In this document: one piece after another, positions 1-64,000 of the stretch
How the letters are laid out: each line of letters starts with the position of its first letter
How positions within the stretch are numbered: position 1 is the first letter of the stretch
Source: Nannocystis pusilla
Lineage (GTDB): Bacteria > Myxococcota_A > Polyangia > Nannocystales > Nannocystaceae
Reading direction: 5' to 3'
DNA: 64,000 bases
Assembly (NCBI RefSeq): GCF_026626665.1
Contig: NZ_JAPNKE010000002.1
Span: 6,611,168-6,675,167 of the forward strand
The notes under the pieces: generated by a model
Databases searched by the model: none
Seen by the model: the letters and a program-made list of their open reading frames with translations, nothing else
Told to the model about the DNA's origin: nothing
Made by a program: the position numbers and the translations under genes

Positions 1-397
1 TCCCGCCGTGGATTCGTCCCATCCTCGCCCGGCGCTCGCGGCGTCACGCACGGCCGCACCTGCCGAGCTCGGCCCGTGGCCAACACTCCCACGCGACCGT
101 CAAACCACCCGAGCACGCAACCTGTCCCTCGAGACATCCTGCCCCCGGACCTCGGCCTTCATCGACGTCGCAACCTGTCCCTCGAGACATCCTCTCCTGG
201 CCACCCCGTGCGCCTCGGGCCATCTCCGCCTTTGACTTGTTAGAACCTGTCTCTGGAGACATCCCGCCCGCGCCCCGCCCGCGCTCGCGGCGCGGCGCGT
301 CTGCGCGCCTGCGGCCCCGGGCCGGCCGACTCTGCCGTTCGCCCCGCCCGCACCTGCGCGGGCTGACCGCCGGCGGCCGGCCGGCTACAGTCGTCGC
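1..397. other. Intergenic DNA with three palindromic repeat copies
   Basis: No convincing gene. It holds three copies of the 14-bp repeat at 123-136, 176-189 and 248-261. The first two are identical (TGTCCCTCGAGACA) and share the flanks AACC/ACC and TCCT. The third, TGTCTCTGGAGACA, is a perfect 5-bp stem with a changed fifth base pair. The short ORFs here are arginine/proline-rich and look like chance readings. Confidence 0.6.
123..261. repeat. Palindromic 14-bp repeat, three copies
   Basis: Copies lie at 123-136, 176-189 and 248-261, upstream of the lipoprotein gene. The stem is TGTC(C/T)...(G/A)GACA around a four-base centre. The third copy keeps pairing through a T-A pair where other copies in the window have C-G. 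Confidence 0.75.
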
Positions 398-1357
398 ATG
401 CGTCCCATTGGCTTACTGCTGTGCGTCTCGGCCTGCACCCTCGACAACCCGGCCTTCACCGTCAGCGACACCGAAGTCGGCAGCGCCAGCTCCGCCGCGA
501 GCGCCGACCCGACGCGGCCGACGACCACGACGAGCGCATCGACCACCACGAGCACCGACCCGGACCCGACCGGCTCGACCACCAGCCCGGCCACCACCGC
601 GAACGTCAGCGACAGCGACGTCACCACTGACCCGCCGGCGACCTCGAGCTCCACCACCGACGCGACCACGACCACCACCGACCCGCAGCCGATGACCACC
701 GTCACCAGCGACACCGGGGACCCGGTGGCGTGCGGCAGCATCGACGTGACGGGACCGCAGCTCCCGCTCCTGCTCGCCGAGGACAACGCGTCGCCCCCCG
801 CCGCCGAATGCATGGCCTGGCAGGGCAAGGATTACTCCGGCCGGCTCGAGGCCACCCCCGCCGGCTTCAAGCTGGTGGAGACCGAGGACTGCCCGTCGAG
901 CGAGGTGCCGGGCCAGGGCTTCGTGTTCCCGCTCTCGCTGGGACTGGAACCTCCGGCGCACAACTTCGAGTGCGTCAAGCTCCGCTTCGCCATTCACCAG
1001 GGCACCGAAGACTGCCTGGTCACCGGCCTCACGGTCGCGCACGCCGGCGTGCCCGTCATCACCGCCAGCTTCGGCCAGACCCTGTACGACCCCAACATGC
1101 CGTACCAGGTCGGCTTCAAGCCGACCGGCATGTGCGGGAGCTGCCCGGACTGCTGCGCCCCGGAGCCCGACCCCGACGTCTACACCTTCGAGCTGGACAA
1201 CAAGCCGATCGCCCAGGGCGAGCAGCTGCAGTTCCTGGTCGAGGGCAAAAAGCACCTGTTCCGCAACCTGCGCTCGCACATCCACTCGCCCGAGTGCCAG
1301 CAGCTCGGCCCGCCCGAGTGGCTGCACTTCGACTGGGTGGTCCTCCGCCTCGACTGA
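398..1357 (+). CDS. Secreted lipoprotein with Ser/Thr-rich linker, unknown function
   Basis: A 319-residue protein. The N-terminus is a short lipoprotein signal: a hydrophobic LLLCVSAC segment ending in a lipobox cysteine at residue 13, so the mature protein should be lipid-anchored. Residues of about 25-105 are a low-complexity Thr/Ser/Asp/Pro linker, typical of surface lipoproteins in Nannocystis-like myxobacteria. The remaining 210 residues form a folded region with many cysteines, including CGSCPDCC, which suggests disulfide bonds or metal binding. I recognise no catalytic family. The gene converges on the M48 peptidase gene with a 62-bp gap. Confidence 0.8.
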   Translation: MRPIGLLLCVSACTLDNPAFTVSDTEVGSASSAASADPTRPTTTTSASTTTSTDPDPTGSTTSPATTANVSDSDVTTDPPATSSSTTDATTTTTDPQPMTTVTSDTGDPVACGSIDVTGPQLPLLLAEDNASPPAAECMAWQGKDYSGRLEATPAGFKLVETEDCPSSEVPGQGFVFPLSLGLEPPAHNFECVKLRFAIHQGTEDCLVTGLTVAHAGVPVITASFGQTLYDPNMPYQVGFKPTGMCGSCPDCCAPEPDPDVYTFELDNKPIAQGEQLQFLVEGKKHLFRNLRSHIHSPECQQLGPPEWLHFDWVVLRLD

Positions 1358-1381
1358 GCCGACGACCGCGGGCGATCGCAG

Positions 1382-1461
1382 CGCCGCGGATCGTCGGATG
1401 CACTTCGAGCCGGCGCGCCTCAATCGATCGGGTGCATCGCCCCGCGGATCGTCTGGTGCAC
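1382..1461. repeat. Imperfect duplication of the M48 gene 3' end
   Basis: A stretch around 1384-1404 (CCGCGGATCGTCGGATGCAC) recurs at 1442-1461 as CCGCGGATCGTCTGGTGCAC. The second copy lies inside the last codons of the M48 peptidase gene and the first just beyond its stop, so it looks like a decayed duplication of the gene end. It sits between two convergent genes. Confidence 0.55.
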
Positions 1462-2664
1462 CACCTGCGCGCCGACCTCGAGCCGGCGAGCGATGTCCTC
1501 CATCACGTGGAGCTCCTCCTCGCTGACCGAGCCGTCGGCGGCGGCGACGATCGTGAGGTGCTGGATCAGCTGGGCGCGGTTGCGCAGCGGCACCTCGAGG
1601 GCGGCCTGGATCCGCCCGTCCAGGTCGCCGAGCAGCTTGGGCACGTCGGTCGGCTCGTCGGCGTGGTCCGAGCCGAGCAGGCGCCCGAGCGCCTCGAGCT
1701 CGGAGGCCTCGACCCCGCCCGACGCGGCCGCCACCGCCAGCCCCGCGGTGTACAGCAGCCGCCGCAGCGTGTCCGAGGTCTGGTTCTTCTCCTCGAGGTA
1801 CGACGGCTCCATCAGCTGCAGGTCGCGCTCGATCACCTGCTCGACGTCCTCGAGCGCCCACGCGCTGTCGGTGCTGCGGCCCAGCGCCTCGAGGTACGGC
1901 TCCGAGCGGCTGAACGCCCACACCGCGCGCACGCGCACCGGGTTGTACGGGTGCGTGCTGAAGCAGTCGAGCGTGTCCTCGTCGTACTCCTTCTCGCGCG
2001 CCTCCGGGGCCGAGGCCAGGCTCTCGACCTGGCGGGCGAAGGTCGCCAGGTCGGGCCGCACGCGCTCGCTGGCCATGCCGCTGGCGAGCTTGAAGAAGCC
2101 GCTGGCGGCCGCCTCCGGGTCGCCGGCGCACAGCAGGCCGATGCGGTCGGCCGACAGCTCGGCGCTGCGGCACCACGCGTACAGCCGCAGCGACGTCGGC
2201 CGCGAGACGAACGGGATCCCCAGCTCCTCGATGGTCGCGGTGATCGGCATCGGCAGGCCGTAGTGGTCGAACACCGCGTGCCCGAGCTCGTGACCGATCA
2301 CGAACCGCAGCTCGGCCGGCGTGAACGCCTCGAGCAGCCGGCTCGACAGCGTCAAGACCGTCGGGCCCTTGACCTCGCGGTAGCAGGTCGCGTTGAACTG
2401 GTGCTCGGGCGTCACGTACACCTCGACCGGCGACTCGTAGCCGAGCATCTCCTTGCACTGCGCCACGGTGTCGGCGATCTCCGGCGACATCGACCGCGTC
2501 AGTCGCAGCGTCGAGCTCAGCAGGTTGCGCCGGTAGCCGTAGCCCTTGCCGCCGCGCCACTCGCGGAGCTTGGCCAGGGCCTTGCGCACCCCGAAGTCCT
2601 GCATCACCTCGTCGCGCAGCTGCTGCTCGCGCCGGACCTGGAACTGCCGCGGATCAATGCGCAT
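1420..2664 (-). CDS. M48-family zinc metallopeptidase with C-terminal TerB-like domain
   Basis: A 414-residue protein. Residues of about 65-260 carry an M48-type peptidase domain with the zinc motif HELGH (residues 125-129) inside FVIGHELGHAVFDH. This pairs two His ligands with the catalytic Glu. A downstream ELSADRIG segment probably supplies the third ligand. The C-terminal 110 residues contain AADGSVSEEEL, the acidic helix motif of TerB/tellurite-resistance-like domains. No signal peptide or membrane helix is apparent, unlike HtpX, so a cytoplasmic enzyme is likely. I chose the ATG at 2664 because AGAGGTGA lies just upstream; a longer frame to 2700 exists. The next gene upstream is also TerB-like. 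Confidence 0.85.
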   Translation of the reverse strand: MRIDPRQFQVRREQQLRDEVMQDFGVRKALAKLREWRGGKGYGYRRNLLSSTLRLTRSMSPEIADTVAQCKEMLGYESPVEVYVTPEHQFNATCYREVKGPTVLTLSSRLLEAFTPAELRFVIGHELGHAVFDHYGLPMPITATIEELGIPFVSRPTSLRLYAWCRSAELSADRIGLLCAGDPEAAASGFFKLASGMASERVRPDLATFARQVESLASAPEAREKEYDEDTLDCFSTHPYNPVRVRAVWAFSRSEPYLEALGRSTDSAWALEDVEQVIERDLQLMEPSYLEEKNQTSDTLRRLLYTAGLAVAAASGGVEASELEALGRLLGSDHADEPTDVPKLLGDLDGRIQAALEVPLRNRAQLIQHLTIVAAADGSVSEEELHVMEDIARRLEVGAQVVHQTIRGAMHPID

Positions 2665-2764
2665 CACTTCACCTCTCGGATCACACCTGTCTACACGCAC
2701 GAAGCGCGCCGCCCGGACCGCCTGTCGGCTCCGGGTCGGCGCGCCGCGCTACCTGCTCACGCCA

Positions 2765-3205
2765 TCACGCGCGGGCATACTTGAGCGTCAACACCTCGAG
2801 GATCTTGGTCGCCAGGCTGTCCTCGACGTTGAGCACGCGCTGCATCGCCTCGAGCATCGCGTCCTCTTGCTCGTCGACGTCGCCGCTCGACATCGCGATG
2901 TCCGCCGCCAGCAGGTACGCCTTGTTCTTGACCAGCTGCGACGACAGGTCCCCGAGCGCCTTGACCGAGTCCTTCAGGTTGGGGAAGCGCTTCAGGATCT
3001 TCACCGCCTCCTGATACACGTCGCCGAACTCCTTGCCCTCGAACTCGGGCAACTGGGCGAAGTAGCTCTCGACGGTGGGCAGCTCCGCCTCGTCGAAGCT
3101 CCCGTCGGCGCCGCACATCAGCAGCATCCCGTGGAGCAAGAGGGCGTCGTCGGTGGGCTTCTTCTGCGGCGTCACTTTGCCGGTCAGTTTGGACAGCAGA
3201 CCCAT
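2765..3205 (-). CDS. TerB-like protein
   Basis: A 146-residue soluble, mostly helical protein. The MCGADGSFDEAEL stretch (residues 30-42) matches the acidic repeat of the TerB/DUF533 fold, which is associated with stress responses and metal or membrane-linked scaffolds. Its function cannot be read from sequence. The ATG at 3205 is preceded by AAGGAG, which favours it over the long upstream extension of the same frame. It lies 100 bp upstream of the M48-TerB gene in the same direction, so the two are probably co-transcribed, with the fused and free domains acting in one process. Confidence 0.8.
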   Translation of the reverse strand: MGLLSKLTGKVTPQKKPTDDALLLHGMLLMCGADGSFDEAELPTVESYFAQLPEFEGKEFGDVYQEAVKILKRFPNLKDSVKALGDLSSQLVKNKAYLLAADIAMSSGDVDEQEDAMLEAMQRVLNVEDSLATKILEVLTLKYARA

Positions 3206-4212
3206 GAGGTAGTCACTCCTTGATCCCGCAGCGCGGGCGCAGGAAGTGTCGGCGAGGCGACCGCCGCGTACAAGGGTTTCCCGGCGCCGCCGCGTCGGTC
3301 GCCAGATTTTCTGAAGAACATCGTTCAAAGGCCAATGGACCGGCTTTTCGAGATCCGGGCCGGACCCGGCGCGGGCGGCCCGACAGGCCGACGCCGCCGC
3401 GACTCGCCGCAAAACCGCGTATCGGCGAGACCTCGCCCGGACCCCTGCACACGCAACGACCCGCCGGCCGGGCGCAGATCTCGCCCGCGGACGAAGGTCC
3501 GCGGCGCGACCGACCCGCGGCGGGAAGGCGGCGACCGAACCCCGCCTCGTGGACCCGGGCTCGCCGCGGACCCGCGAGAGCGGCCGCCCCGACGGACCTG
3601 CGCCCTCTCCTCTCCGGAGCGACCGCCGACCCGCCCACGCGCGCCCTCGCGGTCGTGGCCGCGCGCCGCCGGCGTGGCGCACTCGACGCCCCGAGGTTGC
3701 GTAAGCATTCGTTCATCTTTCTCGGCGCGCCGCCGACGGTCGCAGCGGCGGTCTGCGAGACCCTCTCGCGCCGCGGAGCCGCGCATGTCCCGTGCGGCCG
3801 CCACGTCGCCCGACGGCCGCGGGCCTGCGTGCCGGCCGTGGTGACGCATGGCCCCGTCACGCGCACCTCGTCGCCGGCGCGGCGGGGCCTGTGCTCGCGC
3901 ACTCGACCGGAGACGATTCCCGGCCAGCGTTCGCCGCGCCGTCGGGCCCGCTCGGGCGCGGAGCGCCGCGCGCTCATTCTGCCAGCGACGACGCAGCGAC
4001 CCCCACCCGGCGGTACGCGGCGCAGCGGCCCGGATCGCGGCCGTTCGGGGGTATGAAGCTGCGCGCGGTCGACGGTGAATTCTTCGTCATGCGCTCGTGC
4101 CCGGCCCTGTCTATGGGCACGCTCGAGTCCACGGACGCCGTCCGAGGCGCGCCGTATTTGGCCGGCGAACATCGTTGGATTCGTCACTGCTCGGCCAGGG
4201 AGACCCTCGACA
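3206..4212. other. 1-kb gene-free region upstream of the dab cassette
   Basis: All six frames are open for long stretches, as expected at this GC content, but the translations are Arg/Pro/Ala-rich and recall no family. The region separates the leftward TerB genes from the rightward dab genes and must carry both promoters. I could not identify a convincing promoter, operator or RNA. Confidence 0.5.
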
Positions 4213-7200
4213 ATGACCACACCAGACGCCGCGCTCGCGCACGGCCCCCGCGATCGCCTTCGTCACGCGTTAGGGCGGGCGGCTCAATGGTTGCCGATCC
4301 AGGCCCCGCTCGAGGTCTTCGTCCACAACAACCTGCTGGTCGCGTTCCAGCACCTGCCGTTCCACCAGGCGATGCTGGCCGCGCGCCGCAAGCTCGGCGT
4401 GCGCGGCTACTTCCCCGAGGATCGCTACCGGCAGGAGCACGCGGCCGGCCGGATCACCGAGGCCGACCTCGACGCGGTGTTCGCCGACGAGCCGCTGTCC
4501 GACGAGCCGCTGGTCCCCGGCTTCCCGTCGGCGCGCGCGGTGGCCCGCACCGTCACCCGCTACAGCATCGGCGCCGAGACGCCGGCCGACCTGCACTGGA
4601 AGATCGTCGAGGAGCAGGCGACCACGTACTTCGCCGCCGACACCGGCGAGGACGCCCGCAACGCCATCCTCGCCGCCACCGCCGACTGGCTGCAGCCGCA
4701 GCTGGCCCACCTGCAAGGCCACGAGGCCGAGCTCGCGGCGCACATCGTCGGCCGCCCGCCGTTCCGCACGCCGATGGCCGAGCTGACCGCGCTGCTCGGC
4801 GACCGCCTGCACGCGGCGGCGTTCGCCGAGCGCCGCGAGCCGGTGGCCGTGCGCGCGCTGTGGACCGCCTGCGTCGACGCCTGCGCCCACTACGCCGGCA
4901 TGCCGGTGATCGGCGCGCGCAAGCTGTGGACCCACCGCGAGCTGCTGCGCGCCTGCAGCGACATCGACGCCAACGACCTGGTGCACCCGGTGCTGATCCC
5001 GCTGTGCGCGGCGTTCCTCGACCGCGGGCAGTCGCACTGGGCGATGCCCGACCGCGGCGACGGGTTCTTCCTCGCGTGGCTGCGGATCAAGCAGGCCGGC
5101 GTGTCGATCCGCCCGAGCTGGCTCGGCGGAGCGGCGAAGCGGATGAAGGACTGGCAGACCCGCAAGGTGACGGCCGAGGACGCCGCGCTCGAGCTGCTGG
5201 CGGAGCTCGGCGTCGAGCCCGACGAGTACGAGGCCTACGTCGAGCGCACCCTGCTGCAGCTGCCCGGCTGGTCCGGCATGTTCCACCGGCTCGAGCACGC
5301 GCCGGGCCCGATCGGCCGCTCGCGCGCCAAGGTCGAGCTGCTCGACTTCCTCGCGGTGCGCCTCGCCCTCGACCTGTTCGCCTTCCGCGACATCGCCCGC
5401 CAGGTCGGGCACGACGGGCCGGCGGCGCAGATCCGCCGCTACTGCGCCCGCCTGCCGCAGATCGCCCCGCCCTCCGTCCGCGGCCCGCACGACACCGCCT
5501 GGCCGCTGTTCCAGCTGGCCCAGCACGCCGGCATCGGCGCGCCGACGATCCGCGCCGCCGGCCGCGGCGAGATCGACACCCTCGTCGCGTTCCTCGACCG
5601 CCACGACGACATGACCCGCATGCGCCTGTGGCACGAGGCCTACGAGCGCCACTACCGGGTCTCGCTGCTCGACGCGGTGGCGGCCAACGCCCGCGTGGCC
5701 AGCATGCCCAAGGTGGCCCCGCGGTTCCAGGTGATGCTGTGCCTCGACGACCGCTTCGAGTCGTCGCGCCGCTACCTCGAAGAGATTTCGCCGGAGGTCG
5801 AGACCTACGGCGGCCCGGGCTTCTTCGGCGTGGCGTTCGCCTATCAGGGCATCGACGACCCGCGCACCTTCCCGCTGTGCCCGGTGATCGTCACCCCGCA
5901 GCACCGCATCGACGAGGTCGTGCTGACGCAGCAGTTCGACCTCGCCCAGCTGCGCAAGCAGCGGCTGCAGCGGATCGCCCGCGCGCGCGAGCTGTTCGGC
6001 CGGGCCTCGCGCTCGCTGTGGCTCGGCCTGCTCGTCAGCATCGTCACAGGCGTGTTCTCGGTGGTCCCGCTGCTGCTGTCGATCTTCGCCCCGCGCACCG
6101 CCGGGCGCCTGCGCCAGACGCTGCGCAAGAAGATCCTGCCCGAGCCGAAGACCCGCCTCACGCCGGCGCGCATCGGCCTCGACAAGGCCCCGGGCGACGA
6201 CCTGCTGCCCGGCTTCTCGGTCGACGAGATGGCCGCCCGCGTCGCCTCGCTGCTCGAGAACCTCGGCATGACGAAGCGCTTCGGCAAGCTGATCGTCGCC
6301 CTCGGCCACGACACCTCGTCGGTCAACAACCCGCTGCTGGCCGCCTACTCGTGCGCCGCCTGCGGCGGCCGCAGCGGCGGGCCCAACGCGCGCTACCTGG
6401 CCCACATCGGCAACCGCCCCGACGTGCGCGAGCGGCTGGCCGAGCGCGGCATCGTCATCCCGGCCGACTCGGTGTTCGTCGCCGGGGTCTACGACACCTG
6501 CGCCGAGACGATCTCGTGGATCGACGAGGACCTGCTGCCGGCCTCGGCCCGCCGCGAGCTCGCCGACCTCAAGGTGATCCTCGACGAGATGTGCCGCCGC
6601 AACGCGATCGAGCGGGCCCGCCGGTTCGTGACCGCGCCGAAGCTCGACGGCCCCGCGGCGGCGAAGCGGCACGTCGAGGCCCGCGCGGTCGACCTCGGCG
6701 AGCCGCGCGCCGAGCTCGGCCACGCCACCTGCGCCTGCAGCATCGTCGGCCGGCGCGAGCTGACCTACGGCCTGTTCCTCGACCGCCGCTGCCTGCTGAT
6801 CTCCTACGACCCCACGCAGGACCCCGACCACAAGATCTTGGAGCGCACCCTCGCCGCCACCTCGCCGGTCGGCGCCGGCATCGCCCTCGACTACTACTGC
6901 TCGAGCGTCGACCCCGAGAAGCTCGGCTCCGGCACCAAGCTGCCGCACAACGTCACCGCGCTGGCCGGGGTGATGAACGGCTCGTCGAGCGACCTGCGGA
7001 CCGGCCTGCCGACCCAGGCGACCGAGATGCACGAGCCGATGCGGCTCGAGGTGATCGTCGAGGCGACCCCCGAGGTGCTGCAAGACATCCTCACCCGCCA
7101 GGCCGCGGTCGCCGAGCTGGTGCTGAACGAGTGGGTGCGGGTCACCGCGATCCACCCGGAGACGCGTCAGATGTGGACCTACGACGCCCGCTTCGGCTTC

Positions 7201-7329
7201 CGCGAGTACACGCCGCACCCGATCGAGCTGCCGGTGGTCGCCCGCTCCGAGGACTGGTGCGCCGGCCGCGTCGACTGCCTGGCGCCGGCCCGCGTCGTCA
7301 CCCCCAACGAGGTGAAGCATGCTCCCTGA
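4213..7329 (+). CDS. dabA: DabA-type (DUF2309) inorganic carbon transporter subunit
   Basis: A 1038-residue protein of the DUF2309/DabA family, the beta-carbonic-anhydrase-like subunit of the DAB complex. In characterised DAB systems it couples vectorial CO2 hydration to cation flux through a membrane partner. The zinc site is readable: Cys510 and Asp512 in CLDDRFES, His699 in LGHDTSS, and Cys714 in YSCAACGG. The 15-residue His-Cys spacing fits the described DabA site. The conserved C-terminal block (SSVDPEKLGSGTKLPHN) is intact. The start at 4213 has AGGGAGA upstream. The stop overlaps the next gene by 11 bp, so translation is probably coupled. Confidence 0.92.
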   Translation: MTTPDAALAHGPRDRLRHALGRAAQWLPIQAPLEVFVHNNLLVAFQHLPFHQAMLAARRKLGVRGYFPEDRYRQEHAAGRITEADLDAVFADEPLSDEPLVPGFPSARAVARTVTRYSIGAETPADLHWKIVEEQATTYFAADTGEDARNAILAATADWLQPQLAHLQGHEAELAAHIVGRPPFRTPMAELTALLGDRLHAAAFAERREPVAVRALWTACVDACAHYAGMPVIGARKLWTHRELLRACSDIDANDLVHPVLIPLCAAFLDRGQSHWAMPDRGDGFFLAWLRIKQAGVSIRPSWLGGAAKRMKDWQTRKVTAEDAALELLAELGVEPDEYEAYVERTLLQLPGWSGMFHRLEHAPGPIGRSRAKVELLDFLAVRLALDLFAFRDIARQVGHDGPAAQIRRYCARLPQIAPPSVRGPHDTAWPLFQLAQHAGIGAPTIRAAGRGEIDTLVAFLDRHDDMTRMRLWHEAYERHYRVSLLDAVAANARVASMPKVAPRFQVMLCLDDRFESSRRYLEEISPEVETYGGPGFFGVAFAYQGIDDPRTFPLCPVIVTPQHRIDEVVLTQQFDLAQLRKQRLQRIARARELFGRASRSLWLGLLVSIVTGVFSVVPLLLSIFAPRTAGRLRQTLRKKILPEPKTRLTPARIGLDKAPGDDLLPGFSVDEMAARVASLLENLGMTKRFGKLIVALGHDTSSVNNPLLAAYSCAACGGRSGGPNARYLAHIGNRPDVRERLAERGIVIPADSVFVAGVYDTCAETISWIDEDLLPASARRELADLKVILDEMCRRNAIERARRFVTAPKLDGPAAAKRHVEARAVDLGEPRAELGHATCACSIVGRRELTYGLFLDRRCLLISYDPTQDPDHKILERTLAATSPVGAGIALDYYCSSVDPEKLGSGTKLPHNVTALAGVMNGSSSDLRTGLPTQATEMHEPMRLEVIVEATPEVLQDILTRQAAVAELVLNEWVRVTAIHPETRQMWTYDARFGFREYTPHPIELPVVARSEDWCAGRVDCLAPARVVTPNEVKHAP

Positions 7330-8734
7330 TCTGCTGTCTGCCGGCTTCGCCCTGGCGCCGGTGTGGCCGGCGCTGGCGGCGATCGTGATCGCCCTGCTGC
7401 TGCTGCCGCGCACCCGCCCGTCGGAGCGCCTGGTCGCCCGCGTCACCACCGTCGCGGTGTGGCTCAGCCTGCTCAGCGCCGCCTGCGGGGTGCTGCTGCA
7501 CCTGTCCCATGGGACAGTCGATTATCGGCTCGGCAACTGGTACGACGCCGCCGAGTACAGCTTCCCCCTGGTCATGCTGTTCGACGGCCTGTCGGCGGCG
7601 ATGTCGGCGTTCGTCGCCCTCATCGTCCTGACGACGGTGCGGTTCTCGGTCACCTATCTCCACCGCGAGCCCGGCTTCATCCGCTTCTTCGTGCTCACCC
7701 TGTTCTTCGCCGCCGGCATGCAGTTGCTGGTTCTGGCCGGCAGCGTCGAGCTGCTGTTCATCGGCTGGGAGTTCGTCGGTCTCAGCTCGGTGCTGCTGGT
7801 CGCCTTCTTCCACGAGCGGGCCATGCCGGTGCAGGCGGCCCTGCGCGTGCTCGTCACCTACCGCGTGTGCGACATCGGCCTGCTGCTCGGCGCCGTCGGC
7901 CTGCACCACTGGCTCGGCACCACCGTGTGGGTCGACATCTTCGCCGCGCTGCCGAATCACAGCGGCACCGCGGCCGGCCTCGCGGTCGCGCTGGCGCTGG
8001 TGTTCGCGGCCATGGGCAAGTCGGCGCAGTTCCCGGTCGGCGGCTGGCTGCCGCGGGCGATGGAGGGCCCGACCGCCTCGTCCGCGGTGTTCTACGGCAG
8101 CCTCTCGGTCCACGCCGGCGTGTTCCTGCTGCTGCGCGCGGCGCCCTTGATCGAGCAGTCGTCGACGGCGCGGATCGTCCTGGTCGTGGTCGGCCTCGTG
8201 ACCGCGGTGATCGCCGCGCTGAGCAGCCAGGTCAGCGCCGACGCCAAGTCGGCGGTGGCCCACGCGACCGCCAGCCAGGTCGGCCTGATGTTCGTCGAGT
8301 GCGGCCTCGGCTTCTACACCCTCGCCACGATCCACCTGATCGCCCACGCCACCCTGCGCTACTACCAGTTCTTGCGCACGCCCACGGCCCTGCACGACGC
8401 GCTGTGGCAGCAGGCCGCGCTCGGCCGCACCGACTCCGACGAGGCCGCCGCCCGCTGGGAGGGCGTGGCTCTGGTCCGCCGCCGCGCGCTCTACCGCCTC
8501 GCGCTCGAGCGGTTCGCCGTCGAGCCCGCGCTCGACCGCCTCGTCACCCGCCCGATCATGAACCTCTCCCGCCTGCTCGACCGCCTCGAGGGCGGCCTGC
8601 TCGCCCTGCACGGCCGCCAGCCCGAGGCCGGCACCGGCGCGCCCCTGCCCGTCATGGCGCCCGACATGAACGGCGCCATCGCCCCCTCGCCCGCCCTCGC
8701 GCCCGACCTGCCCGCGCCGGAGGCCCGCACATGA
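7319..8734 (+). CDS. dabB: NuoL-like proton-channel subunit of the DAB complex (DabB-like)
   Basis: A 471-residue polytopic membrane protein of the proton-translocating NADH-quinone/antiporter family. The core GWEFVGLSSVLLVAFF and the GKSAQFPVGGWLPRAMEGPT motif are typical of NuoL/MrpA-like channels. In DAB systems this subunit anchors DabA to the membrane and conducts H+ or Na+ to drive CO2 capture. It overlaps dabA by 11 bp, with GAGGTGA before its ATG, and ends in an ATGA overlap with the next gene. The last 60 residues are a soluble tail. A perfect copy of the 14-bp palindrome lies inside the gene at 7503-7516. Confidence 0.87.
   Translation: MLPDLLSAGFALAPVWPALAAIVIALLLLPRTRPSERLVARVTTVAVWLSLLSAACGVLLHLSHGTVDYRLGNWYDAAEYSFPLVMLFDGLSAAMSAFVALIVLTTVRFSVTYLHREPGFIRFFVLTLFFAAGMQLLVLAGSVELLFIGWEFVGLSSVLLVAFFHERAMPVQAALRVLVTYRVCDIGLLLGAVGLHHWLGTTVWVDIFAALPNHSGTAAGLAVALALVFAAMGKSAQFPVGGWLPRAMEGPTASSAVFYGSLSVHAGVFLLLRAAPLIEQSSTARIVLVVVGLVTAVIAALSSQVSADAKSAVAHATASQVGLMFVECGLGFYTLATIHLIAHATLRYYQFLRTPTALHDALWQQAALGRTDSDEAAARWEGVALVRRRALYRLALERFAVEPALDRLVTRPIMNLSRLLDRLEGGLLALHGRQPEAGTGAPLPVMAPDMNGAIAPSPALAPDLPAPEART
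7503..7516. repeat. Perfect 14-bp palindrome inside dabB-like gene
   Basis: TGTCCCATGGGACA, fully self-complementary, encodes part of HLSHGTV near residue 62. It may be a repeat copy tolerated in a coding region or chance. Confidence 0.45.
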
Positions 8735-10242
8735 CGCACGACCTCGTCGCCCTCGCGATCCCCCTGCTGTGGCTGTCCCCGCTGCTGGCCGCGTTCGTGG
8801 TCCAGTTCATGATCCGCGAGCCCACGCGCCAGCGCGACGTCGCCATCGGCGTCGCCTGGGTCGTGTTCGCCGTCGCCGTGGGCGCGTTCCTCCTCAACGG
8901 CTGGGACTCGCACTTCGACCGCGACGACCTCGAGTCGGGGCTGTTCCTGTCGCTGCGCTTTCACATGGCGGTCGACGGCCTCAACGCCCTGCTGCTGCCG
9001 ATGACCGCCGCGATCGCGCTCGCCTCGCTGCTGTCGACCCCGCGCTCCGACCTGCGCGGCCACACGGCCGCGCGGATCCTCGCCGTCGAGGGCACCTTGC
9101 TCGGCTGCTTCCTCGCGCTCGACGCCGCCACCCTGTCGCTGTTCTGGGTCGGCTCGATGCTGCCGCTGTGGCAGGACACCCGGCGCAGCAAGTCGCGCCC
9201 GCTGCACCTCGTCATGACCCTCGCTATCGCCGGCACCACCTTGGCGCTGGTGGCCGCGCTGGTGCTCATGGCCCAGGCCGGGGCCGCCGGGTCCGCCTCG
9301 CCGTTCGACCTGCTGGCGCTGACCCAGGCCAGCACCTCGCTGCCGTCTTCCGTCGGGTGGTTGTTCTTGTTCGCTGCGCTGCTGCGCATGGGCATCTTCC
9401 CCCTGCACCTGTGGCTGACCGCGGCCGGCTGGCGCGCCCCCGGCTACTCGGCGATGCCGGCGCTGTTCACCTCGCTGGGCTCGTTCGGCCTGGCGCGCGT
9501 GGTCATGCCGCTGTTCCCGCGGCTGTGCGAGCAGGTGTCGACGCCGCTCGTGATCCTCGGCGCGATCACGGCCCTCTACGGCGCGGTCCTGGCGGTCGGG
9601 CAGTACGACCTGCGGCGCGTGATCAGCTACTTCTGGGTCAGCCAGATGGGCCTCGTGCTCACCGGTCTGGCCACGCTCAACGCCCCCGGCGTGTCGGGCG
9701 GGCTGCTGCAGGCGATGTCGTCGGTGGTCGAGGTCTGCGGCCTCATGCTCATCGCCCTCGAGGTCGAGGCCCGGGCCGGCACCACCGACATGCGCCTGCT
9801 CGGCGGCCTGGTCCGTCGCGCCCCGCGGCTCACCACCGGCTTCCTGCTGCTGTCGGCCTCCGCCGTCGGCTTCCCCGGCACGATCTCCTTCGTCGCCGAG
9901 GACCTGGCGATCCAGGGCCTCCTCTACGAGCACCAGCTTGCCGCCGCGCTCATGCTCGTCGTCACCGCGATCAACGGCGTCGCCCTGTTCAAGGCGTTCA
10001 AGCAGACCTTCCTCGGCCCCGGCTCGCAGCACGCCAAGGACCTGCGCTCCTTCGCCGACCTGCGCGGCTGGGAGTACCGCGCCTCGGTCGCTATGATGGC
10101 CACCCTGCTGATCGGCGGCCTCATGCCGCAGCCGCTGCTCGCCGTGCGCGCGGGCGTCGTCGACGCCCTGCAGAAGCTCGAGCCGGCCAAGGCCGTGGCG
10201 CACGCCGCCCCGGCGCACGACGACCACGACGACGACGATTGA
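8731..10242 (+). CDS. Second NuoM/NuoL-like proton-channel subunit in the dab cassette
   Basis: A 503-residue protein with about a dozen hydrophobic helices, related to the proton-translocating subunits of complex I and Mrp antiporters. Signature stretches include FPLHLWLTAAGWRAPGYSAMPALF and AVGQYDLRRVISYFWVSQMG. It starts at the ATG of an ATGA overlap with the preceding subunit, so it belongs to the same transcript. Minimal DAB operons have a single channel subunit, so a second divergent one suggests a heterodimeric channel or a larger assembly. The C-terminus is a cytoplasmic His/Asp-rich tail (HDDHDDDD) that could bind metal. Downstream lie palindromic repeats, not another enzyme gene. 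Confidence 0.82.
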   Translation: MTHDLVALAIPLLWLSPLLAAFVVQFMIREPTRQRDVAIGVAWVVFAVAVGAFLLNGWDSHFDRDDLESGLFLSLRFHMAVDGLNALLLPMTAAIALASLLSTPRSDLRGHTAARILAVEGTLLGCFLALDAATLSLFWVGSMLPLWQDTRRSKSRPLHLVMTLAIAGTTLALVAALVLMAQAGAAGSASPFDLLALTQASTSLPSSVGWLFLFAALLRMGIFPLHLWLTAAGWRAPGYSAMPALFTSLGSFGLARVVMPLFPRLCEQVSTPLVILGAITALYGAVLAVGQYDLRRVISYFWVSQMGLVLTGLATLNAPGVSGGLLQAMSSVVEVCGLMLIALEVEARAGTTDMRLLGGLVRRAPRLTTGFLLLSASAVGFPGTISFVAEDLAIQGLLYEHQLAAALMLVVTAINGVALFKAFKQTFLGPGSQHAKDLRSFADLRGWEYRASVAMMATLLIGGLMPQPLLAVRAGVVDALQKLEPAKAVAHAAPAHDDHDDDD

Positions 10243-10265
10243 GCCGGCGAGCCGGGCGAGCGGCC

Positions 10266-10349
10266 TGTCCCTTCGGACATGTCTCCGCCTGGAGACTCCG
10301 GCCGCTCCGGGGCGCCTCTCCCGCGCCCGACGACATGTCTCTTCGGACA
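10266..10349. repeat. Palindromic repeat cluster downstream of dab cassette
   Basis: Copies at 10266-10279 (TGTCCCTTCGGACA) and 10336-10349 (TGTCTCTTCGGACA), the latter flanked on both sides by GACATGTC-type half sites. Between them, GTCTCC-GCCT-GGAGAC (10281-10296) forms a 6-bp stem. The cluster lies between the dab cassette and the sulfatase gene. Confidence 0.7.
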
Positions 10350-10467
10350 TGTCTATCGTCGGCCGCCTCGCATGCGCGCGCGCTTCCGCGTCCCTGCCGA
10401 CGCGTGCATCCGCGCGTGGCCCGTCGCCGAGCGCCTCGTGATATCGTCGCGTCCGGAGGAGCGAGCG

Positions 10468-12067
10468 ATGGCGCGGCGTCCCAACATCCTGCTGATCATG
10501 ACCGACGAGGAGCGTTATCCGCCCTGTTACGAGGGCGACGCGCTGCGGACGTTCCGGCGCGAGCAGCTTCGGCCAGACCGCCCTGCGGGCCCGCGCCACC
10601 GAGTTCCACCGCCACTACGCCGCCTCCGTCGCCTGCGCGCCCAGCCGGGCCAGCCTGTTCACCGGCCATTATCCGACCCTCCACGGCGTCCGCGCCACCG
10701 ACGGCGCCGCCAAGGCCGCCCGCGATCCCGACGTGTATTGGCTCGATCCGAACACCGTCCCGACCATGGGCCATTACTTCCGCGCCGCCGGCTATCGCAC
10801 CTTCTACCGCGGCAAATGGCACGTCTCGCACGCCGACCTCGTCGCCCCCGACACCCATGAATCGCTGGCGAGCAGCGACGACGGCGGCGTCCCGCTCGTC
10901 GACACCACCGCCCTCTACGCCGCCAGCGAACGGCTCGCCCCCCACGGCTTCTCCGGGTGGATCGGCCCCGATCCGCACGGCGCCGCGCGCTCCAACTGCG
11001 GCCTCCTGCGCGACCCGCTGTTCGGCGACCAGGTCGAGGAGACGTTCGACGCGCTCGAGGCCGGGGACGACGCCGCCCCGTGGCTCGCCGTGGCCTCGTT
11101 CGTCAACCCGCACGACATCGTCCTGTTCGGGCTGCTGTGGCGCTCGTGGGGCTACGACCTGTTCGACGACAGCGTGCCCGAGATCGACGAGCCGCCGACC
11201 CAGGACGAGTCGCTGCGGACCAAGCCGGGCTGTCAGGCCGACTTCGTCGACAAGTACCGCAAGGTCTTCATCGCCCAGCCGCAGACCGCGAATTATCGCC
11301 GCTTCTATTATTTGCACAAGCTCGTCGACGCCCAGGTCGCTCGCGTGCTGCAGCGCCTGGCCGCCTCGCGCTTCGCCGACGACACCGTCGTCGTCTACAC
11401 CTCCGATCACGGCGACATGCTCGGCGCCCACGGCGGCATGCATCAGAAGTGGCACAACGTCTATGACGAGAGCTGGCGCGTCCCGCTGCTGGTCGCCGGC
11501 CCCGGCATCCCGGCCGGGCGGCGCGTCGATCGGCCCACCTCGCACGTCGACCTGCTGCCGACCCTGCTCGGCCTCGCCGGGCTCGACGCCGCCGCGCTGG
11601 CCGCCGAGCTGGCGCGCACCCACAGCGAGGCGCAGCCGCTGCCCGGCCGCGACCTCTCGCCGCTGCTGCGCGGGGCCGCCGGCGACGACGCGCCGATCTA
11701 CCTCATGACCGAGGACGAGGTCTCCGAGGGCCTCGACCAGACCACGACTCTCGGGTTCGCCTACGACGCCGTCGAGGAGCCGGCCAAGGTCGAGGCCGTG
11801 CTCGCCCGCCTCGACCCCGGCGGTCCGCTCTACAAGTACGCCCGCTACTACGAGCACTCGCAGATCGGCGCCGGCGACCCGCCGCGGCGTCAACGCGAGG
11901 AATTCGAGCTCTACGACCTCGACGCCGATCCGACCGAGATCGTCAACCTCGCGCACCGCAAGCACGACGATCGCGACACCCGCGCGACCCAGGCGCGGCT
12001 GGCGGCCCTGCTCGACGAGCTCCGGGCGCAGAAGGCCCTGCACCCGCGCCGTCGCGGCGCGGGGTGA
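10468..12067 (+). pseudogene. Sulfatase, interrupted by one frameshift
   Basis: The start has GGAGGA before ATG 10468 and reads MARRPNILLIMTDEERYPP, the metal-binding N-terminus of alkaline-phosphatase-superfamily sulfatases. Near 10568 the frame is lost. The next frame continues with RATEFHRHYAAS and CAPSR, whose Cys (codon 10634) would be oxidised to formylglycine, then GKWHVSH and TSDHGDMLGAHG. Dropping one T in the CTTC at 10567-10570 restores one protein of about 532 residues. The break is either a sequencing error or recent decay, as everything else is well conserved. Members hydrolyse sulfate or choline-sulfate-like esters, often outside the cytoplasm. No signal peptide is seen. An internal start at 10733 would lack the active site. 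Confidence 0.75.
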
Positions 12068-12230
12068 ATCACGCCCGCGACGGCGAAATCGCGACGAGCG
12101 GGCCCGGAAAGCCCGCGCCCGGGCGAATCGCGGCGCGCGACGAGCGGGCGCAGGAGGCCTCACACCCGCGCCGGCGCGGCTCGGGTTGAATCACGCCCGC
12201 GACGCGAATCGCGGCGGGCGACGAGCTAGC
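12029..12230. repeat. Degenerate direct duplication of the sulfatase gene end
   Basis: The last codons and the first 40 bases after the stop (about 12029-12105) recur at about 12150-12230. Shared blocks include CACCCGCGCCG, GAATCACGCCCGCGAC and GCGACGAGC. The second copy runs up to the stop of the convergent asnB gene. Confidence 0.6.
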
Positions 12231-13863
12231 CGGTCCGGGCTCCCGCGCGCTCGTTGGCCGCGCGATGGAACGGGTTGGCGCGGCCGGAGGTGTCGCTGTC
12301 GGCCTGCCAGCGCGGCGTCCAGCGGACGATGCACCGGGCCGCGTGTTCGCCGGGGAACAGCGCCTCGAAGCGCTCGCGGTAGACGTACGCCTCCGCGGTC
12401 GCCGGCGTCGCGTACGGGAAGCGCTCCGCCGCCCGCGCCAGCTCGTGCGGACCGACCACGCGCTCGGCGTGCGTGCGCAACGCGTCGACCCAGCCGTAGC
12501 CGACGCCGTCGGAGAACTGCTCCTTCTGGCGCCACAGCACCGACGCCGGCAGCAGCGGATCGGCCTCGTCGGCGAACGCCTGGCGCAACACCCACTTCTC
12601 GATCCGCCCCTCGCCGCCGGGCCCCGCGCTGCGCGGCTGCTTGAGCTCGGGAGGCAGCGACATCGCCAGGTCGAGGAACGCCAGGTCGAGGAACGGCACC
12701 CGCGCCTCCACCCCGTGCGCCATCGTGCTCTTGTCGGCGCGCAGGACGTCGCTGAGGTGGAGGTTGGCGACGCGCGCCACGGTCTCGCGTCGCAGCTCCT
12801 CCGGATCTTCGGCGTAATAGAAATAGAGATAGCCGCCGAAGATCTCGTCGGAGCCCTCGCCCGATAGAACGACCTTGACCCCTCGGTCGCGGATATAGCG
12901 GCTCAGGAAATACATCGGGATGCTCGCCCGAATCGTCGGAATATCATAGGACTCGACGTGCCGGATGATGTCGTCGAGCGCGGCGATCCCGTCCTCCACC
13001 TGGAACAGGACCTCGTGATGCGTGGTGCCGAGGAACCGCGCGACCTCCCGGGCGGCGCGCAGGTCGGGCGCGTCCTTGTGCACGCCGATCGCGAAGCTGT
13101 GGACCTCCGCGCGAGGATCACGGGCCCGCACGAGCCGGGTCGCCAGGGCGGCGATCAGGCTCGAGTCGAGACCGCCCGACAACAAGAGACCCAGCGGCAC
13201 GTCGCTCATCAGCCGCTTCTCGACCGCGTCGGTCAGCCGCTGGCGGAGCGCGGACGGGTCACCTGTCGCGCTCGCCTCGCCGCTCAGCCACGCGGGCGCG
13301 TACCAGCGGCGCAGGCCGCCGCGACCGGTCATGAGGTGGCCGGGCGGGAACACCTCGAACGACACGCAATTGTCGACCAGCGCCTTGAGCTCCGACGCGA
13401 ACCACAGGTTGCCGGCGCGGTCGCGGCCGTAGTAGAGCGGCTTGATGCCGATCGGGTCGCGCGCGACCAGCCAATCGTCGCCGTGGACGGCGGCGAAGGC
13501 GAAGATCCCGTCGAGCGCCGCGACGCAGGCCTCGCCGCGCTCCTCGTAGAGATGGGCCAGGACCTCGCTGTCCGAGCCGCTGACGCAGGGACGGCCGGCG
13601 GCGGCGAGCTCGCGGGCGAGCGCGCGGAAGTTGTAGATCTCGCCGTTGTGGACCACCGCGGCGCCGTCCCGCCCGCGGATCGGCTGCTTGCCCTGCTCGG
13701 GGTCCATGATCGCGAGCCGTCGGTGACACAGCACCGCGCTGCCGAGGCGCATCCACAAGCCGCTGCCGTCGGGGCCGCGGTGGGCGAGCCGCCCCGCGGC
13801 TACCTCCGCCGCCGCCGCGACGTTCCCGTCGACATCGCCGAACACTGCAATGATCCCGCACAT
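12226..13863 (-). CDS. asnB: Asparagine synthase (glutamine-hydrolysing)
   Basis: A 545-residue AsnB-type amidotransferase. It begins MCGIIAVFG, so Cys2 is the N-terminal nucleophile of the class II glutaminase. HNGEIYNF and the ARDPIGIKPLYY block complete that domain. The synthetase domain has the ATP pyrophosphatase P-loop SGGLDSS and VVLSGEGSDEIFGGY. It should transfer glutamine-derived ammonia to an adenylated carboxylate, normally aspartate. It starts 5 bp after the stop of the radical SAM gene, so the two are certainly co-transcribed. This pairing leaves open that the real substrate is a beta-amino acid or another product of the partner enzyme. The length is normal for AsnB. Confidence 0.9.
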   Translation of the reverse strand: MCGIIAVFGDVDGNVAAAAEVAAGRLAHRGPDGSGLWMRLGSAVLCHRRLAIMDPEQGKQPIRGRDGAAVVHNGEIYNFRALARELAAAGRPCVSGSDSEVLAHLYEERGEACVAALDGIFAFAAVHGDDWLVARDPIGIKPLYYGRDRAGNLWFASELKALVDNCVSFEVFPPGHLMTGRGGLRRWYAPAWLSGEASATGDPSALRQRLTDAVEKRLMSDVPLGLLLSGGLDSSLIAALATRLVRARDPRAEVHSFAIGVHKDAPDLRAAREVARFLGTTHHEVLFQVEDGIAALDDIIRHVESYDIPTIRASIPMYFLSRYIRDRGVKVVLSGEGSDEIFGGYLYFYYAEDPEELRRETVARVANLHLSDVLRADKSTMAHGVEARVPFLDLAFLDLAMSLPPELKQPRSAGPGGEGRIEKWVLRQAFADEADPLLPASVLWRQKEQFSDGVGYGWVDALRTHAERVVGPHELARAAERFPYATPATAEAYVYRERFEALFPGEHAARCIVRWTPRWQADSDTSGRANPFHRAANERAGARTG

Positions 13864-13868
13864 ACCTG

Positions 13869-15197
13869 TCACCTCCGCTGCGCGTCGCGCAGGGCTCGCT
13901 GGAAGAAGAACTCGGGCTCGTCGCCGGCCGGACGCAGCTCGTCGAGCCAGGCGGCGCGCTCGTCGTACTCGGCGAGGAACGAGCGGCCGACCCACGCCGG
14001 GTCGCGCCCCTGCAGCATCCGCAGCGAGAAGCACGGCTTTCCGCCCGACTCGACCACGCCGTCGACCACGACCTTCCCCGGCGTGGCCGACATCGACGGC
14101 CCGCGGGCGGTGCGGCACAGACCGGACACCTGCCGCTGCGCGTCGCTGAAGATGCTCAGCGCCCGCGCCAGCGGGACCTTGAAGTACTCCTTCGGCCCGG
14201 TGTCGCGCTCGACGAACATGTAATACGGCACCGCGCCGAGCCGCACCTGCGCCCGCCACAGCTGCGCCCACACCTCCGGGTCGTCGTTGACCCGACAAAT
14301 GAGCGGCGCCTGACAGCGGATGACCGCGCCCGTCGAGCGCACGCGGCGGATCGCCGTGGCCGCGGCCGGCGTCTCGAACTCGCGCGGGTGCGACGAGTGG
14401 GCCATCAGCGCCAGGTGCATGCCCCGCTCGGTGACCTCCTCGAACAGCCGCAACAGGTCGTCGGCGTCGGCGTCGGTGGTGAACCGGAACGGCCAGTACG
14501 CCAGCGCCTTGGTGCCGATCCGGATGCTGGTGAGCCCGGGCAGGCGGGCCTCCAGCAGCGGCTCGATCGTGCGGCGCAGCGCCGCCGTGCGCATCACCAG
14601 CGGATCGCCGCCCGTGATGAGCACGTCGGTCACGTCCGGATGACGGCGCAGGTACTCGACCAGCTGTTCGGACTCGCGGGCGGCGAACTTGAGGTCGTCG
14701 AGGCCGACGAACTGCGGCCAGCGAAAGCAGTACGTGCAGTAGGCGTGGCACGTCTGCCCCTGCGCCGGGAAGAACAGCACCGTCTCGCGGTACTTGTGCT
14801 GCATGCCGCGCACGGCCCGGCCGTCCAGGGTCGGCACGTTGAGCGTGATCTGGCCGGCCGGATGCGGGTTGAGGCCGCGCTGGATCCGCCGCACCGCCGC
14901 CTCGATCTCGCCGCCGGACGCCTCGGCGCGCAGCAGGTCGGCGACGACCTGCAGATCGGCGGGGTCCAGCATTCCGGGCTGGGGGAACGTCAATTGATAG
15001 ATCGGATCGTCCGGGACGCGGCTCCAATCGATGAGCTCGTCGAGGACGTAGCGATTGACGCGAAACGGCAGCACCCGGGCCACCGCCGTCAGTTGCAGGC
15101 GGACATCGGGCGGGAGCGCGGCGATCTGCGGGATGGACGCGAAGTCGCGCAGCGTGATCGGAGAGTAGGTAGGTCGTGGCGGTGAGGAATCAAGCAC
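13869..15197 (-). CDS. KamA-like radical SAM protein (lysine 2,3-aminomutase family)
   Basis: A 442-residue radical SAM enzyme. The cluster motif is CHAYCTYCF (CxxxCxxC), followed by TDVLITGGDPLVMRT, the SAM-binding GGDP-type motif shared with lysine 2,3-aminomutase. Aminomutases move an alpha-amino group to the beta carbon using PLP. Here the CRYC-RRR segment of canonical KamA is replaced by CFRWPQF. The usual PGGGGK lysine motif is not obvious; the closest candidate is SATPGKV. Substrate and even PLP dependence are therefore uncertain. I chose GTG 15197 because GGGAGG lies 5 bp upstream and no ATG fits. It is the first gene of an operon with asnB. Confidence 0.8.
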   Translation of the reverse strand: MLDSSPPRPTYSPITLRDFASIPQIAALPPDVRLQLTAVARVLPFRVNRYVLDELIDWSRVPDDPIYQLTFPQPGMLDPADLQVVADLLRAEASGGEIEAAVRRIQRGLNPHPAGQITLNVPTLDGRAVRGMQHKYRETVLFFPAQGQTCHAYCTYCFRWPQFVGLDDLKFAARESEQLVEYLRRHPDVTDVLITGGDPLVMRTAALRRTIEPLLEARLPGLTSIRIGTKALAYWPFRFTTDADADDLLRLFEEVTERGMHLALMAHSSHPREFETPAAATAIRRVRSTGAVIRCQAPLICRVNDDPEVWAQLWRAQVRLGAVPYYMFVERDTGPKEYFKVPLARALSIFSDAQRQVSGLCRTARGPSMSATPGKVVVDGVVESGGKPCFSLRMLQGRDPAWVGRSFLAEYDERAAWLDELRPAGDEPEFFFQRALRDAQRR

Positions 15198-15449
15198 GAG
15201 GCCTCCCGAGCTCGCGCGTATGAATGCGCGGCAAGGTGCATGAGCAAGGGATGTGCCAAGCGCCGCCGCGAGCCGAGCGGACGACGAGACGCCGGCGGCG
15301 AAGGATCCGCGCCTCCTCGCGCGCCTGCCGGCGCCGCGCCGGGCTGGGAAAAATGCCCGGTCACCGGGCAAGATGCCCGTTTCGGTCGCGTTCACCGCCG
15401 ATTTGGCCCGGTTTCCCAATTGGCGCGAACCGTGCTTGTCTTGCCGGCC

Positions 15450-16898
15450 ATGACCGCGCCCCATCTCCGCCTCAAGCGCTGGCGTACGGGCTTGATGGCG
15501 ACCGCGATGGTATTCGCAATCGGCGCCATCGCCGCTCTGGGAGTGATGGACGAGCGCTCGCTGGTGTCGACGACGCGCATCGAGAGCTCCCGCGAGACAC
15601 GCGTGCTGGCGGAGGTGCTGGCGTCGGAGTTCCGGGCCGGCCTGGCATCGCTCGGCGGAGGCGAGCCGGCGGGCGCCGCCCACGCGGAGGGCGGTTCGTG
15701 GCGCTTCGCGAACACCTCGTTCGTGGTCGAGCCGCGGCAGCTCCTCCACGAGGACGCCATCGCCAACGACGCCGATCACTGCCTGCTGGTGTGGGCGACC
15801 ACGACGGACGACCTGCGGACCATCGACGGCACGCCCGTCGACATCCCGAGCGTGGTCCAGGCCGCGACCGCGGGTGAGAGCAGCGCCTGGTTGACGCCGA
15901 CCGAGGCGCTGCGTCTCGGCCTGCCCGAGGAGCTCGCGGTCGCGGGCCTGTCGCGTGTCGAGGACCCACGGTTCGGCGAGTGGATCCTCGCCGTCGTCAG
16001 CTCGACGGAGCGCCAGCGTGCGCGCGAAGCTCGTCGCTACGCCCGGACCATCATCATGGTCGGCCTCGCCAGCCTCGTGGTGCTCGGCTTCGGGTGGGTC
16101 CTCCTCCGCACGCAACGCCAGGAGCGAGCCTTCGAGCGCGTGCTGGCCCGCGAGTCGATGCGCGCCCACCAGGAGGTCCAGCTCGCGCGCGAAGGGCGAG
16201 CCGCGACGATGTTGACGTTCGCCGCCGGCATCGCCCACGAGCTGTCGACGCCGCTCGGCGTGATCGCCATGCGCGCCGAGCAGCTCGAGAACAACGCCGA
16301 GGACGACCGCGCCCGCCGCGGCGCGCGGGCGATCACCGAGCAGGTGGCGAAGATCCGGGAGAGCGCGCGCGGCTTCCTGGCCATCGCCCGCGGCGCCGCG
16401 CCCCTGCGCGAGCGCTTCCCGGCCGCCGACGTGCTGCGCAGCGCGGTCGCTCGCGTGGGCCACCGGTTCGAGCGCGCCGGGGTCTCGCTGCGCGTCCACT
16501 CGTTGTCCGAGCTGCCGTGGATCTACGGCGACGCGCGGCTGCTCGAGCACGCGCTGACGAACCTGCTGCTCAACGCGTGCGACGCGTCGCGCGAGCGCGG
16601 CGAGGTCGAGCTCGGCGCGTCGTCGAAGGGCGGGCAGCTCGAGATCGCGGTCAGCGATCGCGGCGCCGGCATCGACGCCAACCTCCGCGCGCGCATCCAG
16701 CCGTTCTTCAGCACCAAGGCCGAGGGCACGGGCCTCGGTCTGGCGATCGCCAGCGAGGTCATGCGGATGCATCGAGGCGAGCTGCGGTTCGAGGACCGCC
16801 CCGGCGGCGGGACGAACGCCGTGCTACGATTGCCCGCCGAACCCATGTCCGACGATGCTCTCGCCGACGAAGCACAAGACGCGCATCCTGCTGGTTGA
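15450..16898 (+). CDS. Membrane sensor histidine kinase
   Basis: A 482-residue two-component sensor. A first membrane helix (about residues 13-32) and a second (about 200-220) bracket a 165-residue extracytoplasmic sensor domain of no recognised family. The kinase core follows: H-box FAAGIAHELSTPLG with the phospho-acceptor His near residue 262, N-box NLLLNACDAS, and the G-boxes DRGAGI and GTGLGLAIA. The start at 15450 gives a clean N-terminal signal anchor, though a longer frame runs back to 15240. The end overlaps the response-regulator gene by 44 bp, so the pair is a cognate, co-translated system. It is divergent from the kamA-asnB operon, which could be one of its targets. Confidence 0.87.
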   Translation: MTAPHLRLKRWRTGLMATAMVFAIGAIAALGVMDERSLVSTTRIESSRETRVLAEVLASEFRAGLASLGGGEPAGAAHAEGGSWRFANTSFVVEPRQLLHEDAIANDADHCLLVWATTTDDLRTIDGTPVDIPSVVQAATAGESSAWLTPTEALRLGLPEELAVAGLSRVEDPRFGEWILAVVSSTERQRAREARRYARTIIMVGLASLVVLGFGWVLLRTQRQERAFERVLARESMRAHQEVQLAREGRAATMLTFAAGIAHELSTPLGVIAMRAEQLENNAEDDRARRGARAITEQVAKIRESARGFLAIARGAAPLRERFPAADVLRSAVARVGHRFERAGVSLRVHSLSELPWIYGDARLLEHALTNLLLNACDASRERGEVELGASSKGGQLEIAVSDRGAGIDANLRARIQPFFSTKAEGTGLGLAIASEVMRMHRGELRFEDRPGGGTNAVLRLPAEPMSDDALADEAQDAHPAG

Positions 16899-18237
16899 CG
16901 ACGACCTCGACATGCTCGAGGCCCTCAGCGACGGCCTGACGGAGAAGGGGTTCGAGGTGACCGCGGCGCGCTCCGCCGAGGCGGCGCTGGTGCACCTCGC
17001 GGAGGCGAACTTCGACGTGATGGTGACCGACCTGCGCATGACCGGGGCCGACGGCTTGACGCTGCTGGCCCAGGCGCGCGCCCTCAACCCGCAGCTGCCC
17101 GTCATCGTCATGACCGCCTACAGCGCCCTCGACACGGCGATCGAGGCCGTGCGCCGCGGCGCGTTCCACTACCTGGCGAAGCCGTTCCGGGTCGACGAGC
17201 TCCTCATCTTCATCCGCCGCGCCTTCGACGACACGCAGCTCCGCCGCGAGGCCGAGGTGCTGCGCCACGCCCTGCGCGTCCAGCCGGGGCCGCCCGGCCT
17301 GCTCGGCACCAGCGCGGCGATGCAGGAGCTGTTCCGCATCATCGACCGCGTCGCCAGCACCTCGGCGCCCGTCCTCATCACCGGCGAGACCGGCACCGGC
17401 AAGACGCTGGTCGCGTCGACCATCCACCAGCGCAGCGGCCGCGCCTCGGCCCCGCTGGTCGCCCTCAACTGCGCCGCCCTGCCCGAGAACTTGCTGGAGA
17501 GCGAGCTGTTCGGCCACGTGCGCGGGGCGTTCAGCGGCGCCACCTCCAGCTCGGCCGGCCTGTTCTCCGCCGCCGACGGCGGCAGCATCCTGCTCGACGA
17601 GATCGGCGAGATGGCGCTGCCGCTGCAGGCGAAGCTGCTTCACGTGATCGAGCGCGGCGCGGTGCGCCCGATCGGCGGGATGAAGGAGCGGCCGATCGAC
17701 GTCCGCATCCTCGCCGCCACCAACCGCGACCTCGAGCAAGCCGTGCGCGACGGCCGGTTCCGCGAGGACCTGCTGTACCGCCTCAACCTCGTCGTCCTCG
17801 AGCTGCCGCCGCTGCGCGAGCGCAACGGCGACCTGCCCGAGCTGATCGATCACTTCCTCGGCAAGGCCAGAGCGCGCTACCCCGACAGCCCGGTCTGCAA
17901 CTTCTCTCGCGCGGCCCTCGAGCGCCTGCTCGCCCACCCGTGGCCCGGCAACGTCCGCGAGCTGTCCCACACCATCGAGCGTCTGGTCCTGCTCGGTCAC
18001 GGGGCGATGATCGAGGTCGCAGACCTGCCCCGCAGCTTCAACGCGCCGCCCGACTCGCTCCCGCCGTTCGACGCGATCGTGCCGATGCGAGAGATGCAGC
18101 GCCGCTATGCCACCTGGGTGCTCGAGCAGGTCGATGGCATCCGCGCCCACGCGGCCCGCCGCCTCGGCATCGATGTCAAGACTCTCGGGCGATTGTTGGG
18201 CACCCAGGAGGCCGCAGACCTCGACCTGAAAGAGTGA
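16855..18237 (+). CDS. NtrC-family sigma-54-dependent response regulator
   Basis: A 460-residue activator with three domains. The receiver (1-125) has Asp18 (last Asp of VDDD), phospho-acceptor Asp59 in MVTDLRM and the AKPF lysine. The central AAA+ domain has Walker A GETGTGKT, Walker B-like GGSILLDEIG and the R-finger region. The C-terminal Fis-like helix-turn-helix includes ARRLGIDVKTLGRLLG. The sigma-54 contact loop reads GAFSGA instead of GAFTGA, a conservative Thr-to-Ser change that could weaken the interaction. It overlaps the sensor kinase gene by 44 bp and is its partner. Targets would have -24/-12 promoters. Confidence 0.93.
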   Translation: MLSPTKHKTRILLVDDDLDMLEALSDGLTEKGFEVTAARSAEAALVHLAEANFDVMVTDLRMTGADGLTLLAQARALNPQLPVIVMTAYSALDTAIEAVRRGAFHYLAKPFRVDELLIFIRRAFDDTQLRREAEVLRHALRVQPGPPGLLGTSAAMQELFRIIDRVASTSAPVLITGETGTGKTLVASTIHQRSGRASAPLVALNCAALPENLLESELFGHVRGAFSGATSSSAGLFSAADGGSILLDEIGEMALPLQAKLLHVIERGAVRPIGGMKERPIDVRILAATNRDLEQAVRDGRFREDLLYRLNLVVLELPPLRERNGDLPELIDHFLGKARARYPDSPVCNFSRAALERLLAHPWPGNVRELSHTIERLVLLGHGAMIEVADLPRSFNAPPDSLPPFDAIVPMREMQRRYATWVLEQVDGIRAHAARRLGIDVKTLGRLLGTQEAADLDLKE

Positions 18238-18522
18238 GCAGCGCGCTCGCGGAGGGGCCGCGACATGAATTCCCTGTCATCGAAAATGCTCGGCCGCCGC
18301 AGATGAGGGGCACCGATCATAGGCCCAATCCCTCTGTCCGCCCAAACTTCGTCGGCATTCGCGGCCGCCGCCCTCGCGACGAAGGGCGCGCCACGGCCCG
18401 AGCCCTCGTCGATCTCCGAGGTCAGGTGGAGACACGTTAACGATAACGCGCCGTCCGCCCGCAGCGAGCGCCGGTCCCGCCTCGATCCGGGCCGATTCAT
18501 CCTGCATCTTAGAGCGGCAGCC

Positions 18523-19518
18523 ATGCCCGTCCCGTCCTCGCTCCTCCGCCGGCTCCGCAGGCTTTGTCTGGGCACCCTGATGGTCCTCGCGGGGCTCGTG
18601 TTGCTCGGCGCGAGTTACCAGCAGATCGGGCAAGCGCTGGATCGACGCGCGGTGCATCCGCCCGGCCGCCACGTCACCGTGGATGGTACCTCGATGCACC
18701 TCCACTGCACCGGCGAGGGCGGGCCGACCGTCGTCCTCGAAGCCGGAGCTTTCGGCTTCGCGCAGGTCTGGGCGTGGATCCAGCCGAAGGTCGCCGAACG
18801 CACCCGCGTCTGCTCGTACGACCGCGCCGGGCTCGGTTGGAGCGACGACGCGGCCCCCCACGACGGCGTCGCCGTCGCCCACCGTCTGCACGCGCTCCTG
18901 CGGAACGCCGGCGAACACGGGCCCTACGTCCTCGTCGGTCATTCTCTCGGTGGGGCGCTGATCCGGATCTTCGTCACCCATTACCCCGACGAGGTGGTCG
19001 CGCTCGGCTTCATCGAGCCGTCACACCCCGATCAGCTCGAACGATTGCCGCCCGAGGCCCGCGAGGCGCACGAGCGCGTGGTCCGGACGCTGACGGTCGT
19101 CGCAGACCTGACGTACATCGGCCTGCTGCGGCTGGCGAACCCGCTCGGCCGTCTCCACGCCGGGCTGCCCGCCGACGACTACAGGGCCGCGTGCATGTTC
19201 ACCTCGGCAGCGCCGCACGTGCGAACCTCGCAGAAGGAGTTCGCAGCCTGGGACAGGACCATGGCCGCCGCGCGGGCCAACCTGTCCGTCAAAGAACGCC
19301 CGGTCGTCGTCGTCAGCGGCACCGAGCCGATGGAAGGCATGTCCCCCGAGATCTTCGCGCTGAATCTCGAGCTGCACGCGGAGATCGCAGGCCTCTCGAA
19401 GCACAGCCGCCACGTGAGCGTCGAAGGGGCGAGTCACATGTCGCTGCTCACGCGGCAGGACCACGCCGAACAGGTCGCGCGACTCGTGATCGAGCTCGTC
19501 GACAGCGTCGCCCGCTGA
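18523..19518 (+). CDS. Membrane-anchored alpha/beta-hydrolase
   Basis: A 331-residue protein. One N-terminal hydrophobic helix (about residues 14-33) is followed by an alpha/beta-hydrolase fold. GHSLGG carries the nucleophile Ser, and the late GASHMS provides the catalytic His. The domain should therefore face the periplasm. Substrate is unknown; esterases and lipases of this type have similar sequences. The 3' end overlaps the convergent DUF389 gene by 71 bp. Confidence 0.82.
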   Translation: MPVPSSLLRRLRRLCLGTLMVLAGLVLLGASYQQIGQALDRRAVHPPGRHVTVDGTSMHLHCTGEGGPTVVLEAGAFGFAQVWAWIQPKVAERTRVCSYDRAGLGWSDDAAPHDGVAVAHRLHALLRNAGEHGPYVLVGHSLGGALIRIFVTHYPDEVVALGFIEPSHPDQLERLPPEAREAHERVVRTLTVVADLTYIGLLRLANPLGRLHAGLPADDYRAACMFTSAAPHVRTSQKEFAAWDRTMAAARANLSVKERPVVVVSGTEPMEGMSPEIFALNLELHAEIAGLSKHSRHVSVEGASHMSLLTRQDHAEQVARLVIELVDSVAR

Positions 19519-21241
19519 GGTGTTCAGTCGCTCGCGGAGGTCGCGGGGGAGCAGCGCCGGCGACGTCCACTCCGCGATTCGTGTCACCGGCAACCTCGGG
19601 CGTGGGCGGACACGGGCCGACGACCAGCTCGATGGCCCACGCCGTCCCCTCCCGCACCTCGACGCCGGGGCCGGCGAACGCCTCCAGCAACAGATCGGCG
19701 GTGCGGGCGAGCTCCGTCCCCGCGGCGCGCGACGGCTCGTCGTTCTCCGCGGCTCCGGCGGACGTCGCCGGCCGCTCGACGCACGCGTGTGTGTCGCTCG
19801 CGTCGCGCCCGAGCGCGAGCCCGCGAGCCAGCGCCCCGAGGAATTCGCGGGGCGGGAGCGCCTCGGAGGTCCACCTGCCCGTGAGGACAGGCTCGGTCCG
19901 CACCGCCACCGACTCGCCGAGCGCGAGACCCACGAAGTCGGCCAGCAGCGCCTCGGCCGCCCCGCCGAGCGACGGACCCTGATGCCGGACGTGAAGGACC
20001 GGCCGCTCGGCGTCGAACCCCATCTGCCAGCCTCGCAGCGCCCCGCCGACCTCGGGCCAGTGAGCCACGAGCGCCTCCTCGATCGGCTCGCGGAGCGACG
20101 ACGGGCGCGGCGGAGGCGGCGGCGGCGCTGCCGGCGGCGGCGTGACCAGCGAGGCGGCGATCTTCTGCAACGAGCGCTCGTCGGCGACCGCCGTGACATC
20201 GACCTCCGGATCGAGCCCGGCGACGGCGGCGATGCGCGAGCGGAGCAGCGTCTCGACCGCGTGCGCCTCCTCGGGCGAGCCGATGAGCGCCAGGCGAACG
20301 CTCACGCCGCTGGACTCGACCGCGAGCGCGGTGCGGAACGAGCGGTCGTCCGGGGCGACCTCGGCGAGGATGCGCGTCACTGCGTCGCGGACGCGGATCT
20401 TCCACGCCACTTCGCCGAGCGCCGCGCGCAGCGGGACATAGACGCTGGCCAGGAGCAGCGCGGGCAGCACGAGGCGCCACATCACCCCGTAGCGCGCGCC
20501 GAAGATGCCCCGCAAGCGGGTACCGACGCCGGACGCGCCGTCCTCCGCGAGCACCACGTGATTGAAGCCGAGCCCGATGAACAGCAGCGCCGAGCAGAAG
20601 ATGATCGCGCAGAAGTTGGCCGTGAACAGCAGGAGCGCGCCGCCGGCGATGTTCCACTGACTCACGCCGAGCCCGTAGCCGGCCACGCAGAGCGGCGGCA
20701 CCAGCGAGATGCCGATCGCCGTCCCCGCCGCGGCGCTGGTGGTGTCAGCGCTCTGGCGCGCCGTGGTGAAACCCGCCGCCATCGCACAGAACGCGGCCAC
20801 CGCGAGGTCGAGGACGGTCGGTGAGGTGCGGGCCGCGATCTCCGTCGTCGTCTCGTGGAACGGCAAGCCGACCGTCAGCGCCGCCGCCAGAGCGACGACC
20901 CACACGATGCTCGCGGCCACCCGGAACATCGAGCGCAGGGTCAGCAGCGGCGAGCCCACCGCCAGACCCATGCCGAGCCCGACGATCGGCGACATCAGCG
21001 GCGAGATCAGCATCGCGCCGATCACCACCCCGGTGCTGCTCAGCACGAGGCCCAGCGTGGCGATGCCGGTCGCCAGCACCAGCTGAAGCCAGTAACTCAC
21101 CGCGTCGGAGCGATGGCGGGAGTACATGTCCCGCACGATCTCCGCGCGCCGCGCCGTCGGCACCCCCAGCCACCGCGCCAGCGTGTCTTGAAGCGGGTGC
21201 TCCCGGCGAGTCTCCTGTGCAGGAGCGGCTCCGTCGCTCAT
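19448..21241 (-). CDS. DUF389 membrane protein with long C-terminal tail
   Basis: A 597-residue protein. Residues of about 50-290 form the DUF389 membrane domain with GAMLISPLMSPIVGLG and GTAIGISLVPPLCVAGYG, a family of uncharacterised integral membrane proteins. The following 150 residues include a DxxSxxTALAV-like soluble segment. A Pro-rich stretch (PPPAAPPPPPPRP) then leads to a further unrecognised domain. The last 30 residues are Arg-rich and lie antisense to the end of the alpha/beta-hydrolase gene. This suggests loss of an earlier stop codon, with read-through into neighbouring DNA. The ATG at 21241 has a weak GGCGGGAC upstream. Confidence 0.8.
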   Translation of the reverse strand: MSDGAAPAQETRREHPLQDTLARWLGVPTARRAEIVRDMYSRHRSDAVSYWLQLVLATGIATLGLVLSSTGVVIGAMLISPLMSPIVGLGMGLAVGSPLLTLRSMFRVAASIVWVVALAAALTVGLPFHETTTEIAARTSPTVLDLAVAAFCAMAAGFTTARQSADTTSAAAGTAIGISLVPPLCVAGYGLGVSQWNIAGGALLLFTANFCAIIFCSALLFIGLGFNHVVLAEDGASGVGTRLRGIFGARYGVMWRLVLPALLLASVYVPLRAALGEVAWKIRVRDAVTRILAEVAPDDRSFRTALAVESSGVSVRLALIGSPEEAHAVETLLRSRIAAVAGLDPEVDVTAVADERSLQKIAASLVTPPPAAPPPPPPRPSSLREPIEEALVAHWPEVGGALRGWQMGFDAERPVLHVRHQGPSLGGAAEALLADFVGLALGESVAVRTEPVLTGRWTSEALPPREFLGALARGLALGRDASDTHACVERPATSAGAAENDEPSRAAGTELARTADLLLEAFAGPGVEVREGTAWAIELVVGPCPPTPEVAGDTNRGVDVAGAAPPRPPRATEHLSGRRCRRARSRVARPVRRGPAA

Positions 21242-21641
21242 CGGCGCAATCGTAGTCCCGCCGAGCCCGCGCTTGAAGGAGCAAAGCGCGTCGCTTCGCG
21301 ACGCGCTCCTCGAGAGGTCTGCGCCCGGGCCGCCATCCCACGAGAATCCACGCGGCAAGCCGGACAAGCACGTCCGACGCCGCGAGACGGACAGCTCGAT
21401 GCCGCTGCGATGTTCGCGCCAGCGGCCTCGAGCGTCGCTGCGCGAAATGTCATACGCGAAGGACAGTACATACAATTTTCTCGTCAGAAGTCGCGGCCCA
21501 CGCGATAGGGTGTTCGGGCAAGGGTGCACCGGCGTACGGTTCGTCGGGAGCAGGATTTGGCTGGCTCGGTCGTCGAGCGAGCGCTGAAATGGTCGGGCCG
21601 CCATTTCGCATGCCGCCGTGTGCGGCTGCGGAGGCGATCCC
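21242..21641. other. Divergent intergenic region
   Basis: A 400-bp gap between the leftward DUF389 gene and a rightward small membrane protein gene. It contains a local AT-richer patch at about 21460-21485 that stands out from its surroundings and is a reasonable place for the divergent promoters. No -10/-35 pair is clear enough to call. Confidence 0.4.
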
Positions 21642-21980
21642 GTGCAACAACAGAATACCCCCGACCACGCACCAGCTTCGGCCGGCTGCGCGCTCCGACT
21701 GTTTTGGATGCTCATCGGCAACGCGATCGTGTACGCGTCGCTGGCGACGATCGCCATGAACGGGGAAGCGTTCCCCTCGGCGCTCGACGGCGTCGTCTGG
21801 CTCACCGTCGCGCTGACGATCGTCGCGCGGCGGGTCGACATCACGCGATGGGCGGGGAAGACGGCCAGCGGCGAGCCCGCCACGCTCGCACACTGGCGAC
21901 GCTACGCGATCACCGTGGTCGCGTTGACCGCGCTCGCCTCGGTGCTCGCGCACGTGATCGCCGCTTCGTCGGCCTCATGA
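21642..21980 (+). CDS. Small membrane protein with two or three helices, unknown function
   Basis: A 112-residue protein with hydrophobic segments LFWMLIGNAIVYASLATIA, VVWLTVALTIVA and a C-terminal YAITVVALTALASVLAHVIA. The ARRVDITRWAG stretch between helices is polar and probably cytoplasmic. I chose the GTG at 21642 because GGAGG sits seven bases upstream; the frame is open a further eight codons. It is not a family I can name. Confidence 0.65.
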   Translation: MQQQNTPDHAPASAGCALRLFWMLIGNAIVYASLATIAMNGEAFPSALDGVVWLTVALTIVARRVDITRWAGKTASGEPATLAHWRRYAITVVALTALASVLAHVIAASSAS

Positions 21981-22303
21981 CCTGCGAGGCCGCGCGGCCT
22001 CAGTCCTTGCGCACCGCCGCGATGCGCGTGGGCGACGTCGACGGCACGGCCGCGCCGACGCGGTCGTGCTGCCGATGACGGCGCGACCGACGGTCGACGA
22101 ACGACGGCCGCGCCGCGCCGGCGAGGTGTCGCCCGCGTCACCTCATTCGCGGAGCCTCCCGGCGGCAGGGCCGCAGGAACGGACGAAGACGAGCGCACCA
22201 TCGTTCACGGCCGCGAACTATCACTCGCCGCCGGCGAGCTTGTGCCGATTCGAAGCTCGCCCAACTTCCGGGGGCCTCGTCCTCGAGCACCGGAGTGAAA
22301 GCC
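21981..22303. other. Intergenic DNA, nothing identified
   Basis: A 323-bp gap between two small membrane protein genes. Short ORFs on both strands are compositionally random. No copies of the 14-bp repeat and no clear promoter or terminator are visible. Confidence 0.4.
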
Positions 22304-22540
22304 ATGTCGACCGCCGAAATCGCTGACAACAAGTGGGAGCTCGAGGCCTCGCGGCCGCCGCTCGCCACGACCGCTGGAATCCTTCAGATCGTCGTCGTCG
22401 CCGCCTTCGCCTGCCTGTTCGTGTGGATGCTGTCCTTCGCCCTGCAGGGCATCTTCGGCGCCAAGCGCGACACCCTGGCCGATCAGTACGGCCGCCTCAC
22501 CGTCGACGGCAAGCCCCCCGCCGCGCCCGCCCCCCATTGA
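22304..22540 (+). CDS. Single-pass small membrane protein, unknown function
   Basis: A 78-residue protein with one membrane helix (ILQIVVVAAFACLFVWMLSF, about residues 26-45) and a short Pro/Ala-rich tail. ATG 22304 has GGAG eight bases upstream, so I prefer it to the GTG at 22295. The composition and start signal support a real gene; no family is recognised. Confidence 0.6.
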   Translation: MSTAEIADNKWELEASRPPLATTAGILQIVVVAAFACLFVWMLSFALQGIFGAKRDTLADQYGRLTVDGKPPAAPAPH

Positions 22541-22981
22541 CGCGCAGCAGGCGGCGCTCGCCGGGCGCCCGCCGCGGCGCGTTCGGATGTCCCGAAGGAC
22601 ATTCCCCTTAAAACATGTCGTAAGAGACAGCTCAAGACGACAGCCCGACCAGGCCGGCGAGGGTCGGGGCCTCGACGGCGTATCATGGGGCAGCGATCGA
22701 GCTGCGTCCGCGGCTGCCACTCCTTGTTCGGATTCGCGACGTTCATCGCCACCACCCGGCCCCACCCATCCGCCCGCAGCGCGATGGCCCGACCGCTCGC
22801 GCCGTGTGGTTCAATGCTCGAGCCCGCCGGACCTCCCAGGCGCGTTTAGCGCCGCGGGTACCGATCACGCGGATTCAGGGCCGCACACGGCGATTCGTGG
22901 CCATGGCTGGTGGATCTGCCGGCGGCGCCCGTGGCGCCCTCACAATTAGCCCATGCTTGCGAAACATCGACGGAGGCTCTG
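22541..22981. other. Intergenic DNA with two palindromic repeats
   Basis: A 441-bp gap holding two repeat copies just after the preceding gene. The rest, leading to the DUF305 gene, has no recognisable gene or regulatory element apart from GGAGG before the next start. Confidence 0.5.
22588..22629. repeat. Two palindromic 14-bp repeats
   Basis: TGTCCCGAAGGACA (22588-22601) and TGTCGTAAGAGACA (22616-22629), two bp-phased units 28 bp apart, exactly twice the 14-bp unit length. Confidence 0.7.
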
Positions 22982-23497
22982 ATGTCATTCCACGGTCTGC
23001 GATTGCTCGCGCTCGGCGCCATCCTCGCCTGCGACACCGGCGAGCACGACGAATGCCTGGAGAGCCCCGAGTCGGACGTCGAGTTCATCGACGCGATGGT
23101 CCCGCATCACCAGGTCGCCATCGAGATGGCAGACATGGAGCTGGCACGCGGCGCCAGCCCTGCGGTCAAGGCTGTGGCGATGATGATCAAGCAGGCCCAG
23201 ACGCCGGAGATCTCGCAGATGCGAGCGCTCCGCGCGCAACTGACGGGCTACGACATCGTTCCGGAACGGCATGACCCGCACTTGATGGCGGACATGGAGA
23301 AGCTCATGGCGCTGTCCGGTCCGGCGCTGGATCGAGGATTCCTCGAGGTCATGATCCCTCATCACGCCGGCGCAATCACGATGTCGCACCGGAGCATGCC
23401 GCATCTGCGGCGCGCCGAGCTGCGCACGATGGCGGACCAGATCATCCTGACCCAGGCGCGGGAGATCGGCGAGCTCGTGGCGATGCTGACGATGTAG
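22982..23497 (+). CDS. DUF305 family protein, probable lipoprotein
   Basis: A 171-residue protein with two copies of the DUF305 His motif: MVPHHQVAIEMA near residue 38 and MIPHHAGAITMS near residue 122. This four-helix, ferritin-like family is often found with copper or metal-related periplasmic functions, but its biochemistry is not settled. The N-terminus LLALGAILAC resembles a lipobox (Cys15), pointing to export and lipidation. Start ATG 22982 follows GGAGG. Confidence 0.87.
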   Translation: MSFHGLRLLALGAILACDTGEHDECLESPESDVEFIDAMVPHHQVAIEMADMELARGASPAVKAVAMMIKQAQTPEISQMRALRAQLTGYDIVPERHDPHLMADMEKLMALSGPALDRGFLEVMIPHHAGAITMSHRSMPHLRRAELRTMADQIILTQAREIGELVAMLTM

Positions 23498-23703
23498 CGG
23501 AGGGCGAGCGAATGACGGCTCGGGGCCACGAGCTCCCGGTGCTCGCCAGCCGTCGCACGCTGTCGTTCTCGTCCAGGGCGGCGATGAGCGACGCCGGGCA
23601 AGCAACCGGGCGTTCCGGTTCGGCGACGGTGGGCGCTGCGCTGAGCGACAACGACGTCCGGAGCGTGGAGGCGGCGGTGCCAGCGGCGCCGGCTTGATGC
23701 ACG

Positions 23704-25358
23704 TCAGAAGTGGAACGCGCCGCCGAGGTACACGTACCAGTCGTCCTTGACGAGCTGGTTCGCCCTGTTCCTGAAGACGGCGTCCTTGTTCGCCCCGTAG
23801 CGCCCCTCGACGCGGAAGGTGAGCTGCGGCAGCGGCAGATATTCGAGGGTCAACGCCCCGCTGTGGCTCTGCCAGCCGTTCGGGGTGTTCGTCCTCAGCT
23901 CTGGGACGATATCGGCCTTGTTGTACAAGTACTCGTAGCGCGCGGCGACGCCGATCTTCTCCGTGATCGCCAGCCGTGCGGAGAACGCCGGCGCGACGAC
24001 GAAGTCATATTTGTCCTTCTCGTTGTTCTTCTGCATGATGAAGTCGAACATCGGGAAGATCAGCCAGCGCTTTCCGAGCCAGATCCTGTAATACAGGTTC
24101 TGGTAGTGCCTGAAGATCGGCGTCTTCTCGCCCGCGGGGGCCTCGTTGCCCCAGTACATGGTCCAGTCGCCGACGATCTTGAACGGCTTGAAGACGCTCC
24201 AGACGAACCCGAACCCCTTCTTGCCGTTCGCGTCCCTGATCTCCTGCCAGCCGTTCAGGACCATCACTCGCAACGTCATGTCCTTGCGGACATGATAATG
24301 GAGCCTGACTCCCGCCTCGTAGTCGGGGGTGAAGTCCGCGATGTACGCGCGCGTGGCGTGGAGGTTCTCCTTGTTCAGGACGATCTCGGCGCCGTAGTAG
24401 GACGGCAGGATGCCGGCCTCGACCGCCAGCTTCGGGTGGAAGAAGTAGTAGATCGCCGCCTCGCGGATCAGCTGCAACGACTTCGGCTCTTCGTTGTACA
24501 GCGACTCGACGATGTGTCCGGCGTGGAGCGCGAAGCGGAACCGGATCTTGTTCGGGATCTCGTACTGGCCCTGCACGAACCCGTACGCCAGCGCGAATTG
24601 GTTGGCGTACAGCGGATAGCTCGTGAAATCGCGTCGGCCGACGTCCTCGACCTCTTGCTTGGTGATGTAATCGTAGTACCGGTGCTTTCCTTGCGGCCCG
24701 AACGCGTAGCCGAAGTCGCCGTACAGGTTCAGCGAGAGGATGCCTCGGCCGACCTTGGTGCTGATCGCGGGTACGACCAGGGTGCGCTTCTCCTTGCACC
24801 GACGAGAGAGGCAGGCGAAGGGCCCCCGCGCCGAAGGGGGTGCGGCCCAGGCCGAGGGGGCGCCCTCCACGACAGCGCCCTGGGGTGTGGGAGGCACCGC
24901 CGCTGGCGCCTCGGAGACGGGCCCTGGCGCCACCGGGTCCGGGGGAACAGTTTCACCGGGCCGGGGCGTACTTTGGGTCGAATGGCGCGCTTGAGCTCGG
25001 CGACCTCGGCGCGCAGGGCCTCGAGCTCACGCCGCAGCTCCTCGGAACCCGCCTGCGGCTGCGTGGTGGGCGGAGCGGTGGGATCGGGAACAGGGACCGA
25101 GTCGGGCGTAGTGGTCGAGGTGACCGGCAGGGTTTGCGTGGCCGTCGGCGACGCGGGCGCGGCGGTCAAGGACGCGGGTGCGTCCGCCTTCGTGACTGCC
25201 GGGGAAGCGGGCGCGTCCGGTGGGGCCGAAGGCGAGGGCGTCGAGACCTGGGAATCGGATGTGCGGGGCGAAGGAACAGGCTGCCAGGCGCCGATGCTGG
25301 AAGGGCTGACGCCTGCGATCGCGAGGAACGCCGTAAGAGTCGTGAGCGGGACGTTCAA
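23704..25358 (-). pseudogene. Outer-membrane beta-barrel (porin-like) protein, one frameshift
   Basis: Two frames form one protein. The upstream one has a signal peptide (NVPLTTLTAFLAIAGV), a Pro/Ser/Thr linker and a short coiled coil, ELRRELEALRAEVAELKR, like trimeric porin headpieces. The downstream one is a roughly 370-residue beta-barrel with alternating aromatic strands and a C-terminal Phe. They join if one base is gained or lost in the C5/G5 run near 24950. The start is either TTG 25358 (GAGGA seven bases upstream, clean signal peptide) or ATG 25409. The barrel resembles putative phosphate- or solute-selective porins, but substrate cannot be told. A hairpin covers the upstream ATG (25401-25420). 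Confidence 0.72.
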
Positions 25359-25777
25359 GAGCAAATCCTCGGGCCCGGGAGGATACCGGAAAGCCCGAGC
25401 ACCTTTCATGTGAGAAAGGTTGGGTTCACGAGAACATTAAGCGAGCTTGAACGTCGTCGCGACTACCCTGGGAAGTGATTGACATAATCCGTTACACGAA
25501 GCGACGAACGCCTTTCTTGGCGTAGACGCCCGTCCCGAAAGGCTCACAGCCTCTTTCTGTTGCGACGATCGACCACGCAGCGGGTTGCGACCCGCATATG
25601 CGGCCCCGGTCGATGGCGACATGAGATTCGCCTCATCGCCTGTCGCCGGCGCTGACCAGCCAGCGAATTCAGCGCTGGGGGCTGCGCGGCCTACTTGCAG
25701 ATCTCCCGCGTGACCGGGCCTCAGCCGCCCTCCGTGGCCTCGATCCGACCGGAGGCCCTGAGCACGGCGACCTCGGC
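25359..25777. other. Intergenic DNA between porin and a MYXO-CTERM remnant
   Basis: It contains the inverted repeat ACCTTTC-N6-GAAAGGT (25401-25420), overlapping the possible ATG start of the porin gene. Further on is a TTGACA at about 25489. No intact gene is seen. The frame of the next gene is open back to a stop at 25622 but lacks a signal peptide. Confidence 0.4.
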
Positions 25778-26476
25778 GTGCATGACGCTCTCGACGAGGT
25801 TGATGCGGGCCAGCTCGAGCTGCTCGCCGCCGACGACGGCCGCGCGCTCGTCCTCGTCGGCGAGCGCGTCCTCGTGGTCGCCGACGGCCTGGTCCAACAG
25901 ACATGGTCGCTCGGACATGGCACATGGACCAGCCTCGTGTTCGACGCCTCGCGCCGGCTCGTGATCGCCGGCGGCCACGGCGACGAGCTGGCGCCCACGG
26001 CGCTCGCCGTCGACCGCTTCGGCGCGGTCTACCTCGCCGGCGTGGTCCGCTCGCTCCCCGTCGAGGACGACGCCCCGCCGCCCGGCGCCGGCGAGCTGGC
26101 CTTCGTGCACGCGACCACGCCTGACCTTTCAGCCAGGTCGCTGTGGTGGACCTTCGCCCCCGCCCTCGACTTCCCGACGGCCCGGGTCGACCTGCTCGTC
26201 GGCGCCGACCAGGCCCTCGCCGTCGCCCGCACCGACGCCGGCCACGCCGCCGGCGTCCGCTGGACCCCCGCGCGCGACCTCGCCGACGCGGTCGACTGGG
26301 TCGGCAAGAAGGAGGACCGCCCGCACCCCGACACGATGGAGCTGTTCGGCTACGGGTCCGGCGCCTCGGCCGCGAGCGACGACTACTTCTGCAGCGCCGA
26401 GCCGCGCCCGCTCTCGGCCGTGGCCCTGCTCGGCGTCCTCGGCCTCACCGGGCTCCGTCGCCGCCGCCGTCGCTGA
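25778..26476 (+). pseudogene. C-terminal fragment of a MYXO-CTERM surface protein
   Basis: A 232-residue frame from GTG 25778. The C-terminus is SAEPRPLSAVALLGVLGLTG followed by six Arg/related residues, with a Cys at FCSAEP. This is the Cys/hydrophobic helix/Arg-run architecture of MYXO-CTERM sorting tails, which act at the cell surface. Such proteins need an N-terminal signal peptide, but none is found. The in-frame stop at 25622 and poor start context suggest that the 5' part was lost. The preserved part looks like beta-propeller repeats (VLVGERVLVVADGLVQQ). Alternatively the rest lies across a frameshift I could not place. Confidence 0.55.
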
Positions 26477-26534
26477 ACGCGGCGAAGCGCGCCCGCATCG
26501 CCGGCGCTCTCGCTCCGCCTGCTGGCGCCGCGCC

Positions 26535-27116
26535 TCAATGCGCCGGCAGCGGTTGTCCGCCGCGCCAGGTCCCGCCGGCGCGGCCGATCCGGCGCACGCG
26601 GAAGGCCAGGAAGATCAGCGAGAAGCCGACGAAAAGCGCCCACACGCCGATGTACACCATCATCGCCAGCGCCCCGGCGCCCGGCATCGTCATCATCAGC
26701 ACGCCGAACAGCACGCCGGCGAGGCCGCTGAGCGCCAGCCACCATTCGCCCTCGATCTCCTTGCGCAGGCGGATCGCCATGACGATGCGCAGCACCCCGG
26801 TGATCACCGCGAACGCGGCGATGTACATCAGCAGCACCAGGGTGGTGATGCCCGGCACCCGCAGCGCGAGCAGGCCGAACGCCACCCCGCACAGGCCCTC
26901 GAGCAGCATCAACCACCAGTGCTCGTTCTCCTTGCGCCCGACGAACGCGCCGCCGATGAGGAACACGCCGTCGATCAGCACGAACACCGCGAACCACATC
27001 GTCAATGCGAGCAGGGAGAGGCCGGGTGCGGCCAGCGTCAGACAGCCGAACAGCAGCGCCAGGATGCCGCGCAGCAGCAGCGACCACCAGGCGGTCGAGA
27101 GCGATTCACAGAGCAT
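26535..27116 (-). CDS. HdeD/DUF308-type membrane protein
   Basis: A 193-residue protein with six hydrophobic helices arranged as three hairpins, each with the G-x-L-x-P-G-type repeat of the HdeD/DUF308 family (for example GILALLFGCLTLAAPG, LCGVAFGLLALRVPG and LAGVLFGVLMMTMPG). HdeD of E. coli belongs to acid stress; the molecular role is unknown. ATG 27116 follows GGAAGG. Confidence 0.87.
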   Translation of the reverse strand: MLCESLSTAWWSLLLRGILALLFGCLTLAAPGLSLLALTMWFAVFVLIDGVFLIGGAFVGRKENEHWWLMLLEGLCGVAFGLLALRVPGITTLVLLMYIAAFAVITGVLRIVMAIRLRKEIEGEWWLALSGLAGVLFGVLMMTMPGAGALAMMVYIGVWALFVGFSLIFLAFRVRRIGRAGGTWRGGQPLPAH

Positions 27117-27451
27117 GGGACCCTTCCTTCGCCCAGGAACGTGACGCAATCCCGGACCCCGTCCAGCGGACCCAGCGACGATTGAGCCCCGCGCCCGCCG
27201 CGCCGGCCACCCACGAATCCGCGTTGTTTTTTTGCCGTCGCCTCGCGCGATGCGAATCAGCAGCCCCGGCAGTCGCTGCCGGCCGGGCCTGCCGGGCAGC
27301 GACCCCGTCCACGAATCAGCGGACCCGACCGCCGGCCGCCTCCGGCTCGGCGACCCCGACCGCCGTGCGCGCGACCACACCGACCTCGACCCGGGCCGCG
27401 CTCGCGCGAATGCGCGGACCCGACGCCAGCCGCCCGCTCACTGCGGCCGGC
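27117..27451. other. Intergenic DNA, nothing identified
   Basis: A 335-bp gap between the start of the HdeD-like gene and the end of the IgGFc-like lipoprotein gene. A T7 run at about 27225-27235 is present but no strong hairpin precedes it. No repeat copies. Confidence 0.4.
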
Positions 27452-29278
27452 TCACTGCGGATTGATCACCTCGAGCCGGGTCCCGCCGGGGTAGGCATAC
27501 GACGTCACATCGGTGTAGCCGTAGTTGACGATCCCGAACGGCTCGGCGCTCTCGGCCAGGTGGGCGCCCTCGGCGATCGGCCAGTCGGCCACTTCGTAGC
27601 CGCCGACGGCGTCGTAGCCGCCGACCATGAGCCCGTCGACGAACACCTCGGCTGCGCCCTGCACCCGGACGATCTGCGCGTAGTGTTGTGAATAGCCGGT
27701 GCCGGTGGCGAACGCGTAGCGGTCGAGGAATTGCTCGACCGGGATCGCCTGCACCATCGCCGGATCGCCGGTGCCCGCGCCGCCCTCCTGGCTCTCGAGG
27801 TATTGCACCGGCAGGAACGGCTTGTCGCCGGAGAAGATCACGCTGGTCCCGGTGGTCACCACCAGCTCCTTCCATTCGCCGCGGTTCAGCGCCAGCGGCG
27901 TGCCCGGCAGCGGCGGGTCGGTCTTCACGGTCGTCCCGTCCTCGCCGCCGTACACCCGCCAGTAGTGCTTCTCCGTGCCGCGCGTGGGCGCGTGGGCGCC
28001 GACGTACTCGGCGCCCCAGTACGCCAGCGGCAGCATCTGCTCCTCGACGTGATCGCAGTACGACACGTTGCTGCTCGGCACGTTGGCGCATTCGACCGCG
28101 CCGACCACCCAGATCGGTCGGTCGGCTTCGATCATGGTCCCGGACAGGTCGCCGTTCGGCCCGGGCGCGATCACCTGCAGCGTGTCGAAGCGGTTCAGCA
28201 CCACCTTCCCGGTCTGGCCGGCGAACACCTGCGGCACCCCGGCCCCGGCGCTGGTGGTCACCGGCGGCGTCCACGTCACCGTGGTCTTGTCGGCGATCGC
28301 TATCACGTTGAAGTAGCTCGGCGATTCCTCCTGCGTCTGGCGGTACGACGCCACCACGTAGCTCGCCTGCAGCGCGTGCTCGGGGAACAGCATCGACGCG
28401 TCATTGGTCGCCTGCGCGCCGATCGGCGAGTGCTGGTACGCCACCACCGGCACGTCGCTGTCGATCCGGTAGGACCCGCCGATCCGCAGCGCCGACACCT
28501 TGTCGATCGGCGGGTTCGCCAGCGTGAACGTGTGCGTCTTGCCCGGCGCGATCGTCACCGGGGCGCCCTGGGGCGACTCGACGTTCTGCCCGGTCGGCGC
28601 CAGGTACAGCTGCACCGTCGCCGTCTTGCTCGCGTGCGGGTTGCCGACCACCACCGAGTCGTTCTCCTCGGCGTAGTAGTTGTCCATGCGGTTGGCGAAG
28701 AACGAGCAGCCGACGGTGCTCGGCGTCGCCTCCGCCAGGTCGCACAGCGAGAAGCACTGATCGCCGATGCACGTGTCGCCCGGACCGCACGCGACCGGCG
28801 GGGCGTAGCCGCTGCCGTCGTCCTCGCACTGCGCGTAGTGGTCCTCGTCGACGCACTGGGTGTCGCCCGGCGGACAGGCCCCCGTCGAGCACACCCCGCC
28901 GATGCACGTCTCGCCCGGCTCGCACGGCTGCGACGCGAGCGTCACGCAGTCGGCCTGGCACACCAGGAGCTGCTCGCCCTCGCACCCGCCCGATTCGCCC
29001 GGCGTGCACGTACACGCGGGCTCGCCGGTCGTCGACGTCGCGGTCGTCGTGTCCGGCTCCGCGGTCGCGCTCTCGGTCGGCATCGCCGTCATCGCCGACG
29101 TGCTGCTCGTCGGCGGCGTCGCCGTCGTCTCCTCGCTCGTGGCGGTCGTCGCCGGCGAGTCGCTCGTGGGCGCCGCCGACGTCGTCGACGCCGACGCGCC
29201 TGCATCGGCGGGCGGGTCGTTGCAGGCGGCGAGCAGGCACAGCAGCCAGGGACCGGCGAAGCGCGAGTGACGGTGCAT
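27452..29278 (-). CDS. IgGFc-binding-protein-like surface lipoprotein
   Basis: A 608-residue lipoprotein. Signal WLLCLLAAC ends in the lipobox Cys. A Thr/Ser/Glu-rich linker follows to about residue 90, then a Cys-rich module (CTCTPGESGGC, CQADC) of Myxococcus-type short repeats. The C-terminal 400 residues resemble the N-terminal domain of IgGFc-binding-like proteins found in many myxobacteria (FFANRMDNYY, VVAYQHSPI and VGAVECANVP). Such proteins are presumed adhesins or scaffolds. The start was chosen at ATG 29278 for the signal peptide; the ribosome site is weak. Confidence 0.82.
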   Translation of the reverse strand: MHRHSRFAGPWLLCLLAACNDPPADAGASASTTSAAPTSDSPATTATSEETTATPPTSSTSAMTAMPTESATAEPDTTTATSTTGEPACTCTPGESGGCEGEQLLVCQADCVTLASQPCEPGETCIGGVCSTGACPPGDTQCVDEDHYAQCEDDGSGYAPPVACGPGDTCIGDQCFSLCDLAEATPSTVGCSFFANRMDNYYAEENDSVVVGNPHASKTATVQLYLAPTGQNVESPQGAPVTIAPGKTHTFTLANPPIDKVSALRIGGSYRIDSDVPVVAYQHSPIGAQATNDASMLFPEHALQASYVVASYRQTQEESPSYFNVIAIADKTTVTWTPPVTTSAGAGVPQVFAGQTGKVVLNRFDTLQVIAPGPNGDLSGTMIEADRPIWVVGAVECANVPSSNVSYCDHVEEQMLPLAYWGAEYVGAHAPTRGTEKHYWRVYGGEDGTTVKTDPPLPGTPLALNRGEWKELVVTTGTSVIFSGDKPFLPVQYLESQEGGAGTGDPAMVQAIPVEQFLDRYAFATGTGYSQHYAQIVRVQGAAEVFVDGLMVGGYDAVGGYEVADWPIAEGAHLAESAEPFGIVNYGYTDVTSYAYPGGTRLEVINPQ

Positions 29279-29408
29279 CACGCGCGAAGTTCGCCAAAAC
29301 TCGCGGCCGAGGCAACTCGGGCCCCGCCCTGCCGCGAGCGAAACCCTGGTCCGGGTGCGCCTCCTCACACACCTCGCCCGCAGCTCCTGCGCCTCGCCGG
29401 AGCCGGGC

Positions 29409-29571
29409 TGTCCCGAAGGTCAGGCCGACCCGAGGCTGGAGATCGGCCGGCCCGACGCGGCGCCGGGCTCGGCCGACCGCCGGGCGGCGCGACCAGGCTG
29501 TCCCGAAGGTCAGGCGCCGCGGCCGACGAGCTGCTTGCGGGGCGGCCATGACAAAACTGTCCCAAAGGTCA
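29409..29571. repeat. Three variant repeat copies with GGTCA right arm
   Basis: TGTCCCGAAGGTCA at 29409-29422 and 29499-29512, and TGTCCCAAAGGTCA at 29558-29571, each preceded by C and followed by GGC. The right arm lost one base pair, yet all three copies share the change. They therefore form a sub-family. The third copy touches the CoA-transferase stop. Confidence 0.65.
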
Positions 29572-30220
29572 GGCTGACGCTGCGATCGCGCCCTCGACCC
29601 GCAGCGGCGCCGCCGTGGCGGCCACGATCGCCTCCAGGGTCACTCCGGGGCGCGCTCGACCAGGCGGAAGCCGCCGTCCTCGACCGCGATCACCCCGAAG
29701 TCGGTGATCACCAGGTCCACGCAGCGCATCGCCGTGAGCGGCAGGGAGCAGCGGCGGACCAGCTTCGCCCCGCCGTCGCGGTCGGTGTGGGTCATCACCG
29801 CGATCACCTTGCGCGCCCCGGTCGCGAGGTCCATCGCCCCGCCGATCCCGGCCACCTTCTGCCCCGGCACCATCCAGTTGGCGAGGTCGCCGTTCTCGGC
29901 CACCTGCATCGCCCCGAGCACCGCGACATCGACGTGGCCGCCGCGGATCATCGCGAAGCTCAGCGCCGAGTCGAACGTCGAGCCGCCGGGCACGATCGTC
30001 ACCGTCTGCTTGCCGGCGTTGATCACCTGCGCGTCGACCTCGTCGTCGTACGGGAACGGGCCCATCCCCAGCAGCCCGTTCTCCGAGTGCAGCAAGATCC
30101 CCGAATCGGGCGGCAAGTAGTTCGGGATCAGGGTCGGGATCCCGATCCCCAGGTTGACCACGCTGCCCGGGCTCAGCTTCGGGCCGCACGCGCGGCCATG
30201 TCTTCGCGGCTCCACGGCAT
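29569..30220 (-). pseudogene. scoB: 3-oxoacid CoA-transferase subunit B, two frameshifts
   Basis: Three overlapping pieces rebuild one ScoB-type subunit of about 217 residues. The N-terminus is MPWSREDMAARAAR from ATG 30220. After an indel near 30180 comes LSPGSVVNLGIGIPTLIPNYLP with the subunit B core SENGLLGMGPFP, which holds the active-site Glu. After another indel near 29650 comes the C-terminus PGVTLEAIVAAT. Adding one G at each break restores it. The enzyme moves CoA between succinate and acetoacetate but needs subunit A, and no scoA lies on either side. It is broken, orphaned, or mis-sequenced; the conserved core suggests recent damage or error. Confidence 0.75.
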
Positions 30221-30349
30221 GGCGGCCGGATTGTGGACCCCGGCGGCCCTGCGAGGCAACGGCCGTCCGCGCGATTTTGCGCCTCGCGCACCCGACCTCC
30301 CGACCTCCGCGTTGCCCTTGGCCGCCGTTTGCGGGCACATTTCGCCCGC

Positions 30350-31815
30350 ATGCGGGTCCTCCTCCTCGCGCTCGCGGCGCTCCTCGCCTGTGCGCGCCTG
30401 GGCGGGGCGCGCGGCGACGACGAAGAGCGCGAGGTCCGCGTCGCCGGCGAGCCGCTGTCCGCCGAGCAGCAGGCGCGCCTGGTCGACCACGCGCGCGCCG
30501 GCGGCCTGCTGTGGTGGCGACTGCCCGGCGAGGGCGGCTACCGCTGTGAGCCCTGGCGGCTCGTCCCCGACCCCGGAGATCCCGAGCGGGGCCGCCTCCT
30601 CCTGGTCGCCCCACCTGTCCCCGGGGACAGCCCATCCCTCCCCGCGCCTGCGGACCCGGCCGACGCCGCCGAACAACCTGTCCCCGAGGACAGCCAAACC
30701 GAGGCGCGGGCGGCCGCCCCGCGCTGGCTCTCCCCGCGCCCCAACCTGCTCGCCCCGGCGCACGCAGCTGTCCCCGAGGACAGCTCTCCACGCCCGGGCA
30801 TCCTGCTCGCCCGACCATCCTCTGTCCCCGAGGACAGCTCACGAGAATTCGCCGCCCTGCTCGCCTCGCCGCCCTCGCGGATTCGCAAGGACAGCGCCCG
30901 CCTCGCCCCGGCCCCTCGCTCGTCTGTCTCCGGAGACATCTCACCGCTCACCGCCCTCGCCTGGCCCGTCTTCCCGCCCGCCCCCGCGGACGGCCCCGGC
31001 CCGACCCCCGAGCCTGCCCCGAGCGACATGTCCCTCGGGTCACCCACCATCCAGCTCGGCTATCGCCTGGCCGAGGGCCACCTCACCCTCACCGCCCCCG
31101 AGCACGAGCTCCCCGTCGCCGCTCCCCGGGCACCCAGAAGGCCGTCGGCCGCGCCCTCACCTGCGTCTTCACCGGCATCGCCCTCAGCGGCCCCGCCGGC
31201 GGCGCGCGGCGGCTGATCCTCGCCGCCCGCGAGCGCTTCTTCTTCAGCGAGGAGGCCTGCGCCGGCGCCGGCTTCGCCGACGATCCGCCCGGGCTCGACG
31301 AGCTGCGCACCGTCGGCTGCGCCGGCGCGCTCGCCGATCCGGCCACGCGCGCCCGCCTGGAGCGCCCGCCCCCGCGCGACGCCCCCGACGCCGCCGCCCG
31401 GCTCCACCGCGTCCGCAACCTCCACCACCTCCGGCGCGGCCCCGACGGCGCGCTCGTGTGCGACGTCTGGCGCAACCGGCCCGAGCGGACCGCCGGCCAC
31501 GGCCGCCTCGAGCACCGCGGTCGCGACGAGCGCGGCCGCTTCGTCCGCACCTACGCCTACGACGTCGGCCCGGGCTACCTCACCCTCCAGGGCCCCGCCG
31601 AGTTCCGCCGCATCGAGCTCGACGGCCAGCGCACCGACGTCGTCCGCGCCAGCAGCTGCCTCGTCACCCGCGGCGTCACCCGGGTCGACGCCGCCGCCAT
31701 CGACCTCGGCGGCGAGCGCTGGTACCTGTCCCGAAGTGCATGTGACGCCGCCCGCCTCGCCGGCGCCCCGGCCCCCGCCGGCCCCGTCCCGCTGCTCGTG
31801 CCCGGCTGCGAGTGA
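30350..31815 (+). pseudogene. Secreted protein with repeat-derived Pro-rich linker, one frameshift
   Basis: ATG 30350 begins a signal peptide (VLLLALAALLACARLG). A short folded region follows. Residues of about 85-220 are a Pro/Ala linker into which at least five copies of the 14-bp palindrome are built, giving VPGDS, VPEDS (three times) and VSGDI. Near 31126 (CCCCGG) the frame is lost. Adding one G continues into a conserved-looking 230-residue C-terminal part with RLILAARERFFFSEEAC and YAYDVGPGYLTLQGPAEFRR. Total about 488 residues. Function unknown; no family recognised. Confidence 0.6.
30616..31042. repeat. Palindromic repeats inside a reading frame
   Basis: TGTCCCCGGGGACA 30616-30629; TGTCCCCGAGGACA 30679-30692, 30769-30782 and 30823-30836; TGTCTCCGGAGACA 30925-30938; degenerate TGTCCCTCGGGTCA 31029-31042. 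All true copies are read in the same frame, as V-P-(E/G)-D-S-like peptides. Confidence 0.8.
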
Positions 31816-32334
31816 CCCCCGGCCCCGCGGCCTGTCCCGAAGTACATCCACCCCGCCCATCCTCTCGGCGCCGCGGCCTGTGCCCGACCGCGATCCCCGG
31901 CCCCACGACCTCCCCCGCCCCGCGCGTCCCCAGCGGCCTATCTGCGGACACCACAGCCACCTGTCCCCAGGGTCATGTGACCGACCGCGCTCCCCGCCTC
32001 GCGCGTCACCGCCTGCCCGTCTGCGAACGCCGCAGCCACCTGTCCCCAGGTTCATGTGACCTACTGCGCGCACCGCCTCGCGCGTCGACACCTGCCCGTC
32101 TGCGAACGCCGCGGCCACCTGTCCCCAGGTTCATGTGACCCACTGCGGTGCTGCACGGGCGAACATCCTCGCCCAGCGCGTCCGCGAGCGACCGCACCTG
32201 TCTCGAAGCGCATGTGACACCGATCGCAGCGCCCGCGCTCTCCGCTCCGCCTGCGCCGCCGCCGGCGCTCGCCTGGGTGCGAGGAACCTCGATCCCGCGT
32301 CGCCGGGCACCTCGATCACATGTCCTGAAGTTCA
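31727..32334. repeat. Repeat family variant ending in CATGTGAC, with 79-bp tandem repeat
   Basis: TGTCCCGAAGTGCA 31727, TGTCCCGAAGTACA 31833, TGTCCCCAGGGTCA 31962, TGTCCCCAGGTTCA 32041 and 32120, TGTCTCGAAGCGCA 32199 and TGTCCTGAAGTTCA 32321. All but 31833 continue into TGTGAC. The copies at 31962, 32041, 32120 and 32199 are each 79 bp apart, and the DNA between them (CGCCTCGCGCGTC..., GCCCGTCTGCGAACGCCG) is also repeated for the first three. It is a 79-bp tandem repeat decaying at its right end. Confidence 0.75.
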
Positions 32335-32590
32335 TGTGACGCAGTTCGCATCCGCTGCGCTCCTGCGCCCTCCTGGGCCCATCTGCGAGCGCGAAGCAGC
32401 GCCGGCGAGCTGGCGCCGCCGGCGCGGGTCTGACCCGGACAGGCGTTCGCGTGGGTCGTCCGACTTGATGTTTTTTTGGTGCGGCAGATCGCGGAGGGCC
32501 GCGGAGCCCGCTCCGCCGGCGGTCGTGCCGCGACGGCCCTCTCGGCGATCGCCACGATCACCACGCGCATGACCCGAGGACAGCTGCACC
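31816..32590. other. Repeat-filled intergenic region upstream of the kinase
   Basis: A 775-bp region without a credible gene. Most of it is the 79-bp tandem repeat and its relatives. The right end has a T7 run at about 32468-32475. Short ORFs on the plus strand are just readings of the repeat (CPQGHVT, SPGSCD). Confidence 0.55.
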
Positions 32591-33688
<1,098 letters not shown>

Positions 33689-33716
33689 GCCGCGCACCCT
33701 GATGCGCGATGAGACA

Positions 33717-33758
33717 TGTTCTCATAGACATGTTCTCATGAACATGTCCTCGAGAACT
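33717..33758. repeat. Head-to-tail 14-bp repeat concatemer
   Basis: Three contiguous units: TGTTCTCATAGACA (33717-33730), TGTTCTCATGAACA (33731-33744) and TGTCCTCGAGAACT (33745-33758). The middle unit pairs perfectly through a T-A pair at the fourth position, a compensatory change against the usual C-G. Confidence 0.75.
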
Positions 33759-33920
33759 TACTGCATCCGCAGCCCCCGGCGCGGCCTGCCCCCCGACAGG
33801 GTCTCTTGCGCCCCTCCCGCTTGCGACGCGCCCGCCAGGGCGCTTCGCCCTCGACCCGCGCCGTACCGAACCGGGATGCCAGCCGTCCTGCGACGCGCCC
33901 GTCCCCGTCGCCGCAGGACC

Positions 33921-33934
33921 TGTCCCTCGGAACA
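33921..33934. repeat. Single palindromic repeat copy
   Basis: TGTCCCTCGGAACA, one mismatch in the stem, just downstream of the MYXO-CTERM protein gene. Confidence 0.55.
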
Positions 33935-33965
33935 TCCGTCGATCCGCCCGCGGGCGCCGCTTGCC

Positions 33966-34535
33966 TCACCCGGCCCGGCGGCGCCGCAGCCCCAGCAGGC
34001 CCAACAGCGCCAGTCCCCAGGCCCCCGGCCCCCCGTGCCCGGCCGCGCAGCCGCAGCCTGATTTCTTGCCGCCGCCGCCACCACCGCCGTCGCTGTCGCC
34101 GTCGCCGTCCGTCCCGGTCTCGCTCCCGTCGGTCCCGGTCGAACCGCCGCTCGCACCACCCCGGACCTCGACCGTGACCACCTGCGAAACCGACGAAACG
34201 CTGCCGAACGCCTGGAGCTCGTGGACCCCCGGGCTCAGCGTCACCTCGACGATGCACTGCCCGTCGTCGACGCAGCCGCCGGCCTCGACGCCGTCGACGC
34301 GCAGGCTGACCTCCTCCGGTTGCATGTACGAGTAGCTGATCTCGACCGGCACGACGGCATCGGGCATGCCGTCGAACACGGCCCCGTCGTCCGGCGAGAG
34401 GATGTCGACCTCCGGCGGAGGGTGCGGCTCGAAGCCCGTGTCGGTGTCGGTGTCGGTGTCGGTGTCGAGCGCGGCCGCCGAGGCCGGCGCGGTCGCCAGC
34501 AGCAGCGCGGAGCAGATCAAGCCAAGCAAAGGCAT
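33966..34535 (-). CDS. MYXO-CTERM-type secreted surface protein
   Basis: A 189-residue protein with signal peptide LLGLICSALLLATAPASA, then an Asp-Thr repeat (DTDTDTDTDT), a single Ig-like or cadherin-like beta domain (about 40-125: VDILSPDDGAVFDG, VEVTLSPGVHELQAFG) and a Gly/Ser/Thr/Asp linker. It ends in a sorting tail: KKSGCGC, a hydrophobic helix (WGLALLGLLGL) and RRRR. That tail is the MYXO-CTERM type, thought to be cut near the Cys by a myxosortase and attached at the cell surface. No myxosortase gene is in the window. The start is well supported by the signal peptide. Confidence 0.85.
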   Translation of the reverse strand: MPLLGLICSALLLATAPASAAALDTDTDTDTDTGFEPHPPPEVDILSPDDGAVFDGMPDAVVPVEISYSYMQPEEVSLRVDGVEAGGCVDDGQCIVEVTLSPGVHELQAFGSVSSVSQVVTVEVRGGASGGSTGTDGSETGTDGDGDSDGGGGGGGKKSGCGCAAGHGGPGAWGLALLGLLGLRRRRAG

Positions 34536-34600
34536 ACGAGACGGTCGTAGCAGACGCCCGCACCCGCTTCAAGTCGGACAGCCCGGGCCGTGCAGCGACA

Positions 34601-34758
34601 TGTCCCGAGAGACATCTCGCCTGCCGACCCGCGCCCGTCGCTCCAGCGACTCGCCGCTGCACCGGCGCGCCCGCAGCCATCCCATGTCCCGAGCGACCGC
34701 TCGCCGCCGCTCCCGCGGCTCGTCGGCCGGTCGTGATCGAAAAATGTCCGAAGAGACA
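34601..34758. repeat. Palindromic repeat copies between MYXO-CTERM and PHP genes
   Basis: TGTCCCGAGAGACA at 34601-34614, degenerate TGTCCCGAGCGACC at 34685-34698 and TGTCCGAAGAGACA at 34745-34758, spaced through the 269-bp gap between two leftward genes. Confidence 0.65.
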
Positions 34759-34804
34759 GGCCCACGACCGGCCGGCGCTCTCGCTCCAGCCTCCGCCGCC
34801 GCTC

Positions 34805-35887
34805 TCACTCGCGCCAGATCGGCTGCGTCCACGCCCTGCGCCCGTCGGCCGCGCGCACGCGGGCGCGCAGGTACGGCCCGGCCGCCTCTGCCAGCGTCAT
34901 CGTCGCCCGCGGCCCTGCCACCGTGCGCAGCACCTCGCCGCCGGCCCCGACGAACTCGATCGTCACCCCCGCCTGGGCCGCCTCGACCGTCAGCGCCCCG
35001 TCCGCGCGCGCCACCGAGTTCAACAACAGGCCCGTCGACGCATAGAACTCCCCGGCCAGCAGGGCCGCGCGGATCGCCGGCAGATCGCGGGTCGCGTGCA
35101 CGACCACGAACCCGCGGTCGCCGGTGTACGCCGTCTCGCCGCGGGCGGTCACCGCCGGCGCGTCGTCGTAGTGGTGCGCGTCGTCCGTCGCCACCGCGAA
35201 CAGCCGCGCCCCGCCTGTCAGCGCCGCGTCCCACAGCGCCTCCGTCGACGGGTGCCCCGCCTCGCCCGCGTTGTTCGAATCGATCGCCTCGTTCGCCAGC
35301 TCGAACAGCCGCAGCCCCGAGCCCGACAGCGCCGTCAGCAGCCCCGCGTCGGCCGCGTAATGGAAGTTCGGGTGGTTCAGCATCGCCACCCCGCCGAGCT
35401 CCTCGCTCGCCTGCAGCGCCCGCGCGAACAGCTCGTCGCGGCGGGGCGAGCTCGCCGGCGGGAACTGGAACCGCCCCGCCCGCTCCGCCGCCACGAACAG
35501 CGCGTTGACGTGCAGCAGGCAGCGGAGCCCCGGCTCGGGCGGCGGCTCGCAGCGCTCGACGTTCTGCGTCAGCTCGACCCCCGGGGCCACCAGCACGCGG
35601 CCCGCGTGGGCCGGCGCGGTCACGAAGTTGTGGTCGGTCACCACCACGAAGTCGAAGCCGTGCGCCTCGTACCAGCGCAGCGCCGCCTCCGCCGGCGTCG
35701 CGCTGTCGCCCGAGTTCGCGGTGTGCATGTGCAGCTGCCCCTTCAGCCATGTCTCTTCGGGCATGACCGCCGGGACATCCTCGTCCGGCGCCGCCGCGGC
35801 CGGCTGCGCCGGCGCCTCGGGCCGCGAGCAAGCCAGCCAGCAGGCCGCCGACCCCACGAGCGCACATGTGCGACCCGAGCTCCGCAC
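34805..35887 (-). CDS. PHP-domain metallohydrolase lipoprotein (CehA/McbA-like)
   Basis: A 360-residue lipoprotein. A GTG start at 35887 gives a signal ending ACWLAC, with the lipobox Cys at residue 20. The PHP fold follows: QLHMHT (His53, His55), VVTDHN (Asp85, His86), an NHPN motif and DDAHH, the usual metal ligands for a phosphoesterase-type hydrolase. The CehA/McbA subgroup includes secreted esterases acting on carbamates or other esters, so I infer a periplasmic or surface hydrolase. A variant of the 14-bp repeat (35750-35763) sits in the N-terminal coding region at VPAVMPEET. Confidence 0.82.
   Translation of the reverse strand: MRSSGRTCALVGSAACWLACSRPEAPAQPAAAAPDEDVPAVMPEETWLKGQLHMHTANSGDSATPAEAALRWYEAHGFDFVVVTDHNFVTAPAHAGRVLVAPGVELTQNVERCEPPPEPGLRCLLHVNALFVAAERAGRFQFPPASSPRRDELFARALQASEELGGVAMLNHPNFHYAADAGLLTALSGSGLRLFELANEAIDSNNAGEAGHPSTEALWDAALTGGARLFAVATDDAHHYDDAPAVTARGETAYTGDRGFVVVHATRDLPAIRAALLAGEFYASTGLLLNSVARADGALTVEAAQAGVTIEFVGAGGEVLRTVAGPRATMTLAEAAGPYLRARVRAADGRRAWTQPIWRE
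35750..35780. repeat. Repeat variant inside the PHP gene
   Basis: TGTCTCTTCGGGCA (35750-35763) followed by CCGGGACATCC (35770-35780) lies over codons 36-46 of the lipoprotein, in the linker after the lipobox. Confidence 0.5.
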
Positions 35888-35983
35888 CCCGCCATCTTGC
35901 CAGGTTTTGCCGCCGGGGAGCCCCGCAGAAAACTTCGTCCGACCACGTTGTCAGCGCCGGGCCTCGGGCCCTACCCTGGGGCG

Positions 35984-37699
35984 ATGCATCGCCCCCACAG
36001 CTTGAACTCTGCCGCGCTCGGCCTGTCGAGCCTGGTGTTCGCCTGCGCCCTCCCGCCGGCCGCCGACACCGAGACCGCCAGCGACGGCTCGACCGCGACC
36101 ACGACCGACACGACCACCGACGGCCCGGGCGAGACCACCGTCGAAGACACGACCCCCACCACCACGGGCACCGACACCGGCGTCACCACCCTCGACCCGC
36201 CGACCGGCACGACGACGACGACGAGCAGCACCACCGACGACACCAGCACCACCATGCCCGCCTGCCTGGCCGAGTGCGGCGACGGCGTCGTCGAGTGCGA
36301 CGAGGCGTGCGACGCCGGCCCCGACAACAGCGACCTCGAGCCGGGCGCCTGTCGCACCGACTGCACCGCCGCCGGCTGCGGCGACAGCGTCGTCGACTAC
36401 CCCGACGGCGAGCAGTGCGACGACGGCAACACCAGCGACGGCGACGGCTGCAGCGCCGCCTGCCAGGTCGAGGCCGGGGCCGCCTGCGGCGACGGCCTGC
36501 TCGACCTCGATCAGGGCGAGGAGTGCGACGAGGGCGACCTCGACCCTGACGACGGCTGCGGCCCCAACTGCCAGCTCGAGCCGTCCGGTGCCACCTGCGG
36601 CGACGGCCAGACCGACGCGCTCGAGGTCTGCGACGACGGCAACCTCGACAACGGCGACGCCTGCAACCCGACCTGCAACCTCAAGAACACCACCTCCCTG
36701 TTCGTCGGCGCCCAGGGCCAGCTCGGCCTCAAGGACGGCGTCGGCGGCGATGCGCGGATCTCCGGCACCGGCGGCCTCGCCGTCGACCTCACCCACCTCT
36801 ACCTCGCCGACGCGCAGAACAACTGCATCCGCCGCATCGACATCGCCACCGCCGAGGTCGAGACCATCGCCGGCTCGAACGCCGGCATGAGCGGCTTCGT
36901 CGACGCCCCTGACGGCCAGGACGCCCGCTTCGCCGGCCTCGACGCCATCGCCACCGACGGCCAGACCTTGTGGGTCAGCGACGGCATGAACAAGCGCCTG
37001 CGCGCGGTCAGCCTGACCCCGCCGTACGCCGTCACCACCGTCGCCGGCAGCGGCATGACCGGCGTCGCCGACGGCATCGGCGAGGCCGCCACCTTCGACG
37101 ACAACCGCGGCCTCACCTACTACGCCGGCCACGTCTACATGGTCGACGCCAGCGCCGCGGTGCTGCGCCGCTTCGACCCGGCCACCCAGGAGGTCGTGAC
37201 GCTCGCCGGCCTCGCCTACGAGAACGGCGGCGACGACGGCATCGGCGACGCCGCGCGCTTCGTCAGCCCGCGCTACCTGACCTCCGACAACAGCGGCATG
37301 CTCTACGTCGCCGACACCAACGGCTTCGCCCTGCGCAGCTTCAACACCGTCACCGGCCACGTCGGCACCTTCGCCGGCACCGGCGAGGCCGGCTACGTCG
37401 ACGGCGTCGGCACCGAGGCCGCGATCCACCGCCCGCGCGGCCTCGCCAGCGACGGCGCCAGCCTCTACTTCGGCGAGTTCGCCCAGCACACCGTCCGCCA
37501 GGCCATCCTCGCCACCCGCGAGGTCTCGACCAACGTCGGCCAGCACTGCAACGGCGACATGGTGTGCCCCGGCGGCTACGGCGAGGGCTTCGGCATCGAA
37601 GCGCGCTTCAACGGCCCGTTCGCGCTCGCCTACCACTGGCCGAGCCGCTCGCTGTTCGTGCTCGACAGCGCCAACCGGCTCATCCGCCGCGTCGAGTGA
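35984..37699 (+). CDS. NHL-repeat lipoprotein with Myxococcus cysteine-rich repeats
   Basis: A 571-residue lipoprotein with signal and lipobox LSSLVFAC. A Thr/Asp/Ser-rich linker reaches about residue 88. Then come four or five Cys-rich repeats of the form CGDGxxxxxExCDDGNxxxGDGCxxxC (for example EQCDDGNTSDGDGCSAAC), a module expanded in myxobacteria. The C-terminal 330 residues are NHL/SMP-30-like propeller repeats (GLAVDLTHLYLADAQNNCIRR, TVAGSG and VADGIGEAA). The protein is presumably surface-exposed and may bind proteins or glycans. It converges on the next gene with a 3-bp gap and is divergent from the PHP gene. Confidence 0.87.
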   Translation: MHRPHSLNSAALGLSSLVFACALPPAADTETASDGSTATTTDTTTDGPGETTVEDTTPTTTGTDTGVTTLDPPTGTTTTTSSTTDDTSTTMPACLAECGDGVVECDEACDAGPDNSDLEPGACRTDCTAAGCGDSVVDYPDGEQCDDGNTSDGDGCSAACQVEAGAACGDGLLDLDQGEECDEGDLDPDDGCGPNCQLEPSGATCGDGQTDALEVCDDGNLDNGDACNPTCNLKNTTSLFVGAQGQLGLKDGVGGDARISGTGGLAVDLTHLYLADAQNNCIRRIDIATAEVETIAGSNAGMSGFVDAPDGQDARFAGLDAIATDGQTLWVSDGMNKRLRAVSLTPPYAVTTVAGSGMTGVADGIGEAATFDDNRGLTYYAGHVYMVDASAAVLRRFDPATQEVVTLAGLAYENGGDDGIGDAARFVSPRYLTSDNSGMLYVADTNGFALRSFNTVTGHVGTFAGTGEAGYVDGVGTEAAIHRPRGLASDGASLYFGEFAQHTVRQAILATREVSTNVGQHCNGDMVCPGGYGEGFGIEARFNGPFALAYHWPSRSLFVLDSANRLIRRVE

Positions 37700-37702
37700 T
37701 CC

Positions 37703-38479
37703 TCACTCGACCGAGTCGAGGAACTCGTCGACCAGCTGGTTGAACAGCGCCGGGCGCTCCCAGTAGATCGAGTGCCCGGTCTCCGGCACTTTGACGAATC
37801 GGCCGCCGACCAGCATGCGCGCCAGGTGGGCCACCGAGTCTGGCGCGCACACGAAGTCTTCGTCGGCCGTCATGCACAGCGTCGGCACCGCGAAGCCCTC
37901 GAGGTCGCGCGCGGTCACCGTCCGCAGATCCAGCAGGACGTCGCGGATCGCCCGCTTGTCGGCCGCGCCGAGGACGTCCATCCCGCGGTAGAGCTCGTGC
38001 ATCGCCGGCTGGTCGCGCACCATCCGCTCGCCGGCCGCAGGGTGGACCCCCTTCATGAACGCCGCCGTGGCCCGCCCGCGCAGCCGGTTGATCGCCGCGT
38101 CGATCTCCGGCGTCGTCACCTGTCCCGTCGTACAGGCCATCACCAGCGCCCGCACCTTCTCCGGCCGCCGCAGCGCGTAGCCCAGGCAGCTCCACCCGCC
38201 CATCGACTGTCCGACCAGGCGCACGTCGTCGACGTGCAGGTGCTGCAGCAGCGCGTCGAGGTCGTCGACGAACCGGCGCGGCCCCTGCCCCGACCCGTCC
38301 TTCGACGGCGCGAAGCCGCGGTGCGAGAACACCACGCAGCTGAACCGCTTGCGGAAGTGCGGCACCTGCTGCCACCACGACAAAAACCCGCCCCCGAGCC
38401 CGTGCGCGAACACGAGCGGCGGCCCGCTGCCGTGCACCTCATAATAAAGCTCGCCGTCGGGCAGGGTCAGCACCGCCAT
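37703..38479 (-). CDS. Alpha/beta-hydrolase
   Basis: A 258-residue cytoplasmic alpha/beta-hydrolase. VFAHGLGGGFLSW forms the oxyanion region, GQSMGGWS carries the nucleophile Ser, and ETGHSIYWERP carries the catalytic His. It resembles 3-oxoadipate enol-lactonase/BioH-type esterases, but there are no pathway genes around to indicate a substrate. Between them, 38121-38134 holds a degenerate repeat (TGTCCCGTCGTACA). Confidence 0.85.
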   Translation of the reverse strand: MAVLTLPDGELYYEVHGSGPPLVFAHGLGGGFLSWWQQVPHFRKRFSCVVFSHRGFAPSKDGSGQGPRRFVDDLDALLQHLHVDDVRLVGQSMGGWSCLGYALRRPEKVRALVMACTTGQVTTPEIDAAINRLRGRATAAFMKGVHPAAGERMVRDQPAMHELYRGMDVLGAADKRAIRDVLLDLRTVTARDLEGFAVPTLCMTADEDFVCAPDSVAHLARMLVGGRFVKVPETGHSIYWERPALFNQLVDEFLDSVE

Positions 38480-38604
38480 GAGGCCACCCTATCGCGCCGC
38501 GGCCCGCCGCGAAAGCTCCGCCCCCGCGGGCCCTCGCGCGCACATCCTCGCAGCCCGTAGCACCCGGCGCGCCCCTCGCCGCCGACCCGCGGCCGGGAAT
38601 CACA

Positions 38605-38645
38605 TGTCCTCCGAGACATCCGCCGGTGGGCTGTCCCGAAGGACA
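38605..38645. repeat. Two palindromic repeat copies
   Basis: TGTCCTCCGAGACA (38605-38618) and TGTCCCGAAGGACA (38632-38645), between the hydrolase start and the FG-GAP remnant. Confidence 0.7.
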
Positions 38646-38673
38646 GCTCGCCCGCCGCGCCGAAGGTCGGCTC

Positions 38674-39256
38674 TCAGCCCCGCGCCCCGAGCACCACGAT
38701 CCCGAAGTGCGCCACGAACAGCACGACCTCGGCGCCCGGCCGGCCGTCGAGGTCGCCGATCGCGGCCTTCACGTCGACGTCGTGGCTGCGCAGGCGCAGC
38801 AGCGGCCGGCCCTGCGGGTCGTGGACGACCACGCCCGCCTTGTTGGCGACCAGGACATCCTTGCGGCCGTCGCCGTCGAAGTCCTGGTCGAGCCGCGGCG
38901 CCGGGTCCCAGTCGCCCTTGAACAGGTCGATCGTCTCGTCCCCGACGGCGAGCCGGCCGGCCAGCGTCCGGCCCTTCGGCACCGCCCCCGCGGTCCGTCA
39001 CCTCGCCGCGCGCGCCGATCTGCACGAGCTTGTCGTCGGTGTGCACCATCACCGCGCCGGCCGGGTCGAGCTGCACCGCCGAGAGCTCCTTGAACGGCGG
39101 CGACGTCCACATCGGCTCGGGCACCGCCTTCATCGCCATCACCCGGTCGCCGTCCTGCATCGACGATCGCCTTGATCTCGTGCTCTTCGTGCCTGCGCCC
39201 GCCGAAGCGAGGCCGACGCCGCGCTCCACGTCCTGCGAGACCTCATTTTCAATCAT
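38674..39256 (-). pseudogene. Remnant of an FG-GAP/VCBS-like protein, frameshifted
   Basis: Two frames belong together. The upstream one reads DRVMAMKAVPEPMWTSPPF and LDPAGAVMVHTDD. After a break near 38990, in a GCCCCCGCGG stretch, the second reads DQDFDGDGRKDVLVANKAG and IGDLDGRPGAEVVL. These are calcium-binding FG-GAP/VCBS-type repeats usually found in long secreted proteins. There is no signal peptide and the N-terminus (from ATG 39256) looks random, so most of the original gene is probably missing. A repeat copy lies 6 bp upstream. Confidence 0.5.
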
Positions 39257-39261
39257 GCATC

Positions 39262-39275
39262 TGTCCCGCGGGACA
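39262..39275. repeat. Single perfect palindromic repeat
   Basis: TGTCCCGCGGGACA, a fully self-complementary copy just upstream of the FG-GAP remnant. Confidence 0.65.
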
Positions 39276-39314
39276 TTTACACATTGAGGCGCGCCGTCAT
39301 TCGCCGCGCGAAGC

Positions 39315-40061
39315 TCACCGCGCGTTCGCGCCGGCCAGCGCCACCGCGTCGGGGCCCGCGGGGAAGCGCAGCTGGCCCGACGTATCGGTCGCCGCGCGGA
39401 ACACCACCTCCGCCACGTCGGCCTCGGTCGTCACCGCGGCCGGTCGGGTGAACGCCGCGAACACGCGCTCGGCGAACGGCGCATAGGCCTCGGGGATCAG
39501 CGTCGCCGGGTTCGGCCCGTTGTTGGCGAAGCGGGTGGTCGGCCCGTAGCCCGGCTCGACCAGCTTGACCTTCACGTCGAAGTCCGCGAGCTCGTGCGCC
39601 AGCGAGGCGGTGAAGCCCTGGATGGCCGTCTTGCTGGCGGTGTACACGGCCACCAGGGGCATCGGCGCCAGCGTCACGCTCGAGGTCACGTTGACGATCA
39701 CGCCCGACCGCCGCGCCCGCATCTGCGGCAGCACCGCCTGCGTCATCGCCATCACCCCGAACGTGTTCGTCTCGAACACCTGGCGCGCCAGCGCCATCGG
39801 CGTCGCCTCGAACGCCCCGAGGGCCCCGACCCCGGCGTTGTTGACCAGCACGTCGACGGGCCCGCTCGCCGCGATCGCGGCCGCGATGCTGCCTTCCCGG
39901 GTCACGTCGAGCGCCAGCACGCGCAGCCGCTCCGAGCGGGGCAGCAAGTCTTCGCGCGGCGTTCGCATGGTGGCGATCACGTTCCAGCCCTGGGCCAGGA
40001 AGTGGCGCGCGATCTCGAGGCCGTAACCGGAGGAGCAACCAGTGATGAGCACGTTCTTCAT
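39315..40061 (-). CDS. Short-chain dehydrogenase/reductase
   Basis: A 248-residue classical SDR. The cofactor motif TGCSSGYG (residues 7-14), NNAG in DVLVNNAGVG and the catalytic YTASK are intact, so it should oxidise or reduce a small carbonyl/alcohol with NAD(P)H. It is divergent from an AraC-type regulator with a 74-bp gap, a frequent arrangement in which the regulator controls the SDR and responds to its substrate. Confidence 0.9.
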   Translation of the reverse strand: MKNVLITGCSSGYGLEIARHFLAQGWNVIATMRTPREDLLPRSERLRVLALDVTREGSIAAAIAASGPVDVLVNNAGVGALGAFEATPMALARQVFETNTFGVMAMTQAVLPQMRARRSGVIVNVTSSVTLAPMPLVAVYTASKTAIQGFTASLAHELADFDVKVKLVEPGYGPTTRFANNGPNPATLIPEAYAPFAERVFAAFTRPAAVTTEADVAEVVFRAATDTSGQLRFPAGPDAVALAGANAR

Positions 40062-40135
40062 GGCGTTGACTGTAGCGACCCGATGCCGGACTATCTATCG
40101 CAAGAAGTCCTGGTTTCATTGGCGATCGTCCAGAC

Positions 40136-41032
40136 ATGACCGACCCGCTCTCGCAAGTCATCGCCCTGCTGCAGCCGCGCGCCGTGTTCTCGAAGCCGAT
40201 CAGCGGCGCCGGGCGCTGGGCCGTGCGCTACTCCGCGTTCGGCCACCCGAGCTTCTGCACCGTGCTCGCGGGCAGCTGTCGCCTCGCGGTCGACGGCCAC
40301 CGGCCGCTCACCCTCGAGGCCGGCGACTTCCTGCTCTTGCCGGCCACCCCGGGCTTCACCATGTCGGGCTTCGAGCCCGCCACGCCCGAGCGCATCGACC
40401 CCAAGCTGACGCCCGCGCCCACGGCCGAGGTCCGCCACGGCACCCGCGGCGGCCGGCCCGACGTGCGCCTGCTCGGCGGCTACTTCGTGTTCGACTCGCC
40501 CGACGCCGACCTGCTGGTCTCGCTGCTGCCGGCGGTGATGCACGTGCGCGGCGTGGAGCGCCTGTCGCTGCTGGTGCGGCTCGTCGGCGACGAGGCCGGC
40601 GAGCGCCGGTCGGGCCGCGACCTCGTGCTCACGCGCCTGGTCGAGCTGCTGCTCATCGAGGCGCTGCGCTCCACTCCCGGCGAAGACACCCCGCCGGGCC
40701 TGCTGCGCGGCCTGGCCGACCCTCGCCTCGCCCCGGCGCTGCGGCACATGCACGCCAACTTCGCGCGCCCGTGGACGGTGGCCCAATTGGCCAAGACCGC
40801 CGCGCTGTCGCGCTCGGCCTTCTTCGAGCGCTTCACCGGCGCCGTCGGTCTGCCGCCGATGGAGTACCTGCTCGCCTGGCGCATGGCCGTCGCCAAGGAC
40901 CTGCTCCGCCGCGAAGACCTCGGCCTCTCCGAGGTCGCCGAGCGCGTCGGCTACGCCTCCGCCAGCACCTTCAGCACCGCCTTCAGCCGCCACGTCGGCC
41001 AGGCCCCGAGCCGCTACGCCCGCGCCTCGTAG
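40136..41032 (+). CDS. AraC-family transcription regulator
   Basis: A 298-residue regulator. The N-terminal cupin-like sensing domain (about 1-140) includes GDFLLLPATPGFT. The C-terminal double helix-turn-helix (about 205-298) has WTVAQLAKTAALSRSAFFERF and LSEVAERVGYASASTFSTAF. It most resembles AraC regulators with a cupin_6 domain next to SDR genes. It probably regulates the divergent SDR across the shared 74-bp promoter region. Confidence 0.9.
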   Translation: MTDPLSQVIALLQPRAVFSKPISGAGRWAVRYSAFGHPSFCTVLAGSCRLAVDGHRPLTLEAGDFLLLPATPGFTMSGFEPATPERIDPKLTPAPTAEVRHGTRGGRPDVRLLGGYFVFDSPDADLLVSLLPAVMHVRGVERLSLLVRLVGDEAGERRSGRDLVLTRLVELLLIEALRSTPGEDTPPGLLRGLADPRLAPALRHMHANFARPWTVAQLAKTAALSRSAFFERFTGAVGLPPMEYLLAWRMAVAKDLLRREDLGLSEVAERVGYASASTFSTAFSRHVGQAPSRYARAS

Positions 41033-41093
41033 GAGGCCGCCGCGTCGGTCGCCATCGCGCGACAGCGCCGCCGCCATCGCGCGGGCGACGACA

Positions 41094-41107
41094 TGTCCCG
41101 CAAGACA
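41094..41107. repeat. Single palindromic repeat copy
   Basis: TGTCCCGCAAGACA, downstream of the AraC gene in the gap before the convergent HupE-like gene. Confidence 0.6.
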
Positions 41108-41240
41108 GGCGCGAGGCCGCGGCCGCTCCTGCCAGGGCGAGCCGGGTCTCCCTCACGCCCGCGTACTTCACGCATTCGAGGTCGGCGCAAATCACCAGAG
41201 GCGTGACAATCACAGCCGCGAGCCCGAAGGCTCGCGCCGC

Positions 41241-42315
41241 TCAACCGCCGAGCACCCTCTCGAAAAACCACCACAGCCCCGCCAGCACGATCGCCCCCGA
41301 GATCCACTTCGCCCCTCGATATCGGCGGTACGGCTCCCAGCGCCCCAGCAGCAGCAGCACCGGCAGCACCAGCGCCAGCACGGCCAGCTGGCCCGCCTCG
41401 ACCCCGAGGTTGAACAGCAGCAGCGCCGGTCCGACCTCCCCGGCCGGCAGCCCCAGCTCCGCCAGCACCCCCGCGAAGCCGAACCCGTGGACGAACCCGA
41501 ACGGCAGCGTGATCCGCCAGCGCCCGGCCGCGTCCGGCACGAAGAAGTTCTCCACCCCCACGTACGCGATCGACAGCGCGATGGCCGGCTCGACCCATGC
41601 CCCGCTGGGCGTCCAGATCCCCAGAGTCGCCAGCGCGAGGCTCAGCGAGTGGCCGAGCGTGAACGCGGTGATCACCGCCACCAGCGAGCGCAGGCGGCCG
41701 CCGACCACCACCAGCCCGAGCAGGAACACCAGGTGGTCGGTCCCGATCAGGATGTGCTCGACCCCCAGCTCGAAGTACGCCGACACCGGCCGCGCGGGTG
41801 GTTCCGCCTCGCCGCCCTCCATCGCGATCGTCGCCGCCGGCGCGCGCTTGCAGCACCGGCTCGGCGAAGATGTCCTCGGGGCCAGCTCCCGGCCGCTGGA
41901 ACTGCGCCAGGTGGCGGTGCCCGGACGACAGCCCGGCGAACAGCGACCACGTCAGCGTCAGCTCCTTCGGCGGCCGCGCGCAGTCGAAGCGCAGCGCCAG
42001 CGACGCCCCGTCCTCCTCCGTCAGCCACGCCCGCGTCGCCGCCCCGACGCACGCCTCGCCCTCGGCCGCCAGCCCGACCCCCGCGACCACCGGCCCCAGA
42101 GCCGCGCCCGCGCCCGTCAGCTCGGCCTCGCTCAGCGCCCCGTCGCCGTCGCCGTCGAGCCCCGGCGCCAGCGCCCGCAGCTCGCCGCGCGCGAACGTCA
42201 GCTCGACCGTGACCGTCCCCCCGTCGACCGTGTACACCCCGCGCGACAGCCCGACCTGGTGGGCCCCGGCGAGCCGGGGGATGACCAGCCCCAAGAGACA
42301 TGCCCCCAGCGCCAT
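41241..42315 (-). pseudogene. HupE/UreJ-like membrane protein, one frameshift
   Basis: The first frame (ATG 42315) has a signal peptide (LGACLLGLVIPRLAGA) and an extracytoplasmic domain with an EF-hand-like DGDGDGALSEAEL and AFAGLSSGHRH-type ending. The frame breaks near 41845 in GCGCGCGCCGGC. The second continues with HupE/UreJ_2 helices: FELGVEHILIGTDHLVFLLG with His-rich helix, FTLGHSLSLALA and FGFVHGFGFAG. HupE/UreJ proteins are secondary nickel or cobalt transporters beside hydrogenases and ureases, though this variant is common without them. A one-base gain restores about 358 residues. Repeat copies cover the start region. Confidence 0.72.
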
Positions 42316-42356
42316 GCCCCAAGCGACATGTCTGAACGGGCCTGTCCTCTCGAACA
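42296..42356. repeat. Repeat variants over the HupE-like gene start
   Basis: AGAGACATGCCCCCAGCGCC, TGCCCCAAGCGACA and TGTCTGAACGGGCC lie end to end, followed by TGTCCTCTCGAACA (42343-42356). They cover the ribosome-binding site and first codons of the leftward HupE-like gene. Confidence 0.6.
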
Positions 42357-42747
42357 CATTGTTTTCGCAGCGCGCGGCCGTGAGCACGGACCGCGAGGAT
42401 ACCCCGAACGCCGCGTGCCTGTCCCCGCGCCCTCCGCGCCCCGCCGAAACGCCCCGCGCGGAGCGACCCACGCCCGCGAGCGACAGCCCGCACCGCGCCC
42501 CCGTGAGCGACGGCCCGAACCGCGCACCCGCGAGCGACGGCCCGAACCGCCCCCGCGCCCGCGAGCGACAGCCGAACCCGCACGCCCGCGAGCAACAGCC
42601 CGCACTGCGACGCCCCGACCCCGCTGCCCTCGCCGCCGCAATTAAAAAGCGCTTCAAAACCTGTGAGGGCCTGAAGCAGCGAACCGGAGCGGGCCGGGGG
42701 CATACGTCGCGTGGATAGTGTGCGTGGCGCCGGCGCGACTCCGGCGT
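42357..42747. other. Intergenic DNA with minisatellite
   Basis: Between HupE-like and DUF4056 genes. It holds a 27-bp minisatellite and is otherwise without a believable gene. The translated repeats (RERRPEPRTRERRPEP) look random. Confidence 0.5.
42476..42615. repeat. 27-bp minisatellite, five units
   Basis: Units start at 42476, 42503, 42530, 42561 and 42588, with core GCGAGCGACRGCCCGMACCG and spacings of 27, 27, 31 and 27 bp. It is unrelated to the 14-bp palindrome. Confidence 0.7.
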
Positions 42748-44085
42748 TCACGGTCCCGCGGAGGTAGTGGCGGCTCGGCGCCGACCCGTCACGTCGCGGC
42801 GCACGATTTTTTCTTTTTCGCGCCCGGCCGGCTTGTCGGCCCGGCCCTCGCCCGGCTCGTCGAAGTCGGGGCCGAACACCTGGGCCCCCTCGCTGCGGAT
42901 GGCCGCCGCGATCGCCGGGATGTCGGCCTGGGTGACCGTCGTGCCCTCCGCGATCGGCAGCGGGAAGTTCTTGGGCAGCCAGGTGCCGAACTCGAACTCG
43001 ACGGCGGCGAGCTCGGAGATCTCACGGTCCCCGAGGCGGTGGTCGATGACCAGCGGCAGCGGGGGCGGCTGGCCCTCGCAGGCCTCGCGGACCGCCGGAT
43101 CCTGGACCAGCCAGGCCGCGACCGGCGACTCGGTATGGATATACCGCCGCGTCACCAGAGTGAACTCGGGCACCCGCTTCTTCGAGTCCCACCACAGGCC
43201 GTCGACCGCCTGCATCGCCGCTCGCGCGCCGTCCTTGGGCAGCGCCCCCAGGCGGCGCAGGGCCTCGCGGATCCACGCCTGCATCGCCAGGTCGTACTCC
43301 TCGCGCGAGCGGATCTCGCCGTCCAGGACGAGCCCCGCCGCGAGGTTGATGCCGAGCACGTTCGAGTACACGTCCTCCGGCGAGAACGACGACAGCCGCT
43401 CCGACACCCCCGGCACGCTCTCGAAGCCGTACCACGTGACCACCTCGTGCCACGTCGACAATTGATAGACCGCCCAGCTCGCCAGCGTCACCGCCGTCTT
43501 CCACCGGCCGTGGCGCTCGATGATCCCCGGCGGCAGCGCCTTGACCACCACCCGCCGCTTCGTGCCCTCCTCCGGCCATTCGACGGTCGCCGCCTCGGGC
43601 AATCGTCGCACCAGCTGCAGCGCCAGGAAGAGCGTGCGGTCCGCCGTGTCGCGCACGTGGGCAATGTCGAGGAACCCGCCGCGGCAGGTGTAGACCAGCC
43701 CGTTGCGCTCGCGCGTCGCGTCGCCCTTGTCGTAGCCGTGCGGGCCGATGTCCTCCGGCGCGCGGATGTTCTCGTTCTTGTACAGCGGCACCGGCACCGG
43801 CCCGACCTCCGCCCGCAGGTCCTGGCCGAACGCGCAGCACGGCCGGAGCTTCTGCGGCGGGTCGAACACCGGCACGCTGGCCGGGTCGAAGTCGGTCGCC
43901 ACGTCGGCCGGGTCGTGCAGCGCGCGCGCGACCTCGCGGCTGTCGACCACCAGCGGCGCCTTCCAGGTCGGCGCGCAGGCCGTGATCGCGAGGGCGAGCG
44001 GTGCCAGCAATCGCCCTGCTCCGCGCCTCGCGGCGCTCGTCGGGGCCTCTCCTCGGGTGTCGGCATTCGCGTGTGCGCTCCGCAC
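42748..44085 (-). CDS. DUF4056-like lipoprotein
   Basis: A protein of up to 445 residues. After the N-terminus comes LAPLALAITAC, a lipobox. A start at TTG 44010, with GGAG eight bases before it, gives a compact signal and may be the true start; GTG 44085 gives the long version. RPCCAFGQDL and the following HGYDKGD, WLVQDPAVREAC and GLWWDSKKRVPEF stretches resemble the DUF4056 family of putative lipoproteins; function unknown. The C-terminus is charged and Lys/Arg-rich. It is divergent from a membrane phosphatase-superfamily gene, 21 bp away. Confidence 0.72.
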   Translation of the reverse strand: MRSAHANADTRGEAPTSAARRGAGRLLAPLALAITACAPTWKAPLVVDSREVARALHDPADVATDFDPASVPVFDPPQKLRPCCAFGQDLRAEVGPVPVPLYKNENIRAPEDIGPHGYDKGDATRERNGLVYTCRGGFLDIAHVRDTADRTLFLALQLVRRLPEAATVEWPEEGTKRRVVVKALPPGIIERHGRWKTAVTLASWAVYQLSTWHEVVTWYGFESVPGVSERLSSFSPEDVYSNVLGINLAAGLVLDGEIRSREEYDLAMQAWIREALRRLGALPKDGARAAMQAVDGLWWDSKKRVPEFTLVTRRYIHTESPVAAWLVQDPAVREACEGQPPPLPLVIDHRLGDREISELAAVEFEFGTWLPKNFPLPIAEGTTVTQADIPAIAAAIRSEGAQVFGPDFDEPGEGRADKPAGREKEKIVRRDVTGRRRAATTSAGP

Positions 44086-44106
44086 GTTCTATGCTCTGAT
44101 CGCGAC

Positions 44107-45696
44107 ATGACCGTCCGGCAATGCCTGGTGCTCCTCCTCGCCTGCTGCGCGCTCGGCCTGGGCGTCCCGCTGCTGCTGGGCGTCACCTATTCGGCGCGGC
44201 TCTCGTCGCACGACACCGGCTTCTTCGCCGTCCATGTCGACGACGCGATCGCCGCGGACGCGCAGCCGCGTAGACCGCGCCGCAGCGTCCTGGTGGTGAT
44301 CGACGGCCTCGGTCACGAGGCCGCCAAGACCATGGGCGCGATCGCGCTCCTGCGCGAGCACGGGCAATGTCGCAAGACCGCCGTCGGCGTGCCCTCGATG
44401 TCGCGCCCGGTCTACGCCACGATCTCCACCGGCCTCGAGCAGGACCGCACCGGCGCCCGCGGCAACGACGACGAGGCCCCGCTGTTCGCCCAGTCGATCT
44501 GGCAGCGGGCCCGCGCCGCCGGCATGTCGGTCGCGGTCGTCAGCGAGCTGACTTGGTGGGAAGAGCTGTTCCCCGGCGCCTTCACCCACTACGACGTCCT
44601 CCCGCTCGACGCCGACTACTTCACCGCCCTCCCGCCGGCCGACCTCCAGCTCGTCCACCCGCTCTACGTCGACGAGGTCGGCCACGAGTTCGGCGCCGCC
44701 TCGCCCGAGTACGCCGAGGCGGTCGCGCGCGCCGATCGCGAGCTCGGCGACCTGCTGCGCGGCCTCGACTTCGCCCAGGACCTGGTGGTCCTCACCGCCG
44801 ATCACGGGCACTCGGCGCGCGGCGGCCACGGCGGCGCGCAGGAGCCGATCGCCAATGTCATGACCTGCCACGCCGGCCTGGGCGTCCGCCGCGACCCCGA
44901 CTACGGTCATTTGCGAATCACCACAGTCGCCCCGTCGCTGGCGCTCTTGCTCGGCCTGCCGTTCCCGGCCCACATGCGGGCCGGCGACGACGACCTCGAC
45001 GCCCTGTTCGCCATCGCCGACCCGGCCGCCTTCTCGCCCGCGTACCTCGAGGACCGCCGCGCCGCGGTCGAGCGGTTCCGCCGCGCCAATGAGGACGCCG
45101 TGCGCGCGTGGCTGCCCGACAGCGCCGGCAACTGGGACGCCTTCTACGAGCTCTACCGCCAGCGCCACCGCAGCGGCGCGCGGGTGCTGGTCGCCGCGCT
45201 GGCGCTGGTGTTCCTGCTGCAGCTGTGGCTCCACCGCCGGCGCGAGCAGCAGGGCGAGGCCCGCAGCGCCGCCCTGTTCGGCCTCGGCTTCGTGGCGGTG
45301 TTCGGGGCCGTCACCTACGCCCTGCAGGTCGGCCTGCGCGGCAGCTTCGACCTCAGCTCGGTCGCCGGTCGCGCCGACCTCATCGGCTTCACCCTCACCA
45401 TGGGCTTCGGCTGGACCACCCTCGCGGTCGTCGTCCACTGGCTGGTGCGCCGCGATCGCTGCGCCTTGATGCTCGACCTCTCCGCCATCCTGGCGGCCGG
45501 CGCCGTCCTGTCCGCCGCTCACCCGCTGGTGCTCGGCTGGCGCCTCGGCTTCCCCGTCCCCTCGCCCACCGTCTACTTCTTCCCCTACTTCGCCGCCCTG
45601 ATGTTCCCCGCGGTCACCGGCGTCGCCGTCGTCGTCGCCGCCCTGGTCGGCCTGCGCCCGCTCCGCCGCCGCTCGGACATGATCGCCAGGACATGA
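44107..45696 (+). CDS. Membrane-bound alkaline-phosphatase-superfamily protein
   Basis: A 529-residue protein. It has an N-terminal signal/anchor, then a type I phosphodiesterase/nucleotide pyrophosphatase-like domain: VLVVIDGLGHEA (metal Asp), VPSMSRPVYATISTG (nucleophile Ser/Thr), and TADHGHSARGGHGG (metal Asp and His ligands). Residues of about 355-525 add four to five membrane helices. The architecture resembles enzymes that transfer or hydrolyse phosphate or phosphoethanolamine groups on surface glycans, but substrate is unknown. The last codons and stop are made of 14-bp repeat units. Confidence 0.82.
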   Translation: MTVRQCLVLLLACCALGLGVPLLLGVTYSARLSSHDTGFFAVHVDDAIAADAQPRRPRRSVLVVIDGLGHEAAKTMGAIALLREHGQCRKTAVGVPSMSRPVYATISTGLEQDRTGARGNDDEAPLFAQSIWQRARAAGMSVAVVSELTWWEELFPGAFTHYDVLPLDADYFTALPPADLQLVHPLYVDEVGHEFGAASPEYAEAVARADRELGDLLRGLDFAQDLVVLTADHGHSARGGHGGAQEPIANVMTCHAGLGVRRDPDYGHLRITTVAPSLALLLGLPFPAHMRAGDDDLDALFAIADPAAFSPAYLEDRRAAVERFRRANEDAVRAWLPDSAGNWDAFYELYRQRHRSGARVLVAALALVFLLQLWLHRRREQQGEARSAALFGLGFVAVFGAVTYALQVGLRGSFDLSSVAGRADLIGFTLTMGFGWTTLAVVVHWLVRRDRCALMLDLSAILAAGAVLSAAHPLVLGWRLGFPVPSPTVYFFPYFAALMFPAVTGVAVVVAALVGLRPLRRRSDMIART

Positions 45697-45763
45697 TCAT
45701 GAGGACATGACCCTCGGGGCATGCTCTCTCGGGCATGCCCCGGAGGACATGTCCTTCAGCTCA
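45680..45763. repeat. Five-unit head-to-tail 14-bp concatemer
   Basis: Contiguous 14-bp units at 45680, 45694, 45708, 45722 and 45736 (TGATCGCCAGGACA, TGATCATGAGGACA, TGACCCTCGGGGCA, TGCTCTCTCGGGCA, TGCCCCGGAGGACA), then a partial unit to about 45759. Inner base pairs differ between units but TG...CA is fixed. It overlaps the end of the phosphatase-superfamily gene and runs to the crtC stop. Confidence 0.8.
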
Positions 45764-46694
45764 CCCGGCGGATGCGGAACGGCAGCATCGTCTGGACCAG
45801 CGGCGAGCAGAAGCGCGACAGCGACAGCGACTCGTGGACCGCGCGCACCGGCACCTCGCCGACGCGGGTGGCGACCTGCGTGCGCGCGTAGAACGGGGTG
45901 TCCTCGAGCGTGCGGATCACCGTGGCCGGGGCGCCGTCGGTCCGCGTGGAGCGGGGGATCCACCAGCGCGTGCGCCCGAGCGTCATGGCATGCGCGGCGG
46001 CCAGCGGCTCGACGTGGCCGTCGGCGTGGAACACCCGCCCGAGCTGCAGCTGGCTGCCGTCGCGGCGCCGGGCGTCGTACAGCACCACCGTGCGGTCCGG
46101 CAGCGCCGCGCGCGACCAGCTCCAGTCGACGAAGGCCGCCTCGAGCGGCTCCTCGCCGAAGTTCGCGTCGTGGTAGCCGGTCCCGCGCAGCGTCAGCGCC
46201 GGCGTCGACAGCTCGGCCTCCACGTGCGCGTGCGGGGCCGCCGGGAACCACGTGTGACGGCCGCGGGCGTCGAGCCGCTCCGGGCGGTCGGGGAACGCCG
46301 ACGGGTACAGGCGCACCGTCCCGGCCACCCGCTGACCGAGCACCGCCGTGCGCTCGTCGAAGCGGACCACCAGGCAGTCGCCCTCCCACGCCATCGAGCT
46401 GCTGCCGACCTGCAGCCGGTCCGGGCGGCGCTCGACCTCGCTGGCGCCGTACTCGGTGAACACCCACGCGTCCACCCCGGGCCCGTAGAGCGCCACGTTG
46501 ATCGCGCAGTGGGCCATCGGGTCGGCCGCGCCGGCCGGCGCCTTCGCGCGGGCCTTGGCGTAGTACGGCGAGAACACGCTGCCGACGAAGGCGATGATCG
46601 TCAGTCCGTGGCTGCCGTCGTCGCTGAGCGCGTCGAGGTACCACCAGCCGTAGCCGCCCGGAGGGACCAGCCGGTCGAACTGAGGCCCGCGCAC
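45756..46694 (-). CDS. crtC: Carotenoid 1,2-hydratase
   Basis: A 312-residue CrtC-type hydratase. WWYLDALSDDGSHGLTIIAFVGSVFSPYY and WSWSRAALPDRTVVLYDARRRDG match the family. It adds water across the C1-C2 double bond of an acyclic psi-end group, preparing it for 3,4-desaturation. Here it lies just downstream of CrtD, with which it acts in myxobacterial and purple-bacterial carotenoids. I chose GTG 46694; the gene overlaps the end of crtD by 94 bp, so either is translationally coupled or the crtD tail is extended by an indel. Repeats lie at the 3' end. Confidence 0.85.
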   Translation of the reverse strand: MRGPQFDRLVPPGGYGWWYLDALSDDGSHGLTIIAFVGSVFSPYYAKARAKAPAGAADPMAHCAINVALYGPGVDAWVFTEYGASEVERRPDRLQVGSSSMAWEGDCLVVRFDERTAVLGQRVAGTVRLYPSAFPDRPERLDARGRHTWFPAAPHAHVEAELSTPALTLRGTGYHDANFGEEPLEAAFVDWSWSRAALPDRTVVLYDARRRDGSQLQLGRVFHADGHVEPLAAAHAMTLGRTRWWIPRSTRTDGAPATVIRTLEDTPFYARTQVATRVGEVPVRAVHESLSLSRFCSPLVQTMLPFRIRRVS

Positions 46695-48165
46695 GCCGTC
46701 GCCGCGGCGTACCGACCGCTCAGCGTCGCCATCGGCACCCCCGCCCCCGGATGCACGCTGCCCCCGGCCACGTACAGCCCCGGCAGCTTCGTCGTCGCCG
46801 TCGGCCGCCCCAGCGCGTCCAGCAGGCCCCGCGTCGCCGTCCCGTACAGCCCCCCGCCCGAGCCGGGGAACCTCGCCGCGAAGTCGTCGGGCGTCGTCAC
46901 CCGCGGCGGCTCCGCGGGCGCCATCGACAGCCCGCAGCGCTCGATCACTCGCCATGTCGCTCGTTCGCATGCCTCGATCTCCCTCGCCGTGAGCCACCCT
47001 TCGCCGCCGCGTGGCGGCGCGTTCACCAGTACGAACAGGCGCTCCGGGCCGACCGCCGCGGGATCGGCCTGGCGATCCGGCGCACACACGTAGACGGTCG
47101 GATCGGCCGGGAGCGCCCCGCGGTCCATCAGGGCCGTGAACTCGGCCGCGTAGTCCCGCGAGAACAGTACGTTGTGATAGGCCAGCGGCCAGCCGCCGGC
47201 CGTGCCGCGCAGGCACCACGTCACCGCCGACAGCGAGCGGCGGGACCTCGGCGGCGCCTTCACGGCCCGCGCCGCCTCCGCGCCGAGCAGGCCGCCGCCC
47301 AGCGCCGCCAGGTCGCCGGCGAAGATCACCGCCTCGGCCGGCACCCGCTCCCCCGACGCCAGCCGGACCGCCCGGACCCGCGAGTCGGCCTCGATCGCCG
47401 CGACCTCGGCCCCGTGGCGGATCTCCGCCCCCTGGCGGCGGGCCAGCTCGGCGACCGCCCGCGTCAGCGCCGACATCCCCCGGCCGGCGCCCACACTCCA
47501 GCTTGCTCGACGTGGGCGATCAGGTTGAGCGTCGCCGGGGCCTCGAACGGGCTCGATCCGTAGTACGTCGCGTAGCGGCCGAACAACTGGCGCAGCCGCG
47601 GGTCCTGGAAGAAATCGCCGAGGGCCTTCCACATCGTGCGGTGGAAGTCGAGGCCGAGGGCGCCCGGCAGGCCGCGCAGGCCGAGCGAGCCGACCAGGCT
47701 CGCCAACGTCGGCTGCGCCGTGCGGATGAACGGACCGTGGACTTTCTGGTAGATCGCCTCTGTATGGCGGCAGAACGCGAGGTACCCGGAGGCGTCGGCC
47801 GCCGAGGCGAAGCGGTCGATGGCCGCCGCCGTGGCCTCGCGGTCGGCGTACAGGTCGAGCCGCTCCCCGTCCTGCCACGCGTGGCGCGCCAGCACCGGCA
47901 GCGGGTGCAGCCGGACGTGCTCCGCCAGCGCGGCGTCCGCATCGGCGAACAGCGCCTCGAACACCCAGCGCATCGTCAGCACCGTCGGCCCGGCGTCGAT
48001 CGACTGGCCTCCGACCCGCTCCTGGCGCACCTTGCCGCCGACCTCGGGCCCGCGCTCCAGCAACAGCACCGAGGCCCCGCGGCGGGCACAGTCGACGGCC
48101 GCCGCCAGACCTCCGGCCCCGCCGCCGATCACGACTACGCGGGGGCTCTGCTTCACCACCACCAT
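46601..48165 (-). pseudogene. crtD: CrtD-type carotenoid 3,4-desaturase, one frameshift
   Basis: The N-terminal frame has the FAD motif VVIGGGAGGLAAAVDCARRG, and IDAGPTVLTMRWVFEALF of CrtI/CrtD-type desaturases. After VEQAGVWAPAGG the frame breaks near 47490 in GGCCGGGGG. Adding one G continues with MSALTRAVAELARRQGAEI and ends in PGLYVAGGSVHPGAGVPMATLSGR. The whole matches 1-hydroxycarotenoid 3,4-desaturase (methoxyneurosporene dehydrogenase). About 521 residues. ATG 48165 is preferred over TTG 48177. Divergent from crtE. The C-terminal 35 residues overlap crtC and are not conserved-looking. Confidence 0.78.
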
Positions 48166-48310
48166 GACTGTCGCCAATTATCGCGACCACTCCAGGTTTC
48201 AAGTCTTTGTCCAACGATCGGCTCAATCATTGACAATCCTTGAACACGCAGGCACACTTTTGCGCCTATCTCGGACCCGAAGGCGGCCCGGGCGGGCCTG
48301 AGCAGCGGCC
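48166..48310. promoter_or_regulatory. Divergent promoter region between crtD and crtE
   Basis: A 145-bp region that must drive both carotenoid arms. It is AT-richer than its surroundings. TTGACA at 48230-48235 is a candidate -35 for crtE, with a weak CACACT 17 bases later. TTGACA reads as TTGTCAA on the other strand too. CarH/LitR-type control is possible by analogy only; I see no clear operator. Confidence 0.35.
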
Positions 48311-49192
48311 ATGGATTCTCGACGGCGCATCGACCGAGCCCTGAAGAGCTGCCTCGACCAGGCGACCGCACCTCCCTGTCCTCCGCGGCTGGGCGAGGCG
48401 ATGCGCCACGCCGTCTTCCCGGGCGGGGCGCGATTTCGCCCCGAGTTCTGCCTGGTGGTCGCGGAGGCTTGCGGCGGCGCTCACCCGGCCCTGGCGGACG
48501 CGGCCGCGGCCGCCATCGAGCTGCTGCACTGCGCCTCGCTGGTCTACGACGACCTGCCGTGCTTCGACGACGCGGCGGTCCGGCGCGGCCACCCCACCGT
48601 GCACGCCGCCTTCGGCGAGGAGCTGGCGATCCTGGCCGGCAACGCCCTGATCGTCCTCGCCTTCGACACCCTCGCGCGGGCCGGCGGCCCCCATCCGCAC
48701 CTCTTGCCTGGCCTCTTGCGGGTCGTCGCGCGCGGCGTCGGCGGGCCCTCGGGCATCGTCGCCGGCCAGGGTTGGGAGTCGGAGGTCGGCCTCGACGACC
48801 TCGGCCGCTACCACCGGGCCAAGACCGGCGCCCTGTTCGAGGCCGCGGTGATCGCCGGGGCCATGACCGGCGGCGGCGACCCCTTGCAGTGGACCGGGCT
48901 CGGCTATCGCCTCGGCGAGGCCTACCAGATCGCCGACGACATCCGCGACGCCTACGGCCGGCCCGAGCTGCTCGGCAAGCCGGTCGGCCAGGACCGCGCC
49001 CACCACCGGCCCTCCGCCGTGCGCGAGCTGGGCCTCGACGGCGCCACCGGCCACCTCGGCGAGCTCGTCGACCAGGCGGCCGGACGGATCCCCGCCTGCG
49101 CCGGCCGCAGCGACCTCCTCGCTCACCTGCGCCGCTGGTCCGAGCAGCTCCTCGCCGCCCCGCCGCCCCTCGCCGCCAGCCTCAGCTCGTGA
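48311..49192 (+). CDS. crtE: Geranylgeranyl diphosphate synthase-like polyprenyl synthetase
   Basis: A 293-residue isoprenyl diphosphate synthase. The first aspartate-rich motif is DDLPCFDD (residues 80-87) and the second DDIRD (209-213). These bind the magnesium and diphosphate for head-to-tail condensation. The size of the side chain before the first motif fits C15-C20 synthases, and its place in a carotenoid cluster favours GGPP, the precursor of phytoene. Some product ambiguity (FPP versus GGPP) remains. GGARFRP replaces the usual GGKRLRP. It is divergent from crtD. Confidence 0.87.
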   Translation: MDSRRRIDRALKSCLDQATAPPCPPRLGEAMRHAVFPGGARFRPEFCLVVAEACGGAHPALADAAAAAIELLHCASLVYDDLPCFDDAAVRRGHPTVHAAFGEELAILAGNALIVLAFDTLARAGGPHPHLLPGLLRVVARGVGGPSGIVAGQGWESEVGLDDLGRYHRAKTGALFEAAVIAGAMTGGGDPLQWTGLGYRLGEAYQIADDIRDAYGRPELLGKPVGQDRAHHRPSAVRELGLDGATGHLGELVDQAAGRIPACAGRSDLLAHLRRWSEQLLAAPPPLAASLSS

Positions 49193-49514
49193 CCGGCGAC
49201 GCCAGGCTCGTCCGTTGCCCGCTCCCCGGCCGATTCCGCCGCCCCAGGCTCGTCGTTCGGCCCGCGCCCCGCGGCCGAACCCGCCGTCCAGCCCGCTCGC
49301 GGGGTCTCTGCGGCCCGCCGCCCCTGTCTCCGCCCGTCCTGCCGCAGCTCGACGGCGCAGAGCCTGCGCCTCGCCCCTTTCACGGCCCCGCACCTGCTTT
49401 CCAACCCTCCCGGTCCGGCGCGGCCGTCCGGCCTCCTTCGCCATCCCCCGCATTCGGGCCTCGCTCGCGCCCGATCCTCGCGCAGACTCTCCACTCCTCA
49501 CCCGAGCCCACCTC
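49193..49514. other. Spacer between crtE and methyltransferase gene
   Basis: A 322-bp stretch, Pro/Arg/Ser-rich when translated, with no signature. The frame of the methyltransferase is open throughout, but the first good start is ATG 49515. Confidence 0.4.
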
Positions 49515-50237
49515 ATGACTCGACCGCCGCCGTCCTTGCGCGCGCAGAAGCAGGCCGTCCCGCACGCCTTCGACCGCGTCGCCGCCCGCTACGACCTCCT
49601 CACCGGCATGAACCCCGGCTACCACAAGCACCTGGGGCGCAGCGCCGAGCGCATGCGGATGCCGGAGGATGCTGACCTTTTGGACCTGTGCTGTGGGACA
49701 GGTCTCTCCACCCTCGCGCTGGTGCGCACGTATCCCCGCGCGCGCATCACCGGCCTCGACGCCTCGGTCGGCATGCTCGACCTGGCCCGCAAGAAGCGCG
49801 AGCTCACCGGCGTCCGGTTCCTGCAAGGCGACGCCATGGATCCGGCAGCCTACGGCGCGAGCGGCCCGTTCGACGGCATCTTGATGGCCTACGGGATCCG
49901 CAACATGCCGGACCCCGACCTGTGCCTGCGCCGGCTGCTCCCGCTGCTCAAGCCCGGCGGCGTGGTCTGTTTTCATGAATACAGCGTGCGCGACTCGCTG
50001 CGGGCCCACCTGGTGTGGAACGCGGTGTGCCTCGGCATCATCATCCCCGCCGGCCTCGTCACCTCGCCGGGCTCGAACATCTACCGCTACCTGCGCCGCA
50101 GCGTGAACGCCTTCGACGGCGCCGCCGCCTTCCAGCGCCGCCTGCAGGCCGCCGGCTTCTGCGACACCCAGTCCGCCACGATGGACGGCTGGCAGGAGGG
50201 CATCGTCCACACCTTCCTGGCCCGCCGCCCCGCGTGA
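49515..50237 (+). CDS. UbiE/COQ5-like SAM methyltransferase
   Basis: A 240-residue class I methyltransferase. FDRVAARYDLLTGMNPGYHKHL and DLLDLCCGTGLSTLAL (motif I) with AYGIRNMPDPDLCLRRLLPLLKPGG (motif III region) place it in the UbiE family that methylates quinones and other isoprenoid substrates. Its position between crtE and a CrtU-type gene suggests methylation of a carotenoid or a quinone-like isoprenoid. A ring C-methylation substrate cannot be excluded. ATG 49515 was chosen for alignment with UbiE-like starts. Confidence 0.8.
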   Translation: MTRPPPSLRAQKQAVPHAFDRVAARYDLLTGMNPGYHKHLGRSAERMRMPEDADLLDLCCGTGLSTLALVRTYPRARITGLDASVGMLDLARKKRELTGVRFLQGDAMDPAAYGASGPFDGILMAYGIRNMPDPDLCLRRLLPLLKPGGVVCFHEYSVRDSLRAHLVWNAVCLGIIIPAGLVTSPGSNIYRYLRRSVNAFDGAAAFQRRLQAAGFCDTQSATMDGWQEGIVHTFLARRPA

Positions 50238-50335
50238 GCCATACCTGAAGCGCGACCCCTCGCGCGAGCGCGCCGCCCGACCCCGAGGCCACCCGCCCTC
50301 GCTCGCGGCCTCCGAACCCGGGCCCTCGCACGACC

Positions 50336-50705
50336 TGTCCCCAAGGACACCCGACCTCCACCGCCCGCGCATCACCTGTCCCCGGGGACACCCGACCTCC
50401 ACCTCCCGCACATCACCTGTCCCCAGGGACACCCGACCTGGACCCCCCGCGCATCATCTGTCCCCAAGGACACCTGACCTGACCGCCCGCGCATCACCTG
50501 TCCCCGAGGACACCCGACCTGACCGCCCGCGCATCACCTGTCCCCGGAGACATCTGACATCCACCATCCGCGCATCACCTGTCCCCGAGGACACCCGGCC
50601 TCCTCCGAGCCCGCGCATCACCTGTCCCCGGAGACACCCGACCTCCACCGAGCCCCGCCAATCACCTGTCCCCGAGGACATTGATCCTATCTGTCCCGAG
50701 AGACA
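50336..50705. repeat. Ten-copy array of the palindromic repeat
   Basis: Copies start at 50336, 50377, 50418, 50459, 50499, 50539, 50580, 50623, 50667 and 50692, so most are 40-44 bp apart. Nine have TGTCCCC-NNGGACA or TGTCCCC-GGAGACA cores; the tenth is TGTCCCGAGAGACA. Flanks are also shared (GCATCACC before, CCCGACCT after), so the unit is about 35 bp of repeat plus 6 variable bases. It is a degenerate tandem array, not a CRISPR. Confidence 0.85.
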
Positions 50706-50709
50706 TCCA

Positions 50710-50742
50710 TCATATTTTCTCTTTTTTTATAAAAATACGCCG
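50710..50742 (+). promoter_or_regulatory. AT-rich patch upstream of the CrtU-type gene
   Basis: ATATTTTCTCTTTTTTTATA followed by AAAATACG is by far the most AT-rich stretch nearby, with TATTTT and AAAATA as inverted arms. It probably lies in the promoter or untranslated leader of the gene starting at 50776. No clear -35 was found. Confidence 0.35.
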
Positions 50743-50775
50743 ACCTCGACCGATTCGCCCCACCTCGTACACGCC

Positions 50776-52337
<1,562 letters not shown>

Positions 52338-52802
52338 CGCCCCACCGCGCAAAAGACCCCTGTCGACCAGGGACAAAGCTCCCCACCACCGCGAGCGAAC
52401 CGCGGAGGATCGCCCTGCGTCGCGCCTCGGCGCGACATTGACAGCAATCCAGGCACCCGTCGCCGTCTTGCCGCATTGCTTGTCGGCCGCGCACGACAGG
52501 ACGAATCCCCGACCCCGCCCTCGCGGACGCACGAGCGCCTCACCGCTCGCGCCCGCGCTCGCGCGTAGCAGGCCGCCGTCGCGCCTGCAGGCCGTGAAGT
52601 GCCGCGATACGGCGATCGAGCCCCGATCGAGCATTTGCCCCGCGTCGTCGATGCGAGCGCGATGTGGCATGATCTGCGCGAGCGCGCTGCGGGCTATACG
52701 CGCGCGCGCAGCCATCGCTAGCGAGCGAGGTTCCGCGAACCCCGTCGAGGCACGAGGAAAGCGGCAGGTGTAATCCGGCTAGCGCGTCGCGTCGACCTCA
52801 CT
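52338..52802. other. Intergenic DNA before the VWA lipoprotein
   Basis: A 465-bp gap. It has a CCCCTGTCGACCAGGGAC-like inverted repeat near 52360, which is not an exact member of the 14-bp family. Short ORFs are not convincing. Confidence 0.4.
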
Positions 52803-53957
52803 ATGCTTGCCTCGATGCTTGCGCGAATTAGCATTTCATGCGGGACAATGTGGGCAATGGTCGCGGCGCTGAGCGGTTGCGGCGGCGTCGGTGGCACCCC
52901 GGGGACCGACACCGATACCGGCAGCAGCACCACCGGCATCCCTGGGATCACCAGCGTCACCGCGACCGAGACCGGGCCGACCACCACCGGGACGACCACC
53001 GACGGCGCCGTCAAGTTCGACCTCCCCGTCGGCCCCGGCAGCGAGACCGACAGCGACGGCAGCGACACCAGCGTGTGTGCCGACGCCGACGTCACCTTCG
53101 AGCCGCAGATCCCCACCGTCCTGCTGCTCATCGATCAATCCGGCAGCATGACCACCCAGTTCGGCGACACCGACCGCTGGGAGGCCGTCTACAACGCCCT
53201 GCTCGACCCCGACGACGGCCTCGTCCCCCAGCTCGAGGGCCAGGTCCGCTTCGGCATGGCGCTCTACACCAGCTTCGAGGGCAACCAGGGCGGCCGCGAG
53301 TGTCCCGTCATCACCGAGACCCCGCCCGCGCTCGACAACTACCAGGCCATCGCGGCCACGTGGGACGCCAGCCAGCCCGAGGACGAGACCCCGACCGGCG
53401 AGTCGATCGCCGCGGTCACGCCGACCCTCGTCATGGACCCCTCCGAGGGCACCAAGATCATCGTCCTCGCCACCGACGGCGAGCCTGACACCTGCGCCGA
53501 GCCCAACCCGCAGAACGGCCAGGACGAGTCCGTCGAGGCCGCCGCCGCCGCGTTCGGGCAGGGCGTGCGCACCTACGTGATCAGCGTCGGCAACGAGGTC
53601 AGCGACCAGCACCTGCAAGACGTCGCCAACGCCGGCGCCGGCGTCGGCAACGGCGACCCCGACGCCCCGTTCTACAAGGCCGACGACGCGCAGGCCCTCG
53701 CCGACGCGTTCGCCGACATCGTCGACGGCGTCCGCGACTGCAAGCTCACCCTCGACGGCACGGTCTCCGAGGGCGGCGAGGACCAGTGCACCGTCTACGT
53801 CAACGGCGAGGCCATCCCGTTCGGCGACGAGAACGGCTGGCAGCTCAACAACCCCGGCGAGGTCGAGCTGGTCGGCGACGCCTGCGACGCCATCCAGAAC
53901 GGCGAGGTCCAGGTCTCGATCAAGTGCGCCTGCGGCGTCGTCGTCCCGCCCGGCTGA
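52803..53957 (+). CDS. VWA-domain lipoprotein
   Basis: A 384-residue lipoprotein. The lipobox VAALSGC is followed by a Thr/Asp-rich linker. From about residue 105 comes a von Willebrand factor A domain with an intact metal site: LLLIDQSGSM (DxSxS), TPTGESIAAVTPTL (Thr) and ATDGEPDTC (Asp). The tail is Cys-containing (CACGVVVPPG). It belongs to the surface lipoproteins rich in Nannocystis-like genomes and probably binds protein ligands. The exact ATG is uncertain among 52803, 52815 and 52848. Confidence 0.85.
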   Translation: MLASMLARISISCGTMWAMVAALSGCGGVGGTPGTDTDTGSSTTGIPGITSVTATETGPTTTGTTTDGAVKFDLPVGPGSETDSDGSDTSVCADADVTFEPQIPTVLLLIDQSGSMTTQFGDTDRWEAVYNALLDPDDGLVPQLEGQVRFGMALYTSFEGNQGGRECPVITETPPALDNYQAIAATWDASQPEDETPTGESIAAVTPTLVMDPSEGTKIIVLATDGEPDTCAEPNPQNGQDESVEAAAAAFGQGVRTYVISVGNEVSDQHLQDVANAGAGVGNGDPDAPFYKADDAQALADAFADIVDGVRDCKLTLDGTVSEGGEDQCTVYVNGEAIPFGDENGWQLNNPGEVELVGDACDAIQNGEVQVSIKCACGVVVPPG

Positions 53958-53977
53958 ACGAACCTCGGGCGCGCCGC

Positions 53978-54169
53978 TCACCCGCGATGCGTTCGCGGCC
54001 GCAGCCACCGGTGCCGCACCGGCACCACCGGCACCACGAAGTCCTTGAGCGTCGTGCGGCGCTCCTCGCGTCCGCGGCGCAGCGCCTCTGCGCGCTGAGC
54101 ACGATCGCTGAGCACCCCGAACAGCCCGAAGCCGGTAAACAGCAGGAGCAACAGGACGAGCGGCGTCAT
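53978..54169 (-). CDS. Small single-pass membrane protein
   Basis: A 63-residue protein starting MTPLVLLLLLFTGFGLFGVL, a single hydrophobic helix, with an Arg-rich cytoplasmic end. AGGAGG lies nine bases before ATG 54169, which makes it likely to be translated. Convergent with the VWA lipoprotein gene, with a 20-bp gap. Function unknown. Confidence 0.6.
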   Translation of the reverse strand: MTPLVLLLLLFTGFGLFGVLSDRAQRAEALRRGREERRTTLKDFVVPVVPVRHRWLRPRTHRG

Positions 54170-54395
54170 CGTGTGTGACCTCCTCGGCTCGAGCGTGGGA
54201 CCGATCGGGCCCGTGCGCCCTCCGGATCGCGCGATCGCCCGCACAGGCCCCGTCCATGGCCCGTGTACCGTCGTGCTCGCCGGCGTCGCTGCGGCCGCCG
54301 CCCGGGCAGGCCCGCGCTCGCGGCTCTGGCGGCCTCTGCCGCCGTTCTGCGGCCTTCCGCCACCGCGGCCGCCGCGCGCTGTATGCTGGGCGCGC

Positions 54396-56005
54396 ATGTC
54401 CGACCGCCCTGTGCGTCACCCCTGGTCGAAGAACCTCCCGTCCGGCTTCGCCGCACCTGCACTTTGGGACAGCATCGTCATCGGCTCCGGCATGGGCGGC
54501 ATGACCTGCGCCGCCATGCTCGCCGCGCTCGGCCAGCGCGTCCTCGTGCTCGAGCAGCACTATGTCCCCGGCGGCTTCACGCACAGCTTCAAGCGCGGCA
54601 AGTACCACTGGGACGTCGGCGTCCACGCCGTCGGCGAGGTCACCGAGCGCAGCATGCCCGGGCGGCTCCTCGCCGGGCTCACCGGGCGCCGGCTGCAGTG
54701 GGCCTCGCTCGGCCCCGTCTACGACGCCTTCGTCTTCCCCGACGGCCTCCAGCTCGGCTTCCCCGACAACCCGCAGGCCTTCCGCGCCCTCCTGCACGAC
54801 ACCTTCCCGGCCGAGCGCGACGCCGTCGACGCCTACTTCGCCCGCGTCCGCGAGGTCTCGGCGGCCATGCGCGCCTACTACCTGGCCCGCCTCGCCCCGC
54901 CGTCCGCACATGTCCTCATGGACATGTTCACGAGGACAGCCCGCCGCGCCTTCGGCGAGACCGCCAAGCACGCGCTCGACCGCCTCACCGACGATTCGCG
55001 GCTCAAGACCGTCCTCGCCGCCCAGTGGGCCTACCACGGCGCCACCCCGAGCCGGGCCTCCCTGGCGATCCAGGCGCTCGTCACCAAGCACTTCCAGTGG
55101 GGCGGCTATTACCCCGTCGGCGGCTCCTCGGCGATCGCCCGCGAGCTGCTGCAGACCGTCGCCGACGCCGGCGGCTACACGCGGATCTCCGCCGACGTCG
55201 CGCAGATCGTGCTCGAGAACGGCTCCGCGGTCGGGGTGCGCCTGCGCGACGGCGAGGAGCTCGCGCCCGCCGGGTGATCAGCGCGGCGGGCGTCTCTTCG
55301 ACCGTGCAGCGGCTGCTCCCGCGCGAGGTCGCCGACACCCGCTGGGCCGCCAGCGTGCGCGCGCTGCCGCCGGCCCCGGCCCACGTCTGCCTGTACCTCG
55401 GCTTCAAGGGCGACATCCGCTCGGCCGGCGCCGGTGCCTCCAATCAATGGTACTACGATACCTGGGACACCGAGGTCGACGCCTGGGACATCGCCGACCC
55501 CGAGCGGCTCCCCGACGCGCCGGTCCTGTACTGCAGCTTCCCCTCGCTCAAGGACCCCGCCTACGACCCCGGCCCCGAGCAGCGGCACACCGGCGAGGTC
55601 GTCACCTTCGTCCCGTGGGACCGCTTCTCCGGCTGGCTCGGCACCCGCTGGATGCGCCGCGGCGACGACTACGATCAATTCAAAAAGGTCCTGCAGGACC
55701 ACCTGCTCGCGCAATTCCTCAAAAAGCTTCCGGGCCTCGGGCCCATGCTCGACCACGTCGAGCTCTCGACCCCGCTGTCGACCGAGACCTTCGCGCGGCC
55801 GATGCAGGGCTCGATCTACGGCATCCTCCCGACCCCCGAGCGGTTCGCCAACCCCTACCTGCGGCCGCGCAGCAAGATCCCCGGCCTCTTCTTCGCCGGC
55901 AGCGAGGTCGCCACGGTCGGGGTCATCGGCGCCATGATGGGCGGAGCCCTCGCCGCCGCCGCGGTCGACCCGCTCGGCGCCACCCGCCTCCTCCGCGGCC
56001 TCTGA
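54396..56005 (+). pseudogene. CrtI/RetSat-like FAD-dependent oxidoreductase, one frameshift
   Basis: Frame one has the FAD motif SIVIGSGMGGMTCAAMLAALG, then VLEQHYVPGGFTHSFKRGKY and GGYYPVGGSSAIARELL. It breaks near 55270 in GCGCCCGCCGGG. Adding one G joins frame two: RRVISAAGVSSTVQRLLP to FFAGSEVATVGVIGAMMGGA. The restored 536-residue protein belongs to the phytoene desaturase/retinol saturase/carotene isomerase group, so it may act on a double bond of the carotenoid made by the cluster. Two 14-bp repeat units (54911-54938) lie inside the first frame. VanX-like gene starts 1 bp after the stop. Confidence 0.75.
54911..54938. repeat. Two head-to-tail repeat units within a gene
   Basis: TGTCCTCATGGACA (54911-54924) and TGTTCACGAGGACA (54925-54938) are contiguous and encode VLMDMFTRTA-like residues of the oxidoreductase. 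Confidence 0.7.
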
Positions 56006-56006
56006 C

Positions 56007-57005
56007 ATGCCCCGCGCGACGCTCGCCCTCGTCCGCGCCCTCGCTGCAGGCTGGCGCCCGGCCGTTTGCCTCCTCGTCGTCGCGTGCGCCGGACCGCCGC
56101 CGACCGCTCCCTCCCATGTCCTCAGGGACAGCTCGGCCCCCGTCCCCGCTGCGACCGGTCGGACGGCTGCCGGCGCCGGCGCATCGGCCGTCCCCGCGGA
56201 CTCTTCCGTCCCCGGGCAAGCGCCCGCCGGCTCCGATCATCCGGACGAGACATCCCCTGTCCCCGGGGACATCCAGTCCCGCCCCGCCGATCTTTCACAG
56301 CCCGGCCGGCCCTCTGCCCCCGATTCACCACATGTCCCCGAGGACAGCCCGGCGCCCGGCCGCTCGCCTCTCGCCCATGACCCCGAGCCCGGCCGCCCCG
56401 CGCCGCCTGTCCCGAAAGCTATCTCACCCGTCGGCCCTCCGCCGCCGGGCCTCGTCGACCTGCGCGCCGCGCTGCCCGGCGCCTGCTTCGACATCCGCTA
56501 CGCCACCGCCGACAACTTCACCGGCGCGGTCCTGCCCGGCTACGCCGCCGCGGGCGCCTGGCTGCGGCCCCGCCCCGCCGGCGCGCTGGCGAAGGTCCAG
56601 GCCGCGGTGAGCGCGGAGGGCCTCACCCTCCTCGTCTACGACGCCTACCGCCCCGCGCGGGCCAGCCTCGCCATGGTCGAGTGGGCCGAGCGCAGCGGCC
56701 TTCGGCGGCTCGTCGACGACGGCTACATCGCCCGGCGCTCCGGTCACAACCGCGGCGACACCGTCGACCTCACCCTCGCCCGGCCCGGCACCTGCGAGCC
56801 GCTCGACATGGGCACTGCCTGGGACCACTTCGGCCCCGAGAGCCACTACGCGCGGGCCGGCGGCGACGCCCTTTCCCATCGCCGGCGGCTGCGTCGAATC
56901 ATGCAGGCGCAGGGCTTCACCCCCTACGACAAGGAATGGTGGCACTTCACCTTCCGCGACCCCGACGCCGCCGCGCTCGACGTCGCGTACCAGCCCGCCC
57001 CCTGA
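56007..57005 (+). CDS. VanX/DdpX-type D-Ala-D-Ala dipeptidase lipoprotein
   Basis: A 332-residue lipoprotein. The signal LLVVACAG has a lipobox. Residues of about 30-145 are a Pro/Ser/Asp linker full of translated repeat copies (VLRDS, VPGDI, VPEDS). The C-terminal domain (from about 150) is the M15D dipeptidase: FDIRYATADNFTG, VYDAYRPARA, zinc motif SGHNRGDTVDL and EWWHFTF. Such enzymes cut D-Ala-D-Ala; exported versions can recycle or degrade peptidoglycan peptides. In a predatory or bacteriolytic lifestyle a prey-wall role is possible, but that is inference. Confidence 0.85.
   Translation: MPRATLALVRALAAGWRPAVCLLVVACAGPPPTAPSHVLRDSSAPVPAATGRTAAGAGASAVPADSSVPGQAPAGSDHPDETSPVPGDIQSRPADLSQPGRPSAPDSPHVPEDSPAPGRSPLAHDPEPGRPAPPVPKAISPVGPPPPGLVDLRAALPGACFDIRYATADNFTGAVLPGYAAAGAWLRPRPAGALAKVQAAVSAEGLTLLVYDAYRPARASLAMVEWAERSGLRRLVDDGYIARRSGHNRGDTVDLTLARPGTCEPLDMGTAWDHFGPESHYARAGGDALSHRRRLRRIMQAQGFTPYDKEWWHFTFRDPDAAALDVAYQPAP
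56117..56421. repeat. Palindromic repeats inside the dipeptidase linker
   Basis: TGTCCTCAGGGACA (56117-56130), TGTCCCCGGGGACA (56258-56271) and TGTCCCCGAGGACA (56333-56346), plus degenerate copies around 56190, 56208 and 56408. All complete copies are in one frame. Confidence 0.75.
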
Positions 57006-57191
57006 TCTTTTGCGCCAGCGCCTACGCCGGCCCGATCTCCGGTCGACTCGCACGAATTCTCCGCCCCACTCCGGCCCCCCGCGACCGAACCTCGTTCTCC
57101 CGCCCTCGCTCACCGCCCTTCCTCCGCGGCCATCGACCCCTCGTTTGACAGCTCGGGGGGCGCGCTGGGAGCATCGCCGGCGGAGGTCCGA

Positions 57192-57620
57192 ATGCGCCCA
57201 CTGTTGTCCGTTTCACTCCCCGCGCTCGCGCTCGCGGGCGTCGCCCTCACCGCCGGCGAGGCCCACGCCGGCAAGGGCATCGTCCTTATCACCCACGGCG
57301 AGAGCGTCCTGCATTATGACGACCTCACCGGCGACGCCAAGAAGTTCGCCGACGAGACCACCGGCCACGAGGTACGGGTCGGCTATCTCTACAGTCACTT
57401 CGGCGTGTTCTGGCTCGACCTGTGGACCTGGGACGGCAAGTATTGCCTCTACCACGGCGACAACGTGTGGAAGCTGACCCCGGAGGACGCCGCCGGCCTG
57501 CTCGGCGTCAAGGTCGACGACCTCGGCAAGCCGCTGCTCTACCGCGTCCCCCTGGGCATCCTGATCCTGCTCGGCCTCGGCGTCGGCTTCGGCCTGTGGC
57601 GCCGCTTCAGCCGCGATTGA
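57192..57620 (+). CDS. Secreted or membrane-anchored small protein, unknown function
   Basis: A 142-residue protein. The signal peptide ends AGEAHA. The mature part GKGIVLITHGESVLHYDDL and GYLYSHFGVFWLDLWTWDGKYC is not a family I recognise. A C-terminal membrane helix (VPLGILILLGLGVGFGLW) and Arg end suggest anchoring from the periplasm. It is 186 bp after the dipeptidase gene. Confidence 0.72.
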   Translation: MRPLLSVSLPALALAGVALTAGEAHAGKGIVLITHGESVLHYDDLTGDAKKFADETTGHEVRVGYLYSHFGVFWLDLWTWDGKYCLYHGDNVWKLTPEDAAGLLGVKVDDLGKPLLYRVPLGILILLGLGVGFGLWRRFSRD

Positions 57621-57630
57621 TCGCAGCCGC

Positions 57631-57660
57631 GTCGGGCTCGCCGAATGGCGCGAGCCCGAC
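57631..57660. terminator. Bidirectional hairpin terminator
   Basis: An 11-bp GC stem: GTCGGGCTCG (57631-57640) pairs with CGAGCCCGAC (57651-57660), around a ten-base centre. It lies in the 72-bp gap between two convergent genes, an ideal place to stop both transcripts. A weak U-run follows on the plus strand (TTGCTTCTTT). Confidence 0.6.
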
Positions 57661-57692
57661 TGCCACCATTGCTTCTTTGTGAAAAAGCGAAA

Positions 57693-58882
57693 TCACATCT
57701 TGGCGCGGATCGTCCGCACCAGGTGCCACAGGATCCCGTAGGCCGCGGCCACCACCAGCAGCCCGCCGATGCCCGAGCTCGTCATGATGTAGAAGTCGGC
57801 CGCCGGCTCCGGCAGATGGAACCCGCCGCCCGCCGGGAACGACATGTACCAGTCGCCCCCGTCCACGCGGCTGAGCTGCGCCCGCATCCCCCGCATCATC
57901 TCGTTGGCGATCTGGATCAGCCACGCCAGCCACCACACCAGCACCATCAGGCCCGCGCCGGCCCCGACCACCGCCTTGTAGGCCCCGCGCACGATCAGCG
58001 GCGGCATGAAGAAGTTGACCACCGGGATCATCCACCCGGCCACCGCCATCCCCGGCCCGAACGGCGCCTTGCCGCGATTCGCCGCGTACACCTTGTAAAG
58101 AAACACCAGCAGGGCGACCCCGATCACCAGCGACAGCAGCGTGTAAAGCGGCCCCATCACCGGCCACAGCTGATAGCTCAGCGACGGCACCGTGTACGCC
58201 AGCGCGAACATCACCAGCGGCAGGGCGAAGCGCACCAGCAGCAGCACCTCGAGCAGCCCGCCGGGCTTCGGCCCCGTCGCCTCCGGCAGGCGCCGGATCG
58301 TCGACCGCCCCCCGCTCGTGCGCGCCCGCCGGCGGCCACGAACGCCGCCGCCGTCACCGGCTCGAGGCTGCTCTCGAGGCCCGCCAGCGAGACACCGAGG
58401 ATCTTCTCGAGCTGGGTCTTGAACGCCTGCAGGTCGAGGCCCTCGTGGAAGCCGTAGTTGCTGCGGCTGCCGTCGGGCCGCGTCTCCGCCAGCACCGCCT
58501 CGTTCGCGTGCACCTGCCCGGTCCCGAGGTCGGCGCAGCGCTCGTAGAAGAACACGCTCGGCGCGCCCGCCCGCCGCACCAGCGCCAGGAACATCGCCTC
58601 GTTGGCGTTGAGCGCCGGCGGCATCGACACCACCACGACCTCGACGTCGCCCGACTTCACGTGGCCGACGACGTCGAGCTTCGCCATCTCGAGCCCGCCC
58701 GGCGCCAGCCCCACGTGCGGCAGCGCCTCGGCCAGGCCCTTGCCCGACTCGGTCCACAGGAAGAACAAGAACGCCTCGCGCTGCGGCCCGGTCAGCTCGG
58801 CGAACATGCGGTCGGGCGCGCGGAACGTCTCCGCCGGGATGACTTTCTTGGCGAACGAGAAGTGGTGCTGGCGTGCGGACAT
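57693..58882 (-). pseudogene. Unknown domain fused to DUF4328 membrane domain, one frameshift
   Basis: From ATG 58882 a roughly 180-residue soluble part (AFLFFLWTESGKGLAEALPH) precedes a break near 58330 in a G-rich run. The other frame continues with about 200 residues of DUF4328-like membrane protein: four or five helices (LPLVMFALAYTVPSLSYQLW, GWMIPVVNFFMPPLIVRGAYKAV). Adding one base joins them to about 396 residues. The functions of both halves are unknown. It lies last in the MBOAT operon, 9 bp after the VWA gene. Confidence 0.68.
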
Positions 58883-58891
58883 GCGGAGCTC

Positions 58892-60193
58892 TCAGGGCTG
58901 GGCGATGGTGGCGACGATCGCGGAGTAGTCGTGTTGGCAGATCGAATGGAACTCGAGCGGTCCGAGGCTGGCGCCGACCTCGAGCATGCGCACCGGCGGC
59001 CGGGCGGTCTGCGGGAAGTCGGGGAAATTGGGGTCTACCAGCACGCAGCCGGGACCGATGCCGAAAATGTCCTGATCGGCGGGGTCGGGGTCGTCCGCGA
59101 ACACCAGCGGCACCTCGCCAGTTTCGAAGCCGACCGGCACGCCCGCGATCGCCAGCAGCCGCACCCGCGCCCCGCCGGTCTTGCTCGCCTGAATGCCGTC
59201 CAGCAAATCGGTATAACGCGACACCGGCCACAGCACCGCGTCGTCGTCGGCGACGTCGGGATTGCCCTCGATGTCGTAGTTGGTCGCCGGGCACGCCGTG
59301 TACGTCGGCGCTCCGCCCTCGCACTTGACCCCCGCGTTGAAGCACACCGCGCTGGTCGCGTCCGGACGCTCCGGGTCTTCCCAGAAGATCTTGTTGTCCT
59401 TGAAGATGGAGTCGAACAACGGGTTGTAGCTGCAATCGACCTCGTCGGTCAGGATCACCACCACCAGGTCGGCCTCCGGCCGCAGGAACCCGTACTCCGG
59501 CTGGTTCGCGTCCATCGTTCGCACCAGGGCCAGACGCATGCTCTCGAGCTGCGACTCGAAGCCGCAACCATTCACGCCCCGCGGCAGCGCGCACTGCAGC
59601 GCCTGCACCAGGCTCAGGTTCTGGTCGGCGAGGTTGGTGACGCCGCCCGTGCGCTCGAGCCACGGCCGCACCGCCGCCTCGGGCTCCTCGGTCGTCGGCG
59701 TCGGCACGAGGCCGATCGATTCGACGTCGCACACATCGTCGCAGGCGTACGAAAAATCTTCCATGTTGAACGAGAACTCGCCCTGCGCGACCCGCTGGAC
59801 GCAGCTCCGGATCGCCATCGCCCCGTTCTCCGGCGTCGTCTGGGCCTGCGGGCAGCGCGGATTGCCGGCGTCGGTCGTGGTGACGCCGATTCGCAGGTCG
59901 CGCTCCGTGTTCACCAGCGCGGCGATGTTCTTGGCCAGCAGCGCCTGCTCGTCCGCCATCGAGCCGGTGTTGTCGATCACGAACAGCACGTCGATCGGGT
60001 TCGTCCCCGACGGCCCGCCCGTCGTCGGCTCACCCGTCGTCGGCTCGTCGCCCGAGTCGTCCGGCTCACCCGATGGCCCGTACGTCGGGCCCTGAGTCTG
60101 ACCGGCGCTGACCGTCAGCTCGTCGAGGATGCTGCCCTTGCCGCCGCAGCCGGCCACGGCCAGCGCGAGGGCCCACGTCACCGTCGTTCGCAC
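58892..60193 (-). CDS. VWA-type lipoprotein
   Basis: A 433-residue lipoprotein. The lipobox LALAVAGC is at the start (GTG 60193). After a Gly/Thr/Pro linker comes a VWA-like domain with VLFVIDNTGSMADEQ, the DxTGS variant of the metal site, then VVVILTDEVDCSY. Many paired cysteines (CDDVCDVES, CNPLF) point to an exported, disulfide-rich protein. It sits between the SGNH hydrolase and the DUF4328 gene in one leftward operon. Confidence 0.82.
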   Translation of the reverse strand: MRTTVTWALALAVAGCGGKGSILDELTVSAGQTQGPTYGPSGEPDDSGDEPTTGEPTTGGPSGTNPIDVLFVIDNTGSMADEQALLAKNIAALVNTERDLRIGVTTTDAGNPRCPQAQTTPENGAMAIRSCVQRVAQGEFSFNMEDFSYACDDVCDVESIGLVPTPTTEEPEAAVRPWLERTGGVTNLADQNLSLVQALQCALPRGVNGCGFESQLESMRLALVRTMDANQPEYGFLRPEADLVVVILTDEVDCSYNPLFDSIFKDNKIFWEDPERPDATSAVCFNAGVKCEGGAPTYTACPATNYDIEGNPDVADDDAVLWPVSRYTDLLDGIQASKTGGARVRLLAIAGVPVGFETGEVPLVFADDPDPADQDIFGIGPGCVLVDPNFPDFPQTARPPVRMLEVGASLGPLEFHSICQHDYSAIVATIAQP

Positions 60194-60256
60194 GCCGCGA
60201 CTGTACCAAGCTTCGCCCGGGGCCGCGGGCGCGATTTCGCGCCGCGCTCCTCTTCG

Positions 60257-61999
60257 TCAATCCCCGGCCAGCGCCTTGACCGGCGTTCCGGCGACGCGCT
60301 TGCGATAATCGACGTACCCCTGCATCAGCGAGCGGTACAGCATGGCGCCCACCACCTTGTGGCCGTGATGGGTCAGGTGCGACAGATCGCCGGCGCCGAG
60401 GGCCGGCGACGAGCGGACCCACCGGCCCATCGAGCCCGAGCCGCCCATCGCCTCGTAGGTGTCGAAGAAGGCGCAGCCCTCGGTCTCGGCCACCTCGCGC
60501 TGGGCCTGGACCAGCTTCGTCACGATCGGCCGCGTCACGATCTTGCCCGAGCCGTCGCGCTCGCCGTGGTCGAGCGGCGCCATCACCAGGCACGGCAGCT
60601 GCGGGTCGGCCTTGCGGAACAGCTGGATCACCGCCGAGTACTCCGCCCTGTACTTCTCCATCGTGCCCTGCGTGTTCATGTCGTTGCCGCCGAACATGAG
60701 CACCAGCAGGTCCGGGTCGCGGCGCTGGATCTGGCGCTGCAGGTGCTCCGGGTCGAAGTTGAGCAGGCGGCGGGTGAGCGCGCCGATCTGGCTCATCTCG
60801 TCGTAGACCACGCCCGGCACCGTGCGCTCCATCGCCACCCCGTAGGCGCGGACCTTGCCGCCGCCGGCCGCGCGGACCGACAGGGTGTGTTCGCCGTCGT
60901 CGGTCTCGATCACGTGCCAGCGGTCTTCGAGCTGATCGGCCGCCGTCTCGAGCTCGATCGGCTCCTGCTCGTCGAGCTTGAGCCGCAGCTTGCCGCCCTT
61001 CGGCAGCCCCGCGTACCACACCTCGTAGCGGGCCACCTTGCGGCCCATCGGCCCCTTTTGCGCCGTCGACAGCCGGATCTCCGCGCCCCCGGCCGACTCG
61101 AAGGTCGTCCCGCCGACCCCGTAATAGCCGTCCTTCTTGCAATCGAAGATGATGAAGCAATGTTGCCACTGGCTGCGCTCGTCGAAGCGCACGCCCTGGT
61201 GGCGGTAGCTCGCGTTGGGCTGGCCGAGCAGGTGGAAGCCGTGGCCGGCGTCGCCGAAGCGGGCCTGCAGCTTGCTGCGGATCGCCCCCGTGATCCCGTC
61301 GTTGCCGATCGCCGAATCGCCGTAGTGCATCGCCCGCGTCACCGCGCCCGGCAGGCCGAGCTGCGTGCGGGTCAGCGCAGCGTAGAAGCGATCGAGCGCC
61401 TCGGGCCGCTCGAGCGGCACCTCGACCGGCAGCGCGTCGTCCTCGTGCGGGGCGAGCGGCGGCACCTTCTCGTCCTCCTGCACCGGCGTCGCGCGGACCT
61501 CGACCTCCTTGAACTCCTCGACCTCCGCCTTCTCGGCCTCCACCCGCGCGACCGCGATCGCCTCCTTGACCTCCGCGTCGGCGACCTCCGCCTTCTGGCC
61601 CATCCCCAGCAGCTCGCGGCCGATCAGGTTCCAGAACGGCACGTACAGGAACTCCCCGGTGTCCGGGTCCGTCGCCAGCGTCCACGGCCGCACCAGGTGC
61701 AGGCAGCCGAGCCCCTCCGGCCCGGCCGCCGCCGTGACGCAGGCGGCCAGCGACGCCGCGACCGAGCTCTCCTGCGCCTGGGCGGTCTCTGCCGCCTCCA
61801 CGGTCTTCGGCGCCGGCACTGCGTAGGTCAGCCCGATCGCCAGGCCCAGCCCGATCATCGCCCCGATCGCCTTGCGGAAGGTCCCGGGCGGGTAGCTCGT
61901 CGCGTGCTCCTCGTCGCGCGTGAGGTCGACCTTGACCTTGCGCTCCTCGCCGTCGAGGAGCCCCTCGTGTTCGTCCGCGGCCATGGTCCTGCTGGTCAT
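60257..61999 (-). CDS. SGNH/GDSL-type hydrolase, membrane-anchored
   Basis: A 580-residue protein with one membrane helix near residues 45-65 and a coiled-coil Glu/Ala-rich stretch (AEVADAEVKEAIAVARVEAEK). The SGNH domain has block I HYGDSAIGND (nucleophile Ser), block III FGGNDMN and block V DLSHLTHHGH (Asp, His). It starts 13 bp after the MBOAT gene, with GAGGGA nine bases before ATG 61999. In AlgI/AlgX/AlgJ and PatA/B systems an MBOAT protein moves acyl groups across the membrane and an SGNH partner transfers them to a polysaccharide; the same pairing suggests O-acylation of a surface glycan here. Confidence 0.85.
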   Translation of the reverse strand: MTSRTMAADEHEGLLDGEERKVKVDLTRDEEHATSYPPGTFRKAIGAMIGLGLAIGLTYAVPAPKTVEAAETAQAQESSVAASLAACVTAAAGPEGLGCLHLVRPWTLATDPDTGEFLYVPFWNLIGRELLGMGQKAEVADAEVKEAIAVARVEAEKAEVEEFKEVEVRATPVQEDEKVPPLAPHEDDALPVEVPLERPEALDRFYAALTRTQLGLPGAVTRAMHYGDSAIGNDGITGAIRSKLQARFGDAGHGFHLLGQPNASYRHQGVRFDERSQWQHCFIIFDCKKDGYYGVGGTTFESAGGAEIRLSTAQKGPMGRKVARYEVWYAGLPKGGKLRLKLDEQEPIELETAADQLEDRWHVIETDDGEHTLSVRAAGGGKVRAYGVAMERTVPGVVYDEMSQIGALTRRLLNFDPEHLQRQIQRRDPDLLVLMFGGNDMNTQGTMEKYRAEYSAVIQLFRKADPQLPCLVMAPLDHGERDGSGKIVTRPIVTKLVQAQREVAETEGCAFFDTYEAMGGSGSMGRWVRSSPALGAGDLSHLTHHGHKVVGAMLYRSLMQGYVDYRKRVAGTPVKALAGD

Positions 62000-62012
62000 A
62001 AGGTCATGTCCC

Positions 62013-63665
62013 TCAGAACTGGAAGTAGATGTTGGCCCGCGGCCCGCTCGAAAGCAGCAGGTGGACCGCCAGGCCCAGCGCCGCCAGCAGCAGCCCGATC
62101 AGCGGCCCCGGCAGGCGGCGGAACACCGCGTACGTCTCGCGGTCGACCAGGCCCTTCGGCGTCAGCAGGTGGTAGCCGATCCCGAACAGCAGCACCGTCC
62201 ACACCGCCGGCGTGATCAGGCCCTCGCGGATCCCGTGGGCGTCGAAGCGGAGCAGCCCCGCGATCATCTTGCGCGAGGTGTCGAGGTCGTCGGCGCGGAA
62301 GAACACCCGCGACAGCACCGTGAAGTGGAACGTCAGCAGCACGTGGAGCGCGGTGTTCCACGCGGTGCCCGTCTCCGGCAGGCGGGCCACGATCAGGAAC
62401 ATCAGCACCGCGAAGCCGGCCAGGCCCAGGCTCTCCGGCTGGCCGAGCTGCAGCACCGCGGTCGACAGGCCGTACACCGCGCCGAACAGCAGCAGCATGC
62501 CCGTGACCCACATCGCCCGCGTCTTCGCCGTCCCCGTCCCGCGCCTCCGCAGCCGGTTCCAGCGGTTGAACACCATCGCCAGCGCGTGGATGTTCGAGTA
62601 CAGGATGAAATTCCAGCTGGCCCCGTGCCACATGCCGACCAGGAACATGGTCAGCCACAGGTTGAAGTACACCCGCCCCGGCGAGCCCTTGCTGCCGCCG
62701 AGCGGGAAGAACACGTAGTCGCGCAGCCAGGTCGACAGCGTCATGTGCCAGCGGCGCCAGAACTCGCCGAGGTTCTTCGCCTGGTACGGCCGCTCGAAGT
62801 TCTCCGGCAGCACGAAGCCCAGCATCAGCGCCACGCCGATCGCTATGTCCGTGTAGCCGCTGAAGTCGGCGTACAGCTGCAGCGTGAACGCGTACAGCGA
62901 CAGCAGGATCTCGAGCGACGTGTAGTTCTCCGGCGCGCCAAACACCGCGTCGGTGAACTGCGACGCGATCCAGTCGCCGAGGATCGCCTTCTTCGCCACG
63001 CCGATCATCACGCGGTACATCCCGCGCGTCATCGTCTCGGCCGACAGGCGCGGCGGGCGGTGCAGCTGCGGCAGGAACTCGTGCGCGCGCACGATCGGCC
63101 CGGCCACCAACTGCGGGAAGAACACCACGAACAGCGCGAACTTGCGGAAGTTCGGCTCCGGCGTCAGCCGGCCGCGCCACACGTCGATCGTGTAGCTCAG
63201 CGTCTGGAACGTGTAGAAGCTGATGCCGATCGGCAGCAGCAGCTCGAGGTGCGGCACCACCACCGACATCCCCAGCGCGTGGGCGACGTCGGAGAACACC
63301 CCGAGGAAGAAGTTGGTGTACTTGAAGTAGCCGAGCAGCCCGAGGTTGCCGACCAGGCTGAGGCCGAGCCAGAAGTTGCGGACGCGGGCCGCGCTCGCCT
63401 TCGTCCGCGGGTCCTTGCTGTCGAAGGCCGCGCGCTGCTGCCAGATCTGGCGCGAGCACAGGTAGTCGAGCACCGTCGACAGGGCCAGCAGCCCGACGAA
63501 GTACCACGGCGGCTGCAGCGGGTCCGTCTCGGGCCCCGCCATGTAGAAGAAGTAGCTGGCCGCGATCAGGAACAGGACCCGCATCACCGGCACGTGCGAC
63601 AGCCCCCACGAGATCAGGAGCACGGGGACGATGAAGAGCAGGAAGTCGAAGCTGACGAAGAGCAT
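62013..63665 (-). CDS. MBOAT-family O-acyltransferase (AlgI-like)
   Basis: A 550-residue polytopic membrane protein of the MBOAT family. FYTFQTLSYTIDVWRGRL, LYADFSGYTDIAIGVALMLG, NFERPYQAKNLGEFWRRWH and the catalytic FLVGMWHGASWNF (His) are as in AlgI/DltB-like acyltransferases. It should carry acetyl or other acyl groups from cytoplasmic donors to an extracytoplasmic acceptor. ATG 63665 gives the typical MLFVSFDFLLF start; a GTG at 63692 extends it by nine residues. First gene of a leftward operon with SGNH, VWA and DUF4328 genes. Confidence 0.9.
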   Translation of the reverse strand: MLFVSFDFLLFIVPVLLISWGLSHVPVMRVLFLIAASYFFYMAGPETDPLQPPWYFVGLLALSTVLDYLCSRQIWQQRAAFDSKDPRTKASAARVRNFWLGLSLVGNLGLLGYFKYTNFFLGVFSDVAHALGMSVVVPHLELLLPIGISFYTFQTLSYTIDVWRGRLTPEPNFRKFALFVVFFPQLVAGPIVRAHEFLPQLHRPPRLSAETMTRGMYRVMIGVAKKAILGDWIASQFTDAVFGAPENYTSLEILLSLYAFTLQLYADFSGYTDIAIGVALMLGFVLPENFERPYQAKNLGEFWRRWHMTLSTWLRDYVFFPLGGSKGSPGRVYFNLWLTMFLVGMWHGASWNFILYSNIHALAMVFNRWNRLRRRGTGTAKTRAMWVTGMLLLFGAVYGLSTAVLQLGQPESLGLAGFAVLMFLIVARLPETGTAWNTALHVLLTFHFTVLSRVFFRADDLDTSRKMIAGLLRFDAHGIREGLITPAVWTVLLFGIGYHLLTPKGLVDRETYAVFRRLPGPLIGLLLAALGLAVHLLLSSGPRANIYFQF

Positions 63666-63692
63666 CGGTTGCCGGCGACGTCGGGCGCTCAC

Positions 63693-64000
63693 GCTACCCG
63701 CGCGGCCCGAGAACGCGAAACTTTTCCTTAGAATTCACGCGGCGCTTCGCTCACGCTATAGGCGCAATTCGGGACACCTGCGCCTCCGCCCGCACGGCGG
63801 CGGCGGGAGCACCGGGTCATGGCGCGCCGCTCGCGGCCTCGCTGGCGCCATCCTCGACCTGTCCACCTGGATGGGGGCACCACGCGGGGGTCTCGCCCGC
63901 GTGTCGCGCCAGCCACTTCAGAGCCCTCACAGGCAGGCCGCTCCCGGTGAGTCGACCTGGGGTGACGGACCCGAGGAGGTCATGAGCGGAAGACCGCCAT
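63693..64000. other. Right edge of the window
   Basis: A 300-bp region upstream of the MBOAT gene. No complete gene. An ATG at 63982 follows GAGGAGGTC and could begin a rightward gene cut by the window edge, but the spacing is short and only six codons are visible. Confidence 0.35.

Follow-up and report, generated by a model that had tools for sequence, protein, structure and literature searches.

A genus-specific palindromic motif, probably recognised by a symmetric DNA-binding protein, is read as VPEDS-like linkers in Nannocystis proteins

Why does one short DNA palindrome recur, each time in the same frame, inside the linker of a secreted protein? The window, that is, the whole 64,000-nucleotide stretch of DNA analysed here from the soil bacterium Nannocystis pusilla, contains a gene for a predicted secreted protein with an internal duplication (SP; 30350–31815, plus strand). 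Its linker includes five plus-strand palindromes: TGTCCCCGGGGACA at 30616–30629, read as VPGDS; three copies of TGTCCCCGAGGACA at 30679–30692, 30769–30782 and 30823–30836, each read as VPEDS; and TGTCTCCGGAGACA at 30925–30938, read as VSGDI. All five begin at codon position 3, with spacings of 63, 90, 54 and 102 bp, which bears out the earlier note's claim that they share one frame. The second and third palindromes have homologous copies in the genome G004 at equal 63-bp and 90-bp spacings. A further near-palindrome of the same gene, TGTCCCTCGGGTCA (31029–31042, plus strand), is read in another frame as MSLGSP, and its counterpart in G004 is an intact palindrome, TGTCCCTAGGGACA, read as MSLGTP, which arose in G004 via substitution.

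No Pfam family matches the SP gene; its AlphaFold2 model, built from 4 sequences, has a mean pLDDT of 34 and was not relied on. In this assembly the reading frame switches within a C/G-rich stretch (31112–31141, near 31123), while five orthologues keep one open frame; the change may be a real mutation or a sequencing error, which are indistinguishable here. The protein appears to be internally duplicated (WWRL...RCEPWR / HHLRR...LVCDVWR; L119:2311-3672), and in the second internal copy the linker position holds only a short turn. Directly after the gene lie three 79-bp tandem units with degenerate copies, TGTCCCCAGGTTCA (31913–32147).

The same pattern is found in a second gene of the window, which encodes a lipoprotein-like M15 D-Ala-D-Ala dipeptidase with an N-terminal linker (56007–57005, plus strand; Pfam PF01427). 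At least three in-frame palindromes had been claimed for this linker between 56117 and 56346, and we indeed find three on the plus strand, namely TGTCCTCAGGGACA at 56117–56130 (VLRDS), TGTCCCCGGGGACA at 56258–56271 (VPGDI) and TGTCCCCGAGGACA at 56333–56346 (VPEDS), together with a degenerate copy in the same frame, CGTCCCCGCGGACT at 56189–56202 (VPADS). The M15 homologues of ten genomes from other genera have 0 sites before the domain.

The shared motif is TGTC(C)-N4-(G)GACA, with an extended form AC-n-TGTCC-N4-GGACA-n-GT. In this genome TGTCN6GACA occurs 3616 times against 25 for the reversed control, and TGTCCN4GGACA occurs 1900 times against 4. Within 464 kb of own sequence, in which sites were partly preselected, TGTC-N6-GACA has 176 matches, compared with 1–6 at spacings of 4, 5, 7 and 8, so the spacing of 6 is specific; a contiguous 464 kb holds 143, and permuted half-words give 0–9. 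In unbiased word counts for most of the sampled genomes, no other word family is as over-represented as this motif; in G003 its lead is less clear. Across seven Nannocystis genomes TGTCCN4GGACA is present in 316–2090 copies, versus 0–17 in most other genomes of the family, and the single 14-mer TGTCCCCGAGGACA hardly occurs in the remainder of the class. Two sister genera (G009, G019, G015 and G023) show a moderate excess of 85–147 copies with varied centres, possibly the ancestral state; in the G009 sample (sister genus g4), which was chosen for sites, these lie mostly in predicted coding sequence, again with varied centres. The literature searched, with incomplete coverage, gave no description of the motif.

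In the window as a whole, 95 matches occur at three or fewer mismatches, compared with 14.8 ± 5.3 in shuffled sequence. Copies without an assigned strand include a single palindrome at 7503–7516 (TGTCCCATGGGACA), which differs by one base in G004; a palindrome at 24279–24292 (TGTCCTTGCGGACA), where G006 and G003 carry TGTCCTTGCGAAAG at the same gapless position; a palindrome in predicted noncoding DNA at 39262–39275 (TGTCCCGCGGGACA); and two 14-bp sites head to tail at 54911–54938, TGTCCTCATGGACA and the near-site TGTTCACGAGGACA. A predicted noncoding array of ~41-bp tandem units detected by TRF (50322–50705, plus strand) contains 10 palindromes (50336–50705). The intergenic counterpart of this array in G004 aligns without gaps and has a single intact site; judged from this sequence comparison, the array seems to have expanded recently. 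A phage collection gave no match to it. Motif-like units such as AGACATGTTCTCAT also stand head to tail with an exact 14-bp period at 33712–33751, 42288–42330 and 45675–45710.

These palindromes are copies of a highly iterated motif specific to the genus, and the sequence evidence makes it probable that an abundant DNA-binding protein recognises them as a symmetric dimer and that the linker peptides are by-products. The shape of the motif suggests that an abundant putative protein would bind it as a symmetric dimer, and the sites would be maintained by selection or biased conversion acting on the DNA; constraint on the core is observed, and its cause is our interpretation. Sites would arise from near-sites via point substitution and then multiply locally by tandem duplication, as is seen for alignable copies, and would accumulate where they are least harmful, in noncoding DNA away from divergent promoters and in disordered protein linkers. 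In such linkers the predominant reading is xxT-GTC-CNN-NNG-GAC-Axx, giving V-(P/L/R)-x-D-(S/I/T), and the VPEDS and VPGDS linkers would thus be protein by-products of a DNA-level signal.

The placement of the motif is consistent with this explanation. Gene contexts were taken from 20-kb samples with approximate, home-made codon-usage gene calls; by these calls the motif has a density of 1.20 per kb in noncoding DNA versus 0.16 in coding DNA, and overall it is 7–10 times denser in the former. In noncoding DNA bounded by in-frame stops, a definition that excludes missed linkers, density falls from 2.44 per kb between convergent genes to 1.18 in tandem regions and 0.67 between divergent genes, and in tandem regions the sites lie nearer the end of the upstream gene (median 108 bp vs 298 bp). 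Among 95 coding copies, drawn from our own and five-genome samples, 66 are read in the V..D frame, 26 in the next frame and 3 in the frame containing Cys. The V..D frame is probably favoured because it needs no Cys, and since coding copies generally prefer it, the one-frame regularity of the linker clusters becomes less surprising. In-frame clusters with spacings in multiples of three also occur in an Arf-like GTPase, ScpA, a pseudouridine synthase (as VRGDR), a protein kinase and a cytochrome, while noncoding clusters, unlike coding ones, are often spaced by 14, 28 or 41 bp. At its C terminus, the ScpA protein (SMC_ScpA; L032:6269-10735, minus strand) has an acidic tail several hundred residues long, in which VLED/VLGD units derived from the motif recur.

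Codon use within these units distinguishes DNA from peptide. The codon preceding a V..D unit ends in T in 83 of 98 cases (9% overall), Val is encoded by GTC in 94 of 98, and an A opens the following codon in 83 of 98. An alternative is that the VPEDS peptide itself is selected, as a linker or processing signal, and that the DNA likeness results from the codon bias of a genome with 72% GC; the common frame of most coding copies would agree with this, as would GTC, GAG and GAC being preferred codons. Nevertheless, a rare T-ending codon precedes most units, CCC is chosen although CCG is the preferred codon, noncoding DNA has the motif at higher density, and the same DNA arms encode VRGDR in a basic linker. 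Because the codons fit the motif, and the motif also occurs in noncoding DNA and in other frames, it is the DNA and not the peptide that is kept. Selection on the peptide, contradicted by codon use and by the noncoding copies, was rejected, and we give it almost no credence. Orthologues carrying the same VPEDS peptide in unrelated DNA, the pattern that the earlier note had named as evidence for a conserved peptide, were not seen.

Most of the conservation data come from a single pair of genomes, G000 and G004, whose aligned parts are 95% identical and which keep synteny over 464 kb. At noncoding sites the arms are 91–100% identical between the two genomes, compared with 72–81% for the centre and mostly 70–90% for the flanks, with a mean noncoding identity of 0.893; the cores are identical in 47 of 58 noncoding cases versus 24 expected from displaced pseudo-cores. 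For the arm pair 3/12, the left base departs from the consensus 157 times, with a complementary partner in 14 cases and a consensus partner in 115. The arm positions therefore vary independently, which suggests that two half-sites are read separately, as in a dimer site, and argues against a hairpin. A hairpin acting in RNA at the 3′ ends of genes, whether to terminate transcription or to stabilise mRNA, would match the peak density between convergent genes and, in tandem regions, the shorter distance of sites to the end of the upstream gene; an 8-bp stem could form from the extended dyad. However, compensatory arm changes were not seen and aligned substitutions are mostly one-sided, no Rfam family matched at the gathering threshold, and copies lie inside reading frames. 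The hairpin was rejected on the missing covariation and the missing Rfam match, and we regard it as very improbable.

How copies arise was read from the same alignments. Where copies in G000 and G004 can be aligned, substitutions account for their differences (22 cases in noncoding and 7 in coding DNA, many involving one base). Among indels of at least 10 bp, a single one carries a site, and its length, 37 bp, is not divisible by three. When changes are polarised against N. exedens as outgroup, there are 7 unique gains and 1 loss, all gapless. In the M15 domain of N. exedens, GFTPYDK has become GFVPYDK through a gapless change of CACCCCC to TGTCCCG, in which three adjacent substitutions make a site. 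The SP linkers have grown through tandem duplications that keep the frame, of 54-bp units in G005 and 66-bp units in G006, and these multiply copies locally. Both the length of the linker and its number of repeats differ among orthologues while the flanking domains are conserved, the length variation being what the earlier note had asked to test: the SP linker has 154 residues and 5 sites in G000, 120 and 5 in G004, 153 and 7 in G005, 138 and 4 in G006, and 89 and 1 in G003. In the deep-branching Nannocystis G001 the linker is absent and the flanking parts are directly joined.

These observations bear on a rival explanation in line with the earlier note: a selfish palindromic repeat, similar to REPs, MITEs or Rickettsia palindromic elements (RPEs), that spread by insertion and was tolerated in linkers. 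High copy number, palindromic shape and a preference for the 3′ side of genes all suit such a repeat, as do the precedent of in-frame RPEs (PMC10969869), the missing SP linker in G001 and the large amount of site-bearing DNA that is unalignable. Specifically, 35 of 103 noncoding G000 sites are wholly unaligned even to G004, the closest genome; for this third, in unalignable DNA, other origins including insertion are possible. In alignable DNA, however, gapless substitutional gains and losses dominate alongside the single site-bearing indel, the 4 bases at the centre are unconstrained and the flanks differ from copy to copy, leaving no transposable unit beyond ~20 bp, and conservation of the core exceeds the neutral level. 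We thus consider an insertion-spread repeat unlikely. Spread through inserted 14-bp units, bare or flanked, found no support in alignable DNA, and since sites are gained by substitution and by in-frame tandem duplication, the puzzle of avoided frameshifts mostly disappears. The idea that repeat spread feeds new coding sequence holds in part: the DNA is kept and the linkers vary, but a role for insertion lacks support.

The explanation we favour, binding by a symmetric dimer, also has a point against it: the scarcity of sites near divergent promoters is not what an ordinary regulator would show. Recognition for methylation or DNA uptake would leave footprints similar to those of binding. Uptake sequences, namely the DUS of Neisseria and the USS of Pasteurellaceae, are clade-specific and present in hundreds to thousands of copies, and they occur in coding sequence with a frame or orientation bias (PMC2346458). 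A comparable self-recognition sequence for natural transformation, accumulated by biased conversion, could produce genus specificity, thousands of copies, substitutional gain and permissive coding frames in Nannocystis, features known from uptake sequences (PMC2346458; see also PMC2397512). The motif is, though, a symmetric dyad with a free centre, which DUS and USS are not, and its 14-bp head-to-tail arrays, dense clusters and strong noncoding preference also fit poorly, so that we judge this explanation improbable.

A broader proposal, which we put forward tentatively and hold to be possible rather than likely, is that ~3600 selected sites form a genus-specific, chromosome-wide network for an undescribed architectural DNA-binding protein, and that amplification from the ~100 copies seen in sister genera to thousands rewrote and enlarged disordered linkers in many proteins unrelated to one another. 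If this is true, the specificity of a DNA-binding protein shapes the proteome. More generally, the motif appears to be a clear case of amino-acid sequence being set in many proteins at once by selection or drive at the DNA level, and it can be followed through seven genomes. It also offers a direct route to a probably abundant, putative site-specific DNA-binding activity in Nannocystis, and it warns that repeated VPEDS-like linker peptides need no protein-level explanation.

Finally, we compared the motif with known systems. The operator dyad of CviR, a LuxR-type protein, is CTGNCCNNNNGGNCAG (PMC10847564), and the Nannocystis consensus CTGTCCNNNNGGACAG (ACCTGTCC-N4-GGACAGGT) fits this palindrome, like a lux box, by resemblance only. 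Unlike LuxR/CviR operators, the Nannocystis sites number thousands and are comparatively sparse between divergently oriented genes. The AHL-binding LuxR domain PF03472 was found in 2 of 7 Nannocystis genomes, weakly and near the cut-off, and an AHL-type LuxR was rejected as the binder since this domain is not genus-wide; proteins with a GerE-type HTH are present in all seven genomes, 5–20 each, as in relatives. REPs are stem-loops with a GTAG or CGTC tag and are associated with RAYT transposases. The motif resembles them in being palindromic, abundant and on the 3′ side of genes, but its consensus has no GTAG/CGTC tag, its arms show no stem covariation, and copies lie inside coding sequence. 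RPEs are palindromic repeats that lie within unrelated proteins and are read in frame with them (PMC10969869), and the motif likewise occurs in frame inside unrelated protein-coding genes, although an RPE is an inserted element of ~100–150 bp and the Nannocystis copies share only ~20 bp. HIP1 (GCGATCGC) of cyanobacteria is a short, clade-wide palindrome of very high copy number that is described as spreading by nucleotide substitution (title of Robinson 1997, as cited in PMC4390886), and the Nannocystis motif shares with it both the clade-wide, extreme over-representation of one short palindrome and the propagation by substitution. It differs from HIP1 in sequence, being TGTCC-N4-GGACA rather than GCGATCGC, and in forming a 14–20-bp dyad with a free 4-bp centre that is clustered in arrays and linkers and enriched in noncoding DNA. 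Because neither the HIP1 sequence nor an inserted element was found, the motif belongs to neither family; by analogy, it appears to work most like HIP1 among known systems, and its consequence for proteins resembles that of RPEs.
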